Below are positions 1-51,686 of a stretch of DNA of 51,686 nucleotides, piece by piece. The translations under genes and the position numbers were made by a program. Where the stretch lies: contig AKKQ01000008.1 of the NCBI GenBank assembly GCA_000276965.1, positions 1 to 51,686 on the forward strand, read 5' to 3'. Under the pieces are notes generated by a model that was not told the origin of the DNA, ran no database searches, and saw nothing but the letters and a program-made list of their open reading frames with translations. The stretch's first letter is position 1, and the number at the start of each line of letters is the position of its first letter. This DNA is from Thiovulum sp. ES (GTDB taxonomy: Bacteria > Campylobacterota > Campylobacteria > Campylobacterales > Thiovulaceae).

Positions 1-3000
1 GCAAGTGTAAAACTATCTGGAGTTGAAATTGTTCCGTCAATAGAACTACTATAAGAGTAAGTTAATGTATCTCCATCACCATCAGTAGCATTTGTTTCTA
101 AACTGAATGTTGTGCTGTTTGCATCTCCACTTGTTGGTGTAATTCCAAAACCATTAATCACTGGATTATTATTTTCACCTGAAGTAGCAGTAGATACTGT
201 AATAGTTAAAGTTTGTGTAGCTGTTCCACCATTTCCATCTGTTACAGTTACAGTGATTGTATGAGTTCCAGCTGAAAGAGTGAATGAAGTTTCATCAGAA
301 ATTGTTCCATCAATATCACTGCTATAAGAATAACTCAATGTATCACCATCACTATCAGTCGCAACAGTTGTCAATGAGAAAGTTGTTACATTCTCTTCAC
401 CACTTGTTTGATTAGCTGTAAAGCTTGAAATTGTTGGATTGCCATTTGCAGAAACAACAACATTTACCACCTTCGTAACGGTATTAACTCCATCGGAAAC
501 AGAAGCAGTAATTGTGTGAGAACCAATAGAAAGAGAGAAATTATCTGGATCTGCAATAGTTCCATCAATAGAACTACTGTAAGAGTAAGTTAGAGTGTCT
601 CCCTCTGTATCAGTTGCATCGATTTCAATAGAATAAGTATCAAAATCTCGACCAGTTTCAGGATTTACTGAGAATGAATTAATTTCTGGTGCAAAGTTTC
701 CAGAGACTTCAACATTTCCTTCAAATCCGTAAATATTTCCAGAGAATTTATTTTCAATTAAAGAAGTATAAGTTGAAAAACCATTAGACAATTCAGTTGT
801 TGAAAAAGTTTTTGCATTTATAACCTCATCAAGACCAGAAATATAAACAGAAACTGTGTATTCCCCATTTTGAGTAAAGTATCTATCCATTACATCATCA
901 GCAAAACCAACACCAGAAGAGATTTTCTCAAGTGCTTCTGCGAAATCAATTGAAATAATTCCGTTGCTTTCAGTAAAAATATTTTCAACACTATTTAATA
1001 TTGAGCTACTTGAAAGTTCAGTATTATCTGCTTTTATACCATATCCTGAAATTGCTTCACCGTCTGGAACAGTAATTGAGAAAATTCCATCCGAAGAACG
1101 AGTTAATGAAACATTTCCAAAAATTGCCATAATAGCTCTTTCGCTATCTTTAATTTTCACAGCAACAGTTAAACCACTTTTTGTGTTTTCGCTTTCAAAA
1201 ATACTATCAGAACCGCTTTCAATTTCAAAAGAGAGTTGTAAAACTTCTTTGTATGAAGCACCTACTGAGAAAGGAGCATATTTGATTGAGTCGAAAGTTC
1301 CATTTGAAAGAGTGATTGTTTTTTCTCTCTCTTCACTTCCAACAGTAACTTCACTGTTTTTAATTCCAACAATAGCTTCAGTTGGTTCTGGATCAGGCTC
1401 TGGCTCTGGTGTAACAATAACAACTGGATTTGTGATTGAAACATATTTATAAGCTGTTACACTCTCATCTCCATTTGTAGCAACCACTTTAATTGAGTAA
1501 GTTTCCGCAGTTGTAAAAGTTTTTGAAAAAGAATTTCCATTTCCAGCAACACCACCATTTACAAACCATTGATAAGCTGTTTCATCTTTATTTGATGAAG
1601 CATAGAATGAAATTGTTGAACCAGTTGTTGCACTTGTTCTTGAAGCAGTGATAAATGTAGTTAATGCAACAGGCTCTTCAGGAACTTCAGAAACAGTAAT
1701 TGTTACAGAATCCGTAGCAACTTTTTCACCATTTTTTGCTGTAACGGTAATTGTGTGAGTTCCTGCTTCAAACTTTGTAGTGATTGAATCTCCTGTTTCT
1801 CCAGTACTCCATTCAAAAGTTGTTCCTTCCAAATTTGCACTAACAGAAAATGAAAATTCAGTTTCTGTATCACCAGAAATTGGACTAGCAGTTATAGTGA
1901 TATTTAATGGAATTTGATCTTCTATTGTTTTCTCTAAATCTTCGATAACAGTTTTTCTATCATCTTCAATTTTTGCTAAAGCTTCACTCAATTCATCAAT
2001 AACTGCTTGTAATTCATTAGAAACATTGTTTTTAATTGCATCGGCAAGTGAAACTCCATTTGCATTAACTTCTTTAATACTTGCAAGAATTAAATCTTCT
2101 AAATCTACATCACCTAAATTAACAAGTGTTGCAATAAGATTTTCATAAATATCAGCTTGTGAATCAATTTTGTCATCACTTAAAACATTGTCGGCAAAAT
2201 CTGAAGCACTGAATCCATCATCTTCAAAATTTTCAGAGATTTTGTCCAAACCTCCAAGAATAATTGTAGCTTTAATGATTTTTTTAGCTTCTGCTTTTGT
2301 TAGTTCAACCTCATCGACACTTGTTGATTCAGCAATTTTTTTAACTCTACTTTTTAGCTTACTTGAAATAACTTCTAGTGCTTTTGAAACTTTCCGTAAA
2401 GATTTTGCTCCACCAGTTCTTAAACTTTCATTATCAATGTCATTAATAAGTTTAATAACTGATTTTGTGTTTTCTAAAGTTGCTAAGAGTTTTCCAGACA
2501 GTAACTCATCGTCAATAGCTTTGATTGATTTTGTTGTTGCTTCAGTTACAGGATTTAAAATACTTTCAATTTCAGTTGCCAACTCATCTGAAACAACAGC
2601 TTCATCAAAAGTTTTATTTGAATCAATCAAATTTGCAATTCCATCAAAAGTAGAAGTATAATCGCCAGTTGTTTGAGCGATTGATTCTGCTGTTTTTTGA
2701 ATTTGAAGAGCTTTTTTAATTGCAATTGTTGCATCTCCATTTCCATTTTCTAACTCTGCGATTGGGTCTTTTCCTAAAAATTCTGCAGAAATACCAGTTG
2801 CTTCTGCTACTTTTTGGAGTGCTTCAGTTTTAGAAATTCCTTTTTTTACAAAAGAAGAGGCAATTGTTGTTAGTGGAGTTAAGATTACTGGAGTTTTGCT
2901 TTCATTTTCTTCCCAATCAGAATTCACAAGAGCAGTTTCTAGTACACCTTCAAAAGTTTCACCTGTCGCTGTATCAATTGTGTTCTCATTAGAAACAATT

Positions 3001-3689
3001 TTTGCGAAACCAAAATTTTCAGGAAGTTCATTCGCTGTTTCAAAAGAGAAATTAAATGTACCGTCTGCGACAGTTGTATCAATTTGACAATCTACTAAAA
3101 CATAATTTTCAACACCACAATTTTGTAAATTCTCTGGAACTTGTGAAAGATTTACATCTTCTGAAAATTGAATATAAACTCCTGCATTTTCTAAATATCC
3201 ATCAACAACAATTCCAGAAAGCTTCATTAATTTCGTTGCAACAGTTGTATTTGGTTCTGCATTATCAACACATTCGCCATTTTCATCTGCAACAAGACCT
3301 TGTTCTTCACAAGTCTGTTCTTGAGTTGGATTAACACATTCGCCATTTTCATCTGCAACAAGACCTTGTTCTTCACAAGTCTGTTCTTGAGTTGGATTAA
3401 CACATTCGCCGTTTTCGTCTGTAACAAGACCTTGTTCTTCACAAGTCTGTTCTTGAGTTGGATTAACACATTCGCCGTTTTCGTCTGTAACAAGACCTTG
3501 TTCTTCACAAGTCTGCTCTTGAGTTGGATTAACACATTCGCCATCTACAAGAGTCTGATTTTCAGAGCATTCAATTGTTTCGTTAACTTCTGGTGATGTT
3601 GTTTTGTTATCACTAGAAGAGCTAGAACAACTGCTCAATGAGAGAAGACCAATTAACATGGTCAAAAACATAATTTTATGCTTGGACAT
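1..3689 (-). CDS. Large repeat-bearing surface lipoprotein, C-terminus beyond window
   Basis: An open frame of at least 1229 codons starts at ATG 3689 behind an AAAGGAGA ribosome site and runs off the left edge. The first 20 or so residues form a lipoprotein signal ending LSLSSC. Next come Cys-containing 22-residue tandem repeats, then a short beta-rich segment (SGIVVDGYLENAGVYI) of a type common in bacterial surface proteins. A mostly helical stretch of roughly 400 residues follows, then PKD/Ig-like beta modules. The last modules visible recur about every 100 residues, with GDTLTYSYSSSIDGTI and GTHTITVTVTDG in each. It is probably anchored in the outer membrane and exposed; an adhesin-like or structural role is inference. 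It lies downstream of gatB-hemJ but has its own -10 box. Confidence 0.85.
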   Translation of the reverse strand, partial: MSKHKIMFLTMLIGLLSLSSCSSSSSDNKTTSPEVNETIECSENQTLVDGECVNPTQEQTCEEQGLVTDENGECVNPTQEQTCEEQGLVTDENGECVNPTQEQTCEEQGLVADENGECVNPTQEQTCEEQGLVADENGECVDNAEPNTTVATKLMKLSGIVVDGYLENAGVYIQFSEDVNLSQVPENLQNCGVENYVLVDCQIDTTVADGTFNFSFETANELPENFGFAKIVSNENTIDTATGETFEGVLETALVNSDWEENESKTPVILTPLTTIASSFVKKGISKTEALQKVAEATGISAEFLGKDPIAELENGNGDATIAIKKALQIQKTAESIAQTTGDYTSTFDGIANLIDSNKTFDEAVVSDELATEIESILNPVTEATTKSIKAIDDELLSGKLLATLENTKSVIKLINDIDNESLRTGGAKSLRKVSKALEVISSKLKSRVKKIAESTSVDEVELTKAEAKKIIKATIILGGLDKISENFEDDGFSASDFADNVLSDDKIDSQADIYENLIATLVNLGDVDLEDLILASIKEVNANGVSLADAIKNNVSNELQAVIDELSEALAKIEDDRKTVIEDLEKTIEDQIPLNITITASPISGDTETEFSFSVSANLEGTTFEWSTGETGDSITTKFEAGTHTITVTAKNGEKVATDSVTITVSEVPEEPVALTTFITASRTSATTGSTISFYASSNKDETAYQWFVNGGVAGNGNSFSKTFTTAETYSIKVVATNGDESVTAYKYVSITNPVVIVTPEPEPDPEPTEAIVGIKNSEVTVGSEEREKTITLSNGTFDSIKYAPFSVGASYKEVLQLSFEIESGSDSIFESENTKSGLTVAVKIKDSERAIMAIFGNVSLTRSSDGIFSITVPDGEAISGYGIKADNTELSSSSILNSVENIFTESNGIISIDFAEALEKISSGVGFADDVMDRYFTQNGEYTVSVYISGLDEVINAKTFSTTELSNGFSTYTSLIENKFSGNIYGFEGNVEVSGNFAPEINSFSVNPETGRDFDTYSIEIDATDTEGDTLTYSYSSSIDGTIADPDNFSLSIGSHTITASVSDGVNTVTKVVNVVVSANGNPTISSFTANQTSGEENVTTFSLTTVATDSDGDTLSYSYSSDIDGTISDETSFTLSAGTHTITVTVTDGNGGTATQTLTITVSTATSGENNNPVINGFGITPTSGDANSTTFSLETNATDGDGDTLTYSYSSSIDGTISTPDSFTL
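3268..3531 (-). repeat. Four tandem 66-bp units in the lipoprotein gene
   Basis: Four near-identical 66-bp units begin at 3268, 3334, 3400 and 3466. A fifth unit start at 3532 diverges. Each encodes 22 residues with the pattern C-V-N-P-T-Q-E-Q-T-C-E-E-Q-G-L-V-x-D-E-N-G-E, so two Cys per unit. The only differences seen are silent changes and one Ala/Thr switch. Such recent in-frame units can expand or contract. They also create long spurious ORFs in the other frames. Confidence 0.95.
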
Positions 3690-3721
3690 ATATCTCCTTT
3701 AAGATAAAAATTGCAATTTTG

Positions 3722-3727
3722 ATTATA
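3722..3727 (-). promoter_or_regulatory. -10 box for the large lipoprotein gene
   Basis: Read on minus, the 44-bp spacer after hemJ contains TTTAGATATAATC, with a perfect TATAAT about 32 bases before the ATG. No convincing -35 box is visible, which is usual for sigma70 promoters in this phylum. It lets the lipoprotein be expressed apart from gatB-hemJ. Confidence 0.55.
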
Positions 3728-3733
3728 TCTAAA

Positions 3734-4165
3734 TCAAATAGGTTTAAAAATCACGACAGATACAACAACTATCATGATTAGAGTTGGGTATTCGTTTAAA
3801 AATCTGAAAAATTTACCAGATTTTTGACACTCGTCTTTCTCTAATTTTCTTCGCAGAATCTCAAGATAAATTTGATACGCAAAAAGAGTTAAAACTAGAA
3901 AAATTTTTAAATGTAGCCAACCACCACCAGAAAAGTGATCTCCTAAATAGGCAAGAAGCAGACCACTTAAAATAGTTGCCCACATTGCAGGATTTCCAAT
4001 GTATTTTATGAGTTTAAACTCCATAATTTTTACAACATCAGTAAATTCTTGTCTATCCATATTTTCTGCATGATAAACAAAAAGTCGTGGCAGGTAGAAA
4101 AGCATTGCAAACCAAGAAATAAAAGAAATAATATGAAAAACTAGTATGTGGCTATAATATTCCAA
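3734..4165 (-). CDS. hemJ: HemJ-type protoporphyrinogen oxidase (UPF0093 membrane protein)
   Basis: A 143-residue integral membrane protein with four hydrophobic helices, the usual size of the family. Conserved features are the N-terminal HILVFHIISFISWFAMLFYL with its His residues, the PRLFVYH turn, and the later WLHLKIFLVL helix. HemJ oxidises protoporphyrinogen IX in haem synthesis in many bacteria without HemG or HemY. It starts at TTG, five bases after the gatB stop, so it is probably translated from the same transcript. The assignment rests on family resemblance; a CopD-like membrane protein is the alternative. Confidence 0.8.
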   Translation of the reverse strand: MEYYSHILVFHIISFISWFAMLFYLPRLFVYHAENMDRQEFTDVVKIMEFKLIKYIGNPAMWATILSGLLLAYLGDHFSGGGWLHLKIFLVLTLFAYQIYLEILRRKLEKDECQKSGKFFRFLNEYPTLIMIVVVSVVIFKPI

Positions 4166-4169
4166 AAAA

Positions 4170-5585
4170 CTATAATCTCCCTTTTAATAGTTCATTCACT
4201 TTCTGAGGGTTTGCACTACCTTTACTAGCTTTCATTGTTTGACCAACAAAAAAGCCGAAAAGCTTATCTTTTCCATTTCGATATTGCTCAACTTTATCAG
4301 GATTTTTCTGAAGAACCTCATCGATAATTTGGAGAATTGCACTATCGTCATTGACTTGAGCAAGTCCTAATTTTTCAATAGCTTCTTTAACTGAAAAATT
4401 TTCGTTTTCAAAAAGAAAATCGAGAACATCTTTACCAGCTTTACCACTAATTTGATTTTTATCAATAGCTATAACAATATCGGCTAATTTTTGAAAATTT
4501 ATTATGCTAGTAGAAATTTCAAGATTTCGTTTATTCAATCTACCAAGAAGTTCGACAGTTAGCCAAGAAACGGAATTTTTTACACTTGCTCCAATTTGCA
4601 ACATATTTTCAAAATAATCTGCTAATTCTTTCGATGAACTAATAACTCCAGCATCATATTCTGAAATTTTTAACTCATTTACCAGTCTTTTTGCTTTTTG
4701 ATCAGGAAGTTCAGGAATTTGAGAATATTTTTCCATTGTTTCATCAGAAATCACAACATCTAAAAGATCAGGCTCTGGAAAATATCGATAATCAGCAGCT
4801 TCCTCTTTTCCTCTCATACTTCGAGTCTCGTTTTTTGCCGAATCATAAAGTCGAGTCTCTTGCCAAACATCATCGCTATAAACACCATCTTCCCATGCTT
4901 CAATTTGTCTCTCAACTTCAAAATCAATCGCTTTTTGAATAAATTTAAATGAATTGATATTTTTGATTTCCACTCTTGTATAGAGTTTATCATCGCCTTT
5001 TGGACGAATTGAGACATTTGCATCACATCGAAAAGAACCCTCTTGCATATTTGCATCTGAAATATCAATATATCTAATAATTGCATGTAGCTTTTTTAGA
5101 TACTCAATTGCTTCATCAGAACTTCTCATGTCTGGAGCTGTAACAATTTCTAAAAGTGGAGTTCCTGCACGGTTTAAATCAACTTTAGAAACATTTGTTT
5201 CGTGAATATTTTTTCCAGCATCAGCCTCAAGGTGTGCACGATCTATTTTGACTTTTCTGTTTGAAATTTCAATAAACCCATTTTCAACAATTGGCTTATA
5301 AAATTGAGAAATTTGATAAGCACTAGGAGAATCTGGATAAAAATAGTTTTTTCTATCAAATTTTGAACTTTTATTTACAGTTGCACCGATAGCTGTTCCA
5401 AGTTGGATTGCTTTATGAACTGCTTCACGATTTATAACGGGTAAAGCACCTGGTAAAGCTAAACATGTTGGACAAGTATTTGAATTCTCTTTTTCATCAA
5501 AACTTGTCGGACACGAACAAAATAGTTTAGTTTCTGTATTCAATTGAACATGAACTTCTAAACCAATAACAATTTCAAAATCCAT
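4170..5585 (-). CDS. gatB: Asp-tRNA(Asn)/Glu-tRNA(Gln) amidotransferase subunit B
   Basis: At 471 residues it is full length for GatB. The N-terminus carries [19 protein letters not shown] and [13 protein letters not shown], the GatB signature with its four Cys. [14 protein letters not shown] and [13 protein letters not shown] follow in the kinase-like core. The C-terminal 130 or so residues are the helical YqeY-like tail that contacts tRNA. With GatA and GatC it converts misacylated Glu-tRNA(Gln) or Asp-tRNA(Asn) to the amide form. Neither gatA nor gatC is nearby, as is common in this phylum. The ATG start faces the hotdog gene across about 100 bases. Confidence 0.97.
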
Positions 5586-5650
5586 TAAAGACCTTTCACG
5601 GAATTTTTTTAAAGTGTATCAAAAAAAGAAGAACCAAATTGCTTAAAAGC

Positions 5651-5656
5651 TATAAT
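5651..5656 (+). promoter_or_regulatory. -10 box for the hotdog-nadE operon
   Basis: The gatB/hotdog divergent spacer has AAAAGCTATAATTTCCC on plus, with a perfect TATAAT 30 bases before the ATG. An ACGGAG ribosome site follows near 5673. On minus, toward gatB, only a weak GATACAC is seen. Confidence 0.6.
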
Positions 5657-5686
5657 TTCCCAATATTTTTTTACGGAGAATGAGAG

Positions 5687-6151
5687 ATGACAGAAAAAAA
5701 AGAAGAGAAAATTAAACTCCAAACACACTTAAAATTTGAAGGTGATCCACTATTTGGAAAGATAGAAGAGCATAAAGAGGGTAGAGTTCTTGCAACTCTT
5801 AAAATTAGACATGAAATGAAAGCCGATAAAGATGGTTTAATTCATAACGGTTTTATCTTTTCAAGTGCAAGTTATATCGCTGCAGTAACTGTTAATAAAA
5901 AGTACGGTTTTGTAATTGGCTCAATTGTCAATTTTTTGAGTCCAGTTAGAGAGGGAGATGTAATTGAGTTTGAGGCGACAACAGAACAGAAAAATGGAAA
6001 AAAACGAGTTGTTGATATTGTTGGAAGAATTGGAGACATTAAAGTTTTTGTTGGTGAATTTACAGTTGCAATTATGGAGAGACATATTTTAAGTGTAGAT
6101 TTAGATGAGATAGAGACAGAAATCAGAAAAAAGAATTCTAACGATGAGTAG
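5687..6151 (+). CDS. Hotdog-fold thioesterase-like protein
   Basis: A 154-residue single-domain protein. GLIHNGFIFSSASYIAAVTV matches the central hotdog helix with the His-Asn-Gly turn of PaaI-type thioesterases, and VGSIVNFLSPVREGDVIEF matches the following strands. It resembles the Cj0977/HP0420 family of Campylobacterota, which keeps the hotdog fold but whose substrate is not settled. The last eight bases overlap the start of nadE, so the two are co-transcribed and probably translationally coupled. The acyl-CoA role is inferred from the fold only. Confidence 0.75.
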   Translation: MTEKKEEKIKLQTHLKFEGDPLFGKIEEHKEGRVLATLKIRHEMKADKDGLIHNGFIFSSASYIAAVTVNKKYGFVIGSIVNFLSPVREGDVIEFEATTEQKNGKKRVVDIVGRIGDIKVFVGEFTVAIMERHILSVDLDEIETEIRKKNSNDE

Positions 6152-6953
6152 AAAATGGGAAATTCTTCAAAATCATCTTCACCATTTTTTAAAAGATGGA
6201 GTTGAGAGAACTGGATTAAAATCTGCTGTTGTTGGTCTCTCAGGTGGATTGGACTCTGCCGTTGTTTCAGTTTTACTGCAACAAGTTTTTGGGGGTAAAT
6301 TTTTAGCAGTTTCAATGCCAACTCAATATTCTTCAGAGTCATCTTTAAAAGATGCGAAAGAGCTTGTTGAAAAATTTGGAATGCGATGGGAAATAGTTGA
6401 AGTTGGAAAATATATAGAGACTTTTCAAAAAGTTAATAGTGATTTTTCGCCATTAAGAATGGGAAATTTTTCAGCACGAATACGAATGGCAACACTTTAC
6501 GATATTTCAGCAAGAGAGAGTGGGCTTGTTATTGGAACAAGTAATAAGAGCGAAATTCTTCTTGGTTATGGAACTCTTTTCGGTGATTTAGCAAGTGCTA
6601 TAAATCCAATTGGAGATATTTATAAAACTGATCTTTTTGAGTTTGCAGACTATTTGGGAGTTCCAAAAAGTATTATTTCAAAACCTCCGTCAGCTGATCT
6701 TTTTGAGGGACAGAGTGATGAAAAAGAGATTGGATACACATATACAGAAATAGACAGAGTTTTAAAACTCTATGTTGAAGAGCGAAAAAGTCTTGATGAG
6801 GTCGCAGAAATTGTTGGAAATAGGAATTTAGTTGAAATGCTTGTTAAAAGAATATACTCGAATCACTTTAAAAGAAAAATGCCAGTGATTGCAAAAGTTA
6901 CAAATCGAACTTTTGGACATGACTTTTTATATTCGAGAGAAGCGGAGCTTTAA
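6144..6953 (+). CDS. nadE: NAD+ synthetase, ammonia-dependent
   Basis: At 269 residues it matches the short NadE form lacking the glutaminase domain. The PP-loop GLSGGLDSAV lies near residues 31-40. GTSNKSEILLGYGTLFGD and NPIGDIYKTDLF are the ATP and deamido-NAD binding segments of the family. It amidates nicotinic acid adenine dinucleotide in the last step of NAD synthesis. It overlaps the hotdog gene by eight bases and ends just before a hairpin shared with the convergent tpiA. Confidence 0.95.
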   Translation: MSRKWEILQNHLHHFLKDGVERTGLKSAVVGLSGGLDSAVVSVLLQQVFGGKFLAVSMPTQYSSESSLKDAKELVEKFGMRWEIVEVGKYIETFQKVNSDFSPLRMGNFSARIRMATLYDISARESGLVIGTSNKSEILLGYGTLFGDLASAINPIGDIYKTDLFEFADYLGVPKSIISKPPSADLFEGQSDEKEIGYTYTEIDRVLKLYVEERKSLDEVAEIVGNRNLVEMLVKRIYSNHFKRKMPVIAKVTNRTFGHDFLYSREAEL

Positions 6954-6969
6954 AAAAAGATGTTCTTAT

Positions 6970-6989
6970 TTGTCGGATTTCTCCGACAA
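6970..6989. terminator. Hairpin between convergent nadE and tpiA
   Basis: TTGTCGGA, loop TTTC, TCCGACAA: an 8-bp perfect stem in a 40-bp spacer between converging genes. An A-run at 6952-6959 becomes a U-run, some bases after the stem, for transcripts arriving on minus. Placement suggests bidirectional termination. Confidence 0.7.
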
Positions 6990-6993
6990 TCTA

Positions 6994-7695
6994 TTATTTC
7001 GAGACCTCATCGGCAATTTTTATAATTTCTGCAAATTGATCAGCTTTTAAACTAGCACCGCCAACAAGAACACCAGAAACTGACTTTTGAGAAAGAATAT
7101 CATGAACATTCTGGGGTTTTACACTACCGCCATAAAGTATCTCTTTTTTTGTGATCTCTTTTAACTTTTTAGTAATTTCTTCAATCTGTTCGAGTGTTGG
7201 AGTTAGACCAGTTCCAATTGCCCAAATCGGTTCATATGCAATTACTAAATTTTCGTAGTCAAGATTTATATTTATTAGTTGATTTTGTAGAAATTTAAAA
7301 ACTTCATTTTCTCCGCTTTCACGAATTTCAAGATTTTCTCCGACACAAAAAACTATCTGCAATTTCTCTTTTGAGTAAAAACGAAACTTTTGTGCGATGA
7401 GGTCTTCACTCTCATTTAAAATATCTCTCCGTTCAGAATGTCCAAGCAAAACCGTTTTTATTCCAAACTCCTCTATCTGTTCCAATCCAATTTCGCCCGT
7501 AAAAGCTCCATTTTTTGTCGGATACAGGTTTTGAGTTCCAATTTCCACTTTATCTATTTTTTCTTGAATTGCGGTCGCAGGTGGAAAAACCACCACTTCA
7601 GATTTTGAATCCGAAACAAGTTTTTCCAACTCCTCCAAATACTCTCTAGTCCCCTTTCGAGTTTTAAAAGTTTTGAAGTTTCCTGCAACTATCAA
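6994..7695 (-). CDS. tpiA: Triosephosphate isomerase
   Basis: A 233-residue TIM barrel, a little shorter than the usual 250, as in other members of this phylum. The catalytic His lies in LLGHSERRD, the catalytic Glu in [11 protein letters not shown], and the phosphate loop is [11 protein letters not shown]. It interconverts DHAP and glyceraldehyde 3-phosphate. It starts at TTG inside the pgk stop (TTGA overlap), a translational-coupling arrangement, and is the last gene of the gapA-pgk-tpiA operon. One GATGAGGT motif lies at its very C-terminus (Asp-Glu-Val). Confidence 0.97.
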
Positions 7696-8891
7696 CTATT
7701 TTCCTTGACAAGTGGCAACACACCTGGTAAGGTTTTTCCCTCAATCAATTCAAGTGAAGCACCGCCACCTGTTGAAATAAAAGTGATGTCTTCATCAAGT
7801 CCAGTTCGCTTAATCAAATCCGCAGTATCTCCGCCACCGACAACTGTTGTCGCATAACTTTCTGCAACTGTGTGTGCCAATTTAAAACTACCTCGAGAGA
7901 ATTTCTCAATTTCATATACACCCATTGGTCCATTCCAAAGAATTGTTTGTGAATCTTTGAGTGCCAATTGAAAAAGTTTCACAGAAGCTGGTCCAATATC
8001 AAGTCCCATCCATTTTTCAGGAATCTCTTTTGTCGTAACTTCTTTGATTGTGGATTTGTCCGAAAATTTATCCGATGCAACAACATCAACAGGTAAATAT
8101 AACTGGACTCCCAATTTCTTTGCCTCTTCTACAATTTGTAAAGCATCATTCATTAAATCTTTTTCAACAATTGAGTTTCCGATATTGTCGCCGAATGCTT
8201 TTAAGAAAGTGAAAGCCATTCCACCACCAATTATCAATTTATCAACTCTTGGCAATAGGTTTTTGAGAGCTTCCAATTTTCCAGAAACTTTACTTCCACC
8301 AACAATTGCGGTAAATGGTCGAGTCGGATTATTTAATAATTTGCTGAAAAACTCAATCTCTTTTTGTAAAAGGAAACCTGCACATTTTGTTTTTGAGTCA
8401 AAATGTTTTGTAATTCCCTCGACTGAAGAGTGCGCACGATGACTAACACCAAAAGCATCATTCACATAAACATCTGCTAATTCTGCTAATTTTTTTGAAA
8501 GAACCTCATCGTTTTTTGTTTCTCCACTCTCAAAACGGAGATTTTCTAAAAGAAGAACTTCGCCAGATTTTAAGTTTTCTGCTTTTGTTTTTGCATCATT
8601 TCCAACAACATCAGAAGCCAATTTGACATCTAAATGAAGTAGAGAATGCAGTCTTTTTTGAACAGGCTTGAGTGAAAATCTTTCCTCAAATCTACCTTTT
8701 GGTCGTCCGAGATGAGAAGCAAGAATTACTTTTGCATCGTTGTCAAGACAATATTCGATTGTTGCAATTGCCGAACGAATTCGTCGGTCATCTGTAATGT
8801 TTCCATATTCGTCAAGTGGCACATTGAAATCACATCGAATAAAAACTCTTTTGTTTTGTAAATCCGTCTCTTTTAAACTATAAAGTTCCAT
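7692..8891 (-). CDS. pgk: Phosphoglycerate kinase
   Basis: At 399 residues it is full length. RCDFNVP near residue 19, SHLGRPKG, the central GGSKVSGK, and the C-terminal GGGDTADL and [13 protein letters not shown] nucleotide-binding motifs are all present. It transfers the acyl phosphate of 1,3-bisphosphoglycerate to ADP, or the reverse in gluconeogenesis. It sits four bases after gapA and overlaps tpiA. Confidence 0.98.
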
Positions 8892-8895
8892 GATT

Positions 8896-9897
8896 TTACT
8901 TTCCGCTTACAAAAATCGCCATATCGATAAGTCTGTTGCTATATCCCCACTCATTATCGTACCAAGCCATAACTTTAACCATATTTCCATCGATAACTTG
9001 AGTCAAGTCTTCCGCAACAATTGATGAATTCGCATTACCTACAAAATCTTCTGAAACTCTCATTTCTGAATCAATTGCGATAATTCCTTTCAATTCGCCT
9101 TCTGCTTTTTCTCGTAAAATCTTATTCACTTCTTCTTTTGTTGTATCTTTTTTAACAACAAGATTTAAATCCACCATAGAAACATTTGGAGTTGGAACTC
9201 TAACACTTTGACCGTGCATTTTTCCTTTAAGTTGCGGGAGAACAAGACCAATAGCTTTTGCCGCACCTGTTGTTGTTGGAATCATATTTACTGCCGCAGC
9301 TCTTGCCCGTCTTTTATCTTTTTTGTGTTTCACATCAAGGATATTTTGGTCGTTTGTGTAACTGTGAATTGTTGTCATAAGTGCTTTCTCAATTCCAAAA
9401 GCATCATCAAGAACTTTAGCAACTGGTGCAAGACAATTTGTTGTGCAACTTGCATTTGAAACAATGTCTTGACCAGCATATTCACTATTATTTACACCAA
9501 TTACAAAAGTGTCAGTGTCATCTTTTGCTGGAGCTGAAAATACAACTTTTTTTACACCCTCTCGTAAGTGGATTTTTGCGGAATCTTTTGTTAAGAAAAC
9601 ACCCGTGCATTCAAGAACGACTTCAGCACCCTCTTTTCCAAAATGTACATTTTCTGGGTCTCTCTCTGAAAAAATCTTGACTTTTGAATCTCCAATTTTT
9701 ATGTAAGAGTCTTCTAAGATTTCTGTCTCTTTTCCAAATTTTCCATGAACAGAATCGTTATCAAGAAGATACTTAATCATATCTGGATCAGTCAAATCAT
9801 TGATTGCAACAAGCTCAACATCACTCCGCTCAGCGATAATTCTCGCAACACTTCTACCAATTCGTCCAAATCCGTTAATAGCTACTTTTAATGCCAT
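8896..9897 (-). CDS. gapA: Glyceraldehyde-3-phosphate dehydrogenase, type I
   Basis: A 333-residue enzyme. The N-terminal dinucleotide site is NGFGRIGR, the catalytic Cys sits in [13 protein letters not shown] near residue 153, and the C-terminal [11 protein letters not shown] is intact. It heads the operon that continues into pgk and tpiA, with a TACAAT box about 40 bases upstream. The cofactor (NAD or NADP) cannot be told from what I can see. Confidence 0.98.
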
Positions 9898-9934
9898 TTT
9901 GCTCTCTTTAAGAAATCTTTATAATTTTTCTTTG

Positions 9935-9940
9935 ATTGTA
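9935..9940 (-). promoter_or_regulatory. -10 box for the gapA operon
   Basis: On minus, TTTTTGCTACAATC places TACAAT about 40 bases before the gapA ATG, behind a T-rich stretch. The motif is a good Campylobacterota sigma70 -10 box. No -35 is recognisable. Confidence 0.55.
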
Positions 9941-9990
9941 GCAAAAACAAAATTTAAAGAAATCTTTTTAACTCTTTAAACCCTAGATTG

Positions 9991-10275
9991 CTATTGCAAC
10001 TCTATTTCAGGATTTAAGATGTAACATCCTCTCCTTTTTCGCACAAAAAGTTTTTTATTGTAAGGACTTTTTCCATTTATCTCATTTTTCGACAATACTG
10101 AATTTACATAAGTTCGCTGTTGTCTATACTCTGGAAGAACAGAGAGAGGCATAAGTTCGATGTAATACATAAAGTCGTCCATGTTAAAACATTTAAAGAT
10201 GAGGTGAGCATACAATGCTCTATTTGAGAACTTTTCGTTTAGAGCATTCCAGTAGAGAATTAGAAAATATTCCAT
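9991..10275 (-). CDS. Small protein of unknown function
   Basis: A 94-codon frame with an ATG start but no clear ribosome site. It has no signal peptide or membrane segment. The C-terminal half is basic (RQQRTYV, KKLFVRKRRGCY). I do not recognise a family. It lies between gapA and a caspase/transposase scar, so it may be a remnant of a longer gene or a chance ORF. It carries one GATGAGGT copy read as His-Leu-Ile. Confidence 0.35.
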   Translation of the reverse strand: MEYFLILYWNALNEKFSNRALYAHLIFKCFNMDDFMYYIELMPLSVLPEYRQQRTYVNSVLSKNEINGKSPYNKKLFVRKRRGCYILNPEIELQ

Positions 10276-10299
10276 AGAGTTTAGCTTTGCTATATTTGA

Positions 10300-10597
10300 A
10301 CTCAGTCAAACTCTAAAGAAGCTCTCTATATCTATCTCGACTTGACAGGCTCAAAAGCCCAAAAAATTGTAGCCTTTGTTGATAGCTGTTTCTCTGGAAA
10401 AACTGGTGCTGAAAATGATGAGACTCTTTTTAAAGGAAAAGGGACTGCTGGAATTTATGCAAGAGAGATAAAAACAGAATTTGACAAAAATAGAATGGCA
10501 GTTTTAACGGCTGGGTGAAATCCTTCCCGCCCAAATCAAAGATTATGGACGGGGCTTCTTCGCTTTTCATAAATACGGACTAAAAAAGCAAGTTTAG
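10300..10597 (+). pseudogene. Broken caspase-like (peptidase C14) gene fragment
   Basis: In one plus frame from 10300 to the stop at 10516 the translation contains KIVAFVDSCFSGKTG. D-S-C-F-S-G is the catalytic-Cys signature of bacterial caspase-like peptidases, preceded by the typical strand. The frame then reaches T-A-G-stop. The next frame continues (from 10514) with GEILPAQIKDYGRGFFAFHK and ends at TAG 10595. That fits the segment after the catalytic Cys, where family members have a GHG(x)FT-like motif. No start codon or catalytic His region is present. The gene is therefore truncated at its 5' side and frameshifted. It abuts the tnpB remnant by seven bases, suggesting insertion damage. 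Confidence 0.7.
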
Positions 10598-10603
10598 AAC
10601 CAG

Positions 10604-11625
10604 CTAAACAACTTTTCTTAGACTAATTAATGATGATAAGGTCTGACGACTTCTATCTGCAAGAAAAGGAACTTTTGCATTAACTTGCAACCTTCTCGTT
10701 TCCGACAAGGGTTTTAAGATTTCTCTAATAAAATATCGACTAGCAATATTGTAACTTGCCGACAAGTCAGCATGATATTTTTTGCCATTTCCAAATTCTG
10801 CTAAATCTTTTTTACTGTTTCTGCTAATTTCACCAGAGCCATCAAAAGCATATTTTGAAGTTCCACGAGCAAGAACACGACTTACTCTCATTCCGAATTG
10901 GTGGGCTTTTTCGATTGTCCTTTGCTGAATTGTGTTTTTTTCTCCAAAATTGAAGTTTTCGACGAAGAGAACCTCGACCTTTTATTTTTCCCAAATGCTC
11001 AAAAATTATTTTTGTAGCTCCAACTTCATTAGCAAACTTTATAATTTCATCGACTGTATTTTGAGAAATGTATTTTTGTATATTATTAATCTTTCTCCAA
11101 AGATTTGGTTTTTCAGTCAATCCAAATTTTCGTTGAGCTTCAGCAAGTTTGCCTAATTGTCGTTTTAATCGGAAACTTTTTGAAACATCTCTTTTCTGTA
11201 AAAAACAGGAAAAGAGCTTGTCTCCTCTGGTGAATTTGGAGGTTTTTCGTAGAACTTCTTAGCTTTTGAAAGTTTTGCTTCTTTCTTCTTTTCCCAATTT
11301 TTAAGTCTTGAAAAATGAGATGAAACATTTCCAATAGCTTCTTAAATCGTGGCTCTTCTTAAATCGTGGCTCTTCTTAAATATGACGGAAACTTATAAAA
11401 ATGAAAATCAAAATCATATTTTGGATACGGATTTTGTTTGGTTTCATGAGTCATTTTTTCTACAAAATTTACCCTCTCTTTTGATGATAAATTTTCTAAA
11501 TTTTTCCACTCTTTAGAAATAACATCAATCATAAAAAGTAATGCTTTGTTGTAGATTTTGAGAGTCTCGTTAAAAATTTTAGAGTGAGATGTAATCTTTA
11601 GTTTTACAGTCTTTGTAATTTTCAT
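10604..11625 (-). pseudogene. tnpB: Degraded IS200/IS605-family tnpB
   Basis: Homology to TnpB is spread over several minus frames. The N-terminal part (11625 to about 11359) ends KFPSYLRR, a hallmark near the start of the core. The middle has ATKIIFEHLGKIKGRG, the RuvC-II segment with its Glu. The C-terminal part has GTSKYAFDGSGE and YHADLSASYNIASRYF, the RuvC-III Asp segment of the variant lacking the usual four-Cys zinc finger. At least three frame changes or stops separate these blocks, so no intact nuclease can be made. I found no tnpA and could not define the element ends. Confidence 0.8.
11338..11381. repeat. 17-bp tandem duplication inside the tnpB remnant
   Basis: The unit CTTCTTAAATCGTGGCT occurs at 11338-11354 and 11355-11371, followed by a partial third copy, CTTCTTAAAT, to 11381. 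Seventeen is not a multiple of three, so each copy shifts the frame and helps explain why tnpB is broken here. It looks like replication slippage. Confidence 0.85.
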
Positions 11626-11713
11626 TGATTGACATCTCCCCTAATTTTCTAAGATTTTATCCAAAATTTTGGAGGCATCTTGACCTCTCCCAAGCCTATC
11701 TTACAAAGAGGCT

Positions 11714-11893
11714 ATGGAAGAGGATTGCGAAGCCATTTGTTCAAATGAAAATTTAGAGAATCGATTTTTAAAAATTCGTTCGGAAAATGAGAAACTTCAA
11801 GGTTTTGGCTTTCAGAAACTTCCGAAAATTCTAAATTCAAAAAATATTGAGTTTGAAGCAAAAATCCAAACTCTTTTGAAATTGCTAAAATAG
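11714..11893 (+). CDS. Short ORF before fmt, 59 codons
   Basis: ATG 11714 to TAG 11891, with no strong ribosome site. The product is charged and probably helical (NLENRFLKIRSENEKLQ, then FEAKIQTLLKLLK). I do not recognise it. In-frame similarity-like sequence continues upstream for about ten codons to a TGA, so this may be the tail of a gene cut away by the neighbouring transposon scar. Confidence 0.35.
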   Translation: MEEDCEAICSNENLENRFLKIRSENEKLQGFGFQKLPKILNSKNIEFEAKIQTLLKLLK

Positions 11894-11919
11894 ATTTAAT
11901 TTTTAAGAAAGGATTTTTT

Positions 11920-12819
11920 ATGAAAATTGTATTTATGGGAACACCAGAATATGCGGACGAAATTTTAAAAGAGATTTTAAATGAAGAGAGTTTAGATGTT
12001 GTTGGGGTTTTTACTCAACCAGATCGACCAGTTGGACGAAAGCAAATTATGACTCCTCCGCCAGTCAAAACAACAGCTGAGAAATTTGAAATCCCAGTTT
12101 TTCAACCCGAAAAGTTACGAGAAATTGCCGATGAGGTTCGGAATTTAAATCCAGATTTTCTTGTTGTCGGGGCTTACGGACAAATTTTAAGTCGAGAAAT
12201 TTTGGATATTGCACCCGCGATAAATTTGCACACCTCAATTCTCCCGCTTTACCGTGGTGCAAGTCCAATTCAACAAGCTCTTTTAAATGGTGATTTGGAA
12301 ACTGGTGTAACGGCAATGCTGATGAACGAGGAACTTGACGAAGGTGATATTCTCAAAATCTCAAAAATTGACATCGATAAAACTTGGCTACTCGAAGATT
12401 TGTATCAGAATTTGACAAAACTTGCAGGAAAATTAGCAGTTGAAACTGTGAAAGATTTCCAAAATCTGCGACCTCATCGGCAAAAAACTGAAGATGCAAC
12501 TTATTGTAAAAAAATCAAGAAAAGTGATGGTGAAGTCTCTTTTAAATCGGCGACAGAAATTCATCGAAAATGGAGAGCATTTACTCCGTGGCCTTCAATT
12601 TATTTAGAAAATGGTTTAAAACTTCTCGATATTGGAATTTCTGAAAATGGGAATTTTCGTGAAGGGGAAATTTTAGAAGTTTCTGAAAATGAAATTCGTG
12701 TCGGCTGTCTCGATGGTTCTATAACAATTCGTGAAGTCCAGCCAAAATCTAAAAAAAGAATGGGTATCATCTCATATCTAAATGGAAAAAGATTAAAACA
12801 AGGTGATATTCTATGGTAA
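11920..12819 (+). CDS. fmt: Methionyl-tRNA formyltransferase
   Basis: A 299-residue enzyme with both domains. The N-terminal formyltransferase fold begins MKIVFMGTPEYAD. The catalytic Asn and His lie in INLHTSILPLYRGASPIQ, and the catalytic Asp in ELDEGDIL. The smaller C-terminal beta domain includes WRAFTPWPSIYLENG. It formylates initiator Met-tRNA using 10-formyl-THF. It starts behind AAGAAAGGA and overlaps the next gene by seven bases. Two GATGAGGT motifs lie in it, one read as Asp-Glu-Val and one as Arg-Pro-His-Arg. Confidence 0.97.
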   Translation: MKIVFMGTPEYADEILKEILNEESLDVVGVFTQPDRPVGRKQIMTPPPVKTTAEKFEIPVFQPEKLREIADEVRNLNPDFLVVGAYGQILSREILDIAPAINLHTSILPLYRGASPIQQALLNGDLETGVTAMLMNEELDEGDILKISKIDIDKTWLLEDLYQNLTKLAGKLAVETVKDFQNLRPHRQKTEDATYCKKIKKSDGEVSFKSATEIHRKWRAFTPWPSIYLENGLKLLDIGISENGNFREGEILEVSENEIRVGCLDGSITIREVQPKSKKRMGIISYLNGKRLKQGDILW

Positions 12820-13064
12820 ATTTTAGAGTTGACTCGGACAACAAAAATATCAAAATCGAATTGATGCTAAAAGGCGAAAGCGACACTCTTTTTGTTGAAA
12901 TTCCAAAATACCAAATTGTTGAAGTTGATGAAAAAGTCTATATTGACATTTATGAAATAAAAACAAATCGAGAGTGGCTAAATATTGTGATTGAGACTTA
13001 CCTGAAAAACAAGCGAGTCGAAGTTCCGCAAAAATTTGCCCCACTACTTGAAATTGCTCTTTAG
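12813..13064 (+). CDS. Small conserved protein, paralogue of the 38916 gene
   Basis: An 83-residue soluble protein without signal or membrane segment, overlapping fmt by seven bases and followed eight bases later by truD. It aligns along nearly its whole length with the C-terminal two thirds of the product of 38916-39281. Shared elements are LKGE, the central Y-x-I-x-x-x-D, a Y-E-x-x-x-N-R-x-W block, and P-Q-K near the end. No function is known to me. Both paralogues sit next to genes for translation (fmt-truD, argS). Confidence 0.75.
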   Translation: MVNFRVDSDNKNIKIELMLKGESDTLFVEIPKYQIVEVDEKVYIDIYEIKTNREWLNIVIETYLKNKRVEVPQKFAPLLEIAL

Positions 13065-13072
13065 GAGAAAAC

Positions 13073-14173
13073 TTGAAATTAGATAGGGAATATTTTCTTT
13101 CACACCCACCAATTGATTTTCAATTTGTGCAAAACAGTAAGGATTTTCTGGTTGAAGAAAAAAGTCTTTACGATTGGACTGGCGAGGGCGAACATGCGAT
13201 TTTAAAAATTCGTAAAAAGGGAATTTCGACTTGGGAAATGGTTTCTATTGTTGCAAAAGTTCTCGGAATGAACAAACGAGATATTGGATATGCTGGTTTA
13301 AAAGATAAAAATGCACTGACAATTCAACACATTTCACTTCCAAAAAAATATCTCGAAAATGTTGAAAAATTAAATGAAGAGCGAAGTCTTTCAGTTTTAG
13401 AGACAAATTTTCACAAAAACAAAATCAAGCTCGGACATTTAAAAGGGAATCGATTTTTTATTCGACTTAAGAAAGTTACTCCGACTTCGGCAAAAAGATT
13501 AGAAATTGCAATTAAAGAGATTGCAAAAAGTGGAATTCCAAACTTTTTTGGTTTTCAGCGATTTGGTGTCGAGGGCGATAATTTTAAATTGGGAAAAGAG
13601 ATTATTGACGGAAAAAGTGGAATTCGTGACCGAAATAAAAAGCGACTTTTTGTAAATTCTTATCAAAGTATGCTTTTTAATAATTGGCTTTCTGAACGAA
13701 TTCGACTCTCAAGATTGGTTGAAAATTTTTCTGGAAAAGAGCTTGAAATTGCTTTACAAAGTGTCGGGTTTGATTTTGATAATTTGGAAATTTTGAAAAA
13801 TCAGGAACAGCCTTTTAAAATTTTAATTGGTGATGTGATGATGCATTATCCACATGGAAAAGCTTTCACTGTTACTGAAGAGAATTTTGCGGAAACTCTC
13901 GAGCGATTCCAAAATCGGGATATTGTTCCATCTGGAATTCTGTTTGGTAAAAAAGCGATGAGGTCAGAAGCAGATGCACTAAAAATTGAAGAAAAATTTA
14001 GTGAAGAGATCAAAATTGCTGACGGAGAAAGAAGATATTCGTGGATTTTTCCTGAAGAAATCGAAACAAACTATCGTGAAAAAGATTTTTGGTTTGAAAT
14101 CAATTTCTATTTGCCAAAAGGTAGTTATGCCACAACATTTTTAGAGGAACTTTCCAAAACTCCACTTGTTTAA
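13073..14173 (+). CDS. truD: tRNA pseudouridine(13) synthase
   Basis: A 366-residue TruD-family enzyme. The catalytic Asp lies in GYAGLKDKNALTIQ near residue 80. GHLKGNRFFIRLKK and IPNFFGFQRFGVEG are family motifs, and the C-terminal part has the usual insertion domain. It makes pseudouridine 13 in tRNA-Glu. The start is TTG behind TTTAGGAG, chosen because the protein aligns from there and no ATG is nearby. It is translated with fmt and the small gene before it. Confidence 0.95.
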   Translation: MKLDREYFLSHPPIDFQFVQNSKDFLVEEKSLYDWTGEGEHAILKIRKKGISTWEMVSIVAKVLGMNKRDIGYAGLKDKNALTIQHISLPKKYLENVEKLNEERSLSVLETNFHKNKIKLGHLKGNRFFIRLKKVTPTSAKRLEIAIKEIAKSGIPNFFGFQRFGVEGDNFKLGKEIIDGKSGIRDRNKKRLFVNSYQSMLFNNWLSERIRLSRLVENFSGKELEIALQSVGFDFDNLEILKNQEQPFKILIGDVMMHYPHGKAFTVTEENFAETLERFQNRDIVPSGILFGKKAMRSEADALKIEEKFSEEIKIADGERRYSWIFPEEIETNYREKDFWFEINFYLPKGSYATTFLEELSKTPLV

Positions 14174-14248
14174 ATTTCAGATATTATTCTAATACAGAAA
14201 TTTACTCCAAAAAGTGAATTTTTAATCCTTTATATAAATAATTTCACT

Positions 14249-14268
14249 TCTAGCTCTTTTGAGCTAGA
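14249..14268. terminator. Hairpin in the truD-RND spacer
   Basis: TCTAGCTC, loop TTTT, GAGCTAGA: an 8-bp perfect stem about 75 bases after the truD stop, with no clear U-run after it. It may end the fmt-truD transcript or sit in the leader of the RND gene. The rest of the 171-bp spacer is AT-rich and shows nothing else I can support. Confidence 0.4.
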
Positions 14269-14344
14269 GAGTCTCTACGAAATCAAAAATTATAAATCAT
14301 ATAAATTTAAAGATAGAATTCCGAAAAATTTACATCGGAGAAGT

Positions 14345-17300
14345 ATGTTTCAAAAAACTATAGATTTTTTCTTGGAAAATGAGAAGTTTAATTATGCTCT
14401 CTTCTTTTTTATAGTGATTATTGGTGTTTATACTTATATCACTTTACCAAAAGAGAAATTTCCAATTATGGATTTAGACCGAATTACAATTTCTGGAGGC
14501 TACTCAAAAATCAGCAATACTCTGCTTGACAAAATTGCTGTTTCAGAAATTGAGAGAGAAATACGAGGAATTGAGGGAATTGACAAAGTCTCTTCAACAA
14601 TTTCAAACGGATCTTTTGCAATTTCCGTAGAACTAAAAAGCGGAACAGATAAAAGTAAAGTGGCTGACAAACTTCGTGATGCTGTTTCTCTTTCATCTAA
14701 AAATTTGCCGTCTGATATGAATTTACCAACAGTTAGTGAAGTTGCTAGAATTTCAGAAGTTATTCAAATTGCGATGACCTCATCGGATATAAATTTTGCA
14801 TTGCGAAATGTTGATAGAGTTCGAGACAAACTTTTAGCAATTGACGGTGTTGCAAATGTTTCAACAAAAGGTGAGCGAGAAGAGTTTATTACTTTTAAAA
14901 TTGATGAAAAACGACTTGATATTTTTGGAATTTCAATTGCTCAAGTTGTCTCTGCAATTCAAAATCTTTCACATATCTATCCACTCGGAAAAATTGAGTC
15001 AAAAGGCTACCACTTATATCTTCTTTCAGAAGGTGGGCAAAAAAGTCCAGAAAAATATCTAAATTCAATTATCAAAGTTGGTGATTTTAGTGTAAGGCTA
15101 GGAGATTTAGCAACTTTAGAGACTGGATTTGAAGAAGATTCCCAACTTTCAACTGTAAATTTAAATCAAGCAATTGTTTTTGAAGTAAATAAATTTGAGA
15201 GTGAAAATGCCCTAAAAGTTGCGGAACGAGTCAAAAATTTTGTAGCAAATTGGAATGATCCAGAAATCGAGCTTTACCATTTTCTTGATGATTCAAGATC
15301 AATTCGAGATCGTCTAAATAGTGTTGTCTCAAATATTCTTTTTGGCTTGATTCTTGTTTTCTTCTCAATTTTTGTTTTGATTAGTAAAAGAATGGCTCTT
15401 GTTGTTACGATTGGAGTTCCAACAAGTTTTTTTATCGCATTTATCTTTTTATATTTGTATGGTTACTCGCTAAATTTGATTTCACTTCTTGGACTTTTGA
15501 TTGCACTCGGAGTTCTTGTAGATGATGCAATTATTGTTTCTGAAAATATTCAACGGCATTTAGAAAACGGAGATTCTCCAATGGAAGCTTCTCGAAAAGG
15601 AGCTTTAGAAGTCGTAACACCTGTAACACTTGCAACTTTGACAACAATTTTCACATTCATTCCACTTTTAATGCTTTCTGGACAGACTGGAAATTTTATT
15701 ATGATGATTCCGATTACAGTTTCAATTTTAGTGATTGCTTCATATTTTGAGAGTTTTCTGTTTTTACCGCTTCATGCAAAACATATTTTAAAAAGAGGTG
15801 AAAAAGTTCAAGATTGGAAATGGTTGAAAAGTATTTACAAAACAGTATTAAAATTTCATGTTGAAAGAAAATGGCTTTTTTTAACAGCATTTTTGATTTT
15901 GATTCCAGTCTCAATTTTCTATTCAGCAAAAATGACAAAATTCCAGTTTTTCCCACGAATTGACACCCCTGTAATTTATATTTCTGGAAAAGTTGCGGAA
16001 AATGTAACTCTTGCAGAAACAGAGAAAATAGCAAAAGAGATTAGTGAAGAGGTTTGGAGAAATAAAGAGCATTTTGGAATTGCAAATATTTCAGCAATTT
16101 CTGGTTTTCGGCGAACAGCAGTTGGCGAAAGAGAAAATGGGGAAAATCTTTTTTACATTTATCTCGATTTGCATGAAGTTGTTCCGCAAAATATTATTGA
16201 AAAATATGTTACACCGTATCTCTCTTTTGATTATGATGAAAAATTGAAAATTCGAGAAATGCAAAATGATGCAATTTTAAAAGAGTTGAAACAAGAGTTC
16301 CAAAATGTAAAAGAGAAATATAAATTAGAGGATTTTTCAGTTTTCAAAAAACGAATTGGAGTGAAAGTTGATATTGAAATTGGAGTTATCGCAGACTCTA
16401 CACAAGATATTTTTCTAGCAATTTCAACTTTAGAAAATGAGATTTCTGAAATAGGTGGAATTACTTCACACTCAAATAATGCTTTTTTAGGTGTTGATGA
16501 GGTCATTTTAGAAATTAATCCCTATGGACAAGAGTTAGGAATTACAGAAAAAGATATTTCAAATGCACTTTCGTCGCTCTATTTATCAAATCGTCGTGCT
16601 ACTGCAATTGGTGAAAAAGATGTTTTGGAAATTGTGATTGAGAGTGTTGGAATTGACAACATAGATTCACTTTCAACTTTGAATTTGACTTTAAGTAGCG
16701 GTGAAAAAGTTCGTTTGACTGATGTGGCAAACTTCAAACTACAAAGAAATCTTGAGCGAATTAATAAATATGATTTTCACCAAATGAAATCCGTTTTTGT
16801 TAATGTTGATACAAAAGTGATAACTGCCGATGAGGTTCTCCAAAAACTTGAACCAACTTTTCAAAAATTACGACAAAATGGAATAGAGTTTGATTTTCTT
16901 GGCGAAAAAGAGCGAAAGGACCAACTCAAAAGTGATTTAGGAAAGGCAACAATTCTTGCACTTTCACTTATTTTTCTCTCACTAATTCTGGCTTTTAAAA
17001 GTGTAGGTTCAACTCTCTTAATTATGTCTGTAATTCCATTTTCGCTTCTTGGTGTTTTTTTAGGACATTTTGCGATGGGAATGAATTTGACAATGCCTGG
17101 AATTATTGGTGCTTTTGGACTTGCTGGAGTTGTCATAAATGACTCAATTGTTATGCTCAGTTTTTTACAAAAAGCCAAAAATTATGAAGGTATTTTAGAA
17201 CGAGCTTCCCAGAGGCTTCGTCCAATTTTACTAACTTCAATTACGACTCTGCTTGGACTTTCGACCCTTATTTTCTTTGTTTCTGGTCAAGCTCTAATTT

Positions 17301-17401
17301 TACAACCAATTGCAATTTCTCTTGGTTTTGGGCTTTTTTGGGGAACAATTCTCAATTTAATCTATTTGCCAATTATGTTTTCAATCGGAAAGAGGAAATA
17401 A
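14345..17401 (+). CDS. RND-family efflux permease (AcrB-like)
   Basis: A 1018-residue permease with the RND layout: one membrane segment near residues 17-35, a large periplasmic loop, helices 2-6 around residues 330-470, a further helix around 510, a second loop, and a last helix group from about residue 865. The proton-relay Asp pair is present in GVLVDDAIIVSENIQ. It lacks a neighbouring membrane-fusion protein or TolC-like gene, so its partners are elsewhere or it works differently. The substrate is unknown. The ribosome site CGGAGAAGT precedes ATG. Three GATGAGGT motifs lie inside, two as Asp-Glu-Val and one as Met-Thr-Ser-Ser. Confidence 0.92.
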   Translation: MFQKTIDFFLENEKFNYALFFFIVIIGVYTYITLPKEKFPIMDLDRITISGGYSKISNTLLDKIAVSEIEREIRGIEGIDKVSSTISNGSFAISVELKSGTDKSKVADKLRDAVSLSSKNLPSDMNLPTVSEVARISEVIQIAMTSSDINFALRNVDRVRDKLLAIDGVANVSTKGEREEFITFKIDEKRLDIFGISIAQVVSAIQNLSHIYPLGKIESKGYHLYLLSEGGQKSPEKYLNSIIKVGDFSVRLGDLATLETGFEEDSQLSTVNLNQAIVFEVNKFESENALKVAERVKNFVANWNDPEIELYHFLDDSRSIRDRLNSVVSNILFGLILVFFSIFVLISKRMALVVTIGVPTSFFIAFIFLYLYGYSLNLISLLGLLIALGVLVDDAIIVSENIQRHLENGDSPMEASRKGALEVVTPVTLATLTTIFTFIPLLMLSGQTGNFIMMIPITVSILVIASYFESFLFLPLHAKHILKRGEKVQDWKWLKSIYKTVLKFHVERKWLFLTAFLILIPVSIFYSAKMTKFQFFPRIDTPVIYISGKVAENVTLAETEKIAKEISEEVWRNKEHFGIANISAISGFRRTAVGERENGENLFYIYLDLHEVVPQNIIEKYVTPYLSFDYDEKLKIREMQNDAILKELKQEFQNVKEKYKLEDFSVFKKRIGVKVDIEIGVIADSTQDIFLAISTLENEISEIGGITSHSNNAFLGVDEVILEINPYGQELGITEKDISNALSSLYLSNRRATAIGEKDVLEIVIESVGIDNIDSLSTLNLTLSSGEKVRLTDVANFKLQRNLERINKYDFHQMKSVFVNVDTKVITADEVLQKLEPTFQKLRQNGIEFDFLGEKERKDQLKSDLGKATILALSLIFLSLILAFKSVGSTLLIMSVIPFSLLGVFLGHFAMGMNLTMPGIIGAFGLAGVVINDSIVMLSFLQKAKNYEGILERASQRLRPILLTSITTLLGLSTLIFFVSGQALILQPIAISLGFGLFWGTILNLIYLPIMFSIGKRK

Positions 17402-17407
17402 TAAAAA

Positions 17408-17427
17408 TCCCTGAACTCTTTCAGGGA
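17408..17427. terminator. Hairpin between convergent RND and 17437 genes
   Basis: TCCCTGA, loop ACTCTT, TCAGGGA: a 7-bp stem six bases after the RND stop. On minus it is followed by TTTTTATTAT, a good U-run, so it mainly terminates the minus operon that ends at 17437, and may serve both directions. Confidence 0.75.
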
Positions 17428-17436
17428 CTCACCCAT

Positions 17437-18642
17437 TTAGTTCTTCTTTTTCACTTCAACAAATCTCGCTTCTTGTGGCTTCATAATTCTTACATTATAA
17501 ATTATCTGATTTTTAATTAGCAACTCTTGGAAAAGTCTCTTTTGTCCCGTAATTAGTGAAAACAGATAATCAATTCCCACAGTTGTCGAGTAATTTATCC
17601 AGTCATATTTAATATCATTTTGTAGAATTGAGTTTGTATTTAAAACATCTCGATTTATTCGCGACGAAATAGAGTTTGCAATTAATAGATTTCTCCTATC
17701 AACAAATTGTGTCATCGATAAAATTGTTGGTGAGTAGTTTATTTGAGTTGAAAGAACAACGGACGGAGTTTCATCATTTACAGTCATTTGAGAGAGAATT
17801 AATGCACTTTTAAGTCGCGGTGTATTTAAAAAATAGCGATTTCTGAAATTTCTTTTTGAAAAAAATCTATTGAAATTTGAATCATCTTTCTTAACTCTTT
17901 CGCTTCTTTTAATTGCAACTCTATTTCCAATTTTTTCAAGAGATGAGACAACAAGATTTTCTAACTCTTCACCTTTTGGACTATCATCGTAAAAAATTGA
18001 TATTGAATCGTTTCCATCAAGATAATTTATTAATTCATCAATTTGGCTTTCATAATCAATTCCACCAAAAAGAAGATGCTGGTTTGAAGATTCAATTTTT
18101 TTTGAATTTATTGTTGGAATATAAAAGTAGAGATCAGTTTTTAAATCTGCCAAAATTTTTGCACCATCTTCTGTAAAAGGTGCAATTACAAAACTAAAAC
18201 CATCATTTTCAACTTTTTTAACACTCTCGCGAATTGTCGCATTCTTTTCATCATCAATATAGTAATTTTCGATCTGAAAAGGGATTTCTCGAGCAAGAAG
18301 ATAGGCGAAAGTTGATTTTGCAACAGAGAGAGAGTAGGTGTGGATTTTTTTGTCGGGAATTATAAGTGCAATTTTTACAAAAGCCCCGTCAATACTTCGA
18401 GAAATATTAAGAAGAGTTTGAAAAAACCGTCTCTTCTCTTCCAATTCTGGATCATCTAAAATATCTTTGCTGTAAGATAAAAAAGAGAATATGTCGCCCT
18501 TTTCTAAATATCTTTTCAAACATAATTCAGAGCATTCATAGCTACTACGACTTAAAATCTCTGTTTTTGGTAACGGAATAGGGGAAGGCTCTCTACTTTG
18601 TAAAAATGTAAAAAGCAAAAGCAAATGTATAAAAATTTTCAA
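17437..18642 (-). CDS. Periplasmic-binding-fold exported protein
   Basis: A 401-residue protein with an N-terminal signal (IFIHLLLLFTFLQS). The middle looks like a type I periplasmic-binding or LpoA/Peripla_BP_6 fold: KIALIIPDKKIHTYSLSVAKS, then FSFVIAPFTEDGAKIL, then ISIFYDDSPKGEELENL. It has no ABC transporter neighbours, so it more likely acts as a cell-envelope factor than in uptake; that is inference. It is 37 bases after the GspL/PilM-like gene and ends at a terminator. Confidence 0.6.
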   Translation of the reverse strand: MKIFIHLLLLFTFLQSREPSPIPLPKTEILSRSSYECSELCLKRYLEKGDIFSFLSYSKDILDDPELEEKRRFFQTLLNISRSIDGAFVKIALIIPDKKIHTYSLSVAKSTFAYLLAREIPFQIENYYIDDEKNATIRESVKKVENDGFSFVIAPFTEDGAKILADLKTDLYFYIPTINSKKIESSNQHLLFGGIDYESQIDELINYLDGNDSISIFYDDSPKGEELENLVVSSLEKIGNRVAIKRSERVKKDDSNFNRFFSKRNFRNRYFLNTPRLKSALILSQMTVNDETPSVVLSTQINYSPTILSMTQFVDRRNLLIANSISSRINRDVLNTNSILQNDIKYDWINYSTTVGIDYLFSLITGQKRLFQELLIKNQIIYNVRIMKPQEARFVEVKKKN

Positions 18643-18679
18643 TTTATTTCCTTAAAATATTTGTTGAAATTCTAGCAAT

Positions 18680-19968
18680 TTAAATTTTAATCGATATTTT
18701 TACCTTAAAAATATTTTCTTTTTCGACGAATTCAATGGAGTTATAATTTATGGTGAAATTTGAGGAGAGTTCATTTAAAAAATTTGCAACATTTTTGCTT
18801 TTTTCAGAAAATATTTCGAGCCTAAAAAATCCATTTTCAAAAAAAATCGAGTTTGTAAAAACAGAATGTTCCGACATTAAAATTGCTATTTCAGAAATTG
18901 TTTTTGATTTTTGTGAATACTCTTCTTTTTGAAATTCCAAATTTTCAAGATTTTTCAGAATTTGGTTCTGTTCGTTTCTCAGTTTTTCAATTTGAATATC
19001 TAAATCAAATTCTGTATCTCTAAATTGTGCGAGAAAGGAGACTTTTTCAAAATTCTCATTTTTGAGAGTAGAGTAATTTGTTGAAAGTTTTTCAAAATTC
19101 TCTCTTAAAATCTCAATTTTATAGAAATTGTAAATTGGAAAAGTTGCCGATAAAATAATGATTAGTAGAGTCGCAAAAGAGATTTTTTTTAGTTCAGAAA
19201 AATCTTCCTCTTTCCGCTTCAAAATATACTTTTCCGATGAGGTCGTAAAGAAATTGTAAATCAATTTCTCAAACTCATTTTCAGACTCTTCTGTTTCAAA
19301 AAACATTTTTAAATTTGAGTGAGAATCAATTTGTAAAAAAGTGGAACTATATTCCATAAATCCACCAGTTTCTCCAAATTGAGAAATGTAAAAAATTGAA
19401 TCAACTTCTAAATCAAATTTCTCAATTTCAATAAAAAACAGCTTTAGTTTTTTTGTAAATTCAACTCTTTCACTTTTTGATAAATCACGAAAAATTTCAG
19501 AAAATTGAAAATCCATCTTTTCTCTAGTTTTAATTTCACCATTTTCGTAAAGAGTAAAAATTGTCTCTTCTTCCAAAAAATAGATTAAAAGATGGACTTT
19601 CTCTTTGAAAATTTGTTTAAAGATTATCTCAAAAGGAGCGTAGAGAACATTTTTTAAAAGTTTGTTCTCTTCGATAATAAATGTCTCAAAAAATCTATTT
19701 CCAGAATTCTCACTAACCTCATAAGTAATAAAAATATACTTTTGGGAATTGTCAAATTCTTTATAAATAAGACTTTGGATCTCTTTTTTAATTTCTGTTT
19801 CTGGAATCGATCTATTTAATTTGTATTTTCTAAATTTGTGATCTGTTGTTATTGAGAGTTTGATTTTTTTTGAAAAAAAACCTTTCTTCTTTAAATTGTT
19901 TTTCTCTTTAAGTTCAGAAAAGTTTTTTTTTGAGAATTTTGAAGAAGTAGTTTTTTATCTCTAAACAT
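18680..19968 (-). CDS. GspL/PilM-PilN-like inner-membrane protein, needs -1 shift at A9
   Basis: The long frame (415 codons to the stop at 18680) has no ATG, GTG or TTG upstream of 19576. The best start is ATG 19968, overlapping the folB stop. Its frame runs 15 codons to CAA AAA AAA ACT and then hits a stop ten codons on. A -1 slip in the A9 tract (19923-19931) joins it to the long frame, giving 429 residues. The product has a Lys-rich N-terminus, a domain with strands like VHLLIYFLEEETIFTLYENG (PilM/GspL-like), one membrane helix (FATLLIIILSATFPIY), a coiled coil and a PilN-like small beta domain. The role in pilus or competence assembly is inferred and weakly supported. Confidence 0.55.
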
Positions 19969-20287
19969 CTCTCCACTCTTTTTCAAGAGAGACTACAACA
20001 TCTTCTAAAATATCAGGTTTTGCAATTTTAACTTTCATATAGTGAATATTAAAGCGGGTGTAAATTCGGCAAATTATCTCTTCGATTGCATCTTCAAGAA
20101 GTCCAAATTTTTCTCTATCCATCAACTCTCGAATTATGTCCCGAATTTCAACATAATCTATGAAATGCCCACTTGAGTAATTGTAATCCGCAATTAGATT
20201 TACAATTACCTTTTGTGGTGTTTCTCTCTCTTCTGGCAGAATTCCAATGATTGTGTCAAAGGAAAAATTCTCAAGATAAATTCTCAC
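19961..20287 (-). CDS. folB: Dihydroneopterin aldolase
   Basis: A 108-residue FolB. The catalytic Glu lies in GILPEERETPQ, the Tyr in FIDYVEIRDII, and the catalytic Lys in VKIAKPDIL near the end. It cleaves dihydroneopterin to hydroxymethyl-dihydropterin in folate synthesis. The stop codon overlaps the ATG of the next gene (ATGTTTAG), so the downstream gene is probably coupled to it. It lies four bases after a small coiled-coil membrane protein gene. Confidence 0.9.
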   Translation of the reverse strand: MRIYLENFSFDTIIGILPEERETPQKVIVNLIADYNYSSGHFIDYVEIRDIIRELMDREKFGLLEDAIEEIICRIYTRFNIHYMKVKIAKPDILEDVVVSLEKEWRDV

Positions 20288-20290
20288 GGA

Positions 20291-20623
20291 TTAGCTTAGT
20301 GCCTCAATTCTATTTTTTAGAGCAAGAACCTCATCTTCTAATTTCTTTTTATCGAATTTTAGAATTGAATGAGACTGTTTGACCCCTTTTAAGTCTGTTT
20401 TTACAGATAGCATTTCTGTCGTAACAAGTTCAACATTTCCGATTGATCTTTGAAGTTGAACTTGATATTTCCTAATTAAAGTCTCTGCTTCTCGCAGAGT
20501 TTTTCTCATAATTTGCATTCCCTTCTGATCTTGATCAACAAGATTTTTATAAAAAAGAACCTGTAAATATAGAAAAACTGCAATAACAGAAACTATTGTT
20601 AATAAAGACCACTCCCAAAACAT
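20291..20623 (-). CDS. Small membrane-anchored coiled-coil protein
   Basis: 110 residues: an N-terminal membrane helix (WSLLTIVSVIAVFLYLQVLF) followed by about 80 residues of heptad-like coiled coil ending in LEDEVLALKNRIEAL. I do not know its function. It is packed between rpiB and folB with no spacer and is probably conserved in the phylum. The motif copy at 20328 encodes its Glu-Asp-Glu-Val. Confidence 0.7.
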   Translation of the reverse strand: MFWEWSLLTIVSVIAVFLYLQVLFYKNLVDQDQKGMQIMRKTLREAETLIRKYQVQLQRSIGNVELVTTEMLSVKTDLKGVKQSHSILKFDKKKLEDEVLALKNRIEALS

Positions 20624-21097
20624 CTATTTGTCCAGTGCCTCTATTTTTAGAACTCTATTTAGATGACGACCGCCTTCAAAATCAGTCTTGTCCCAAGTTT
20701 TCACAATTGATTCAATTGTTCCAAAACCTGTTGTTCTTGCACCAAAGCATAGAATATTTGAGTTATTATGAGCTCTTCCCATTTCTGAAGTATAGGCATC
20801 GTGGCAAAGTGAAGCACGAATTCCTCTTATTTTGTTTGCTGTAATACTCATTCCAATTCCAGTCCCACAAATTAAGATTCCGAAAACTCCAGTTTCTCTC
20901 CAATCCGCCTTTGAGTCAAACTCTCCTGCCTCTTCTAAAACTTTTTGAGAAAGTTTCTCCGCAAAATCTGGATAATCTACTCTCTCTGTTGAGTCTGGTC
21001 CAAGATCAATAACTTCATGTCCAAGCGATAAAAGAACCTCTTTTGTAAAGTTCTTTGTTTCAATTCCAGCATGATCTGTTGCAATCACATATTTCAA
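20624..21097 (-). CDS. rpiB: Ribose-5-phosphate isomerase B
   Basis: 157 residues. The N-terminal TDHAG motif, the catalytic Cys in ILICGTGIGMSITANK, and AHNNSNILCFGAR define the RpiB/LacAB family. It interconverts ribose 5-phosphate and ribulose 5-phosphate. It is 11 bases downstream of cheZ and directly abuts the next gene. Confidence 0.95.
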   Translation of the reverse strand: MKYVIATDHAGIETKNFTKEVLLSLGHEVIDLGPDSTERVDYPDFAEKLSQKVLEEAGEFDSKADWRETGVFGILICGTGIGMSITANKIRGIRASLCHDAYTSEMGRAHNNSNILCFGARTTGFGTIESIVKTWDKTDFEGGRHLNRVLKIEALDK

Positions 21098-21108
21098 TAT
21101 TAGTCCTT

Positions 21109-21792
21109 TTAATTATCACCAAAAGATGCAATTAATGCTTCTAAATCGTCATCTGCAACAAGATCATTTCCTTGATCTCCTTCGAGGTGTTTTGCCGAAC
21201 TCGTTCGTTTTGAATCATCAACATTACTGCTAAATAGGTGGTTCATGTAGAGTGCAAGAGATCGCATAACATTAATTACTCGCTCAATTTTTTGTCGGTG
21301 AATATCTTGATACTGCATCTTGTCCATAATCATCATGATTTCATCTTGATTATTGAAAATTTCATCAGTCAATTCACTCATACTATCCATACAAGTTTGA
21401 TTCATTTGAAGAGCTTTTTTGAAGGCTTCAATTTTTGGAAAACTTTCTGAAAGTTTTGTAAATAATTCAATATTATTTTCTAAATTCTCTTTAACATTGT
21501 TTCCAATTTTATCTTCCATATTGCCAAGAGATTCATTAATGCTATCAATTGAATCAAAAATTTCAGATGCTTTTTCTTCAGAATCCCGAGTAACATCGTC
21601 AAGTTGTTCAACCATTCGATTGTCTTCATTAAGAGAGGGAGCAGCAGGAAAAATACCAGTTACACCTCCTCTTTCAGTCTTGTCTTTTTTTGCAGGAGCA
21701 GATTCTTCTTTTTTAGAACTCTCTTCACCTAAATCGATAGAATCGAGATCGACACCTCCACCCATTAATTCCGCTAATTCTTCATCACTCAA
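21109..21792 (-). CDS. cheZ: CheZ-family chemotaxis phosphatase (epsilon type)
   Basis: A 227-residue acidic helical protein. DKMQYQDIHRQKIERVINVM carries the Asp and, four residues on, the Gln that form the CheY-P phosphatase site in CheZ. The C-terminus, DDLEALIASFGDN, resembles the CheY-binding tail of E. coli CheZ. The N-terminal EELAELMGGGVDL is a second short conserved peptide of a kind found in chemotaxis and flagellar proteins here. It dephosphorylates CheY-P to set motor switching, which implies a motile organism. It follows the WD40 gene by 19 bases. Confidence 0.85.
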   Translation of the reverse strand: MSDEELAELMGGGVDLDSIDLGEESSKKEESAPAKKDKTERGGVTGIFPAAPSLNEDNRMVEQLDDVTRDSEEKASEIFDSIDSINESLGNMEDKIGNNVKENLENNIELFTKLSESFPKIEAFKKALQMNQTCMDSMSELTDEIFNNQDEIMMIMDKMQYQDIHRQKIERVINVMRSLALYMNHLFSSNVDDSKRTSSAKHLEGDQGNDLVADDDLEALIASFGDN

Positions 21793-21811
21793 AAGAAATC
21801 CTTTACAAAGT

Positions 21812-23956
21812 TTATTTTAAAATAGAATCTTTAAGTCGATCAAAGGAGAGTCTCTCAATTTTACCAATTCTAAACTGCTCCATGTCGAACCTTTTACCGC
21901 TTACTTCTTCAATATTCTCAAGAATATCTGTAATCTCTTGATCTTTTCCAAACATAGAAAGATAGTTTCCAATAGCTCTTGTTAATATAGGAATAACTAT
22001 ACCTAAATCATCTCTATTTTCCGTAATAGTGTTGTTGAGATCAGAAAGATATGCTATTTTAACAATATTTGCGATTTTTAGATGTCGGCTTTCAACATTT
22101 TCAAAACCAACAAAGCTTTCAGCAACCTTTTTAACATCTCCAGTATATGCAATTGACTCGGCACTAGAGACAGTTTTTTCCCAAAAATCTTTTGCATTTA
22201 AGAATGCTTCGTGTTTTTTAAGAAAAGGTTTGTCTTCACCAAATTTAAGAATTTCAGGATTTTTACCCTCTTTTACAATTGCATTAAACTCTTTTAATTG
22301 CTTAATTGCTTGTAGGCATTGGTCTGCTTCATTTTTTAAATCTGGGATTGTTCGGAGAAATTTGCTCATTTCAAGAACTGTTGCAACTTCACCTCTCTGC
22401 ATAGCAACTTTCATTGTTATGTAAGTGTCATCAAGAATATCAATAATTTTAAGATAGTCGGCATTTGTTTCTAGGAAAGGATTTCTTTTAACAAGCTCCA
22501 TAACTTGACCATATTTTTTCTGCTTGATGAAATTTACAAATTGGATATAAACATTTTTTTGAGCGAAAAGATTACTAATTACACTCGCTTTTTCAGGAAT
22601 ACCAGAAAATTTATAGAGAATTTCTCTTGCTTGTTCTTCTCCCTGATTTTTAAAGAGTGTCATTTTTGCTCGTCTAAAACTGTCGTTCCAAGTCGCCTCA
22701 AGTCTTTTAAAAGATTTTGTCATTTCAAGGTTAGGGTGTTTTTTAACAACATCGTAAGCTAAGTTATAAGTCCCTTTTGCGATATATTGATTCAATTTTG
22801 CATACTCTTTAAAGTCTGCTAGGATTTCTCTTACCTCATTCTTCTTTTCATCAACTTCAGCAAATGGATTTAATAGAGCTTCAACTTTAGAGGTGTTTTT
22901 TGCACCAGTCTCAATAATCTCTTCCGCCTTCTTAACAATATTGTCCCAAAGAACTTCTAAAACTTGAAACTCTTTTGTCTGTTTTAAAAGTTTGTTTTTT
23001 GAAACAAGTTCATAAGCACCTTTATAGTCTTTGTTTTTAATTCTCAACATCAAATTAGCTTGATCATCAGCAATTGCAGAACTACAAATTTTACCGCTTT
23101 TATCAGTAACAAGCATGTCTCCAAGCTCACTCATAATAATTATGTTTGTAATTCCCTGATTTAATTGCACATAATTCTCATTCTCTAATTCATGATCGAT
23201 GAGGTTATAAAGAATGACTTTTCCCTTAAAATTTGTAATGTAAAGAAATTTTTCATCAGTTGAAAGTGCAACTTTTGTTATTGGAACTTTTGATTTGAGA
23301 ATATTTTTAATCTTTTTTCCATCAGAAATTCTCCAAAGATTTACCTCGTTCTCTTTGTCAATTGAAACAAGATATTTATCAGAGACAAAAAGCAAGTCTC
23401 GAACAGGTTTATTAATTCTAAAATATCCGAGGTCTTTCATTGTTGAAACATTTACAACATTTACTTTTCCCTCTTCTGTTCCTGTCGCAATAATATCTCC
23501 GCTTTTGTTAAAAACTCCGATATTTACCTCTGTGTCTCTTCTTGGAAAAGCATGAATCTTTCTTCCAGTATCTAAACTCCAAAGAAAAGATCGACCATCT
23601 TCACTAGTCGAAATAAAATATTTCCCACTTGGATCAACTGCCGTAGAAAGAATATTTCCTTGGTGATTTCCGCCTCCAATTTTATAAATAGAATCTTTTT
23701 CTGAAATTGAAAAAATATCTATCTCTTGAGAATCTGTTACCCCAAATACAAGGTATTCACCATCTTTTGAAAATGATATTTTTTTATTCCAAACCGCACT
23801 TTTTAAATTTGTATTGAATGTGTCTTTTAAAGAAAAGTCAGAGAGAGAATATTCTCGAAATTCACCCTCTTCATCGACAGTTAGTAGTCTCTCATTATCA
23901 ACGATACTCGCTACTGAAACAGCCTTTTTTATATTGATTTTCTCTTTTAGAGTCAT
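21812..23956 (-). CDS. WD40 beta-propeller plus helical-repeat protein
   Basis: A 714-residue cytoplasmic protein without signal or membrane helix. Residues 1-300 form WD40-like repeats, for example GNHQGNILSTAVDPSGKYFI, SEDGRSFLWSLDTGRKI and GTEEGKVNVVNVSTMKDLGY, enough for one seven-bladed propeller. The remaining 400 residues are helical, with a recurring pattern (KQKKYGQVMELVKRNPFLE, AYDVVKKHPNLEMTKSF) like a TPR-type superhelix. Such designs are scaffolds. Its position directly upstream of cheZ makes a chemotaxis or polar-localisation role worth testing; that is inference. Confidence 0.75.
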   Translation of the reverse strand: MTLKEKINIKKAVSVASIVDNERLLTVDEEGEFREYSLSDFSLKDTFNTNLKSAVWNKKISFSKDGEYLVFGVTDSQEIDIFSISEKDSIYKIGGGNHQGNILSTAVDPSGKYFISTSEDGRSFLWSLDTGRKIHAFPRRDTEVNIGVFNKSGDIIATGTEEGKVNVVNVSTMKDLGYFRINKPVRDLLFVSDKYLVSIDKENEVNLWRISDGKKIKNILKSKVPITKVALSTDEKFLYITNFKGKVILYNLIDHELENENYVQLNQGITNIIIMSELGDMLVTDKSGKICSSAIADDQANLMLRIKNKDYKGAYELVSKNKLLKQTKEFQVLEVLWDNIVKKAEEIIETGAKNTSKVEALLNPFAEVDEKKNEVREILADFKEYAKLNQYIAKGTYNLAYDVVKKHPNLEMTKSFKRLEATWNDSFRRAKMTLFKNQGEEQAREILYKFSGIPEKASVISNLFAQKNVYIQFVNFIKQKKYGQVMELVKRNPFLETNADYLKIIDILDDTYITMKVAMQRGEVATVLEMSKFLRTIPDLKNEADQCLQAIKQLKEFNAIVKEGKNPEILKFGEDKPFLKKHEAFLNAKDFWEKTVSSAESIAYTGDVKKVAESFVGFENVESRHLKIANIVKIAYLSDLNNTITENRDDLGIVIPILTRAIGNYLSMFGKDQEITDILENIEEVSGKRFDMEQFRIGKIERLSFDRLKDSILK

Positions 23957-24032
23957 TGTCTCAACCCTACTTTTCAGCTTAATTTATCTTAGACGATTCT
24001 AACAAATTTTTAAATCGCTAAACTGAAAAAAA

Positions 24033-24500
24033 CTATTTTAAAACTATTCGCCCATTTGATGAGTCATATTCCCAATAGTTTTCCGTTGAAATTTCAGAAT
24101 TCTTATCGCTTACAGTTGAGGAAGCTGGACCAATATATTTTGTTTTCCCATTTCCTAAATCTGTGCTACTCCAATCAGAAACATCTTCTGGATCAAGAAC
24201 CAATCCAAATGCAATAGAGCTAAAATCTAGTGAAGTTGGATAGCCACTGTTTGAGAAATTTATTGTTTGATTTACATCAGCACCGTTGTAGAAAATTGTT
24301 GTTGGAAAATCACTTCTTCTTAAAAGCCATTTTCCGTGAAGTTGCTGAATGCTATTTTTGACGGCTTCGATAGTTGCTTTTTCATTTGAAACAAGAGCAT
24401 CATCTTGAACAGAAGCAAATTTTGGCATTGCAACAACAGATAGAATTCCGAGAATAACAATTACAAACACAAGTTCTATCATACTAAAAGCTCTTTTCAT
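24033..24500 (-). CDS. Type II/IV pseudopilin with prepilin cleavage motif
   Basis: 155 residues beginning MKRAFSMIELVFVIVILGIL: a short basic leader, an Ala-Phe cleavage site (the leader residue before Phe is Ala, where Gly is usual), the mature Glu5 and the hydrophobic N-methylation helix. The rest is a compact beta-rich head (residues 80-155). Processing would need the prepilin peptidase encoded at 27553-28281. It could be a minor pilin of a type IV pilus or of a type II-like competence system; no pilus operon surrounds it. Confidence 0.85.
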   Translation of the reverse strand: MKRAFSMIELVFVIVILGILSVVAMPKFASVQDDALVSNEKATIEAVKNSIQQLHGKWLLRRSDFPTTIFYNGADVNQTINFSNSGYPTSLDFSSIAFGLVLDPEDVSDWSSTDLGNGKTKYIGPASSTVSDKNSEISTENYWEYDSSNGRIVLK

Positions 24501-24509
24501 TAAAATCTC

Positions 24510-24722
24510 CTACGAAAGTTTAATTGTCAATTCTTCAACTTTTTTTGCTAAGTTGAATTGTTCAATTGTCTTTTTTATATAGGCATTTAGCAAGTCTTTA
24601 ACAGAATTATTATCTTTATTTAAACTCTCGTTTAGATCAGCTATAAAAAACTCTGCTAAATCTTGTTCCAGCTCGAGTCGGAAAAGCTTTCCATTTATCT
24701 TTATTTTTACAATTTCTTTCAT
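24510..24722 (-). CDS. Small helical protein of unknown function
   Basis: 70 residues: a short basic beta segment (KIKINGKLFRLELEQD) followed by helices rich in Glu, Lys and Leu. The shape is like a ZapA-type cell-division accessory protein but the match is too weak to name. It lies ten bases before the pseudopilin gene and ten after a coiled-coil gene. Confidence 0.6.
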   Translation of the reverse strand: MKEIVKIKINGKLFRLELEQDLAEFFIADLNESLNKDNNSVKDLLNAYIKKTIEQFNLAKKVEELTIKLS

Positions 24723-24732
24723 AATAGGCCAA

Positions 24733-24942
24733 TCAACTTAAAAATTTTTCTAATTTTTTAGAAACTTCTAGGTAATCACTCTCTTTTTTTTGAAGTTCCT
24801 CTTTTAAAGAGAGTATTTCATTGTCCATTGAAATGATTTTCTCTTTTAAATTATCGTTTTCGCCTCTAATTTGATGATAGGTATCAAGAAGAAAATCTAT
24901 TCTTGCACCAAGATTATTTAAATCATTTTCAATTTTCTGCAT
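24733..24942 (-). CDS. Small coiled-coil protein
   Basis: 69 residues, almost entirely predicted coiled coil with regular heptads (NLGARIDFLLDTYHQIRGEN, then KEKIISMDNEILSLKEELQK). It could be a ZapB-like partner of the following small protein; this is only suggested by size, adjacency and architecture. Confidence 0.6.
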   Translation of the reverse strand: MQKIENDLNNLGARIDFLLDTYHQIRGENDNLKEKIISMDNEILSLKEELQKKESDYLEVSKKLEKFLS

Positions 24943-24950
24943 TACATTTC

Positions 24951-25772
24951 CTATTCGCTCAGATAAGCTGTTTGATAAAGAACCGCCATGTTTTCATAAT
25001 TAACATTTCTAGTTCTGTATGCAAGAAGATAAGCTTTTATGCTTTCTGCTTTATATCGCTCACGATTGTAAATAACCATAAAGACCTCATCACCAGCCTC
25101 TAATGCCAAGTTTTCGCCAATGTCTGTTGTTGGAGTTGCACCAATTGAAAGTAGGATTTTCTTTGGATAGTTTGCTTTTTTGAGGAGAGACATAACATCA
25201 TCAAACTCATTCACATCTTTCTGTTTATTGATTTGAGAAACACTCCACTCAATAAGTTCGTCATAGAGAAAAAGATAATTGCTTAATTTTGTATCTTTTG
25301 TATAAGCCTCAATTACCCCTCCTCTTTTAATGTAAGAGACGATGTTGAATGCTTCTAAATTTCCTCGAACAGAACCGAAATTGTGAATATCTATCCAGTT
25401 TGCTCCAATTCCTTTTGAGTTCGCTCCCCAATTGAGATTTTCACTCCATTTTTTTGACGACATTCTGCTAATTTGTGCATTATTCAAAATAGTGAATCTT
25501 TTTGGTTTAATATATAAAACTTCATTTTTAATATATTTTACTTCACAATCAAACACAAGTTCAGCATCTAAAAAAACATAATCATAAACTGTTGGAATTG
25601 AAATTCTTGTGCTAGAAAAAGGGTATTGAGATAGATAATGAGAGCTATCTTCTAACGGCAAATAGACAGGAATTATCGCATAAGGTGGCTCTTTGTAACT
25701 GTTTTCATCAAACTCTTCACCATCTGTTTTAATAAAATTTCCCTTTATTGCTAAATGCGCATAATTTCTCAA
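24951..25772 (-). CDS. Conserved protein, possibly DUF5718 family
   Basis: 273 residues, soluble, no signal peptide. The central NWGANSKGIGANWIDIHNFG and the block SYIKRGGVIEAYTKDTKLSN resemble a conserved Campylobacterota family that I recall as DUF5718, with a FAH-like C-terminal half (KKILLSIGATPTTDIGENLA, GDEVFMVIYNRERY). The function is unknown. It has its own promoter and is eight bases upstream of the coiled-coil gene. Confidence 0.5.
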   Translation of the reverse strand: MRNYAHLAIKGNFIKTDGEEFDENSYKEPPYAIIPVYLPLEDSSHYLSQYPFSSTRISIPTVYDYVFLDAELVFDCEVKYIKNEVLYIKPKRFTILNNAQISRMSSKKWSENLNWGANSKGIGANWIDIHNFGSVRGNLEAFNIVSYIKRGGVIEAYTKDTKLSNYLFLYDELIEWSVSQINKQKDVNEFDDVMSLLKKANYPKKILLSIGATPTTDIGENLALEAGDEVFMVIYNRERYKAESIKAYLLAYRTRNVNYENMAVLYQTAYLSE

Positions 25773-25799
25773 ACATCATCCCTTTCAAAATATTTTCAA

Positions 25800-25805
25800 A
25801 TTGTA
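25800..25805 (-). promoter_or_regulatory. -10 box before the 24951 gene
   Basis: On minus, GTTGTGATACAATTTG gives TACAAT about 30 bases before the ATG in the 79-bp spacer after the Nif3-like gene. The spacer shows no hairpin terminator. Confidence 0.5.
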
Positions 25806-25851
25806 TCACAACAGAGTATTACATTATTTTAAATAAAAGAAAATATTATAA

Positions 25852-26592
25852 TTACAGTTTCCAATATTTAAACGGATTTTTAGAATTCACTATTTCACTC
25901 TCTATATTATAACTTTCCAACTCTTGTTGTAAAGATTCTGCAAAAAGATACTCACTCTCAAAATGTCCAATATCAACAATTCCAAGCCCAAGTGATCTTG
26001 CCTCAAAAATTTTGTGATACTTTACATCTCCAGTTAAAAATATATCAACATCGCGAGGAAGTTTTGAAATAAAATCACTTCCAGAACCAGTTGAAAGAGC
26101 CACTTTTTTTACTCTCTCTGGTAATTCCCGAGAGGCATGAATCTCTTTTAAATTTAAACGACTATGAATGTGTCGTAAAAAATCCATCAACTCCATATCA
26201 ATTGTTGTAATTAAAAGATAATTTTCAATTTTTTCAACACTTCGCCAACCGAGAACATTTCGCAAAACATATTTATTTAAAATACTTTTGTCATAATTTG
26301 TATGAAGAGAGATTAGTTTTAAGTTCTTTTGCAACATCTCAAAAATAAGATTTGCTGGATAAATTGAAAAGTTTAAACTCTTTAAATTTCCAAAAATAAG
26401 TGGATGGTGTGTGATAATTACTGCACCACTTGGAGCATTCTCAATCACATATTTATCAATATCTAAACTCAAAATTACATCAGATATTTCATCTTCCATA
26501 TCTCCGATTTGGAGACCGCAACTATCCCATTTTTCACAAGTTTCAAAAGGTGAAATCTCGTCTAATATCTCAAATAAATCTTTTATTTTCAT
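25852..26592 (-). CDS. Nif3-like dinuclear metal centre protein (DUF34)
   Basis: About 246 residues from MKIKDLFEIL; an in-frame upstream ATG four codons earlier is possible. The family's metal ligands are visible in VIITHHPLIFG, SLHTNYDKS and DIGHFESEY, and the dinucleotide-like GDVKYHKIFEA is present. Members bind two metals; proposed roles include GTP cyclohydrolase-like activity, but the substrate is unsettled. It follows the radical SAM gene with no real spacer. Confidence 0.85.
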   Translation of the reverse strand: MKIKDLFEILDEISPFETCEKWDSCGLQIGDMEDEISDVILSLDIDKYVIENAPSGAVIITHHPLIFGNLKSLNFSIYPANLIFEMLQKNLKLISLHTNYDKSILNKYVLRNVLGWRSVEKIENYLLITTIDMELMDFLRHIHSRLNLKEIHASRELPERVKKVALSTGSGSDFISKLPRDVDIFLTGDVKYHKIFEARSLGLGIVDIGHFESEYLFAESLQQELESYNIESEIVNSKNPFKYWKL

Positions 26593-26604
26593 TAAAAATT
26601 CCAA

Positions 26605-27543
26605 TTAAATAGGTCTATAAAACTCTACATTTCCAATTTTAATACTTTGCAATAAACCTTCAACAAGTAGAGTTTGGAAATTTTCGACAGTAGATTCGTC
26701 AAAGAGAGAAACTATATCATAATGACTCAATGGACGAAGTGAAAGAGTTTTCATCAATTCACTTTTTGAGAGAGAATTTTTTTCAATATTTTTGTCTTGA
26801 TGTTTTGCAATCATAATTGGCAATTCTCTGTAAAAAAGTTGCGAAAGCTCATAAATCTTAGAGTATGAAATTGGTTTAACAGCATATGTCGGAGGTCTTT
26901 CAACTGTTCCTAAATCTATCCGCTTCACATTTCTTAGTCGTCCAAAAAACTGATTCAACTTAAAGACTTCATCGCTGTTGTCATTAATTCCCTCAACAAA
27001 AAGAACTTCTAAATATAATTCACCCTGAAATATCTCTGCAAATTTTTCAATTCCTGCAAGAATTAAATCGATATTAATCTCTTTAACTGGTCGGTCAAGT
27101 TTTCTAAAACAGTCTGAAGTTGCACAATCTAAAGATAGTTTTACTTTATCAAATTTCAAAAGAGTCTGTTGAATTTCTGGCAACCAAATATTTCCGCTAT
27201 TTGACAAAATAAGAGTTTTAATTGGGCTTTTCTGTAAAATAATTTTAACTTCAGTTACAATATAATCCAAATCTTCATAAAGTGTCGGTTCTCCATTTGC
27301 CGTAAATGTTAAAACATCAACATCTTTAAACTTTATAATAGATTTTTTTATATCAGATAGAATTAAATTACTTGGAATTTTCTCTTTTTGTAATGCGATT
27401 GTTTCAGCTTTTTCACCCAATTCACAATAGAGACAATCAAAATTACACTGTTTTACATTTGGTGACAAATCAACTCCGAGCGAATATCCAAATCGCCTAG
27501 AATTAATAGGTCCAAAAACTGTGCTTGTTTCAAGCTCTCTCAT
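26605..27543 (-). CDS. Radical SAM protein (COG0731-like)
   Basis: 312 residues. The cluster-binding motif is CNFDCLYC near residue 34 (C-x3-C-x2-C). NGEPTLYEDLDYIV and LSLDCATSDCFRKLDRP are typical of the COG0731 group of Fe-S oxidoreductases related to wybutosine enzymes. The SAM-dependent reaction is not known. I prefer ATG 27543 over TTG 27549 because AAGG sits seven bases before the ATG. It ends where the Nif3-like gene begins. Confidence 0.85.
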   Translation of the reverse strand: MRELETSTVFGPINSRRFGYSLGVDLSPNVKQCNFDCLYCELGEKAETIALQKEKIPSNLILSDIKKSIIKFKDVDVLTFTANGEPTLYEDLDYIVTEVKIILQKSPIKTLILSNSGNIWLPEIQQTLLKFDKVKLSLDCATSDCFRKLDRPVKEINIDLILAGIEKFAEIFQGELYLEVLFVEGINDNSDEVFKLNQFFGRLRNVKRIDLGTVERPPTYAVKPISYSKIYELSQLFYRELPIMIAKHQDKNIEKNSLSKSELMKTLSLRPLSHYDIVSLFDESTVENFQTLLVEGLLQSIKIGNVEFYRPI

Positions 27544-27552
27544 TTTCAAACC

Positions 27553-28281
27553 TTAAAATATAATTTTGTAAATTATATCTTGAAAAAGGAAAGTTATTAA
27601 AAGTGCTGTTGCTAAAAAAGGAATGTAAGGTAACTCTCGCTCTTTGGCAATTATTATTGCGGGAATTGTTAAAATTGATGATAGAAAAATTGCAAAAGCT
27701 CCTAAATATGTTCCAAGAACCGCACCAATTACACCCGCAATCATAATATCACCCTCTCCCATCGCCTCTCTTTTTACAAAATAGGAGACATAAAATCTCA
27801 AAAATGCAAAAGCTCCACCAAAAAGTAATGCATCTTCCAAGTTGTTAAATATCTCTGTTAATTGCATTGGATAAATTATCGAGAGAGTCAAAGCTGTTAA
27901 ATTCAAACTGTCAGGAACTGCTTTGTGATACAAGTCAATAACCGAAAGAGCTAAAATAATTGAAAATAGCAATGCCAATAAAAATGCCTCTAAATTAAAT
28001 CCAAATTCTAAATATATAACAAGAAAAATTACAGCTGAAATTGTTTCAACAATTGGATACTGAATTGATATTTTTGAGTTACAAAAAGAGCATTTTCCTT
28101 TTAAAAAAAGATAGGAAAGAATTGGAATGTTGTGCCAAAACTTTAACTTTACTTTACACTTTGGACAATGAGAACTTGGAAAAACGATTGATTCTCCGAG
28201 CGGAATACGATAAATCAGAACATTTAAAAACGAACCAATTGAGAGACCTAAGATAATTACAAAAATAGTTTCTAAATTCAC
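27553..28281 (-). CDS. pilD: Prepilin peptidase (leader peptidase, PilD/GspO type)
   Basis: 242 residues, polytopic. The N-terminal cytoplasmic loop has two Cys pairs (SSHCPKCKVKLKFWHN and GKCSFCNSKI), the zinc-like site of PilD. The GxGD aspartyl protease motif is GEGDIMIAGVIG, and the first catalytic Asp lies in DLYHKAVPDSLN. It cleaves and N-methylates prepilins and pseudopilins such as the one at 24033. It overlaps the lipoprotein gene before it by four bases, so it is co-translated with the exported-protein operon. Confidence 0.93.
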   Translation of the reverse strand: MNLETIFVIILGLSIGSFLNVLIYRIPLGESIVFPSSHCPKCKVKLKFWHNIPILSYLFLKGKCSFCNSKISIQYPIVETISAVIFLVIYLEFGFNLEAFLLALLFSIILALSVIDLYHKAVPDSLNLTALTLSIIYPMQLTEIFNNLEDALLFGGAFAFLRFYVSYFVKREAMGEGDIMIAGVIGAVLGTYLGAFAIFLSSILTIPAIIIAKERELPYIPFLATALLITFLFQDIIYKIIF

Positions 28282-28688
28282 TCTGCACTCCTATAAACTG
28301 TTGCACTTCCTCCAACAAGATAGACAGATGTATAATCTCGGTCGGTTCGTTTTATGATTTTTACAATTGCATTGCTTGTTTCAATCACTTTATCTCCTGT
28401 ATAGACTCTATATTCACGACCTCTTGTCATTTTCTCTTTCGTCTCTGTTATCATATTTTCTGTTTGTTCATCTTCATCATCAGGAATAACAACAATTGCT
28501 CCCTCATTTTCATCTTCTTCAATCTCATCAGTATCTTCTTCTGGTAATTGCTGGTCGATGAGGTCATCTGTTTCATTCTCTTCGTTACTAATATTGTCCT
28601 CAACTGCTACTTGAGATTTCTCTTGTTTCTCTTCTTCTCCGCTACAAGAAAATAGAAAAATTGATAGCAAAAAAATAGTATATTTCAT
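28278..28688 (-). CDS. Acidic lipoprotein
   Basis: About 136 residues from MKYTIFLLSIFLFSCS; the lipobox Cys is near residue 15 and AAAGGAC precedes this ATG, which I prefer to one 15 codons upstream. The middle is strongly acidic (Glu/Asp-rich, residues 20-80). The last 45 residues are ordered, with YRVYTGDKVIETSNAIVKII and a beta pattern. I do not recognise it. Its end overlaps the prepilin peptidase start. Confidence 0.75.
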   Translation of the reverse strand: MKYTIFLLSIFLFSCSGEEEKQEKSQVAVEDNISNEENETDDLIDQQLPEEDTDEIEEDENEGAIVVIPDDEDEQTENMITETKEKMTRGREYRVYTGDKVIETSNAIVKIIKRTDRDYTSVYLVGGSATVYRSAE

Positions 28689-28698
28689 AAAAAGTCCT

Positions 28699-31600
28699 TT
28701 AAAACTCAATTGTTCCATTAAGTGGAAGTTCAACTGATATTTCTAAATTATCTCCAAAGTTAGTCTCAACATCTATTGAAATTCTGTCTCCGCTATTGAT
28801 TCTTAAATTTGGTATTTTAAAATCACTTGAATTTGTTTCAATTGTTAGGGAACTTGTTTTGTAATCAATATCAACCCCATATCGTCCAGAAGCAATTCCA
28901 AAAAATATTCTATTTCTCTCAATTGCAACCTCTTTTGTAATCTCTTCATTTGAAACAAACTCGTATAAATCTGTTATCAAAGAAACGTCTAAGTCTCTTG
29001 TTACTTCCAAATCAACAGTATCATTTGTCATTGTGAAATTTGAGTTGTAGAGAATAATGGAGTTTCCGTAAAAAGTTGAAGTTAAATCTAGTCTATCTGT
29101 GCTTAAAAAAGTGTTTCCAGCTATCCATTCGCTTTCAAAAAATTGGAAACCTAAATTTTCACCAGTTAAATGAAAACCATTTATTAGAAGAGTTATATTT
29201 TCATCAGTTGAACTTCTTGAGACAAAATCAACTTCACCAACTGAAACTTCTATATCACCAGCCGTCTTAATTGTTGTCTTTGTTCCCTCAAGTGTATAGC
29301 TTCGACTACCATCAGCAGAATTTGACAATATCACATCTTCATTCGACCCATTAAAATCAACTGTAATTGTCTCAAATTGAATTCCTGTTGAACTCTCAAC
29401 TTCTATAATTTCACCCCAACTCTCTTCATAAACAACTAAATTTCCTAAATCTCGTGGAGGAGAATCCTCTTCAATCTCTTCAGTTTCATTTATATCTTCA
29501 ACTTCAGGCTCTTCTTCAGGTTCTATAATTTCAGGCTCTTCTTCTTCAGGTTCTATAATTTCAGGCTCTTCTTCAGGTTCTATAAACTTCTCAAATTTCT
29601 GGGAAACAATTGGACTTTTATTTCCAGCTTTATCTTGAGTTTGTGCATAAATTGTTGTTGTTTCTCCAATTGTTATCGGATTTAAATATCTTGATGAGGG
29701 GTTTGCATAGTTTTTAGAATACAAAATAGTGATAGGAGTCTCTTCCGCTTCTATCGCAATATCTGTTGTGCCAGAAAAATTATTCTCCCCTGAAATAGTT
29801 GGTTCAAAAGGATCAGTATTGTCAATTGAAAACTCTTTGTAGTAAGTCGTGCTGTTCTTCTCTCCATTTGAAACAATAACAGTTAAATAGTGTGTCTCTT
29901 CATCTAATTTTGAAATATCTATTTGATAAGGTTCTGCATAACTTGTTTGAAAAGAGTTATTTCCAAATTTCCAGTAAAAATATGGAGTCGCACCACCATC
30001 ATCAATTGTTAAAGTAATTTTTGGTTCTTTTTCAGAATTTATATATTCTCCATTGTAAATTGAAAAAAGAGCTGACGGAGAAGTTATCAGTTTTTCATAT
30101 CGCACATCAAATTCAAAAATAGAACTCTCATTTCCGATCCAATCATATCCAACAACTTTTATCTTTTTTATTGCTGTTGAGAGTGAAATTGATGTTCCAC
30201 TTTCCAAAACAGAACTCTCTTTTGTAGGTTTATCTCCATTTGTTGTGTAGTAAAAAGAGATGTAATCAGGTGTTGCCTCTTCAAAAACATCAAAATATAC
30301 ATTTAAAAGACTTTCAGGACAGACCCAAATATCTTCAACTATTTGACAGCTATTAGGCATTTCTACATCTGTAATTTGTGGTGAGACCGTATCGATAATT
30401 ATCTCTCTTGTTTCAACTGGAGTACTGTTTCCGACCTCATCAGCACCAATAAAATTTAATGTAGCACTCTGCTCAATTATCAAATTTCCACTTTGCGATC
30501 TTGTTGTTGGTGTTGTTCCATCAAGTGTCCAATATGCAGAACCCTCAGAAACTGTAAATTTCAAACTCTGCTCGTTTGCAAAAATAAATTTACCATCTAA
30601 AAAGTTTGGATGTGAATTGTTTAATTCGACAGAATCCGCAAAAACATCTATTGACTCTGGAGAATCTCTGTCAATTGTAATTCTAAAGTTTTTTAAATCT
30701 CCTAAATTTCCAAGAGTATCAATTGCGACAGCTTTTATAACAGAAGAGTCTGAAATATTTATTTGTTTTGTGTATGTTGTTCCAGAAATTTTTGATGGAT
30801 TTGTCCCATCAATTGTATATTTTATAAATCCATTTTCGTTACTGTTTAAACTTAAAACTACACTTCTAGAAAAACTACTATCTTCTAAAACCTCATTTCC
30901 ATTAATTGAAATTGTTAAGTCTGGTTTTGAATTATCTACAAAAAATATCAACTCCGATGAGGTCGCCTGAATATTGCCAAAAGAATCTCGTCCAAAAACT
31001 TTTAAACTATGTTCCCCATCTTTTAAATTTCCGACATAAATTTTCTCAGAGGAGTTTTGCCATTCAGAAAACTCTTCATCATCAATTTGATATTTAAAAC
31101 TATCTAAGTCGTTTGCAAAAATTGATACATATGGAATAGGGTTTGTTGCACCGTTCACCCCGTTTGTTGAAATTTCACTACCATTAAGAATTGAAAATTC
31201 TGCAATATTTCCTCGATACGAAACTGAAATATCTCGACTTTTTACCTCTTCTCTATTTTCAGCTTTATCAATTCCTAGAAATTTTATTTCTGTATCTGTA
31301 AAAACTCTAATTGGTTCTCTGTATTCTTCTGAATCTAATGTTGGTTCGCTACTGTCAAGAGTATAATAAATTTCACTTTTCTCTCTTGAATTCAAAATTA
31401 TCTCAACTGAACCGTCATCGTTTTTTATTTCTGAGATGTAAGTTGATGGCGGGGTTCTATCTATTACTATTTTTCCAAAAATTGTCTCTGGTGAAATTTC
31501 CAAATTTGTGCTTTCAGCAATAAGATGAAAATAGTAATCTCCATCTTCAAAATCATTCAGTGGTATTGAAAGTGAATTGTAAGATGAATTTAATCTTTTT

Positions 31601-31812
31601 CCACCTTCTGAAAGTGAATTTAGGTTTGAATTATTTAAAGTATATCGATACTGGTAAATATCACTGTTGCTTGGTTTATTCCAATTGACAATTAAAGTAT
31701 CACTACTTGATGAAACATTTATTTTATGAGTTGTTGAAAAAACCTCTATCTGTTCGATTTCTCCAAACAGTGATAGAGTTAAAAAAAATATTATTGAGAG
31801 GTGGCGAAACAT
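28699..31812 (-). CDS. Large exported Ig-like protein with CHB_HEX_C-like repeats
   Basis: 1037 residues with a type I signal peptide (LSIIFFLTLSLFGEI). At least five segments resemble the chitobiase C-terminal-like (CHB_HEX_C) module: YTLDSSEPTLDSEEYREPI, YTIDGTNPSKISGTTYTKQI, WTLDGTTPTTRSQSGNLI, YTTNGDKPTKESS and SKNYANPSSRYLNPI. A Pro-Glu linker (EPEEEPEIIEPEEEE) near residue 750 separates them from a C-terminal beta domain of about 250 residues. It is probably surface-exposed or periplasmic and adhesive or structural. It is one base after the 31813 gene, and its own stop is ten bases before the acidic lipoprotein. Confidence 0.8.
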   Translation of the reverse strand: MFRHLSIIFFLTLSLFGEIEQIEVFSTTHKINVSSSSDTLIVNWNKPSNSDIYQYRYTLNNSNLNSLSEGGKRLNSSYNSLSIPLNDFEDGDYYFHLIAESTNLEISPETIFGKIVIDRTPPSTYISEIKNDDGSVEIILNSREKSEIYYTLDSSEPTLDSEEYREPIRVFTDTEIKFLGIDKAENREEVKSRDISVSYRGNIAEFSILNGSEISTNGVNGATNPIPYVSIFANDLDSFKYQIDDEEFSEWQNSSEKIYVGNLKDGEHSLKVFGRDSFGNIQATSSELIFFVDNSKPDLTISINGNEVLEDSSFSRSVVLSLNSNENGFIKYTIDGTNPSKISGTTYTKQINISDSSVIKAVAIDTLGNLGDLKNFRITIDRDSPESIDVFADSVELNNSHPNFLDGKFIFANEQSLKFTVSEGSAYWTLDGTTPTTRSQSGNLIIEQSATLNFIGADEVGNSTPVETREIIIDTVSPQITDVEMPNSCQIVEDIWVCPESLLNVYFDVFEEATPDYISFYYTTNGDKPTKESSVLESGTSISLSTAIKKIKVVGYDWIGNESSIFEFDVRYEKLITSPSALFSIYNGEYINSEKEPKITLTIDDGGATPYFYWKFGNNSFQTSYAEPYQIDISKLDEETHYLTVIVSNGEKNSTTYYKEFSIDNTDPFEPTISGENNFSGTTDIAIEAEETPITILYSKNYANPSSRYLNPITIGETTTIYAQTQDKAGNKSPIVSQKFEKFIEPEEEPEIIEPEEEEPEIIEPEEEPEVEDINETEEIEEDSPPRDLGNLVVYEESWGEIIEVESSTGIQFETITVDFNGSNEDVILSNSADGSRSYTLEGTKTTIKTAGDIEVSVGEVDFVSRSSTDENITLLINGFHLTGENLGFQFFESEWIAGNTFLSTDRLDLTSTFYGNSIILYNSNFTMTNDTVDLEVTRDLDVSLITDLYEFVSNEEITKEVAIERNRIFFGIASGRYGVDIDYKTSSLTIETNSSDFKIPNLRINSGDRISIDVETNFGDNLEISVELPLNGTIEF

Positions 31813-32355
31813 CTAATTTCCCTTTTCCTTGAAAGTTTGTTTTATAGCATCGTCAAAAAACTCTAAAAGAAAACCTTTTATTCCACCCTCCTTTTTCATT
31901 TGTAAAAACTCTTTGTTTCTTAGAAATTTTGAAAGAGTCCCTATATAATCTTCGATTTCCTGTAAAGATTTTCCTTTTTTTATATCTTTAAGTTTGTCAT
32001 TTAAAACATCCTCAATTTCTGAAATAGCATTGTTCTCATCTTTGAATTCAATCTCTTCTAAAAAATCAATAATATCAAGAGATTTCTCATTTTTTAATAA
32101 GTATGCGATTTTTATTGATCCACGACGAGTCCAAAATAGAGTTTTTGTTTTTTTGTTTTCTGGAAATTGGAGTAATTCCAAAAAAAGAAAATCTACATTT
32201 TCTCTAACTCTCGTATCATTTTTAAGGTTTTCAACCTCTTTTTCTCCAGCTTCAAAAATAACTGAAATGGAAGAGTTGCTTACAATCCATTTATACTTAC
32301 TATTTTTTTGAATGCAAACAACTCGATTTTGAAAAACAAAAAGTTCTGTGTTCAA
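31813..32355 (-). CDS. Conserved soluble protein, unknown
   Basis: 180 residues, TTG start, no signal peptide among exported neighbours. The N-terminal half has beta strands and KTLFWTRRGSIKIAYLL, distantly reminiscent of the TRRG segment in BRO/ORF6N-type domains. The C-terminal half is helical and charged. I do not recognise a family with confidence. It is tightly packed (three bases after the large lipoprotein gene, none before the Ig-like gene), so it could be a cytoplasmic regulator or chaperone of the exported proteins. Confidence 0.55.
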   Translation of the reverse strand: MNTELFVFQNRVVCIQKNSKYKWIVSNSSISVIFEAGEKEVENLKNDTRVRENVDFLFLELLQFPENKKTKTLFWTRRGSIKIAYLLKNEKSLDIIDFLEEIEFKDENNAISEIEDVLNDKLKDIKKGKSLQEIEDYIGTLSKFLRNKEFLQMKKEGGIKGFLLEFFDDAIKQTFKEKGN

Positions 32356-32358
32356 AAT

Positions 32359-35229
32359 CTATTCAATTACTGCCCAAGTTGGAACAACATATTCTATATA
32401 CCCAAATGGAATTGCCCCAGCTTTTGGGAATGTGTTGATGTAACAAATACCTTCGCCTTCATCAATTACATAATATGTTGCACCTGCATATTCTTGAGCA
32501 TAATCAATTCTCATTTGAGGAACTTTATATGTGTTATCAAGATACTTATAAGGTGATTCATCAATGGTAAATTTTTGTCTATAAATCATTGTTAATGTCG
32601 TTGTTGCATTCTGGTTTTTAAGTATCAAGCTATTTGTAGGATCACTATAACCAACTGCAAGAGTTGTTGGTGCTCTTAATGTTAAATATGTTGGATCCGC
32701 AAGAAGAGCATTACAAATAACCATGGATTCATCTTCTTTCTCTTCATCTGTCCAATCATCATAAGCAATAGTTGTTAAATCTCTACTTGATGTTGCTTTA
32801 CAAACACCATCTTTAAGAATTTGACCATCTGGACATGTAACAGGAGCAACATCAGTTCCATTTATCTCTTGGCAAATTCCACCTTGTAGTTCGTAACCAT
32901 CTTCACAACTAGCAGTTGTATCCCCATCAGTGTCAGGAGTTGGTGGGGCATTGTCATCTCCCGCATTATTTGTTTCACCAGAATTATCTTCTTCAACTGA
33001 AGTATTATCATCTTCTGTTTCCGTGGTGTTTGTCTCATCATTATCAGTTGTATCACCCGTTTCCGTAGAATTATTTACATCTTCATTATCAGTTGTATCA
33101 CCGGTTTCCGTGGAATTATTTACATCTTCATTATCAGTTGTATCACCGGTTTCCGTAGAATTATTTACATCTTCATTATCAGTTGTATTATCTGTATTTT
33201 CATCAGTTGTATCACCCGTTTCCGTAGAATTATTTATGTCTTCATTATCGGTTGTATCATCTGTATTTTCATCGTTTGTATCGCCTAAACCACTCTCATA
33301 TTCGTCTTCAGAAAGCCCCTCTTTTTCAAGATAATCATCCAAACTACCAGCAGGTACAATTGTTACAGGAATAGATACATCATCACTATTTATTCCATCC
33401 GTGATTGTTATATGAAGAGTGGTTTGAGTTCCAGCTCTACCAGTTGCTTTAACTGTAAATCTTGTAAATTCTTCATCATTCCAACCCGCAAATATTGCAA
33501 CAGCTTTGTTATCAACATAAACTTCAGGCTCTCCAATCTCTTCTGAATTTGAAGTTCCAAATTGAAGACCACTTCTAGTTCCACCCTCTTCAATAAAGAG
33601 TCTATTAAAACCTAAATGAAGTTCAGGTTTTATGTAAGTTGCATCTCCATCATCAGGTACGATTTCAACTTGAAAACTTTCACGATCATATAAATTAACA
33701 GCATCGTTTGCATGTTCTGATTGGATTGTAATTGTTGCAATGTCTCCAACTTCTCCAAGTGCTTCTAATCTAAGAGGAATAAAATATTTATTTGAATAGG
33801 TAACATCAAATTTATCAGTTCCATTAATTCTCGCATCAACTTTTGTAGGTTCATCATAAACAAAAGTATAGATTTCTGCATCTGTTTCATCTAATACATA
33901 AAAAGAGATGTTTAGAACTTGATTCTGCTTAATTCTAATAATGCCAGATGGTTTAAAAATTGTAATAATTGGTCTGTCTGTTGCAGTGGAAATAATATTA
34001 TTTAAATCCTGATTTACAAGTTGTTGTTGTTCATCAGTCAATTTATCATAATCGTTTCCAGTTAAACGAGTTGAACTCGAGGTAGTGTCTTCACCATCTA
34101 TTAGATTATCATCATATTCAGCTTCACCAACTCCAACAATTTTAACAATAAACTTTGCATAATCATACTCGCCTTTTCCATCAACTGCAACAAGAAAAAG
34201 TTCTATTTCTTCACCTTTTTGACCAAGTGCATCAAGAATAAAAGAAGACGGAACACCGCTATCGTTTGAAATAATTGGATTTACTACTCCATTTGTCTCA
34301 TTGAACTCAGTCAAGTCAAGAACTTTTCCACCTTCATCAAAAATCCGTCGCCAATCACTTCGGACAACAACCGTAACATTACTATCAATTGTATAAGAAA
34401 TTCCAAAATAGACTCGCCGTCTATCTCCCTCTTCAATATAAATTGTGTCGTATGTAAAATAGACACCAACAGGACTATAAGTTGTGTCATTTTGATCTAC
34501 GATTTTTGCAAGAAGTTCGCTACGATCAAAGTTTGTTGTGTCCTCTTCTTGTGCTTCAACAGTTATTTTTGCAGTTTGATTAATTTCGCCATAAGCGGTT
34601 AGTTCAAGAAAAGCAATTGAGTTAGAATCAATAATTCTAAAAGGTCCTGCATCTAAAAACAAGGGTCTAATAACATTTCTATTTGAGCTATCAGCATTTA
34701 CAAGAAGATTTTCTAAATTATCATCAAAAATATAGTAAGGGAGAACAACAGTTGTGTCTTTTTGAATATTAATTTCATTTTTTGTTGTCTCATTAACAGG
34801 AGTTAAAACAGGACTTTTATCTTCATCATAAATCTTATTTTTATCTTTTTGAACAATCAATTGCTGATCTGTTGATAGTTCATCAAACCAGCTAGAGACA
34901 ATATCTCTAAGTTTTTCAGTCTCTTCTTCAGTAGGTGTTTCATTATCTACTGTGTCGTTTGTGATAGTGTCTTCTTCATTTGTGTTTTCATCAACAACCT
35001 CATCAGTTGTAGTTGTATTAGTTTCTTCAACTGGACAATCAGTCTCTCTGAAGTTGTTTTCACACATAAAATCCCTATAAGGGTAGTAGAAAGTTTCGTT
35101 TAAAAACTCGTCAATCGCATTATCTTCAGGAATCTCAACTCCAGCAGTTTCTCCAACTTTGGAACAACTGCTAAAAAACAGTGCCAATGAAATAAAAAGA
35201 GTTGATACAAAATGCCTAGAGATTCCCAA
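32359..35229 (-). CDS. Large Thr/Asp/Asn-rich lipoprotein
   Basis: 956 residues. The signal peptide ends in LALFFSSC. A low-complexity Thr/Asp/Glu linker follows, then two copies of a beta-rich region with related blocks: KNKIYDEDKSPVLTPV versus NNIISTATDRPIITIF, and FDRSELLAKIVDQND versus YDRESFQVEIVPDDGD. A 15-residue tandem repeat (TTDNEDVNNSTETGD) and two Cys motifs (CEDGYELQGGIC, CPDGQILKDGVC) come next, then a C-terminal domain. The Cys motifs recall the CEEQGLV units of the lipoprotein at the left edge. It is probably outer-surface; the function is unknown. Confidence 0.8.
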   Translation of the reverse strand: MGISRHFVSTLFISLALFFSSCSKVGETAGVEIPEDNAIDEFLNETFYYPYRDFMCENNFRETDCPVEETNTTTTDEVVDENTNEEDTITNDTVDNETPTEEETEKLRDIVSSWFDELSTDQQLIVQKDKNKIYDEDKSPVLTPVNETTKNEINIQKDTTVVLPYYIFDDNLENLLVNADSSNRNVIRPLFLDAGPFRIIDSNSIAFLELTAYGEINQTAKITVEAQEEDTTNFDRSELLAKIVDQNDTTYSPVGVYFTYDTIYIEEGDRRRVYFGISYTIDSNVTVVVRSDWRRIFDEGGKVLDLTEFNETNGVVNPIISNDSGVPSSFILDALGQKGEEIELFLVAVDGKGEYDYAKFIVKIVGVGEAEYDDNLIDGEDTTSSSTRLTGNDYDKLTDEQQQLVNQDLNNIISTATDRPIITIFKPSGIIRIKQNQVLNISFYVLDETDAEIYTFVYDEPTKVDARINGTDKFDVTYSNKYFIPLRLEALGEVGDIATITIQSEHANDAVNLYDRESFQVEIVPDDGDATYIKPELHLGFNRLFIEEGGTRSGLQFGTSNSEEIGEPEVYVDNKAVAIFAGWNDEEFTRFTVKATGRAGTQTTLHITITDGINSDDVSIPVTIVPAGSLDDYLEKEGLSEDEYESGLGDTNDENTDDTTDNEDINNSTETGDTTDENTDNTTDNEDVNNSTETGDTTDNEDVNNSTETGDTTDNEDVNNSTETGDTTDNDETNTTETEDDNTSVEEDNSGETNNAGDDNAPPTPDTDGDTTASCEDGYELQGGICQEINGTDVAPVTCPDGQILKDGVCKATSSRDLTTIAYDDWTDEEKEDESMVICNALLADPTYLTLRAPTTLAVGYSDPTNSLILKNQNATTTLTMIYRQKFTIDESPYKYLDNTYKVPQMRIDYAQEYAGATYYVIDEGEGICYINTFPKAGAIPFGYIEYVVPTWAVIE
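33039..33250 (-). repeat. 45-bp in-frame tandem repeats
   Basis: Three consecutive 45-bp units at 33039, 33084 and 33129, a spacer, and a further diverged copy to about 33250. Each unit encodes TTDNEDVNNSTETGD with one or two silent changes. The region is an unstructured Thr/Asn/Asp linker in the lipoprotein and is a likely site of length variation. Confidence 0.9.
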
Positions 35230-35248
35230 TGATAATCCTTTAAAATGT

Positions 35249-35395
35249 TTATTGTCTGTAACCAGAATCGACGGAAACAGGTTGTTGTGCTTGGTTATTG
35301 ATAATCACTGGACTACCCCAACCAACATGAAAATAACACCCACTAAAGAGTGTCGAGAGAGCGAGTAATATAGAAATTCCGAGAAATTTTTTCAT
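35249..35395 (-). CDS. Tiny lipoprotein, 48 residues
   Basis: ATG 35395 overlaps the LPP20 gene stop (TAATG). The signal peptide MKKFLGISILLALSTLFSGC has a clear lipobox Cys at residue 20. The 28-residue mature part contains YFHVGWGSPVIINNQAQQP. It is too short for a domain and may be a partner or regulator of the LPP20 protein, or a small outer-membrane lipoprotein in its own right. Confidence 0.7.
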   Translation of the reverse strand: MKKFLGISILLALSTLFSGCYFHVGWGSPVIINNQAQQPVSVDSGYRQ

Positions 35396-35922
35396 TATCG
35401 ACCTCGTCGTGTATTATAACTGTAGTTATACCCCGAAAGAATTCTTTGCCATTTTTTAGCATCGAGTTTTAATTCCATAGTAACTTCATAAAGACCATTG
35501 TTATAAGTTTCATCAACAATTTCAGCATTCTTGATAACAGCTTCAAGAGAAGTTTTTACAACTGAACTTTTAGAAGCCATATCTCGAATTGTGTCTTTCG
35601 CAGTAATTCTAATTCCATACATTTTCTCACCAAGTTGTCGGTAAGCATCAACAGTAGCAGCTCGTTTTGCAAGTGCAAGAGCTTGAGCAGAAGAATTGAC
35701 ATTAACTGGAGCAACACCTAGACCTTTAGCCGAAATAGTCATAATCTTTCGACCTCTTAAAATAGGTGAGTTTGGAATAATGTCTTCGTTAAGATAATCA
35801 CGAGACAGAGGGTCTTTGACTTTGTAGTCTCTCTTCTTGTCTGTATCCTTCTTGGTTGCACAACCAGTTGAGAATAGAACTAAAGCCATAAGAACCGATG
35901 AAATAATAGAAACATTTCTCAT
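35395..35922 (-). CDS. LPP20-family lipoprotein
   Basis: 175 residues. The signal peptide ends LVLFSTGC (Cys near residue 21). The LPP20 core appears as GLGVAPVNVNSSAQALALAK, then RAATVDAYRQLGEKMYGIRI, then a C-terminal strand set (GLYEVTMELKLDAKKW). Members are outer-membrane or surface lipoproteins in Helicobacter and relatives; related FlgP proteins act with the flagellar basal disk. It is 66 bases after the SapC gene, the largest gap in this operon. Confidence 0.85.
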   Translation of the reverse strand: MRNVSIISSVLMALVLFSTGCATKKDTDKKRDYKVKDPLSRDYLNEDIIPNSPILRGRKIMTISAKGLGVAPVNVNSSAQALALAKRAATVDAYRQLGEKMYGIRITAKDTIRDMASKSSVVKTSLEAVIKNAEIVDETYNNGLYEVTMELKLDAKKWQRILSGYNYSYNTRRGR

Positions 35923-35988
35923 TTCTACTCCTTAAAAAATAGTTGGTGTGTTCGGCTGAACAGCGATATATAATTCCATATCGGAATT

Positions 35989-36696
35989 TTAATCTAACTT
36001 ATTAACAAGCTCGTCAAAATTTGAGAGAGAATTTAAGTGATTATTAATAAGGTTCATTCCACCAATTTTAGTTAAGTTTAAAACTTCAGTATCAGAAAGC
36101 TTATTTAATTTTTCAGGATCAACTTGATAAATTCCAGTAATTCTATGTTGTGCCTTATCTTTTTTACCAAAAGAGATGTCGATTGGAGTTAAAAGTTGAA
36201 GTCTTTCAAGCTCTTTTGTAATGTTCTTTAAAACAGAAATATCGTTATAAAGCTCTTCAGCACCATTTTTAATTTTTTCACCATAAACAGAAAGAGTTTG
36301 ATCGTCTTTGAAAAAAGTTTCACCTTTTTTAGCATTGACAAGTTTAGACTCAGTATCATAAGCAATTGAAATCGTTTTAGCATCAGCAGAAGCTTTTGAA
36401 AAAGCAAACGGATAGAGTCGAATCATTGATGGAATATATCGAGTTAGCCATTTTCCGTTTTTATCAATAAAAAGATTCTTATCTTTATCTGCACCAAGAA
36501 TTGCAATCGCAGAAAAACCATCACTCTCTTTGATAAACATAATTGGGTAGTATTTACTTGCTTCAGCAGTTTCTCGAAAAGAGACAGCAATTGCTCCAAC
36601 TTCACTTGCAAAATTATAGTTTTCAATTGCTGAGAATTTTGTTTCTAAATCTCTTTTGTCTAAAAGCTTAGGTTTTTTAATCATTTTTTGAATCAT
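35989..36696 (-). CDS. sapC: SapC-family protein
   Basis: 235 residues without a signal peptide. YYPIMFIKESDGFSAIAILG, NLFIDKNGKWLTRYIPSMI and RLYPFAFSK are the conserved core of the SapC family, named from the Campylobacter fetus S-layer (sap) locus. Its biochemical role is not known. Here it sits inside a run of exported proteins, immediately after a signal-peptide-bearing gene, which supports a part in surface-protein export or display (inference). A start at Met5 is also possible. Confidence 0.85.
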   Translation of the reverse strand: MIQKMIKKPKLLDKRDLETKFSAIENYNFASEVGAIAVSFRETAEASKYYPIMFIKESDGFSAIAILGADKDKNLFIDKNGKWLTRYIPSMIRLYPFAFSKASADAKTISIAYDTESKLVNAKKGETFFKDDQTLSVYGEKIKNGAEELYNDISVLKNITKELERLQLLTPIDISFGKKDKAQHRITGIYQVDPEKLNKLSDTEVLNLTKIGGMNLINNHLNSLSNFDELVNKLD

Positions 36697-37197
36697 CTAT
36701 TTTGCTTCCTCTGTTTTTTCAACATTGTTTTTTATTGTTGAAATATGTTCGTCTTTTTTTGTAGTTTCTGTAACAGTTTCAACTTTAACTTCTTTAGGTT
36801 CAAACTCAATAACATCAGAATCTAAAAATAGAGTCAGGGTTTCATTTGTATAAATTGTTTTTGCTTCTTTTCCAATTGTAAAATCAATTCTGTAAAGTCT
36901 GTGAAAACCTTCAGCAACTGAAATATTCACCAATTTTGCTTCTTTTCCAAATTTCTTAATTAGAGTTTGGGCAGTTTTTGAGTGAAATGGTAAATACATA
37001 TCATTTTTACAAGTATCAAATTCAATTTGCATTGGAGGCGGAAGATGAACAAGCATCATTGGAATAGTTTTACAACTTTTAGGAGTTCCTCTAGTTTCTG
37101 TTGTTGGAAAACTTGGAGGCATTGGAGGCATCATAGATTGCCCAGCAAAAAGTGAAGTCGCAGATAGCGACACAATTAAAGTAGCTAATTTTTTCAT
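36697..37197 (-). CDS. Exported Met/Pro-rich protein
   Basis: 166 residues. A type I signal peptide (LIVSLSATSLFAGQ) is followed at once by MMPPMPPSFP and later PMMLVHLPPPMQ. A beta-rich region (YRIDFTIGKEAKTIYTNETL) and a charged helical tail follow. I do not recognise a family. It directly abuts the SapC gene. Confidence 0.7.
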   Translation of the reverse strand: MKKLATLIVSLSATSLFAGQSMMPPMPPSFPTTETRGTPKSCKTIPMMLVHLPPPMQIEFDTCKNDMYLPFHSKTAQTLIKKFGKEAKLVNISVAEGFHRLYRIDFTIGKEAKTIYTNETLTLFLDSDVIEFEPKEVKVETVTETTKKDEHISTIKNNVEKTEEAK

Positions 37198-37211
37198 AAT
37201 TTTCCTTTCTT

Positions 37212-37799
37212 TTATCGTGGTTTTTCTAACATCATCATTGGTGGCATTGGTGGAAATTCTCCTATTGCCGATGAGGTAGATTTTCCATCAGATTCATAAA
37301 CAGTTGATGGATCAACATCGTCATAAATTGAGAGATTAGCAGGTTTTGGTGGAGTTGGATAATTTTTTCTATTATCTTCCATATGCTGTTTCACTTGTTC
37401 GTTTAAAGCATCCCAACTATCTGGAATTACATCAACTCTTTTTTGCTCAACAGGTTCATCATCACTAACCTCATCGCTATTTGAAACAACTTCTGAATCT
37501 TTAGAGTCAAAACCATCCTCTCTCTCTTCATGAACTTTTTCAGATCGACTCTTTTCACGAAGTTTTTCATAAAGATCATTCATCTCTGAAACAGCTCTGT
37601 CGCTGATTTCTTCAGAATACTCTTCTTTCTCAATTCGTTCTTCTTTCTCTTCAGCAGTCTCATTTTCAGGAACTTTTGTGTTTAAATTGAAACTACTTCG
37701 AGAACCAGAACCATCAGGAATTGAATCCTCGCTACAACCACTACAACCGCCAAAGACAGCTGAAATAATAGCAAGGAGTGTCAAATTTTTAAAATTCAA
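37212..37799 (-). CDS. Acidic lipoprotein with Pro/Met-rich tail
   Basis: 195 residues. The signal ends ISAVFGGC (Cys near residue 19), with two more Cys nearby. A long charged helical region (residues 40-130) follows. The C-terminus is GEFPPMPPMMMLEKPR, matching the Pro/Met stretch at the N-terminus of the next protein. The function is unknown. It is two bases after a tiny lipoprotein gene. Confidence 0.7.
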   Translation of the reverse strand: MNFKNLTLLAIISAVFGGCSGCSEDSIPDGSGSRSSFNLNTKVPENETAEEKEERIEKEEYSEEISDRAVSEMNDLYEKLREKSRSEKVHEEREDGFDSKDSEVVSNSDEVSDDEPVEQKRVDVIPDSWDALNEQVKQHMEDNRKNYPTPPKPANLSIYDDVDPSTVYESDGKSTSSAIGEFPPMPPMMMLEKPR

Positions 37800-37801
37800 A
37801 T

Positions 37802-37975
37802 TTAATCTCCGTAAGGAATTTGCGGTGGTAGAGAATCTGACAAGTTGTTATCTTCATCTTTTACTTCTGGAACAGTCTCATTGGACTCGTTTGTATCAGC
37901 GGTAAAATCACTAACATCACCTTCTCCACAACCAAAAAATATCGACAAAATAGAAATTATTAAAATACTTCTCAT
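37802..37975 (-). CDS. Tiny lipoprotein, 57 residues
   Basis: ATG 37975 to TAA 37802. The signal peptide MRSILIISILSIFFGC gives a lipobox Cys at residue 16. The mature part is acidic and ends DSLPPQIPYGD, another short Pro-rich tail like its neighbours. It lies eight bases after the 37984 gene and two bases before the next. Confidence 0.7.
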   Translation of the reverse strand: MRSILIISILSIFFGCGEGDVSDFTADTNESNETVPEVKDEDNNLSDSLPPQIPYGD

Positions 37976-37983
37976 TTAAAAAC

Positions 37984-38466
37984 CTATTTACAACTTGGAT
38001 CAGGAAGAGGTGGCGGTAAAAGACCCATATTATCAGCTTGTAAGCATTCATCTTCAACTGGTTCGTTTGTATTTAAAGTTGTATTCACTTCTTTAATTAA
38101 AACAACTAATTCGTCTAAACCATTTTGAAACTCTTCAAGCTCAATATTATCAATTTCTTCTAAAGCCGTTATCTTTTCCTCTTCTGTCAAGTTTTCATTT
38201 GTTGCAATACTCTCTTTGACCTCATCAAGAGCATCTACACCAGCTTCAATTAGCTCTTTAACACCGTCTTCGTCAAGTTCTTCACCAGTTGTCAATTTTC
38301 CTGTAATATCTTCAATCTTTTCAACTGTTTCTTCATCTAAACCACTAGCAATATCTTCAATTATATCTTGTCGAGGTTGATCATCAGAAGCTTCTAGTGG
38401 CTCATCATAATCAGAACAAGAAATTACAAACAAAGAGAGAGTTAAGAGTAAAAAAACTCGAGACAT
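37984..38466 (-). CDS. Acidic helical lipoprotein
   Basis: 160 residues. The signal ends SLFVISC (Cys near residue 17). The body is a strongly acidic helical region, and the C-terminus is MGLLPPPLPDPSCK, with a final Cys. I do not recognise it. It is one base after the 38468 gene. Confidence 0.7.
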   Translation of the reverse strand: MSRVFLLLTLSLFVISCSDYDEPLEASDDQPRQDIIEDIASGLDEETVEKIEDITGKLTTGEELDEDGVKELIEAGVDALDEVKESIATNENLTEEEKITALEEIDNIELEEFQNGLDELVVLIKEVNTTLNTNEPVEDECLQADNMGLLPPPLPDPSCK

Positions 38467-38467
38467 C

Positions 38468-38905
38468 TTACTTATATTTCACTTTAATTTTAAGGTGTAA
38501 ATCGCCTTTTTTTCCAAAATCAATATTTGTATTTGGATCAGCAACTTCATCTCTTAATTTAACAACATTGAAACCATTCACTTTTTTGGCACTAAAGCTT
38601 AAATCAAGTTCCTCAAAATTATCTTTTCCACCTTTGATAAGTGCGATAATGTCAGAAAATTTGATCTCTTCAACTTTATTTAATTCATTCTCATTAATTG
38701 CTCGGTCAAGTAATTTAATTGTACTATCCATAATTCCCCTACTCATATTGTATGACATTCCAATTGGTGAATAATCGAAAGCTTTTTTCATAAACTTTTT
38801 AAGTTTTTTGTTTCGCTCAGACTCTTCGACTTCATTGCCTTCGTTATCAGTAATAACTGTTTTGCCTGTGTCTAAATCAATATCTGCTTTTAAATCTTCA
38901 GCCAT
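38468..38905 (-). CDS. Soluble protein of unknown function at head of exported-protein operon
   Basis: 145 residues, no signal peptide. The N-terminus is acidic, followed by a basic helix (NKKLKKFMKKAFDYSPIGM). The C-terminal third has beta strands with ELDLSFSAKKVNGFNVV and LHLKIKVKYK, which loosely resemble the strand pattern of the 38916 product. No family recognised. It lies ten bases after 38916. Confidence 0.6.
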   Translation of the reverse strand: MAEDLKADIDLDTGKTVITDNEGNEVEESERNKKLKKFMKKAFDYSPIGMSYNMSRGIMDSTIKLLDRAINENELNKVEEIKFSDIIALIKGGKDNFEELDLSFSAKKVNGFNVVKLRDEVADPNTNIDFGKKGDLHLKIKVKYK

Positions 38906-38915
38906 GTTTCCTCAC

Positions 38916-39281
38916 TTACATTAAAATTTTAATAGGGACTACGAGTTTTTGCGGAATTGGAAATTTTTTCTCGTAAATAAAAGTGTTTAAGAGAGCATCA
39001 ATCCAATATCGATTTGCCGAAACTTCGTAAAACTCTATAAAATAATCATCGTCAATTTTGGAAATTTTGTAATTTCCAATATCAATTATAACATCTCCTT
39101 TTTCACCTTTAAGATAAACGGATAAATGTATTTTTTTCTCTTTGGAATTAATATCAAGTTCTTTGATTTCGCCAAACTTTTTCATAAAACCATTTGCGAT
39201 ATTTTTAATAACTGCGGACTGAGTCGAGTCTTTACCATTTTGTAAAGTGTCGCTCATTTTAGAAAATGCACTACTAAACAT
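38916..39281 (-). CDS. Paralogue of the 12813 protein with extra N-terminal helix
   Basis: 121 residues. The first 40 are helical (MFSSAFSKMSDTLQNGKDST). The rest aligns with the 83-residue protein encoded at 12813-13064: LKGEKGDVIIDIGNYKISKI, YEVSANRYW and FPIPQK match LKGE, YEIKTNREW and VPQK there. The function is unknown. It starts three bases after argS. Confidence 0.75.
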   Translation of the reverse strand: MFSSAFSKMSDTLQNGKDSTQSAVIKNIANGFMKKFGEIKELDINSKEKKIHLSVYLKGEKGDVIIDIGNYKISKIDDDYFIEFYEVSANRYWIDALLNTFIYEKKFPIPQKLVVPIKILM

Positions 39282-39284
39282 TTT

Positions 39285-40850
39285 TTACATTTTTTCCTTA
39301 GCAGAAATTCCGAGTAGAGAAAGACCCAACTTGATTGAGTTTGCAACAATAAGAGACAGTTTTAAAAGTTCTTTCTCTTTCTCATTACCAATCATCGGAG
39401 TTTTATTATAAAAACTGTGAAAATTAGAAGCGAGTGAGTGAAGATATTCCGCCATTTTTTGAACTCCGCGACTCTCAAAACTCTCTTCAATAACTTCAGG
39501 AAGTCGCAAAGCAAAAAATAGAAGTTCTCGACTCTCTCTGTGCGATGAGGTCGTGATATTTTCTTTCAAGATTTCTTCGATTGAGAATTCACTTTTTCGC
39601 AAAAGACTATGAACTCGAGCATGTGCATAATTGATATAATAGATTGGATTTGAGCTATCTTGTTTCATCAAATCAGAAATATCAAAAGTGAGTGAAGTAT
39701 CCGCAGTTTTACTTGCAAAAATGAAACGGAGTGCATCAGCTCCGACCTCATCGACAACATCTTTCATAAGAATAAAATTTCCTGCTCTTTTGCTCATTTT
39801 ATAAGGTTCGCCATCTCGTAAAAGTGAAACCATTTGAGTTAATCGAGTCTCTAATTTTGAAGAGTCATATCCCAGAAATTCAATTGCCGACTCAACTCGT
39901 TTAATATAACCGTGGTGATCTGCTCCCCAAATATTTATATATTTATCGTAATCTCGTGAAAATTTATTATTGTGATAAGTAATATCTCCAGCAAGATAGG
40001 TAGGAATTCCATTTTCTCGAACAATTACACGATCCGAATCGTCTCCGTGTTCACTTGATTTTAAAAATGTTTTGCCGTCTTTTTGATAAGTTCCATTTCC
40101 AATTTTTTCTAATGCTTTTTCCCAATCTGCAAAAATCTCTTTTTCTGAAACATATGAGTCGAATTCAATTCCTGCTGAACTCAAATTACTTTTAATTTCC
40201 AAAATCATCTTATTTTTTCCAAGAACTGAAAGTTTGTCTAAATCAGAAAAAACCTCATCGCCATTTTCAGCTTGAATCTCTTTTGCCAAATCAAAAATAT
40301 ACTCACCTCGATAATACTCTTCTGGTTCAGTCGGATTTTTTCCTGAAATCTCATCAAAAGCATATTTTATTGATACTCCTAAAAGTGAAATTTGTCTTCC
40401 TGCATCATTTACATAATATTCACTATCAATTTTATATCCGAGATGTCGTCCAAGTCGAAGCAGAGAATCTCCATAAATTGCACCCCGAGCATGTCCAATA
40501 TGCAATGGTCCAGTTGGATTTGCACTCACAAATTCAAGTAGGATTTTTTCATTTTTTTCACTCTGACCAAAATCCTCTTTTAAAGATTTTTCACCAAAAC
40601 GATTTAAAAAATCTTCACTCAAATAAAAATTCAAAAAACCTTTTACAGCTTCTACTTTTTCAAATTGTGGATAATTTTGTAATTCTGGAACTAAATCTTC
40701 GGCAATTTTAATTGGGGATTTTCTATACTCTTTTGCAAGTGAAAAAGCAACTGGTGTTGAAAACTCTCCAAATTTTGTATCTTTTGGAATTTCAACAACA
40801 ACTTCTTTCTCAAATTTCTCTTTTAAAAGTTTTGCAATCTCTTTTCTCAA
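39285..40850 (-). CDS. argS: Arginyl-tRNA synthetase
   Basis: 521 residues, slightly short for ArgRS. The class I HIGH motif is GPLHIGHARGAIYGD near residue 115, and the KMSKS loop is PYKMSKRAGN near residue 350. The anticodon-binding helical domain forms the C-terminus (YYINYAHARVHSLLRKSE). It carries three GATGAGGT copies, two as Asp-Glu-Val and one as Thr-Ser-Ser. It opens a run of genes reaching 25852 with no gap over 66 bases. Confidence 0.97.
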   Translation of the reverse strand: MRKEIAKLLKEKFEKEVVVEIPKDTKFGEFSTPVAFSLAKEYRKSPIKIAEDLVPELQNYPQFEKVEAVKGFLNFYLSEDFLNRFGEKSLKEDFGQSEKNEKILLEFVSANPTGPLHIGHARGAIYGDSLLRLGRHLGYKIDSEYYVNDAGRQISLLGVSIKYAFDEISGKNPTEPEEYYRGEYIFDLAKEIQAENGDEVFSDLDKLSVLGKNKMILEIKSNLSSAGIEFDSYVSEKEIFADWEKALEKIGNGTYQKDGKTFLKSSEHGDDSDRVIVRENGIPTYLAGDITYHNNKFSRDYDKYINIWGADHHGYIKRVESAIEFLGYDSSKLETRLTQMVSLLRDGEPYKMSKRAGNFILMKDVVDEVGADALRFIFASKTADTSLTFDISDLMKQDSSNPIYYINYAHARVHSLLRKSEFSIEEILKENITTSSHRESRELLFFALRLPEVIEESFESRGVQKMAEYLHSLASNFHSFYNKTPMIGNEKEKELLKLSLIVANSIKLGLSLLGISAKEKM

Positions 40851-40939
40851 GTAGAATCCTTTTTTTTCCGAATTCTACCGAGTTAGTAGTTTTAAAAATT
40901 ATTATTTATATAGAAAAATCGAGCCGTTTTTCTCTTTGA

Positions 40940-40945
40940 TACAAT
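40940..40945 (+). promoter_or_regulatory. -10 box for the 40968 operon
   Basis: In the argS/40968 divergent spacer, TTTGATACAATATTT on plus places TACAAT 23 bases before the TTG start. On minus, GGTAGAATTCGG could serve argS but is weaker. Confidence 0.5.
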
Positions 40946-40967
40946 ATTTAAAAAATAGAGTGAAATT

Positions 40968-41411
40968 TTGAAACAAATTATTTTAGAAAACGAATTTCCT
41001 GTTTCAGTTGAAACACTTTTTAATTTTCATCGTGAAACCGCAAATCTCTCAAAAATTACTCCACCTTGGATTGGTGTCGAGATTTTAAATCAGATTCCTA
41101 TTACAAAAGAGGGAGACCTCATCGAACTCAAAATTTCTCAATATGGAATTTCACAAGTTTGGCGAGTTGAAATTGAGGAGATGAAAGAACCAAATTTAAT
41201 AATTGACTTTGCTCAAAAATCTCCGTTTAAGCTTTTTCGACACCGTCGGGAATTTCGTAAAAGTGAAAATGGATCAATTTTAAAAGATATTGTCTCCTTG
41301 CAAATGCCTTTTCTTTTACGACCTGCTGAATTTTTTGCAAAAAGAGAGACCGAAAAAATGTTTCAGTGGCGACATAAAAAACTAGCCGAAATCTTTGGAG
41401 AATCAAAATGA
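40968..41411 (+). CDS. SRPBCC-fold ligand-binding protein
   Basis: 147 residues from a TTG start. The pattern FPVSVETLFNFHRETANLSK, then GVEILNQIPITKEGDLIEL, then PFKLFRHRREFRKSENGSIL matches the START/SRPBCC fold, close to the group annotated as cyclase/dehydrase or cell-division-inhibitor N-terminal domains. The ligand is unknown. It overlaps the RDD gene by four bases (ATGA). Confidence 0.7.
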   Translation: MKQIILENEFPVSVETLFNFHRETANLSKITPPWIGVEILNQIPITKEGDLIELKISQYGISQVWRVEIEEMKEPNLIIDFAQKSPFKLFRHRREFRKSENGSILKDIVSLQMPFLLRPAEFFAKRETEKMFQWRHKKLAEIFGESK

Positions 41412-41881
41412 GATGGAGAAATGCAAAAAAACAGAAACGAAATAGAGGAAAAAAAGAGGTTTTTGTAGAAGAAAAAATTTACGGAAACTTTTGGGCGAGG
41501 TTTTTTGCTCAAGTTATGGATATGTTTCTTCTTGTTATGCCAATTACTGCACTTATGGGTTTTATTTTTGGATATGAAGCTATGAAAGACCCAAATTTAA
41601 ATCCACTTGCTGGACAGTTACAAATGGGATTTACACTTTTAGTAACTGTATTTTTTTGGTATTTTGGTGGTGGTCAAACTCCAGGAAAAAAAGCTCTAAA
41701 ATTAAAAGTTGTTAATGATAAAGATTTTAGCGAACCAAATTTTATACAACTTTTGATTCGATATTTGGGTTACTTTTTATCGATGATTTCACTTGTTGGA
41801 TTTTTTATCCCACTTTTCCGAAAAGACAAAAAGGCACTTCACGACCTTATCGCAGGAACTGTTGTTATTATCGAAAAGTAA
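41408..41881 (+). CDS. RDD-family membrane protein
   Basis: 157 residues. The basic N-terminus leads into NFWARFFAQVMDMFLLVMPI, the Arg and Asp of the RDD motif. Three further hydrophobic segments follow, and the KALHDLIAGTVVI tail holds the last Asp. RDD proteins are small membrane proteins of mostly unknown function; some act in ion homeostasis. It is co-translated with the SRPBCC gene. Confidence 0.85.
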   Translation: MRWRNAKKQKRNRGKKEVFVEEKIYGNFWARFFAQVMDMFLLVMPITALMGFIFGYEAMKDPNLNPLAGQLQMGFTLLVTVFFWYFGGGQTPGKKALKLKVVNDKDFSEPNFIQLLIRYLGYFLSMISLVGFFIPLFRKDKKALHDLIAGTVVIIEK

Positions 41882-41914
41882 TTAAATCGCTACACTTTTA
41901 AAAAAAGGAAATTT

Positions 41915-42793
41915 TTGAAAGTTAGTGCATTTACATTTATAAGAAATGGAGAAATTTTAGGTTATCCATTTGTTGAAAGTATAAAATCTGTTTTGCCTAT
42001 TGTTGATGAGTTTGTTGTAAATGTTGGTCGAAGTGAAGACAACACTTTAGAGCGAGTAAAAGAGATAGGTGATCCGAAAATTAGAATTATTGAATCTGAA
42101 TGGAATGAAAATATTCGTAATGATTTTTCAATTGGTGGTTTTGTTTATGGACAACAAAAATCAATTGCACTTTTTAACACAACTGGAGATTGGGCTTTTT
42201 ATCTCGAAGGTGATGAAATTGTGCATGAAGATGATTTAGAAAAAATTCGTGAAACAATGGAAAAATATAAAGATGATGACCGAGTTGAAGCTCTCCATTT
42301 TGACTACATTCACTTTTATGGAAATAAAAATACATATCTTGATTCCCCAGGTTGGTATCGAACTGCTCCAAGAATTATAAAAACAACTATACCTGTTTGG
42401 GCTCCAAAAGGTCTATATTTTGTTGTGATTGAAAACTATAAAGGTGGTCGGTATCCAAAAGCGATTCCGAGTGGCGGACGAATTTTCCATTACGGCTATG
42501 TTCGGAATGAAGAGCAGATGCAGAAAAAATTTGATAAAGTTGAGAAATATTGGAGTGATAAAAAGAAAAGTTTTAATTATGGAAATATTGATCCGCAGAT
42601 TTTGAAAAGATTTGATGGAACTCACCCACAAGTTGTTGCTGACTATTTCCAAAACAGCGATGAGGTTTTTCAAGCCGACCCAAATTACAAAATCACGAAA
42701 AAAGAGCTACGGCGAAGATGGAAAGCAAAACTTGAAAAACTTCTTGGTGGAATCGATTTGAGTCGGAAATTCTATTTAAAAGCAAAATTATAG
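41915..42793 (+). CDS. Glycosyltransferase family 2-like protein
   Basis: 292 residues from TTG behind AAGGAAA. The N-terminus has the GT-A start (FTFIRNGEILGYPFVESI), with VVNVGRSEDNT, and WAFYLEGDEIVHEDD replaces the DxD metal site. The C-terminal half (FHYGYVRNEEQMQKK) is typical of a Campylobacterota group of unknown acceptor. It probably modifies a surface glycan; no other glycan genes are adjacent. Confidence 0.7.
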   Translation: MKVSAFTFIRNGEILGYPFVESIKSVLPIVDEFVVNVGRSEDNTLERVKEIGDPKIRIIESEWNENIRNDFSIGGFVYGQQKSIALFNTTGDWAFYLEGDEIVHEDDLEKIRETMEKYKDDDRVEALHFDYIHFYGNKNTYLDSPGWYRTAPRIIKTTIPVWAPKGLYFVVIENYKGGRYPKAIPSGGRIFHYGYVRNEEQMQKKFDKVEKYWSDKKKSFNYGNIDPQILKRFDGTHPQVVADYFQNSDEVFQADPNYKITKKELRRRWKAKLEKLLGGIDLSRKFYLKAKL

Positions 42794-42863
42794 AGTTATC
42801 TGAAAAAAATCTTTAATGGATTTAAAACTCAAATTATCAAAAGTAGTGAATTCTAAATTCTGT

Positions 42864-42869
42864 TACTAT
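42864..42869 (+). promoter_or_regulatory. -10 box for slyD
   Basis: TTCTGTTACTATTTTG in the 105-bp spacer gives TACTAT 30 bases before the TTG start, followed by ATAAGGA as the ribosome site near 42887-42893. Confidence 0.45.
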
Positions 42870-42898
42870 TTTGTTTCAAGAATTAATAAGGATAGAAA

Positions 42899-43519
42899 TT
42901 GGGAATCGAAAAAGATCAAATCGTTTCAATACTTTACGAAGTAAAAGATACAACAAGCGGTGAAGTTGTTGATAGCAACATGAATGCAACTCCATTAACT
43001 TTTATGATGGGTCGAGGTCAATTAATTATCGGACTTGAGAATGCATTAACAAATATGAACAATGGCGAAAGTGCTGATACACTTGTAAAAGCAGTCGAAG
43101 CATACGGTGAATATGATGAAAATGCTACTCAGACTTTACCAGTTGAGCAATTTGCAGGGCTTGAATTAAGTGTTGGGATGACTCTTTACGGTCAAGATGA
43201 AGCAGGTCAAACAGTTGCCGTAACAGTAAAATCTTTTGATGATGTAAATGTAACAATCGATTTCAATCACCCACTTGCTGGAAAAGATTTACTTTTTTCT
43301 GTTCATGTAACAATGGTTAGAAATGCTACACCTGATGAGCTTCTTTCTGGAATTCCAATGGAGAATCAACAAAGTATGGGTGGTGGTTCTTGTTCAACTG
43401 GTTCATGTGGTTGTTCAACAGGAGTTGAAGAAGATCCATTTGGTGGAAGTTGTGCGACTGACGGTGGACAAGGACACGGACATGGTGGCGGACACTGTGG
43501 AAGTGGAACTTGCCATTAA
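42899..43519 (+). CDS. slyD: SlyD-type peptidyl-prolyl isomerase with metal-binding tail
   Basis: 206 residues, TTG start. The FKBP domain has FMMGRGQLIIGLENAL, and the inserted chaperone flap runs through residues 65-120. The tail after residue 160 is Cys/His/Gly-rich (SCSTGSCGCSTG, GHGHGGGHCGSGTCH), as in SlyD proteins that bind nickel or other metals. It folds proline-containing chains and may supply metal for hydrogenase or urease maturation. It leads into two small genes. Confidence 0.9.
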   Translation: MGIEKDQIVSILYEVKDTTSGEVVDSNMNATPLTFMMGRGQLIIGLENALTNMNNGESADTLVKAVEAYGEYDENATQTLPVEQFAGLELSVGMTLYGQDEAGQTVAVTVKSFDDVNVTIDFNHPLAGKDLLFSVHVTMVRNATPDELLSGIPMENQQSMGGGSCSTGSCGCSTGVEEDPFGGSCATDGGQGHGHGGGHCGSGTCH

Positions 43520-43539
43520 TTTAATTTAGAGGAGCTGAA

Positions 43540-43818
43540 ATGTTTTTAGGTATTGACGACGAAGACGACTTTTTACACGGTAGTCCAATTGGGAAATTTT
43601 TCGACATTGTTTTTACAGCAAATAATGATGTTGTAAGACATGAATTGGAAAAAATTGCTGAATCTTATGTTGCAATGGATATTCTTTTGACTGAACAATT
43701 TGGCGATGAGGTCGCTCAAAAAATTCAAGAAGTTATTTTCTCAAATCCAGAGTTTCAAGATTTAAAAACAAGCTTTTTCATGGAAAAAATGAGTGCAATA
43801 GTTTCACAAAGTGAATAA
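43540..43818 (+). CDS. Small acidic protein following slyD
   Basis: 92 residues, ATG behind AGAGGAGC. Helical, no signal peptide (DDFLHGSPIGKFFDIVFTAN, then FGDEVAQKIQEVIFS). The family is unknown to me. The next gene begins eight bases inside its end. A GATGAGGT motif encodes its Gly-Asp-Glu-Val. Confidence 0.65.
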   Translation: MFLGIDDEDDFLHGSPIGKFFDIVFTANNDVVRHELEKIAESYVAMDILLTEQFGDEVAQKIQEVIFSNPEFQDLKTSFFMEKMSAIVSQSE

Positions 43819-44197
43819 GGTAATCTTTTTACTCCTCTCCTTTCTCCTTTTTGGAGAGGCACGATATTGGAATTATGAATTTGAGTTTGAATTAAAAAAA
43901 GGCGAGGTTAAACAATTTCAGGTTATTGACCGTGCCAGACAAAAGTTGCTTAATTTTAGCTGGAATTTATATATTAATAGCGAACTTATAACAATTACAA
44001 ATTTTGACGGCTTTCCTTATCAAAATATTTTATACTTAGACTACAACAGAAACTCTTTTAAAAAGAAACTGTATGGAAAAAATGCACTGCTCATGATTGA
44101 GTTTGTAGAATTTTTGAAAAAAGAGAAAATCGCTCGTTTCAAGCTTTTCGTTAAAAATAGCAAGGTTGAAGAGTATAAACCTAATGAAGTTTGGTAA
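43811..44197 (+). CDS. Small exported protein
   Basis: 128 residues from a GTG start overlapping the previous gene by eight bases. The signal peptide is VIFLLLSFLLFGEA. The mature part is beta-rich with many Phe, Tyr and Asn (NFSWNLYINSELITITNFDG). No family recognised; probably periplasmic. Confidence 0.65.
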   Translation: MNKVIFLLLSFLLFGEARYWNYEFEFELKKGEVKQFQVIDRARQKLLNFSWNLYINSELITITNFDGFPYQNILYLDYNRNSFKKKLYGKNALLMIEFVEFLKKEKIARFKLFVKNSKVEEYKPNEVW

Positions 44198-44289
44198 AAA
44201 ATAGATAGACTTTCACAAATAAAAGATTTCATTTTTTTGTTATTATTTAGTGTTATTTTTAATAATTTTCACTAAAAAGGTTTTAAGAT

Positions 44290-44861
44290 ATGTTTAATAA
44301 TTTTAAAAATCATCTTGCTATTTTTCTTTTAATTTTTGGCGGTTGTCAAGCCACTAAAAAACCTGTCTCACCACAAAAATCGGAAAAAACTTGCCAATGT
44401 CCTGAAAATAATGTTTCAAACGATTACAATAAAACAGAAACTAAAATTATAAAAAAGTTAAAGTTATAGAAAAAATTATTGAGTCTGAAGAGATTGTTGA
44501 AAAAAAATTAGATGTTGAGAGTGAAAAAAAGATTTTAGAAAAACTAGACACGAAATTTAGAAAAATTAAGAAAGAGATTCTTAAAATTGAGAGAGCTATA
44601 CGAAAAGCTGAAGATAGAAAAAGTGAAACTCTTGAAAAATTAACAGAAGCACAAACAAGAATAAACAGAGAAAATATAAGTGCATGTCGCTTGATTATAG
44701 GTTCTACAAAGTCAGAAGTTTTAGAAATTATGGGAAATCCTACGGGACATAATTGGAAAGGTGAGCCAACACATCGTTTTTCTACTGAATGGTATTACGG
44801 CGACAAAATTGTAGAATTTAATCACTCTGGAATAATTGTTACTGTTGGTTTGTGCAATTAA
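44290..44861 (+). CDS. BamE/SmpA-like lipoprotein with candidate -1 frameshift
   Basis: ATG 44290 behind AAAAGG. The zero frame encodes a lipoprotein signal (LLIFGGC, Cys 19), then ends at TAG 44467 after 59 codons. A perfect heptamer A AAA AAG lies at 44451-44457 in the correct phase. A -1 slip there enters a frame open to TAA 44859, giving 190 residues. The second part is a charged coiled coil (residues 60-130) followed by CRLIIGSTKSEVLEIMGNP and EWYYGDKIVEF, which resemble the SmpA/OmlA/BamE fold. The downstream frame has no start codon before TTG 44691, so it is not a separate full gene. Programmed slippage, phase variation or a missing A in the sequence would all explain it. Confidence 0.65.
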
Positions 44862-44884
44862 ATTTATAAATTAGAGTTCTTACC

Positions 44885-47092
44885 TTGGATAATATTAGTC
44901 AATTTTCATTTATTTTGGTTGAGATTTTCGGCTTAACAGTATCGTTTATTCTCTACTATACAACTTTCAAATCACATCAAAAAAGTTCTAAAAATGTAGA
45001 AATATTTGTTATGAGTATGTTTTTGGTTTCAGTTTTTGGCTTTTTAGCTATATATATTGATAACTACACACTATTTATATCATTTGGAAATTTCTTCGCT
45101 TCGCTCCTTGCACTTTTTCACTTTAGAGAAGAAAAAGTATTTTCAAATTCCAGCTTTTTAAAATACCTCATCGCTGTTTCAATAGTTTCAATACCTTTTG
45201 GCTATTCAAATATTGGTGATGATATTCTCTATTTAAACACTCTCTCCTCGACAATTTTTATTCTTATTTCAATAAATCTTTTCAATCTTTTCATAAAAGT
45301 AAGAAATACAAATATTCTGTTTTTTGCATTGACATATTTTATACTAGGAATTCATTCACTTGTCTTCTATTATATTGATGGCTATCATATTTCTAAACTG
45401 CTAACTTATCTTGTTCTCTTCTATATTTTACTGCGAAATTTGAATGAAACAGATTCTCAAAAAAAAGAGCTAAGAAATTTCTATAAGGAATATAAGAGAG
45501 CAATTGAGCATGGTAGTATTGTTTCAAAAACTGATAAAAATGGCTTAATAACTTATGCAAATGAAGGCTTCATCGAAATTTCTGGATATTCTGAAAATGA
45601 GTTAATTGGTCGTTCTCACTCAATTCTAAAAGATTCTGAAACACCAGTAGATCATTACAATGATTTATGGAAAACAATTTCAAATGGTCAAATTTGGAAA
45701 GGAACTCTCAGAAATGTTGCAAAAACGGGCGAATATTTTCATGTAAGAATTGTTATTGTTCCAATTTTTGATAAAAGCAGTTATATATCTGAATATATCG
45801 CTTACCGAGAAGATATTACGGAACTTGTAAATAGTCAAAGAGAGTTAAAAGATATTCATAATCGAGATTCTCTTACAAATCTAGGAAATCGATACAAACT
45901 CTTTTCCGATCTTGTTTTAAAAGGAGATACTCTCCTTGCACTTGTAAATATTGATTCGTTTAAAGAGGTAAATGATTTTTACGGCGAAGATATTGGTGAT
46001 GAAATCATTCGGGAAACTGGAGAGTTTATTCAGAGAAAAGTTGGACGATACAAATTCCGAGTTTATAGAGTTCAAGCTGATGAATTTGCAATTATTCCAA
46101 GCCAATTCTTTCCAGACATCAAAAAATTCCGTGCAATTATTGTAAATATTATTGAAGATACAAAAACTCACAAATTTATACTTGGAAACTTTGAGATTTT
46201 CATAAATGTTTCAGCAGGAATATCAAGTGGAAAAGGGAAAAAAGTTTTCAAAAGAGCTGACATAGCTCTTAAAACTGCAAAGAAAAATAAAGTTGATGTT
46301 CTTAATTACAGTCCAGATTTAAAAATCGAGGAAATCTACGAAAGTAATTTGATTTGGACTCGCAAAATTAAATTAGCAATTGCTGAAGATAGAATCGTTC
46401 CATATTTTCAACCAATTTATGATTTAAAAGAGGGTCGAGCTACAAAATTTGAAGTTCTTATGCGACTTATTACAAAAGATGGTCGAGTTATTTCTCCATT
46501 CTCCTTTCTTGACATTGCAAAAAAATCAAAACTCTATTTTCAATTAACAGCAATTATTTTTGATAAAGTGGTTCAAGAGATGCAAAGATATCCAAATTAT
46601 GAATTCTCAATGAATTTATCTTCTGAAGACATTATGAATAGTTCATTTATTCATTATATTAAAAAAGAGGTTAAAAAACTTAATATTGGGTCAAGACTAA
46701 TTTTTGAGATTGTTGAAAGTGAAGGAATTGAGAATTTTGAGGAAGTCGATGAATTTATTTCTTGGGCAAAAAGTGCAGGTGTTAGAATTGCAATTGATGA
46801 TTTTGGAACGGGATATTCAAATTTTACCTACCTCATCAAACTAGAAGCGGACTTTGTAAAAATTGATGGAAGCATGATCAAAAATATCGACACTGATAAA
46901 AACTCTCGAGCTGTTGTCGAAGCAATTTTACAATTTACAAAAAGAACGGAAATGAAAGTTGTTGCAGAATTTGTGGCTTCCCGAAATATTTTCCAAATTG
47001 TTGATGAATTGAATATCGATTTTGCACAAGGCTATTTTATTGATATGCCACGAGCTTCCATAGATGAAATAAACAAAACTCTAAATCTCTAA
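44885..47092 (+). CDS. Membrane PAS-GGDEF-EAL protein, degenerate GGDEF
   Basis: 735 residues, TTG start. About seven membrane helices fill residues 5-190. A PAS domain follows (YANEGFIEISGYSENELIG, near residue 230), then GGDEF, then EAL. The cyclase signature reads YRVQADEFAII, so the GG of GGDEF is replaced by QA and diguanylate cyclase activity is doubtful. The EAL part keeps the Glu of FEVLMRL, the MNLSSEDI Asn, the IDDFGTGYSNF Asp pair, the DFVKIDG Lys and the VVAEFVA Glu. Active c-di-GMP phosphodiesterase is therefore plausible. It is nine bases before bamD. Confidence 0.85.
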   Translation: MDNISQFSFILVEIFGLTVSFILYYTTFKSHQKSSKNVEIFVMSMFLVSVFGFLAIYIDNYTLFISFGNFFASLLALFHFREEKVFSNSSFLKYLIAVSIVSIPFGYSNIGDDILYLNTLSSTIFILISINLFNLFIKVRNTNILFFALTYFILGIHSLVFYYIDGYHISKLLTYLVLFYILLRNLNETDSQKKELRNFYKEYKRAIEHGSIVSKTDKNGLITYANEGFIEISGYSENELIGRSHSILKDSETPVDHYNDLWKTISNGQIWKGTLRNVAKTGEYFHVRIVIVPIFDKSSYISEYIAYREDITELVNSQRELKDIHNRDSLTNLGNRYKLFSDLVLKGDTLLALVNIDSFKEVNDFYGEDIGDEIIRETGEFIQRKVGRYKFRVYRVQADEFAIIPSQFFPDIKKFRAIIVNIIEDTKTHKFILGNFEIFINVSAGISSGKGKKVFKRADIALKTAKKNKVDVLNYSPDLKIEEIYESNLIWTRKIKLAIAEDRIVPYFQPIYDLKEGRATKFEVLMRLITKDGRVISPFSFLDIAKKSKLYFQLTAIIFDKVVQEMQRYPNYEFSMNLSSEDIMNSSFIHYIKKEVKKLNIGSRLIFEIVESEGIENFEEVDEFISWAKSAGVRIAIDDFGTGYSNFTYLIKLEADFVKIDGSMIKNIDTDKNSRAVVEAILQFTKRTEMKVVAEFVASRNIFQIVDELNIDFAQGYFIDMPRASIDEINKTLNL

Positions 47093-47100
47093 GGAAAAAA

Positions 47101-47736
47101 ATGATAAAAAATATAATTCTAATCTTTTCTCTTCTCTTTTTTTCAAGTTGTGCAAATAAAGACAAGTTTGGTAAAAGTGATGAAGAGTGGTACAAAGATT
47201 TAATTAAACAAATTGATTACAGTAATCTTGACAAAGCAGATGATGTTTTTTCTTCTCTTGAAGTTGAACATTTTCGTTCGCCACTTTTGGAAAGTGCTAC
47301 TCAAATTATGATTCAAGCACACATGAAACAGGAAAATTATCTACTTGCAAATTACTATATTGACAAATACGAACAGCGATTTGGAACTCCAAAAAATATG
47401 GATTACCTCGAATATTTAAGAATTAAATCGCGATATTTGGCATTCCGAAACCCAAAACGGGATCAAAAATTGATTTTGCAAACTTTGGATATGGTTGAGA
47501 ATTACATCTCAAACTATTCAGATTCAAAATATCTACCTTATATCAAAACAATGCAAACAAATTTAACTCTCTCTCGTTTCTACTTAACTTTAGATATTAT
47601 AAAATTATACGAGAGGCTTGATAAACCAAAAGCAGTCGAATACTATAAAAATAAAGATGAGATGGCTTGGTTTATTGAAAATAGAGATGATTTTGAAAAA
47701 CCATCGCTGTTTTTCTTAAGATACCTTTTTGAGTAG
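47101..47736 (+). CDS. bamD: BamD-like outer-membrane assembly lipoprotein
   Basis: 211 residues. The signal ends LLFFSSC (Cys near residue 17). Helical TPR-like repeats follow: KADDVFSSLEVEHFRSPLLE, MKQENYLLANYYIDKYEQRF, and DYLEYLRIKSRYLAF. It fits BamD, which with BamA inserts beta-barrel proteins. ATG follows TAAGGAAA. I rate the family call as good, although a paralogous TPR lipoprotein cannot be excluded. Confidence 0.8.
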   Translation: MIKNIILIFSLLFFSSCANKDKFGKSDEEWYKDLIKQIDYSNLDKADDVFSSLEVEHFRSPLLESATQIMIQAHMKQENYLLANYYIDKYEQRFGTPKNMDYLEYLRIKSRYLAFRNPKRDQKLILQTLDMVENYISNYSDSKYLPYIKTMQTNLTLSRFYLTLDIIKLYERLDKPKAVEYYKNKDEMAWFIENRDDFEKPSLFFLRYLFE

Positions 47737-47744
47737 GAAAAAAA

Positions 47745-48413
47745 TTGGATAGAGAATTTAGAGAAAAATACCACTCTGTTTTAGAGAGAGTGGAGGCAAG
47801 TCGAAAAAAAGTTTCACTTCACCACATTGTGCAAATTGTCGCAGTAACAAAATATGTCAGTGAGGCTGAAGTTCTAAAACTGCTTTCAATTGGTCAAAGA
47901 GCAATTGGTGAAAGTCGAGTTCAGGAATTAGAAAACAAACTTTCAAGTTTGGAAAAAGAACCGATTGAGTGGCACTTTATTGGGAATTTGCAAAAGAATA
48001 AAATCAATAAATTTCTTGAACTAAAACCGTCGCTTTTTCACGGATTAGATTCAATCGAACTTGCGGAAGCTCTACAAACTCGATTGGAAAAACGAGGTGA
48101 AAATTTGAATGCACTTTTACAGATAAATTCATCGAAAGAGCCTCAAAAGTCTGGTGTTTCTCCAGAAAAAGCAATTGACACTTATGACGAAATTTCGGAT
48201 AGATTTCCAAATATAAAATTGAATGGTGTAATGAGTATTGGAAAAAACAGCCAAAATTCTGATGAGGTGCGAAAATCATTTGCAGAAACTCGAAATATTT
48301 TTGACAAACTTCAAAGTGCGGAAACTCTTTCAATGGGAATGAGTGGAGATTTTGAAATCGCTATCGAAGAGGGTGCAAATTTGCTACGATTAGGATCAAT
48401 TCTTACAAAATAG
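47745..48413 (+). CDS. yggS: YggS/PROSC-family PLP-binding protein
   Basis: 222 residues, TTG start eight bases after bamD. The PLP-binding Lys lies in IVAVTKYV near residue 32. GESRVQELENKL, WHFIGNLQKNKI and LSMGMSGDFEIAIEEGANLL are family hallmarks. It takes part in PLP homeostasis and lacks clear enzymatic activity. The Asp-Glu-Val at 48261 is a GATGAGGT copy. Confidence 0.93.
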   Translation: MDREFREKYHSVLERVEASRKKVSLHHIVQIVAVTKYVSEAEVLKLLSIGQRAIGESRVQELENKLSSLEKEPIEWHFIGNLQKNKINKFLELKPSLFHGLDSIELAEALQTRLEKRGENLNALLQINSSKEPQKSGVSPEKAIDTYDEISDRFPNIKLNGVMSIGKNSQNSDEVRKSFAETRNIFDKLQSAETLSMGMSGDFEIAIEEGANLLRLGSILTK

Positions 48414-48429
48414 AAAATTTGGAGGTTTC

Positions 48430-49212
48430 TTGAAAAAAATAACAATAAATAGTTTGCAGAAAAGCAGTGAAAAGCTCGTCATGGTTACAGCTTACGATTC
48501 TCTTTTTGCAAAAATTTTTGATGGAAATGTTGATTTAATTCTTGTTGGTGATAGCTTAAATATGAGTTTTTCGGGAGAAAACGACACACTTTCAGCAACA
48601 GTGGATCAGATGATTTATCACACAAAAGCGGTTTGTCGAGGAGTTCAAAGAAGTTTTATAGTAGCGGACATGCCTTTTGGTAGCTACTCAACAAAAGAAG
48701 ATGCTTTGAAAAATGCGATCCGTTTTTATCGCGAAACTTGTGCAGACTCTGTGAAAATCGAGGGCGGAGTTGAAAAAGCTGAAACAATTTCTCATCTTGT
48801 TCAAAACGGAATTGCAGTGATGGGACATATTGGACTCACTCCACAAAGTTTTCGAGGCGAAGGCGGATATTTTGTAAAAGGTCGAGATTCTCGTAGTCGT
48901 GAAAAGGTTTTTTCGGATGCACTTGCGGTTGAACAGGCAGGTGCTTTTGCGGTTGTTATCGAAGGAACAGAAAGCGATTTAGCAAAAGAGATCGCAGAAA
49001 CTTTGACAATCCCAGTTATTGGAATCGGTGCTGGAAAAGATGTTGATGGTCAAGTTCTTGTTTGGAGTGATCTTCTTGGATTTTTTGAAGATTTCAAACC
49101 TAAATTTGTAAAACGATATTTAAATGGTGGTGAAATTGTGCGAAATGCAATTACTCAATATGCCGATGAGGTTCGGAACGGAACTTTTCCAGAAGAGGAA
49201 AATATATATTAA
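48430..49212 (+). CDS. panB: Ketopantoate hydroxymethyltransferase
   Basis: 260 residues, TTG start behind TGGAGGT. MVTAYDSLFAKIF, VDLILVGDSLNM, MPFGSY, KIEGGVEKA and GHIGLTPQSFRGEGGY are the PanB barrel motifs, and VIGIGAGKDVDGQVLV follows. It adds a hydroxymethyl group to ketoisovalerate in pantothenate synthesis. No panC or panD is adjacent. A GATGAGGT copy lies near its C-terminus. Confidence 0.96.
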   Translation: MKKITINSLQKSSEKLVMVTAYDSLFAKIFDGNVDLILVGDSLNMSFSGENDTLSATVDQMIYHTKAVCRGVQRSFIVADMPFGSYSTKEDALKNAIRFYRETCADSVKIEGGVEKAETISHLVQNGIAVMGHIGLTPQSFRGEGGYFVKGRDSRSREKVFSDALAVEQAGAFAVVIEGTESDLAKEIAETLTIPVIGIGAGKDVDGQVLVWSDLLGFFEDFKPKFVKRYLNGGEIVRNAITQYADEVRNGTFPEEENIY

Positions 49213-49217
49213 AAAAT

Positions 49218-49237
49218 TCCCGTGCTTAAACACGGGA
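49218..49237. terminator. Terminator between convergent panB and beta-propeller genes
   Basis: TCCCGTG, loop CTTAAA, CACGGGA: a 7-bp perfect stem. The A6 run at 49211-49216 is a U6 tract for minus transcripts, an intrinsic terminator for the beta-propeller gene. It may also stop panB transcripts, though with a poor U-run. Confidence 0.85.
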
Positions 49238-49244
49238 TAAAACT

Positions 49245-51686
49245 CTATTTTATAATTTCTTCTAAATAGAATTTTCCGCCAAGAATGTAAAGACCCCAAT
49301 CTGTTTTCTCTTCTTCTCCAGTTGAAAAAATCACACTTCTTTGATAATCGTATCCATTGTAATATGCACTTTTTCCACCATCAATTGAATTATAAATATT
49401 TATATAACTCTCATTTGTATCAACAGAATAGAAATTTAAAGTGTTTTGATAGTGATAACTTGGAAAATAAATATCTGTTAAAGCCATTGGATAGTAATAA
49501 TATCCATAGTCTAAATAGTGATTTTCTACATAAAATTCGATTCCTTGAGAAATCTCAAATGCATATTTCTCTTTCCACTCTTCAACTTCTGAAATATTCA
49601 AGTCGTTAATATTTGTATAGTTTTGAGCTAAATATTCTATTTTTTGTTCGTCCGTCATCTCTTCTTCAATATGTTCTTGAAGTGAAACAGCAAATAAATT
49701 ATCAGAATTTCTGTAAGTGAAAGCTTTGTGATTATGAACTGCTTCAGAATAATATTTCCATCGATATTCATCTTGAGTTTCTGGCAAAAGCACTTTATCA
49801 ACTAGAGTCGGATTATTAAAATCAGAAACATTGAAAAGCTGAATTTGGTAGCCTGTTTCAGTTCCGTCAGAATCGGCATTTACTCCAAGTGAAAGAATCA
49901 AATCAGAATTGACAGGGTGGAAATAAGTTGAATATCCGTCAATTTCAAGTGGATTTTCACCAAGAACTGGCTTTTCAGGATTTGAGAAATCTACAACATA
50001 AAGAGGATCAGTTTGACGGAAAGTAACAATATAACCTTTATCGCCTAAAAATCGGACTCCCCGAATTGTTTCGCCCTCTTTTCCAAGTCCGCTAATTTCA
50101 CCGACAATTTCCAAAGTTCCGTTTTTTTCGACGATTGACGAAACAATATTATCAGTATCGCCACCACTCCACCAACTTCTAACTTTTGTAGTTGCAACTC
50201 GGAGAACCTCATCGTATTCTGAAAGTGAAAATTGATTTAAAATTCGACCATCAAGGAAAGTTTTTCCGTTGTAAGAGAGTTCGTTAGAAATTCCAAATTT
50301 ATAAATTGCAATTCGTTCGTCGTAATTTCTCCAATTCCAATATCGAGGATAATCGCTTGAAACGATATAAATTGCTTCCGTTGAGGCATACAGAGTCTCA
50401 CTACCACCAACGGCTGAAATTGTTTCCATTTTTGAAAAGTCTTCAATCTGGAAAGAAGTAATTGAAGTGATAAATGGAGATTGGTCAATCTTTTTTGGTG
50501 CAAAAAGTGTTTCATTGCTGTAAAGAGGTTTGTCATTTATTTTTGCGATGAGGTCAGCTGAAACTTCCGTGTATTTGTCATAATTGATTTCGTAATAAGT
50601 TCCATTGTCATCTTGCAAATAATAGTAATAACACTCTTCTTTTTCTTCACATTCAACGACTTCTTTTTCATATTCAATTTCAATTGATGGCATAAATCGA
50701 GAAACAACAAAGAGTTTTCCACCCGTTACTCGAGTATCAACAATATTTCCGCTAATGTTGAAATCTTCAGTTTTGACAATATTTTCAATATCGGAAACAT
50801 CATAAACTTCGACTCGGCTCGTTTCACTCCAAATCGAATAATCAACATAGCACCAACTATTCCAATAATAATTGTTTGTCGGATAAATTGCAATCAATTT
50901 GTCATTTACTAAATAGAGTTCATCTGGTTTTTGTTCCGTCTCAATTTCTGTAATTGCTTCATTGTTTCCGCTCAAAATCTCTGAAAAAGTCGTAACAAGA
51001 ATTTTATTTTCATATCTGCCGTTTGGTAAATAGAAAATTTTATTTCCGTCATGTTTTACAATATCAGCTTCATCAACTAACTCTTCTTGAGTATTTGTTG
51101 TTGTTATGTCTGAAACTTTTTCAGAATTATCACCTGCAGAATCTGATGAATCAACTTCCATTTCTGAATAAACAAATCCTTCGTCATAATAATAATTATG
51201 TGGAGAGTTGTATCGGAAATTTCTATTGTATCTCACCATTGAAAGTAGGAAATTTTCCATTGACTCGTTTGACTCAAAATTTTGCAATTCAGAAGTTTCG
51301 TCCAAGTCGATAGTTTTTTCAGTTTCAGAAAGAACCCAAAAACCTTCACCAGTTCCAATAACTCCAATATCTGGATACGAACTTTCGCCAGAAAAACCGT
51401 GTTTATATTTTGACCATTGTCCGCCACTATATTTCCAAACTGCTTTTTCGTTTTTGAATACATCTTGTGAAATCGCCAAATTTAGAGGAAGTGAAAGAAG
51501 ATTCCAACCCCGTTCGAGTTCTAGTTTTGTAATATCAGAAACTTGATTTTCATCATATTTTTCTTGAATATACAAATCTTTGTTTGTGTAAATCCAAACT
51601 CCGTCCGTCGGATTTATGTCGCCACTGTTTTTAACCCAAGCTCCACTTTTCCACATATAAATATTTCCGAGTGATGGGTATTGCAA
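49245..51686 (-). CDS. Secreted beta-propeller protein, N-terminus beyond window
   Basis: At least 813 residues; the right edge cuts the N-terminus, so the start is not seen. The first 130 visible residues contain two copies of a small motif: SLGNIYMWKSGAWVKNSGD, and ERGWNLLSLPLN with VWKYSGGQWSKY. Then TQEELVDEADIVKHDGNKIF begins the large Beta_propel-type (PF09826-like) domain. It continues through VEVYDVSDIENIVKTEDFNI, KGYIVTFRQTDPLYVVDFSN and YYSEAVHNHKAFTYR to the end. Such proteins are exported; the role is unknown. Two GATGAGGT copies lie inside, one read Tyr-Asp-Glu-Val and one Ala-Asp-Leu-Ile. Confidence 0.85.
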   Translation of the reverse strand: MQYPSLGNIYMWKSGAWVKNSGDINPTDGVWIYTNKDLYIQEKYDENQVSDITKLELERGWNLLSLPLNLAISQDVFKNEKAVWKYSGGQWSKYKHGFSGESSYPDIGVIGTGEGFWVLSETEKTIDLDETSELQNFESNESMENFLLSMVRYNRNFRYNSPHNYYYDEGFVYSEMEVDSSDSAGDNSEKVSDITTTNTQEELVDEADIVKHDGNKIFYLPNGRYENKILVTTFSEILSGNNEAITEIETEQKPDELYLVNDKLIAIYPTNNYYWNSWCYVDYSIWSETSRVEVYDVSDIENIVKTEDFNISGNIVDTRVTGGKLFVVSRFMPSIEIEYEKEVVECEEKEECYYYYLQDDNGTYYEINYDKYTEVSADLIAKINDKPLYSNETLFAPKKIDQSPFITSITSFQIEDFSKMETISAVGGSETLYASTEAIYIVSSDYPRYWNWRNYDERIAIYKFGISNELSYNGKTFLDGRILNQFSLSEYDEVLRVATTKVRSWWSGGDTDNIVSSIVEKNGTLEIVGEISGLGKEGETIRGVRFLGDKGYIVTFRQTDPLYVVDFSNPEKPVLGENPLEIDGYSTYFHPVNSDLILSLGVNADSDGTETGYQIQLFNVSDFNNPTLVDKVLLPETQDEYRWKYYSEAVHNHKAFTYRNSDNLFAVSLQEHIEEEMTDEQKIEYLAQNYTNINDLNISEVEEWKEKYAFEISQGIEFYVENHYLDYGYYYYPMALTDIYFPSYHYQNTLNFYSVDTNESYINIYNSIDGGKSAYYNGYDYQRSVIFSTGEEEKTDWGLYILGGKFYLEEIIK

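Follow-up and report, generated by a model that had tools for sequence, protein, structure and literature searches.

The window, the whole 51,686-nt stretch of Thiovulum sp. ES DNA analyzed here, comes from a member of the family Thiovulaceae most closely related to Ca. Thiovulum imperiosus and T. stygium. Eleven genes run from 38466 to 28278, all on the minus strand (as are all features given below), with intergenic gaps of -4 to 66 nt including the prepilin peptidase junction; from LP160 to LP139, the gaps are, in order, 8, 2, 14, 0, 66, -1, 19, 3, 0, and 1 nt, the last becoming 10 nt if LP139 starts at the ATG at 28688. The lipoprotein gene LP139 (28278..28688) overlaps the prepilin peptidase gene (27553..28281; PF01478) by 4 nt, bearing out the tightly packed same-strand run into prepilin peptidase described in an earlier note on this DNA. 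Its count of six lipoproteins agreed with the lipoboxes present in LP160, LP57, LP195, LP48, LP956, and LP139, and the gene that it had named LPP20 carries STGC. The gene chain extends upstream of LP160 through a 145-aa gene (gap, 1 nt), a 121-aa gene (gap, 10 nt), and argS (gap, 3 nt), and downstream beyond prepilin peptidase to a radical-SAM gene and NIF3.

The ten-gene core and its flanks

Comparison with related genomes revealed that the conserved set starts two genes further upstream than the run from 28278 to 38466, which had been taken as the unit, and ends at LP956. Its order, 121aa-145aa-LP160-LP57-LP195-SP166-SapC-FlgP-LP48-LP956, is kept, amid varying flanks, in Thiovulum genomes belonging to three genera. 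The set is complete in both T. stygium (L033) and T. imperiosus (L032), whereas in a third genus it is divided between two contigs (L034 and L118) and 145aa was not found. The upstream flanks differ in each genome (argS, rdgB-type, and aroQ-type). Presence of the core is all or none: G066, the fifth Thiovulaceae genome (97% complete), lacks all five parts examined, namely, SapC, SP166, the 145-aa protein, full-length LP956, and FlgP. Recurrence of the ten-gene order in further genera of the family puts the clustering well beyond chance, and the proposal of a coherent envelope unit with neighbors conserved together in relatives holds, within Thiovulaceae only.

The genes 121aa and 145aa are conserved members of the set, but none of argS, LP139, the prepilin peptidase gene, or the 1037-aa gene belongs to it. 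Prepilin peptidase had been counted as part of the set and was rejected as a functional partner, considering that every Thiovulaceae genome has a single copy and that in the four others (G053, G039, G079, and G066) it is nonadjacent, lying on another contig or ∼0.8 Mb away. LP139 is not kept at the same place in relatives. The 1037-aa exported protein (28699..31812), with five chitobiase/OmpL47-type repeats (PF13290, E = 4e-43; NF047446, E = 4.5e-12), is absent from L032 to L034 and confined to the window, while the adjacent 180-aa protein without a signal peptide (31813..32355) is common to T. imperiosus only (32% identity in L032).

Both members at the upstream end of the core lack a signal peptide. 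The 121-aa protein (core gene 1; 38916..39281) has counterparts of 53 to 54% identity in the corresponding position of L032 and L033, is a paralogue of an 83-aa gene at 12813-13064 (E = 1e-16), and gave no Pfam match above the cutoff. The 145-aa protein (core gene 2; 38468..38905) is found in Thiovulum only (61 to 73% identity), with strong matches in G000, G053, and G039 among the 399 genomes searched, and a PDB search returned no relative. At the downstream end, the very small lipoprotein LP48 (core gene 9; 35249..35395) has a 1-nt overlap with the flgP stop and conserves HxGWG(S/T)PV...DSGY in L032 and L033. The large lipoprotein LP956 (core gene 10; 32359..35229) has conserved N- and C-terminal regions, C-x-GY-x-L-x-x-G-x-C repeats, and an acidic spacer of the TDNED type that varies, with a 45-bp tandem repeat in the gene at 33038-33188; relatives align at 40 to 51% identity, and of 399 genomes searched, the four Thiovulum genomes with the operon are the only ones to encode full-length LP956.

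FlgP, SapC, and SP166

The gene at 35395..35922 (core gene 8), previously labeled LPP20, is by sequence a member of the FlgP family, lipoproteins of the basal disk in the flagellar motor of Campylobacter. It matches the C. jejuni motor chain 9hmf_C (PDB 9HMF, chain C) with E = 1.5e-38 when a family profile is used and 3.5e-32 with the single sequence, and Vibrio FlgP (8z5n) with E = 1.5e-6, while Pfam LPP20 scored 19.4 bits, under its cutoff, and H. pylori Lpp20 was not among the matches up to E = 10. The reading as a generic Helicobacter-type lipoprotein was therefore replaced. Residues 57 to 162 align with residues 64 to 169 of C. jejuni FlgP, 106 residues on both sides, over the folded SHS2-like domain, and this equal-length alignment appears to run through the beta-hairpin insert separating FlgP from Lpp20; because the folded domain is aligned end to end, the ring-forming insert is probably kept. 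STGC ends the hydrophobic segment in 4/4 Thiovulum sequences, although the -3 residue is atypical for a lipobox. In Campylobacter and Vibrio motors, FlgP forms concentric rings beneath the outer membrane (PMC12222027, PMC11756786), and Thiovulum FlgP likewise has the folded domain, together with a putative lipoprotein-type signal sequence (9HMF, 8Z5N; PMC12222027). Unlike its counterparts there, flgP follows sapC in a lipoprotein operon without a recognized flgQ, and no PflA-D or other flagellar gene besides flgP was recognized in the operon. It lies inside the operon in all four operon-bearing Thiovulum genomes and is unlinked to SapC outside Thiovulum.

SapC (core gene 7; 35989..36696), whose earlier identification stands, matches PF07277 over its full length (E = 8.5e-54; 182.9 bits versus a cutoff of 28.9) and has no signal peptide. 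Its AF2 model (pLDDT 85, pTM 0.79) found no match in a PDB fold search. The sapC-flgP gap is the longest break in the run (66 nt in the window; reported range, 66 to 73 nt), while the SapC start abuts the SP166 stop (gaps of 0, -1, and 0 in three genomes). In Campylobacter fetus, sapCDEF is an S-layer locus (PMC4943207); Thiovulum SapC shares the PF07277 domain with that SapC, but its operon is without a SapA-type S-layer protein and a SapDEF type I exporter, and its clade pairs with SP166. By gene content, C. fetus-like S-layer export was rejected, as neither the window nor the surroundings of SapC in L032 to L034 contain SapDEF- or SapA-like genes. A SapC frame of 455 to 485 aa (L013), examined as a possible fusion clue, is joined to an IS200-like transposase and branches elsewhere in the SapC tree, and therefore gives no clue to the Thiovulum operon.

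The small secreted protein SP166 (core gene 6; 36697..37197) consists of a motif directly after the signal peptide, MPPMPP (37114..37131), followed by a two-cysteine domain. It represents an undescribed small exported family, matching no Pfam family and occurring in about 25 of 399 genomes. The core of its AF2 model (pLDDT 85 to 92) resembles the dimerization domain of DsbC/DsbG (8PXE, 3TDG) only weakly in fold (E = 0.01, probability 1.0, TM 0.62 on the target), a similarity that could be convergent; unlike those proteins, SP166 is the small domain alone, without a thioredoxin domain or CXXC, and there is no sequence match. A BamE-like guess from the alpha-alpha-beta order was dropped, as the fold search returned Dsb dimerization domains.

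SP166 co-occurs strictly with one SapC clade (12/12 versus 0/53 SapC proteins, seven families). The SapC proteins of the SP166-bearing genomes (n = 12) form that single clade (SH-aLRT 93), requiring 1 change versus 11.3 in shuffles (0/500), and the co-occurrence is significant at the level of genomes (Fisher P = 3e-15) and families (P = 0.001). The tie holds even though the two genes are unlinked in several of these genomes. Moreover, FlgP was not found in four genomes having both SapC and SP166 (G004, G007, G024, and G239), which indicates that the two can do without it. A related-locus search with SapC alone returned no loci, and one with the SP166 alignment returned seven.

A short proline motif in neighboring exported proteins

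SP166 and its anchored neighbors share a short PPxPP motif that is almost absent elsewhere. Besides its position near the N terminus of SP166, the motif forms the C-terminal tail of three consecutive lipoproteins, namely, LPPPLP (38002..38019) in LP160 (core gene 3; 37984..38466), LPPQIP (37814..37831) in the small LP57 (core gene 4; 37802..37975), and FPPMPP (37239..37256) in LP195 (core gene 5; 37212..37799), which has an acidic low-complexity stalk. Tailed homologues of LP160 occur in L032, L033, and L118, and the position of LP57 is kept in the same three loci, its relatives measuring 74 to 98 aa with the tail missing in some. In relatives, the LP195 tail reads DFPPMPP, DMPPVPP, or DFPPVPP, and it is retained in T. 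stygium, where a TM anchor replaces the lipid anchor. Two to eight residues separate the motif from the stop, with no helix after it.

Counted over the genes of the loci compared, PPxPP tails were present in 13 of 147 genes within three genes of SP166 versus 3 of 637 other genes, and two of these three outliers also adjoin an SP166 missed by the gene caller; nine of the 13 tailed neighbors are from Thiovulum and are therefore not independent. When the DNA pattern [LF]PPxPP was followed in ten genomes, it was in frame only in two LP195 genes among the 15 matched loci checked. The motif also varies in parallel in SP166 and its neighbor, PPMPP accompanying PPxPP and PPAMP accompanying PPAMP or PPSMP. 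Short C-terminal sorting tags work with a dedicated processing enzyme, as in GlyGly-CTERM/rhombosortase (PMC13393428), and the Thiovulum motif similarly ends several unrelated adjacent exported proteins. Unlike PEP- and GlyGly-CTERM tags, the Thiovulum tails have no TM helix or basic end, no rhomboid-type enzyme is encoded in the operon, and the motif is also N-terminal, in SP166.

Possible architecture and alternatives

With a probability of roughly 0.4, we read the ten-gene core as an outer-membrane/periplasmic assembly of Thiovulum in which a SapC-SP166 module is tied to a FlgP disk. Such an assembly would combine the disk with the anchored stalks LP160, LP57, and LP195, soluble SP166, the large lipoprotein LP956, and SapC as a cytosolic helper. 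By homology, Thiovulum FlgP would be arranged at the flagellar base in concentric rings lying beneath the outer membrane, and the PPxPP motifs at the free ends of the stalks and the N terminus of SP166 could be docking peptides for one common partner, which would collect the stalks, SP166, and LP956 in one structure beside the disk. The earlier note put SapC forward as an export or display factor, which is a candidate role; lacking a signal peptide, SapC is more likely to work in the cytosol than to be built into the surface structure, and it may act on SP166 (or its clients) in production or hand-over. The SapC-SP166 pair would be the older, wider-spread part, perhaps serving type II secretion-like or surface-glycoprotein machinery in relatives, which Thiovulum may have joined to its flagellar disk gene. 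The wider proposal is doubtful: a new envelope docking system, with one dedicated partner recognizing PPxPP on stalks and SP166, a cytosolic SapC clade, and use in type II secretion-like machinery of several Campylobacterota and at the flagellar disk of Thiovulum, which ranks among the fastest bacterial swimmers.

Display dependent on a type II secretion system (T2SS), which we consider rather unlikely, would make SP166 a pseudopilus or T2SS accessory, PPxPP a sorting tag, LP956 a surface client whose counterparts in relatives are giant PKD- or Ser-rich exported proteins, and FlgP a generic outer-membrane scaffold. In other families, SP166 indeed lies in type II pseudopilin (GspG-J) operons, 2.2 to 3.4 kb from GspG in G004, G024, G007, and G019 (three families; P ∼ 2e-5 for 3/13), or beside S8 subtilases and protein O-mannosyltransferases; in this part, the surface or pilus-like link suggested by the earlier note finds some support, while the tie to prepilin peptidase finds none. 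Thiovulum also has T2SS genes (GspF at C21 and C23, GspG at C13), and the operon holds a large lipoprotein as a possible client; in Acinetobacter, the T2SS is known to export surface lipoproteins (PMC12802150). However, the Thiovulum GspG/GspF loci are far from the operon and contain no tail proteins, G066 keeps GspG, GspF, and PilD though the operon is absent, and the core contains, by Pfam, no ATPase, platform protein, secretin, or pilins. SP166 itself is not a pseudopilin, having an ordinary cleaved-type signal sequence and no N-methylation motif; the absence of the mannosyltransferase from Thiovulum led us to reject a glycoprotein function there, and the FlgP match spans the entire ring-forming domain.

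A purely flagellar operon, in which the members are motor or outer-membrane accessories (extra disks or rings like FapH or PflC/PflD) and SapC an assembly factor, seems improbable. It would suit the strict placement of flgP within the operon in four genomes, the swimming speed of Thiovulum of up to about 615 µm/s (PMC9938260), and the Helicobacter flgP operons, which encode the outer-membrane ring lipoprotein FapH of ∼26 kDa (PMC11756786); but the Thiovulum flgP neighbor LP48, at 48 aa, is far too small to be FapH, SapC-SP166 is present in other families in the absence of FlgP and also beside T2SS genes, and SP166, the 145-aa protein, and LP956 have no sequence match to any solved motor chain. 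Least probable is a set of unrelated envelope genes under shared regulation, with the tails reflecting polyproline stalling or being nonspecific. The tails do lie 2 to 8 codons before the stop, near the next start, but the core shifts between flanks as one block and also disappears as one, SapC and SP166 stay coupled even when their genes are unlinked, and stalling does not need the motif to shift in parallel in SP166 and its neighbor.

For SapC, a common Pfam family for which the searches returned no function and neither a solved structure nor a similar fold, the strict association of one clade with SP166 provides a first concrete partner. Thiovulum are giant, very fast-swimming sulfur bacteria, and it is disputed whether the short filaments on their surface are flagella or pili (PMC9938260). 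By linking a flagellar disk gene with putative large surface lipoproteins, the operon names proteins to seek on the filaments and under the outer membrane, and it points to an outer-membrane assembly in these bacteria that has not been described before.

Gene content and conservation of the unit

The eleven genes at 28278-38466 (minus strand), which the earlier note had read as a set around SapC and LPP20 running into a prepilin peptidase gene, were borne out in order, strand, lipoboxes and tight packing. Their limits were not those of the unit, as the gene chain runs on both upstream and downstream. Upstream of the lipoprotein gene LP160 (lipoproteins are named by length in amino acids) lie genes for proteins of 145 aa (gap 1 nt) and 121 aa (gap 10 nt), with argS 3 nt beyond the latter, while a radical-SAM gene and then NIF3 follow the prepilin peptidase almost without gaps. 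Thus, the unit is definable by comparison between genomes, not from the window alone.

Such comparison revealed the order 121aa-145aa-LP160-LP57-LP195-SP166-SapC-FlgP-LP48-LP956, SP166 being a small exported protein, and it was identical in Candidatus Thiovulum imperiosus (G053, which shares its genus code with the window's genome; L032:8642-15489) and Candidatus Thiovulum stygium (L033:6732-13975), in agreement with the expectation that the neighbours stay together in related genomes. Spacing was 0, -1 and 0 nt between SP166 and SapC and 66, 70 and 73 nt between SapC and FlgP in the three genomes, although genes outside the window were called with a simple caller and their starts may be off. 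The upstream flank varied (argS in the window, an rdgB-type or aroQ-type gene elsewhere), indicating that the block was inherited or moved as a unit. In a third genus of Thiovulaceae (G079), the set was divided between two contigs (L118 and L034) and the 145-aa gene was not found; several compared genomes are incomplete (81% completeness for this one), and single absences, such as this gene or SapC in G084, may be gaps. None of SapC, SP166, the 145-aa protein, full-length LP956 or FlgP was found in the fifth Thiovulaceae genome (G066, 97% complete). Presence of the unit in Thiovulaceae is therefore all or none.

The prepilin peptidase does not belong to the set, as a single Peptidase_A24 gene is present per Thiovulaceae genome and, in the other four, lies elsewhere. 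A 1037-aa repeat protein and LP139 were rejected as members, both being outside the conserved unit, and a 180-aa gene was common to the window and T. imperiosus only. Two paralogues (32% identity, E 1e-16) belong to a small family that has no match in Pfam; one (12813-13064) lies between fmt- and truD-like genes, and the other (38916-39281) is the first gene of the operon core. Short frames of 95 and 88 aa at 10604-11625 (minus strand) resemble, by eye only, remains of an IS605 OrfB/TnpB-type gene, with nothing above threshold in Pfam. The contig ends (49245-51686 and 3-3689) encode two further large envelope proteins, one a beta-propeller protein (PF09826, E 2e-101) and the other a 1229-aa lipoprotein with PKD domains.

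SapC and its partner SP166

SP166, with no sequence relative in Pfam, PHROG or PDB, has family members in about 25 of the 399 Campylobacterales genomes compared, and SapC was detected in 72 genomes at E 1e-3 and above the family cut-off in 62. A quick-search tree was made of 65 SapC proteins, and the co-occurrence labels were picked once the SP166 search was complete. The 12 SapC proteins from SP166-bearing genomes all fell into one clade (SH-aLRT 93), and none of the other 53 came from such a genome; the labels changed once, versus 11.3 times in shuffles, with no shuffle out of 500 giving so low a number. This clade spans seven families (f1, f2, f5, f8, f19, f20 and f22), and the co-occurrence gave a Fisher P of 3e-15 by genome (genomes not being independent) and 0.001 by family. 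Linkage alone does not explain it, since the two genes lie on different contigs in five genomes (G001, G004, G007, G021 and G024). The partnership of SapC with SP166 is thus strict; SP166 without SapC occurs in family f15 and three further genomes, so not every SP166 needs SapC.

The AlphaFold2 model of SapC was confident (pLDDT 85, pTM 0.79), with no fold match in PDB or a viral library. That of SP166 was fair in the core (pLDDT 85-92; 69 overall), which weakly resembles the Dsb isomerase dimerisation domain (E 0.01), several of its better matches being of that kind. At L013:769-2184, a single frame carries SapC (Pfam E 7e-61) behind an IS200-like transposase domain (Y1_Tnp, E 9e-9) with an AT-hook-like linker, and similar long SapC frames (about 455-485 aa) occur at L015, L019, L022-L025 and L029, so that several further genomes of the order have them. 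At L049:9954-19998 (G043), SapC adjoins a giant repeat protein (over 3100 aa, cut) with RTX-like GGAGED repeats, a neighbourhood more like that of the S-layer locus in C. fetus.

A shared PPxPP tail motif

LP160, LP57 and LP195 carry the tails LPPPLP, LPPQIP and FPPMPP, respectively, each 3-8 residues from the C-terminus, and MPPMPP opens the mature SP166; the motif is missing from every other gene called in the 51.7-kb window. Across all fetched loci, it occurred near the C-terminus in 13 of 147 genes within three genes of SP166 versus 3 of 637 others, counts that ignore descent (9 of the 13 are from Thiovulum), and two of the three distant genes adjoin an SP166 missed by the gene caller. The motif, which is specific, was also found outside Thiovulum in f2, f8, f15, f19 and f20. 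Where SP166 has PPAMP, its neighbour has PPAMP or PPSMP, and LP195 of T. stygium has a transmembrane anchor in place of the lipid anchor, with the tail kept. This distribution, together with the parallel motif change and the anchor swap, suggests that the stalks are anchored and flexible, and that one partner reads their free ends along with that of SP166. In f15 (L126 and L128-L136), where SapC is absent, a recurrent block comprises lipoproteins of about 660 and 300 aa, an exported protein of about 1250 aa and an SP166 relative, ending with a lipoprotein of about 100 aa with a PPTAP/PPAAP-type tail.

FlgP and the proposed envelope structure

The gene product that the earlier note had named LPP20 proved to be FlgP, with a Pfam LPP20 score below its cut-off. 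Among solved structures, the family profile matched 9HMF chain C, from the periplasmic scaffold of the C. jejuni flagellum (E 1.5e-38), as well as FlgP of Vibrio (E 1.5e-6), and the single sequence matched C. jejuni FlgP (E 3.5e-32). The beta-hairpin that tells FlgP from Lpp20 (PMC12222027) is most likely present, considering that the aligned stretches (residues 57-162 to 64-169) are equal in length. Relatives of FlgP occur widely in the order (in 24 of the 39 genomes examined), and no Thiovulum genome with the operon yielded a second such gene besides the operon flgP.

The Thiovulum operon couples FlgP to SapC, SP166, the tail-bearing lipoproteins and a large lipoprotein in a conserved, all-or-none unit. 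We propose that, through the tails, the anchored stalks and SP166 all dock onto a single partner. The result would be a structure of the outer membrane, located at the FlgP disk or close to it, and SapC would act as a helper in the cytosol. The main alternative is a display module dependent on type II secretion, for which FlgP would be a borrowed scaffold. Such a module is favoured outside Thiovulum, where SP166 lies within type II pseudopilin gene runs, 2.2-3.4 kb from GspG (G004, G024, G007 and G019), but the linkage to FlgP inside Thiovulum favours the FlgP-disk structure; there, the pseudopilin and GspF genes are away from the operon, with no tail proteins at their loci. SP166 is also adjoined by S8 subtilases (G007, G021 and G239), DUF6055 proteins (G084 and G023) and protein O-mannosyltransferases (G001, G019, G021 and G185; not present in Thiovulum), and these neighbourhoods usually include a very large exported protein.

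Thiovulum are giant sulfur oxidisers that form veils and reach swimming speeds of up to about 615 um/s; their short surface filaments may be either type IV pili or flagella (PMC9938260). The concentric basal disk beneath the outer membrane is built by FlgP (PMC12222027). In G066 (genus code g3), where this basal-disk builder of its relatives was not found, the motor should differ, if the organism is motile.
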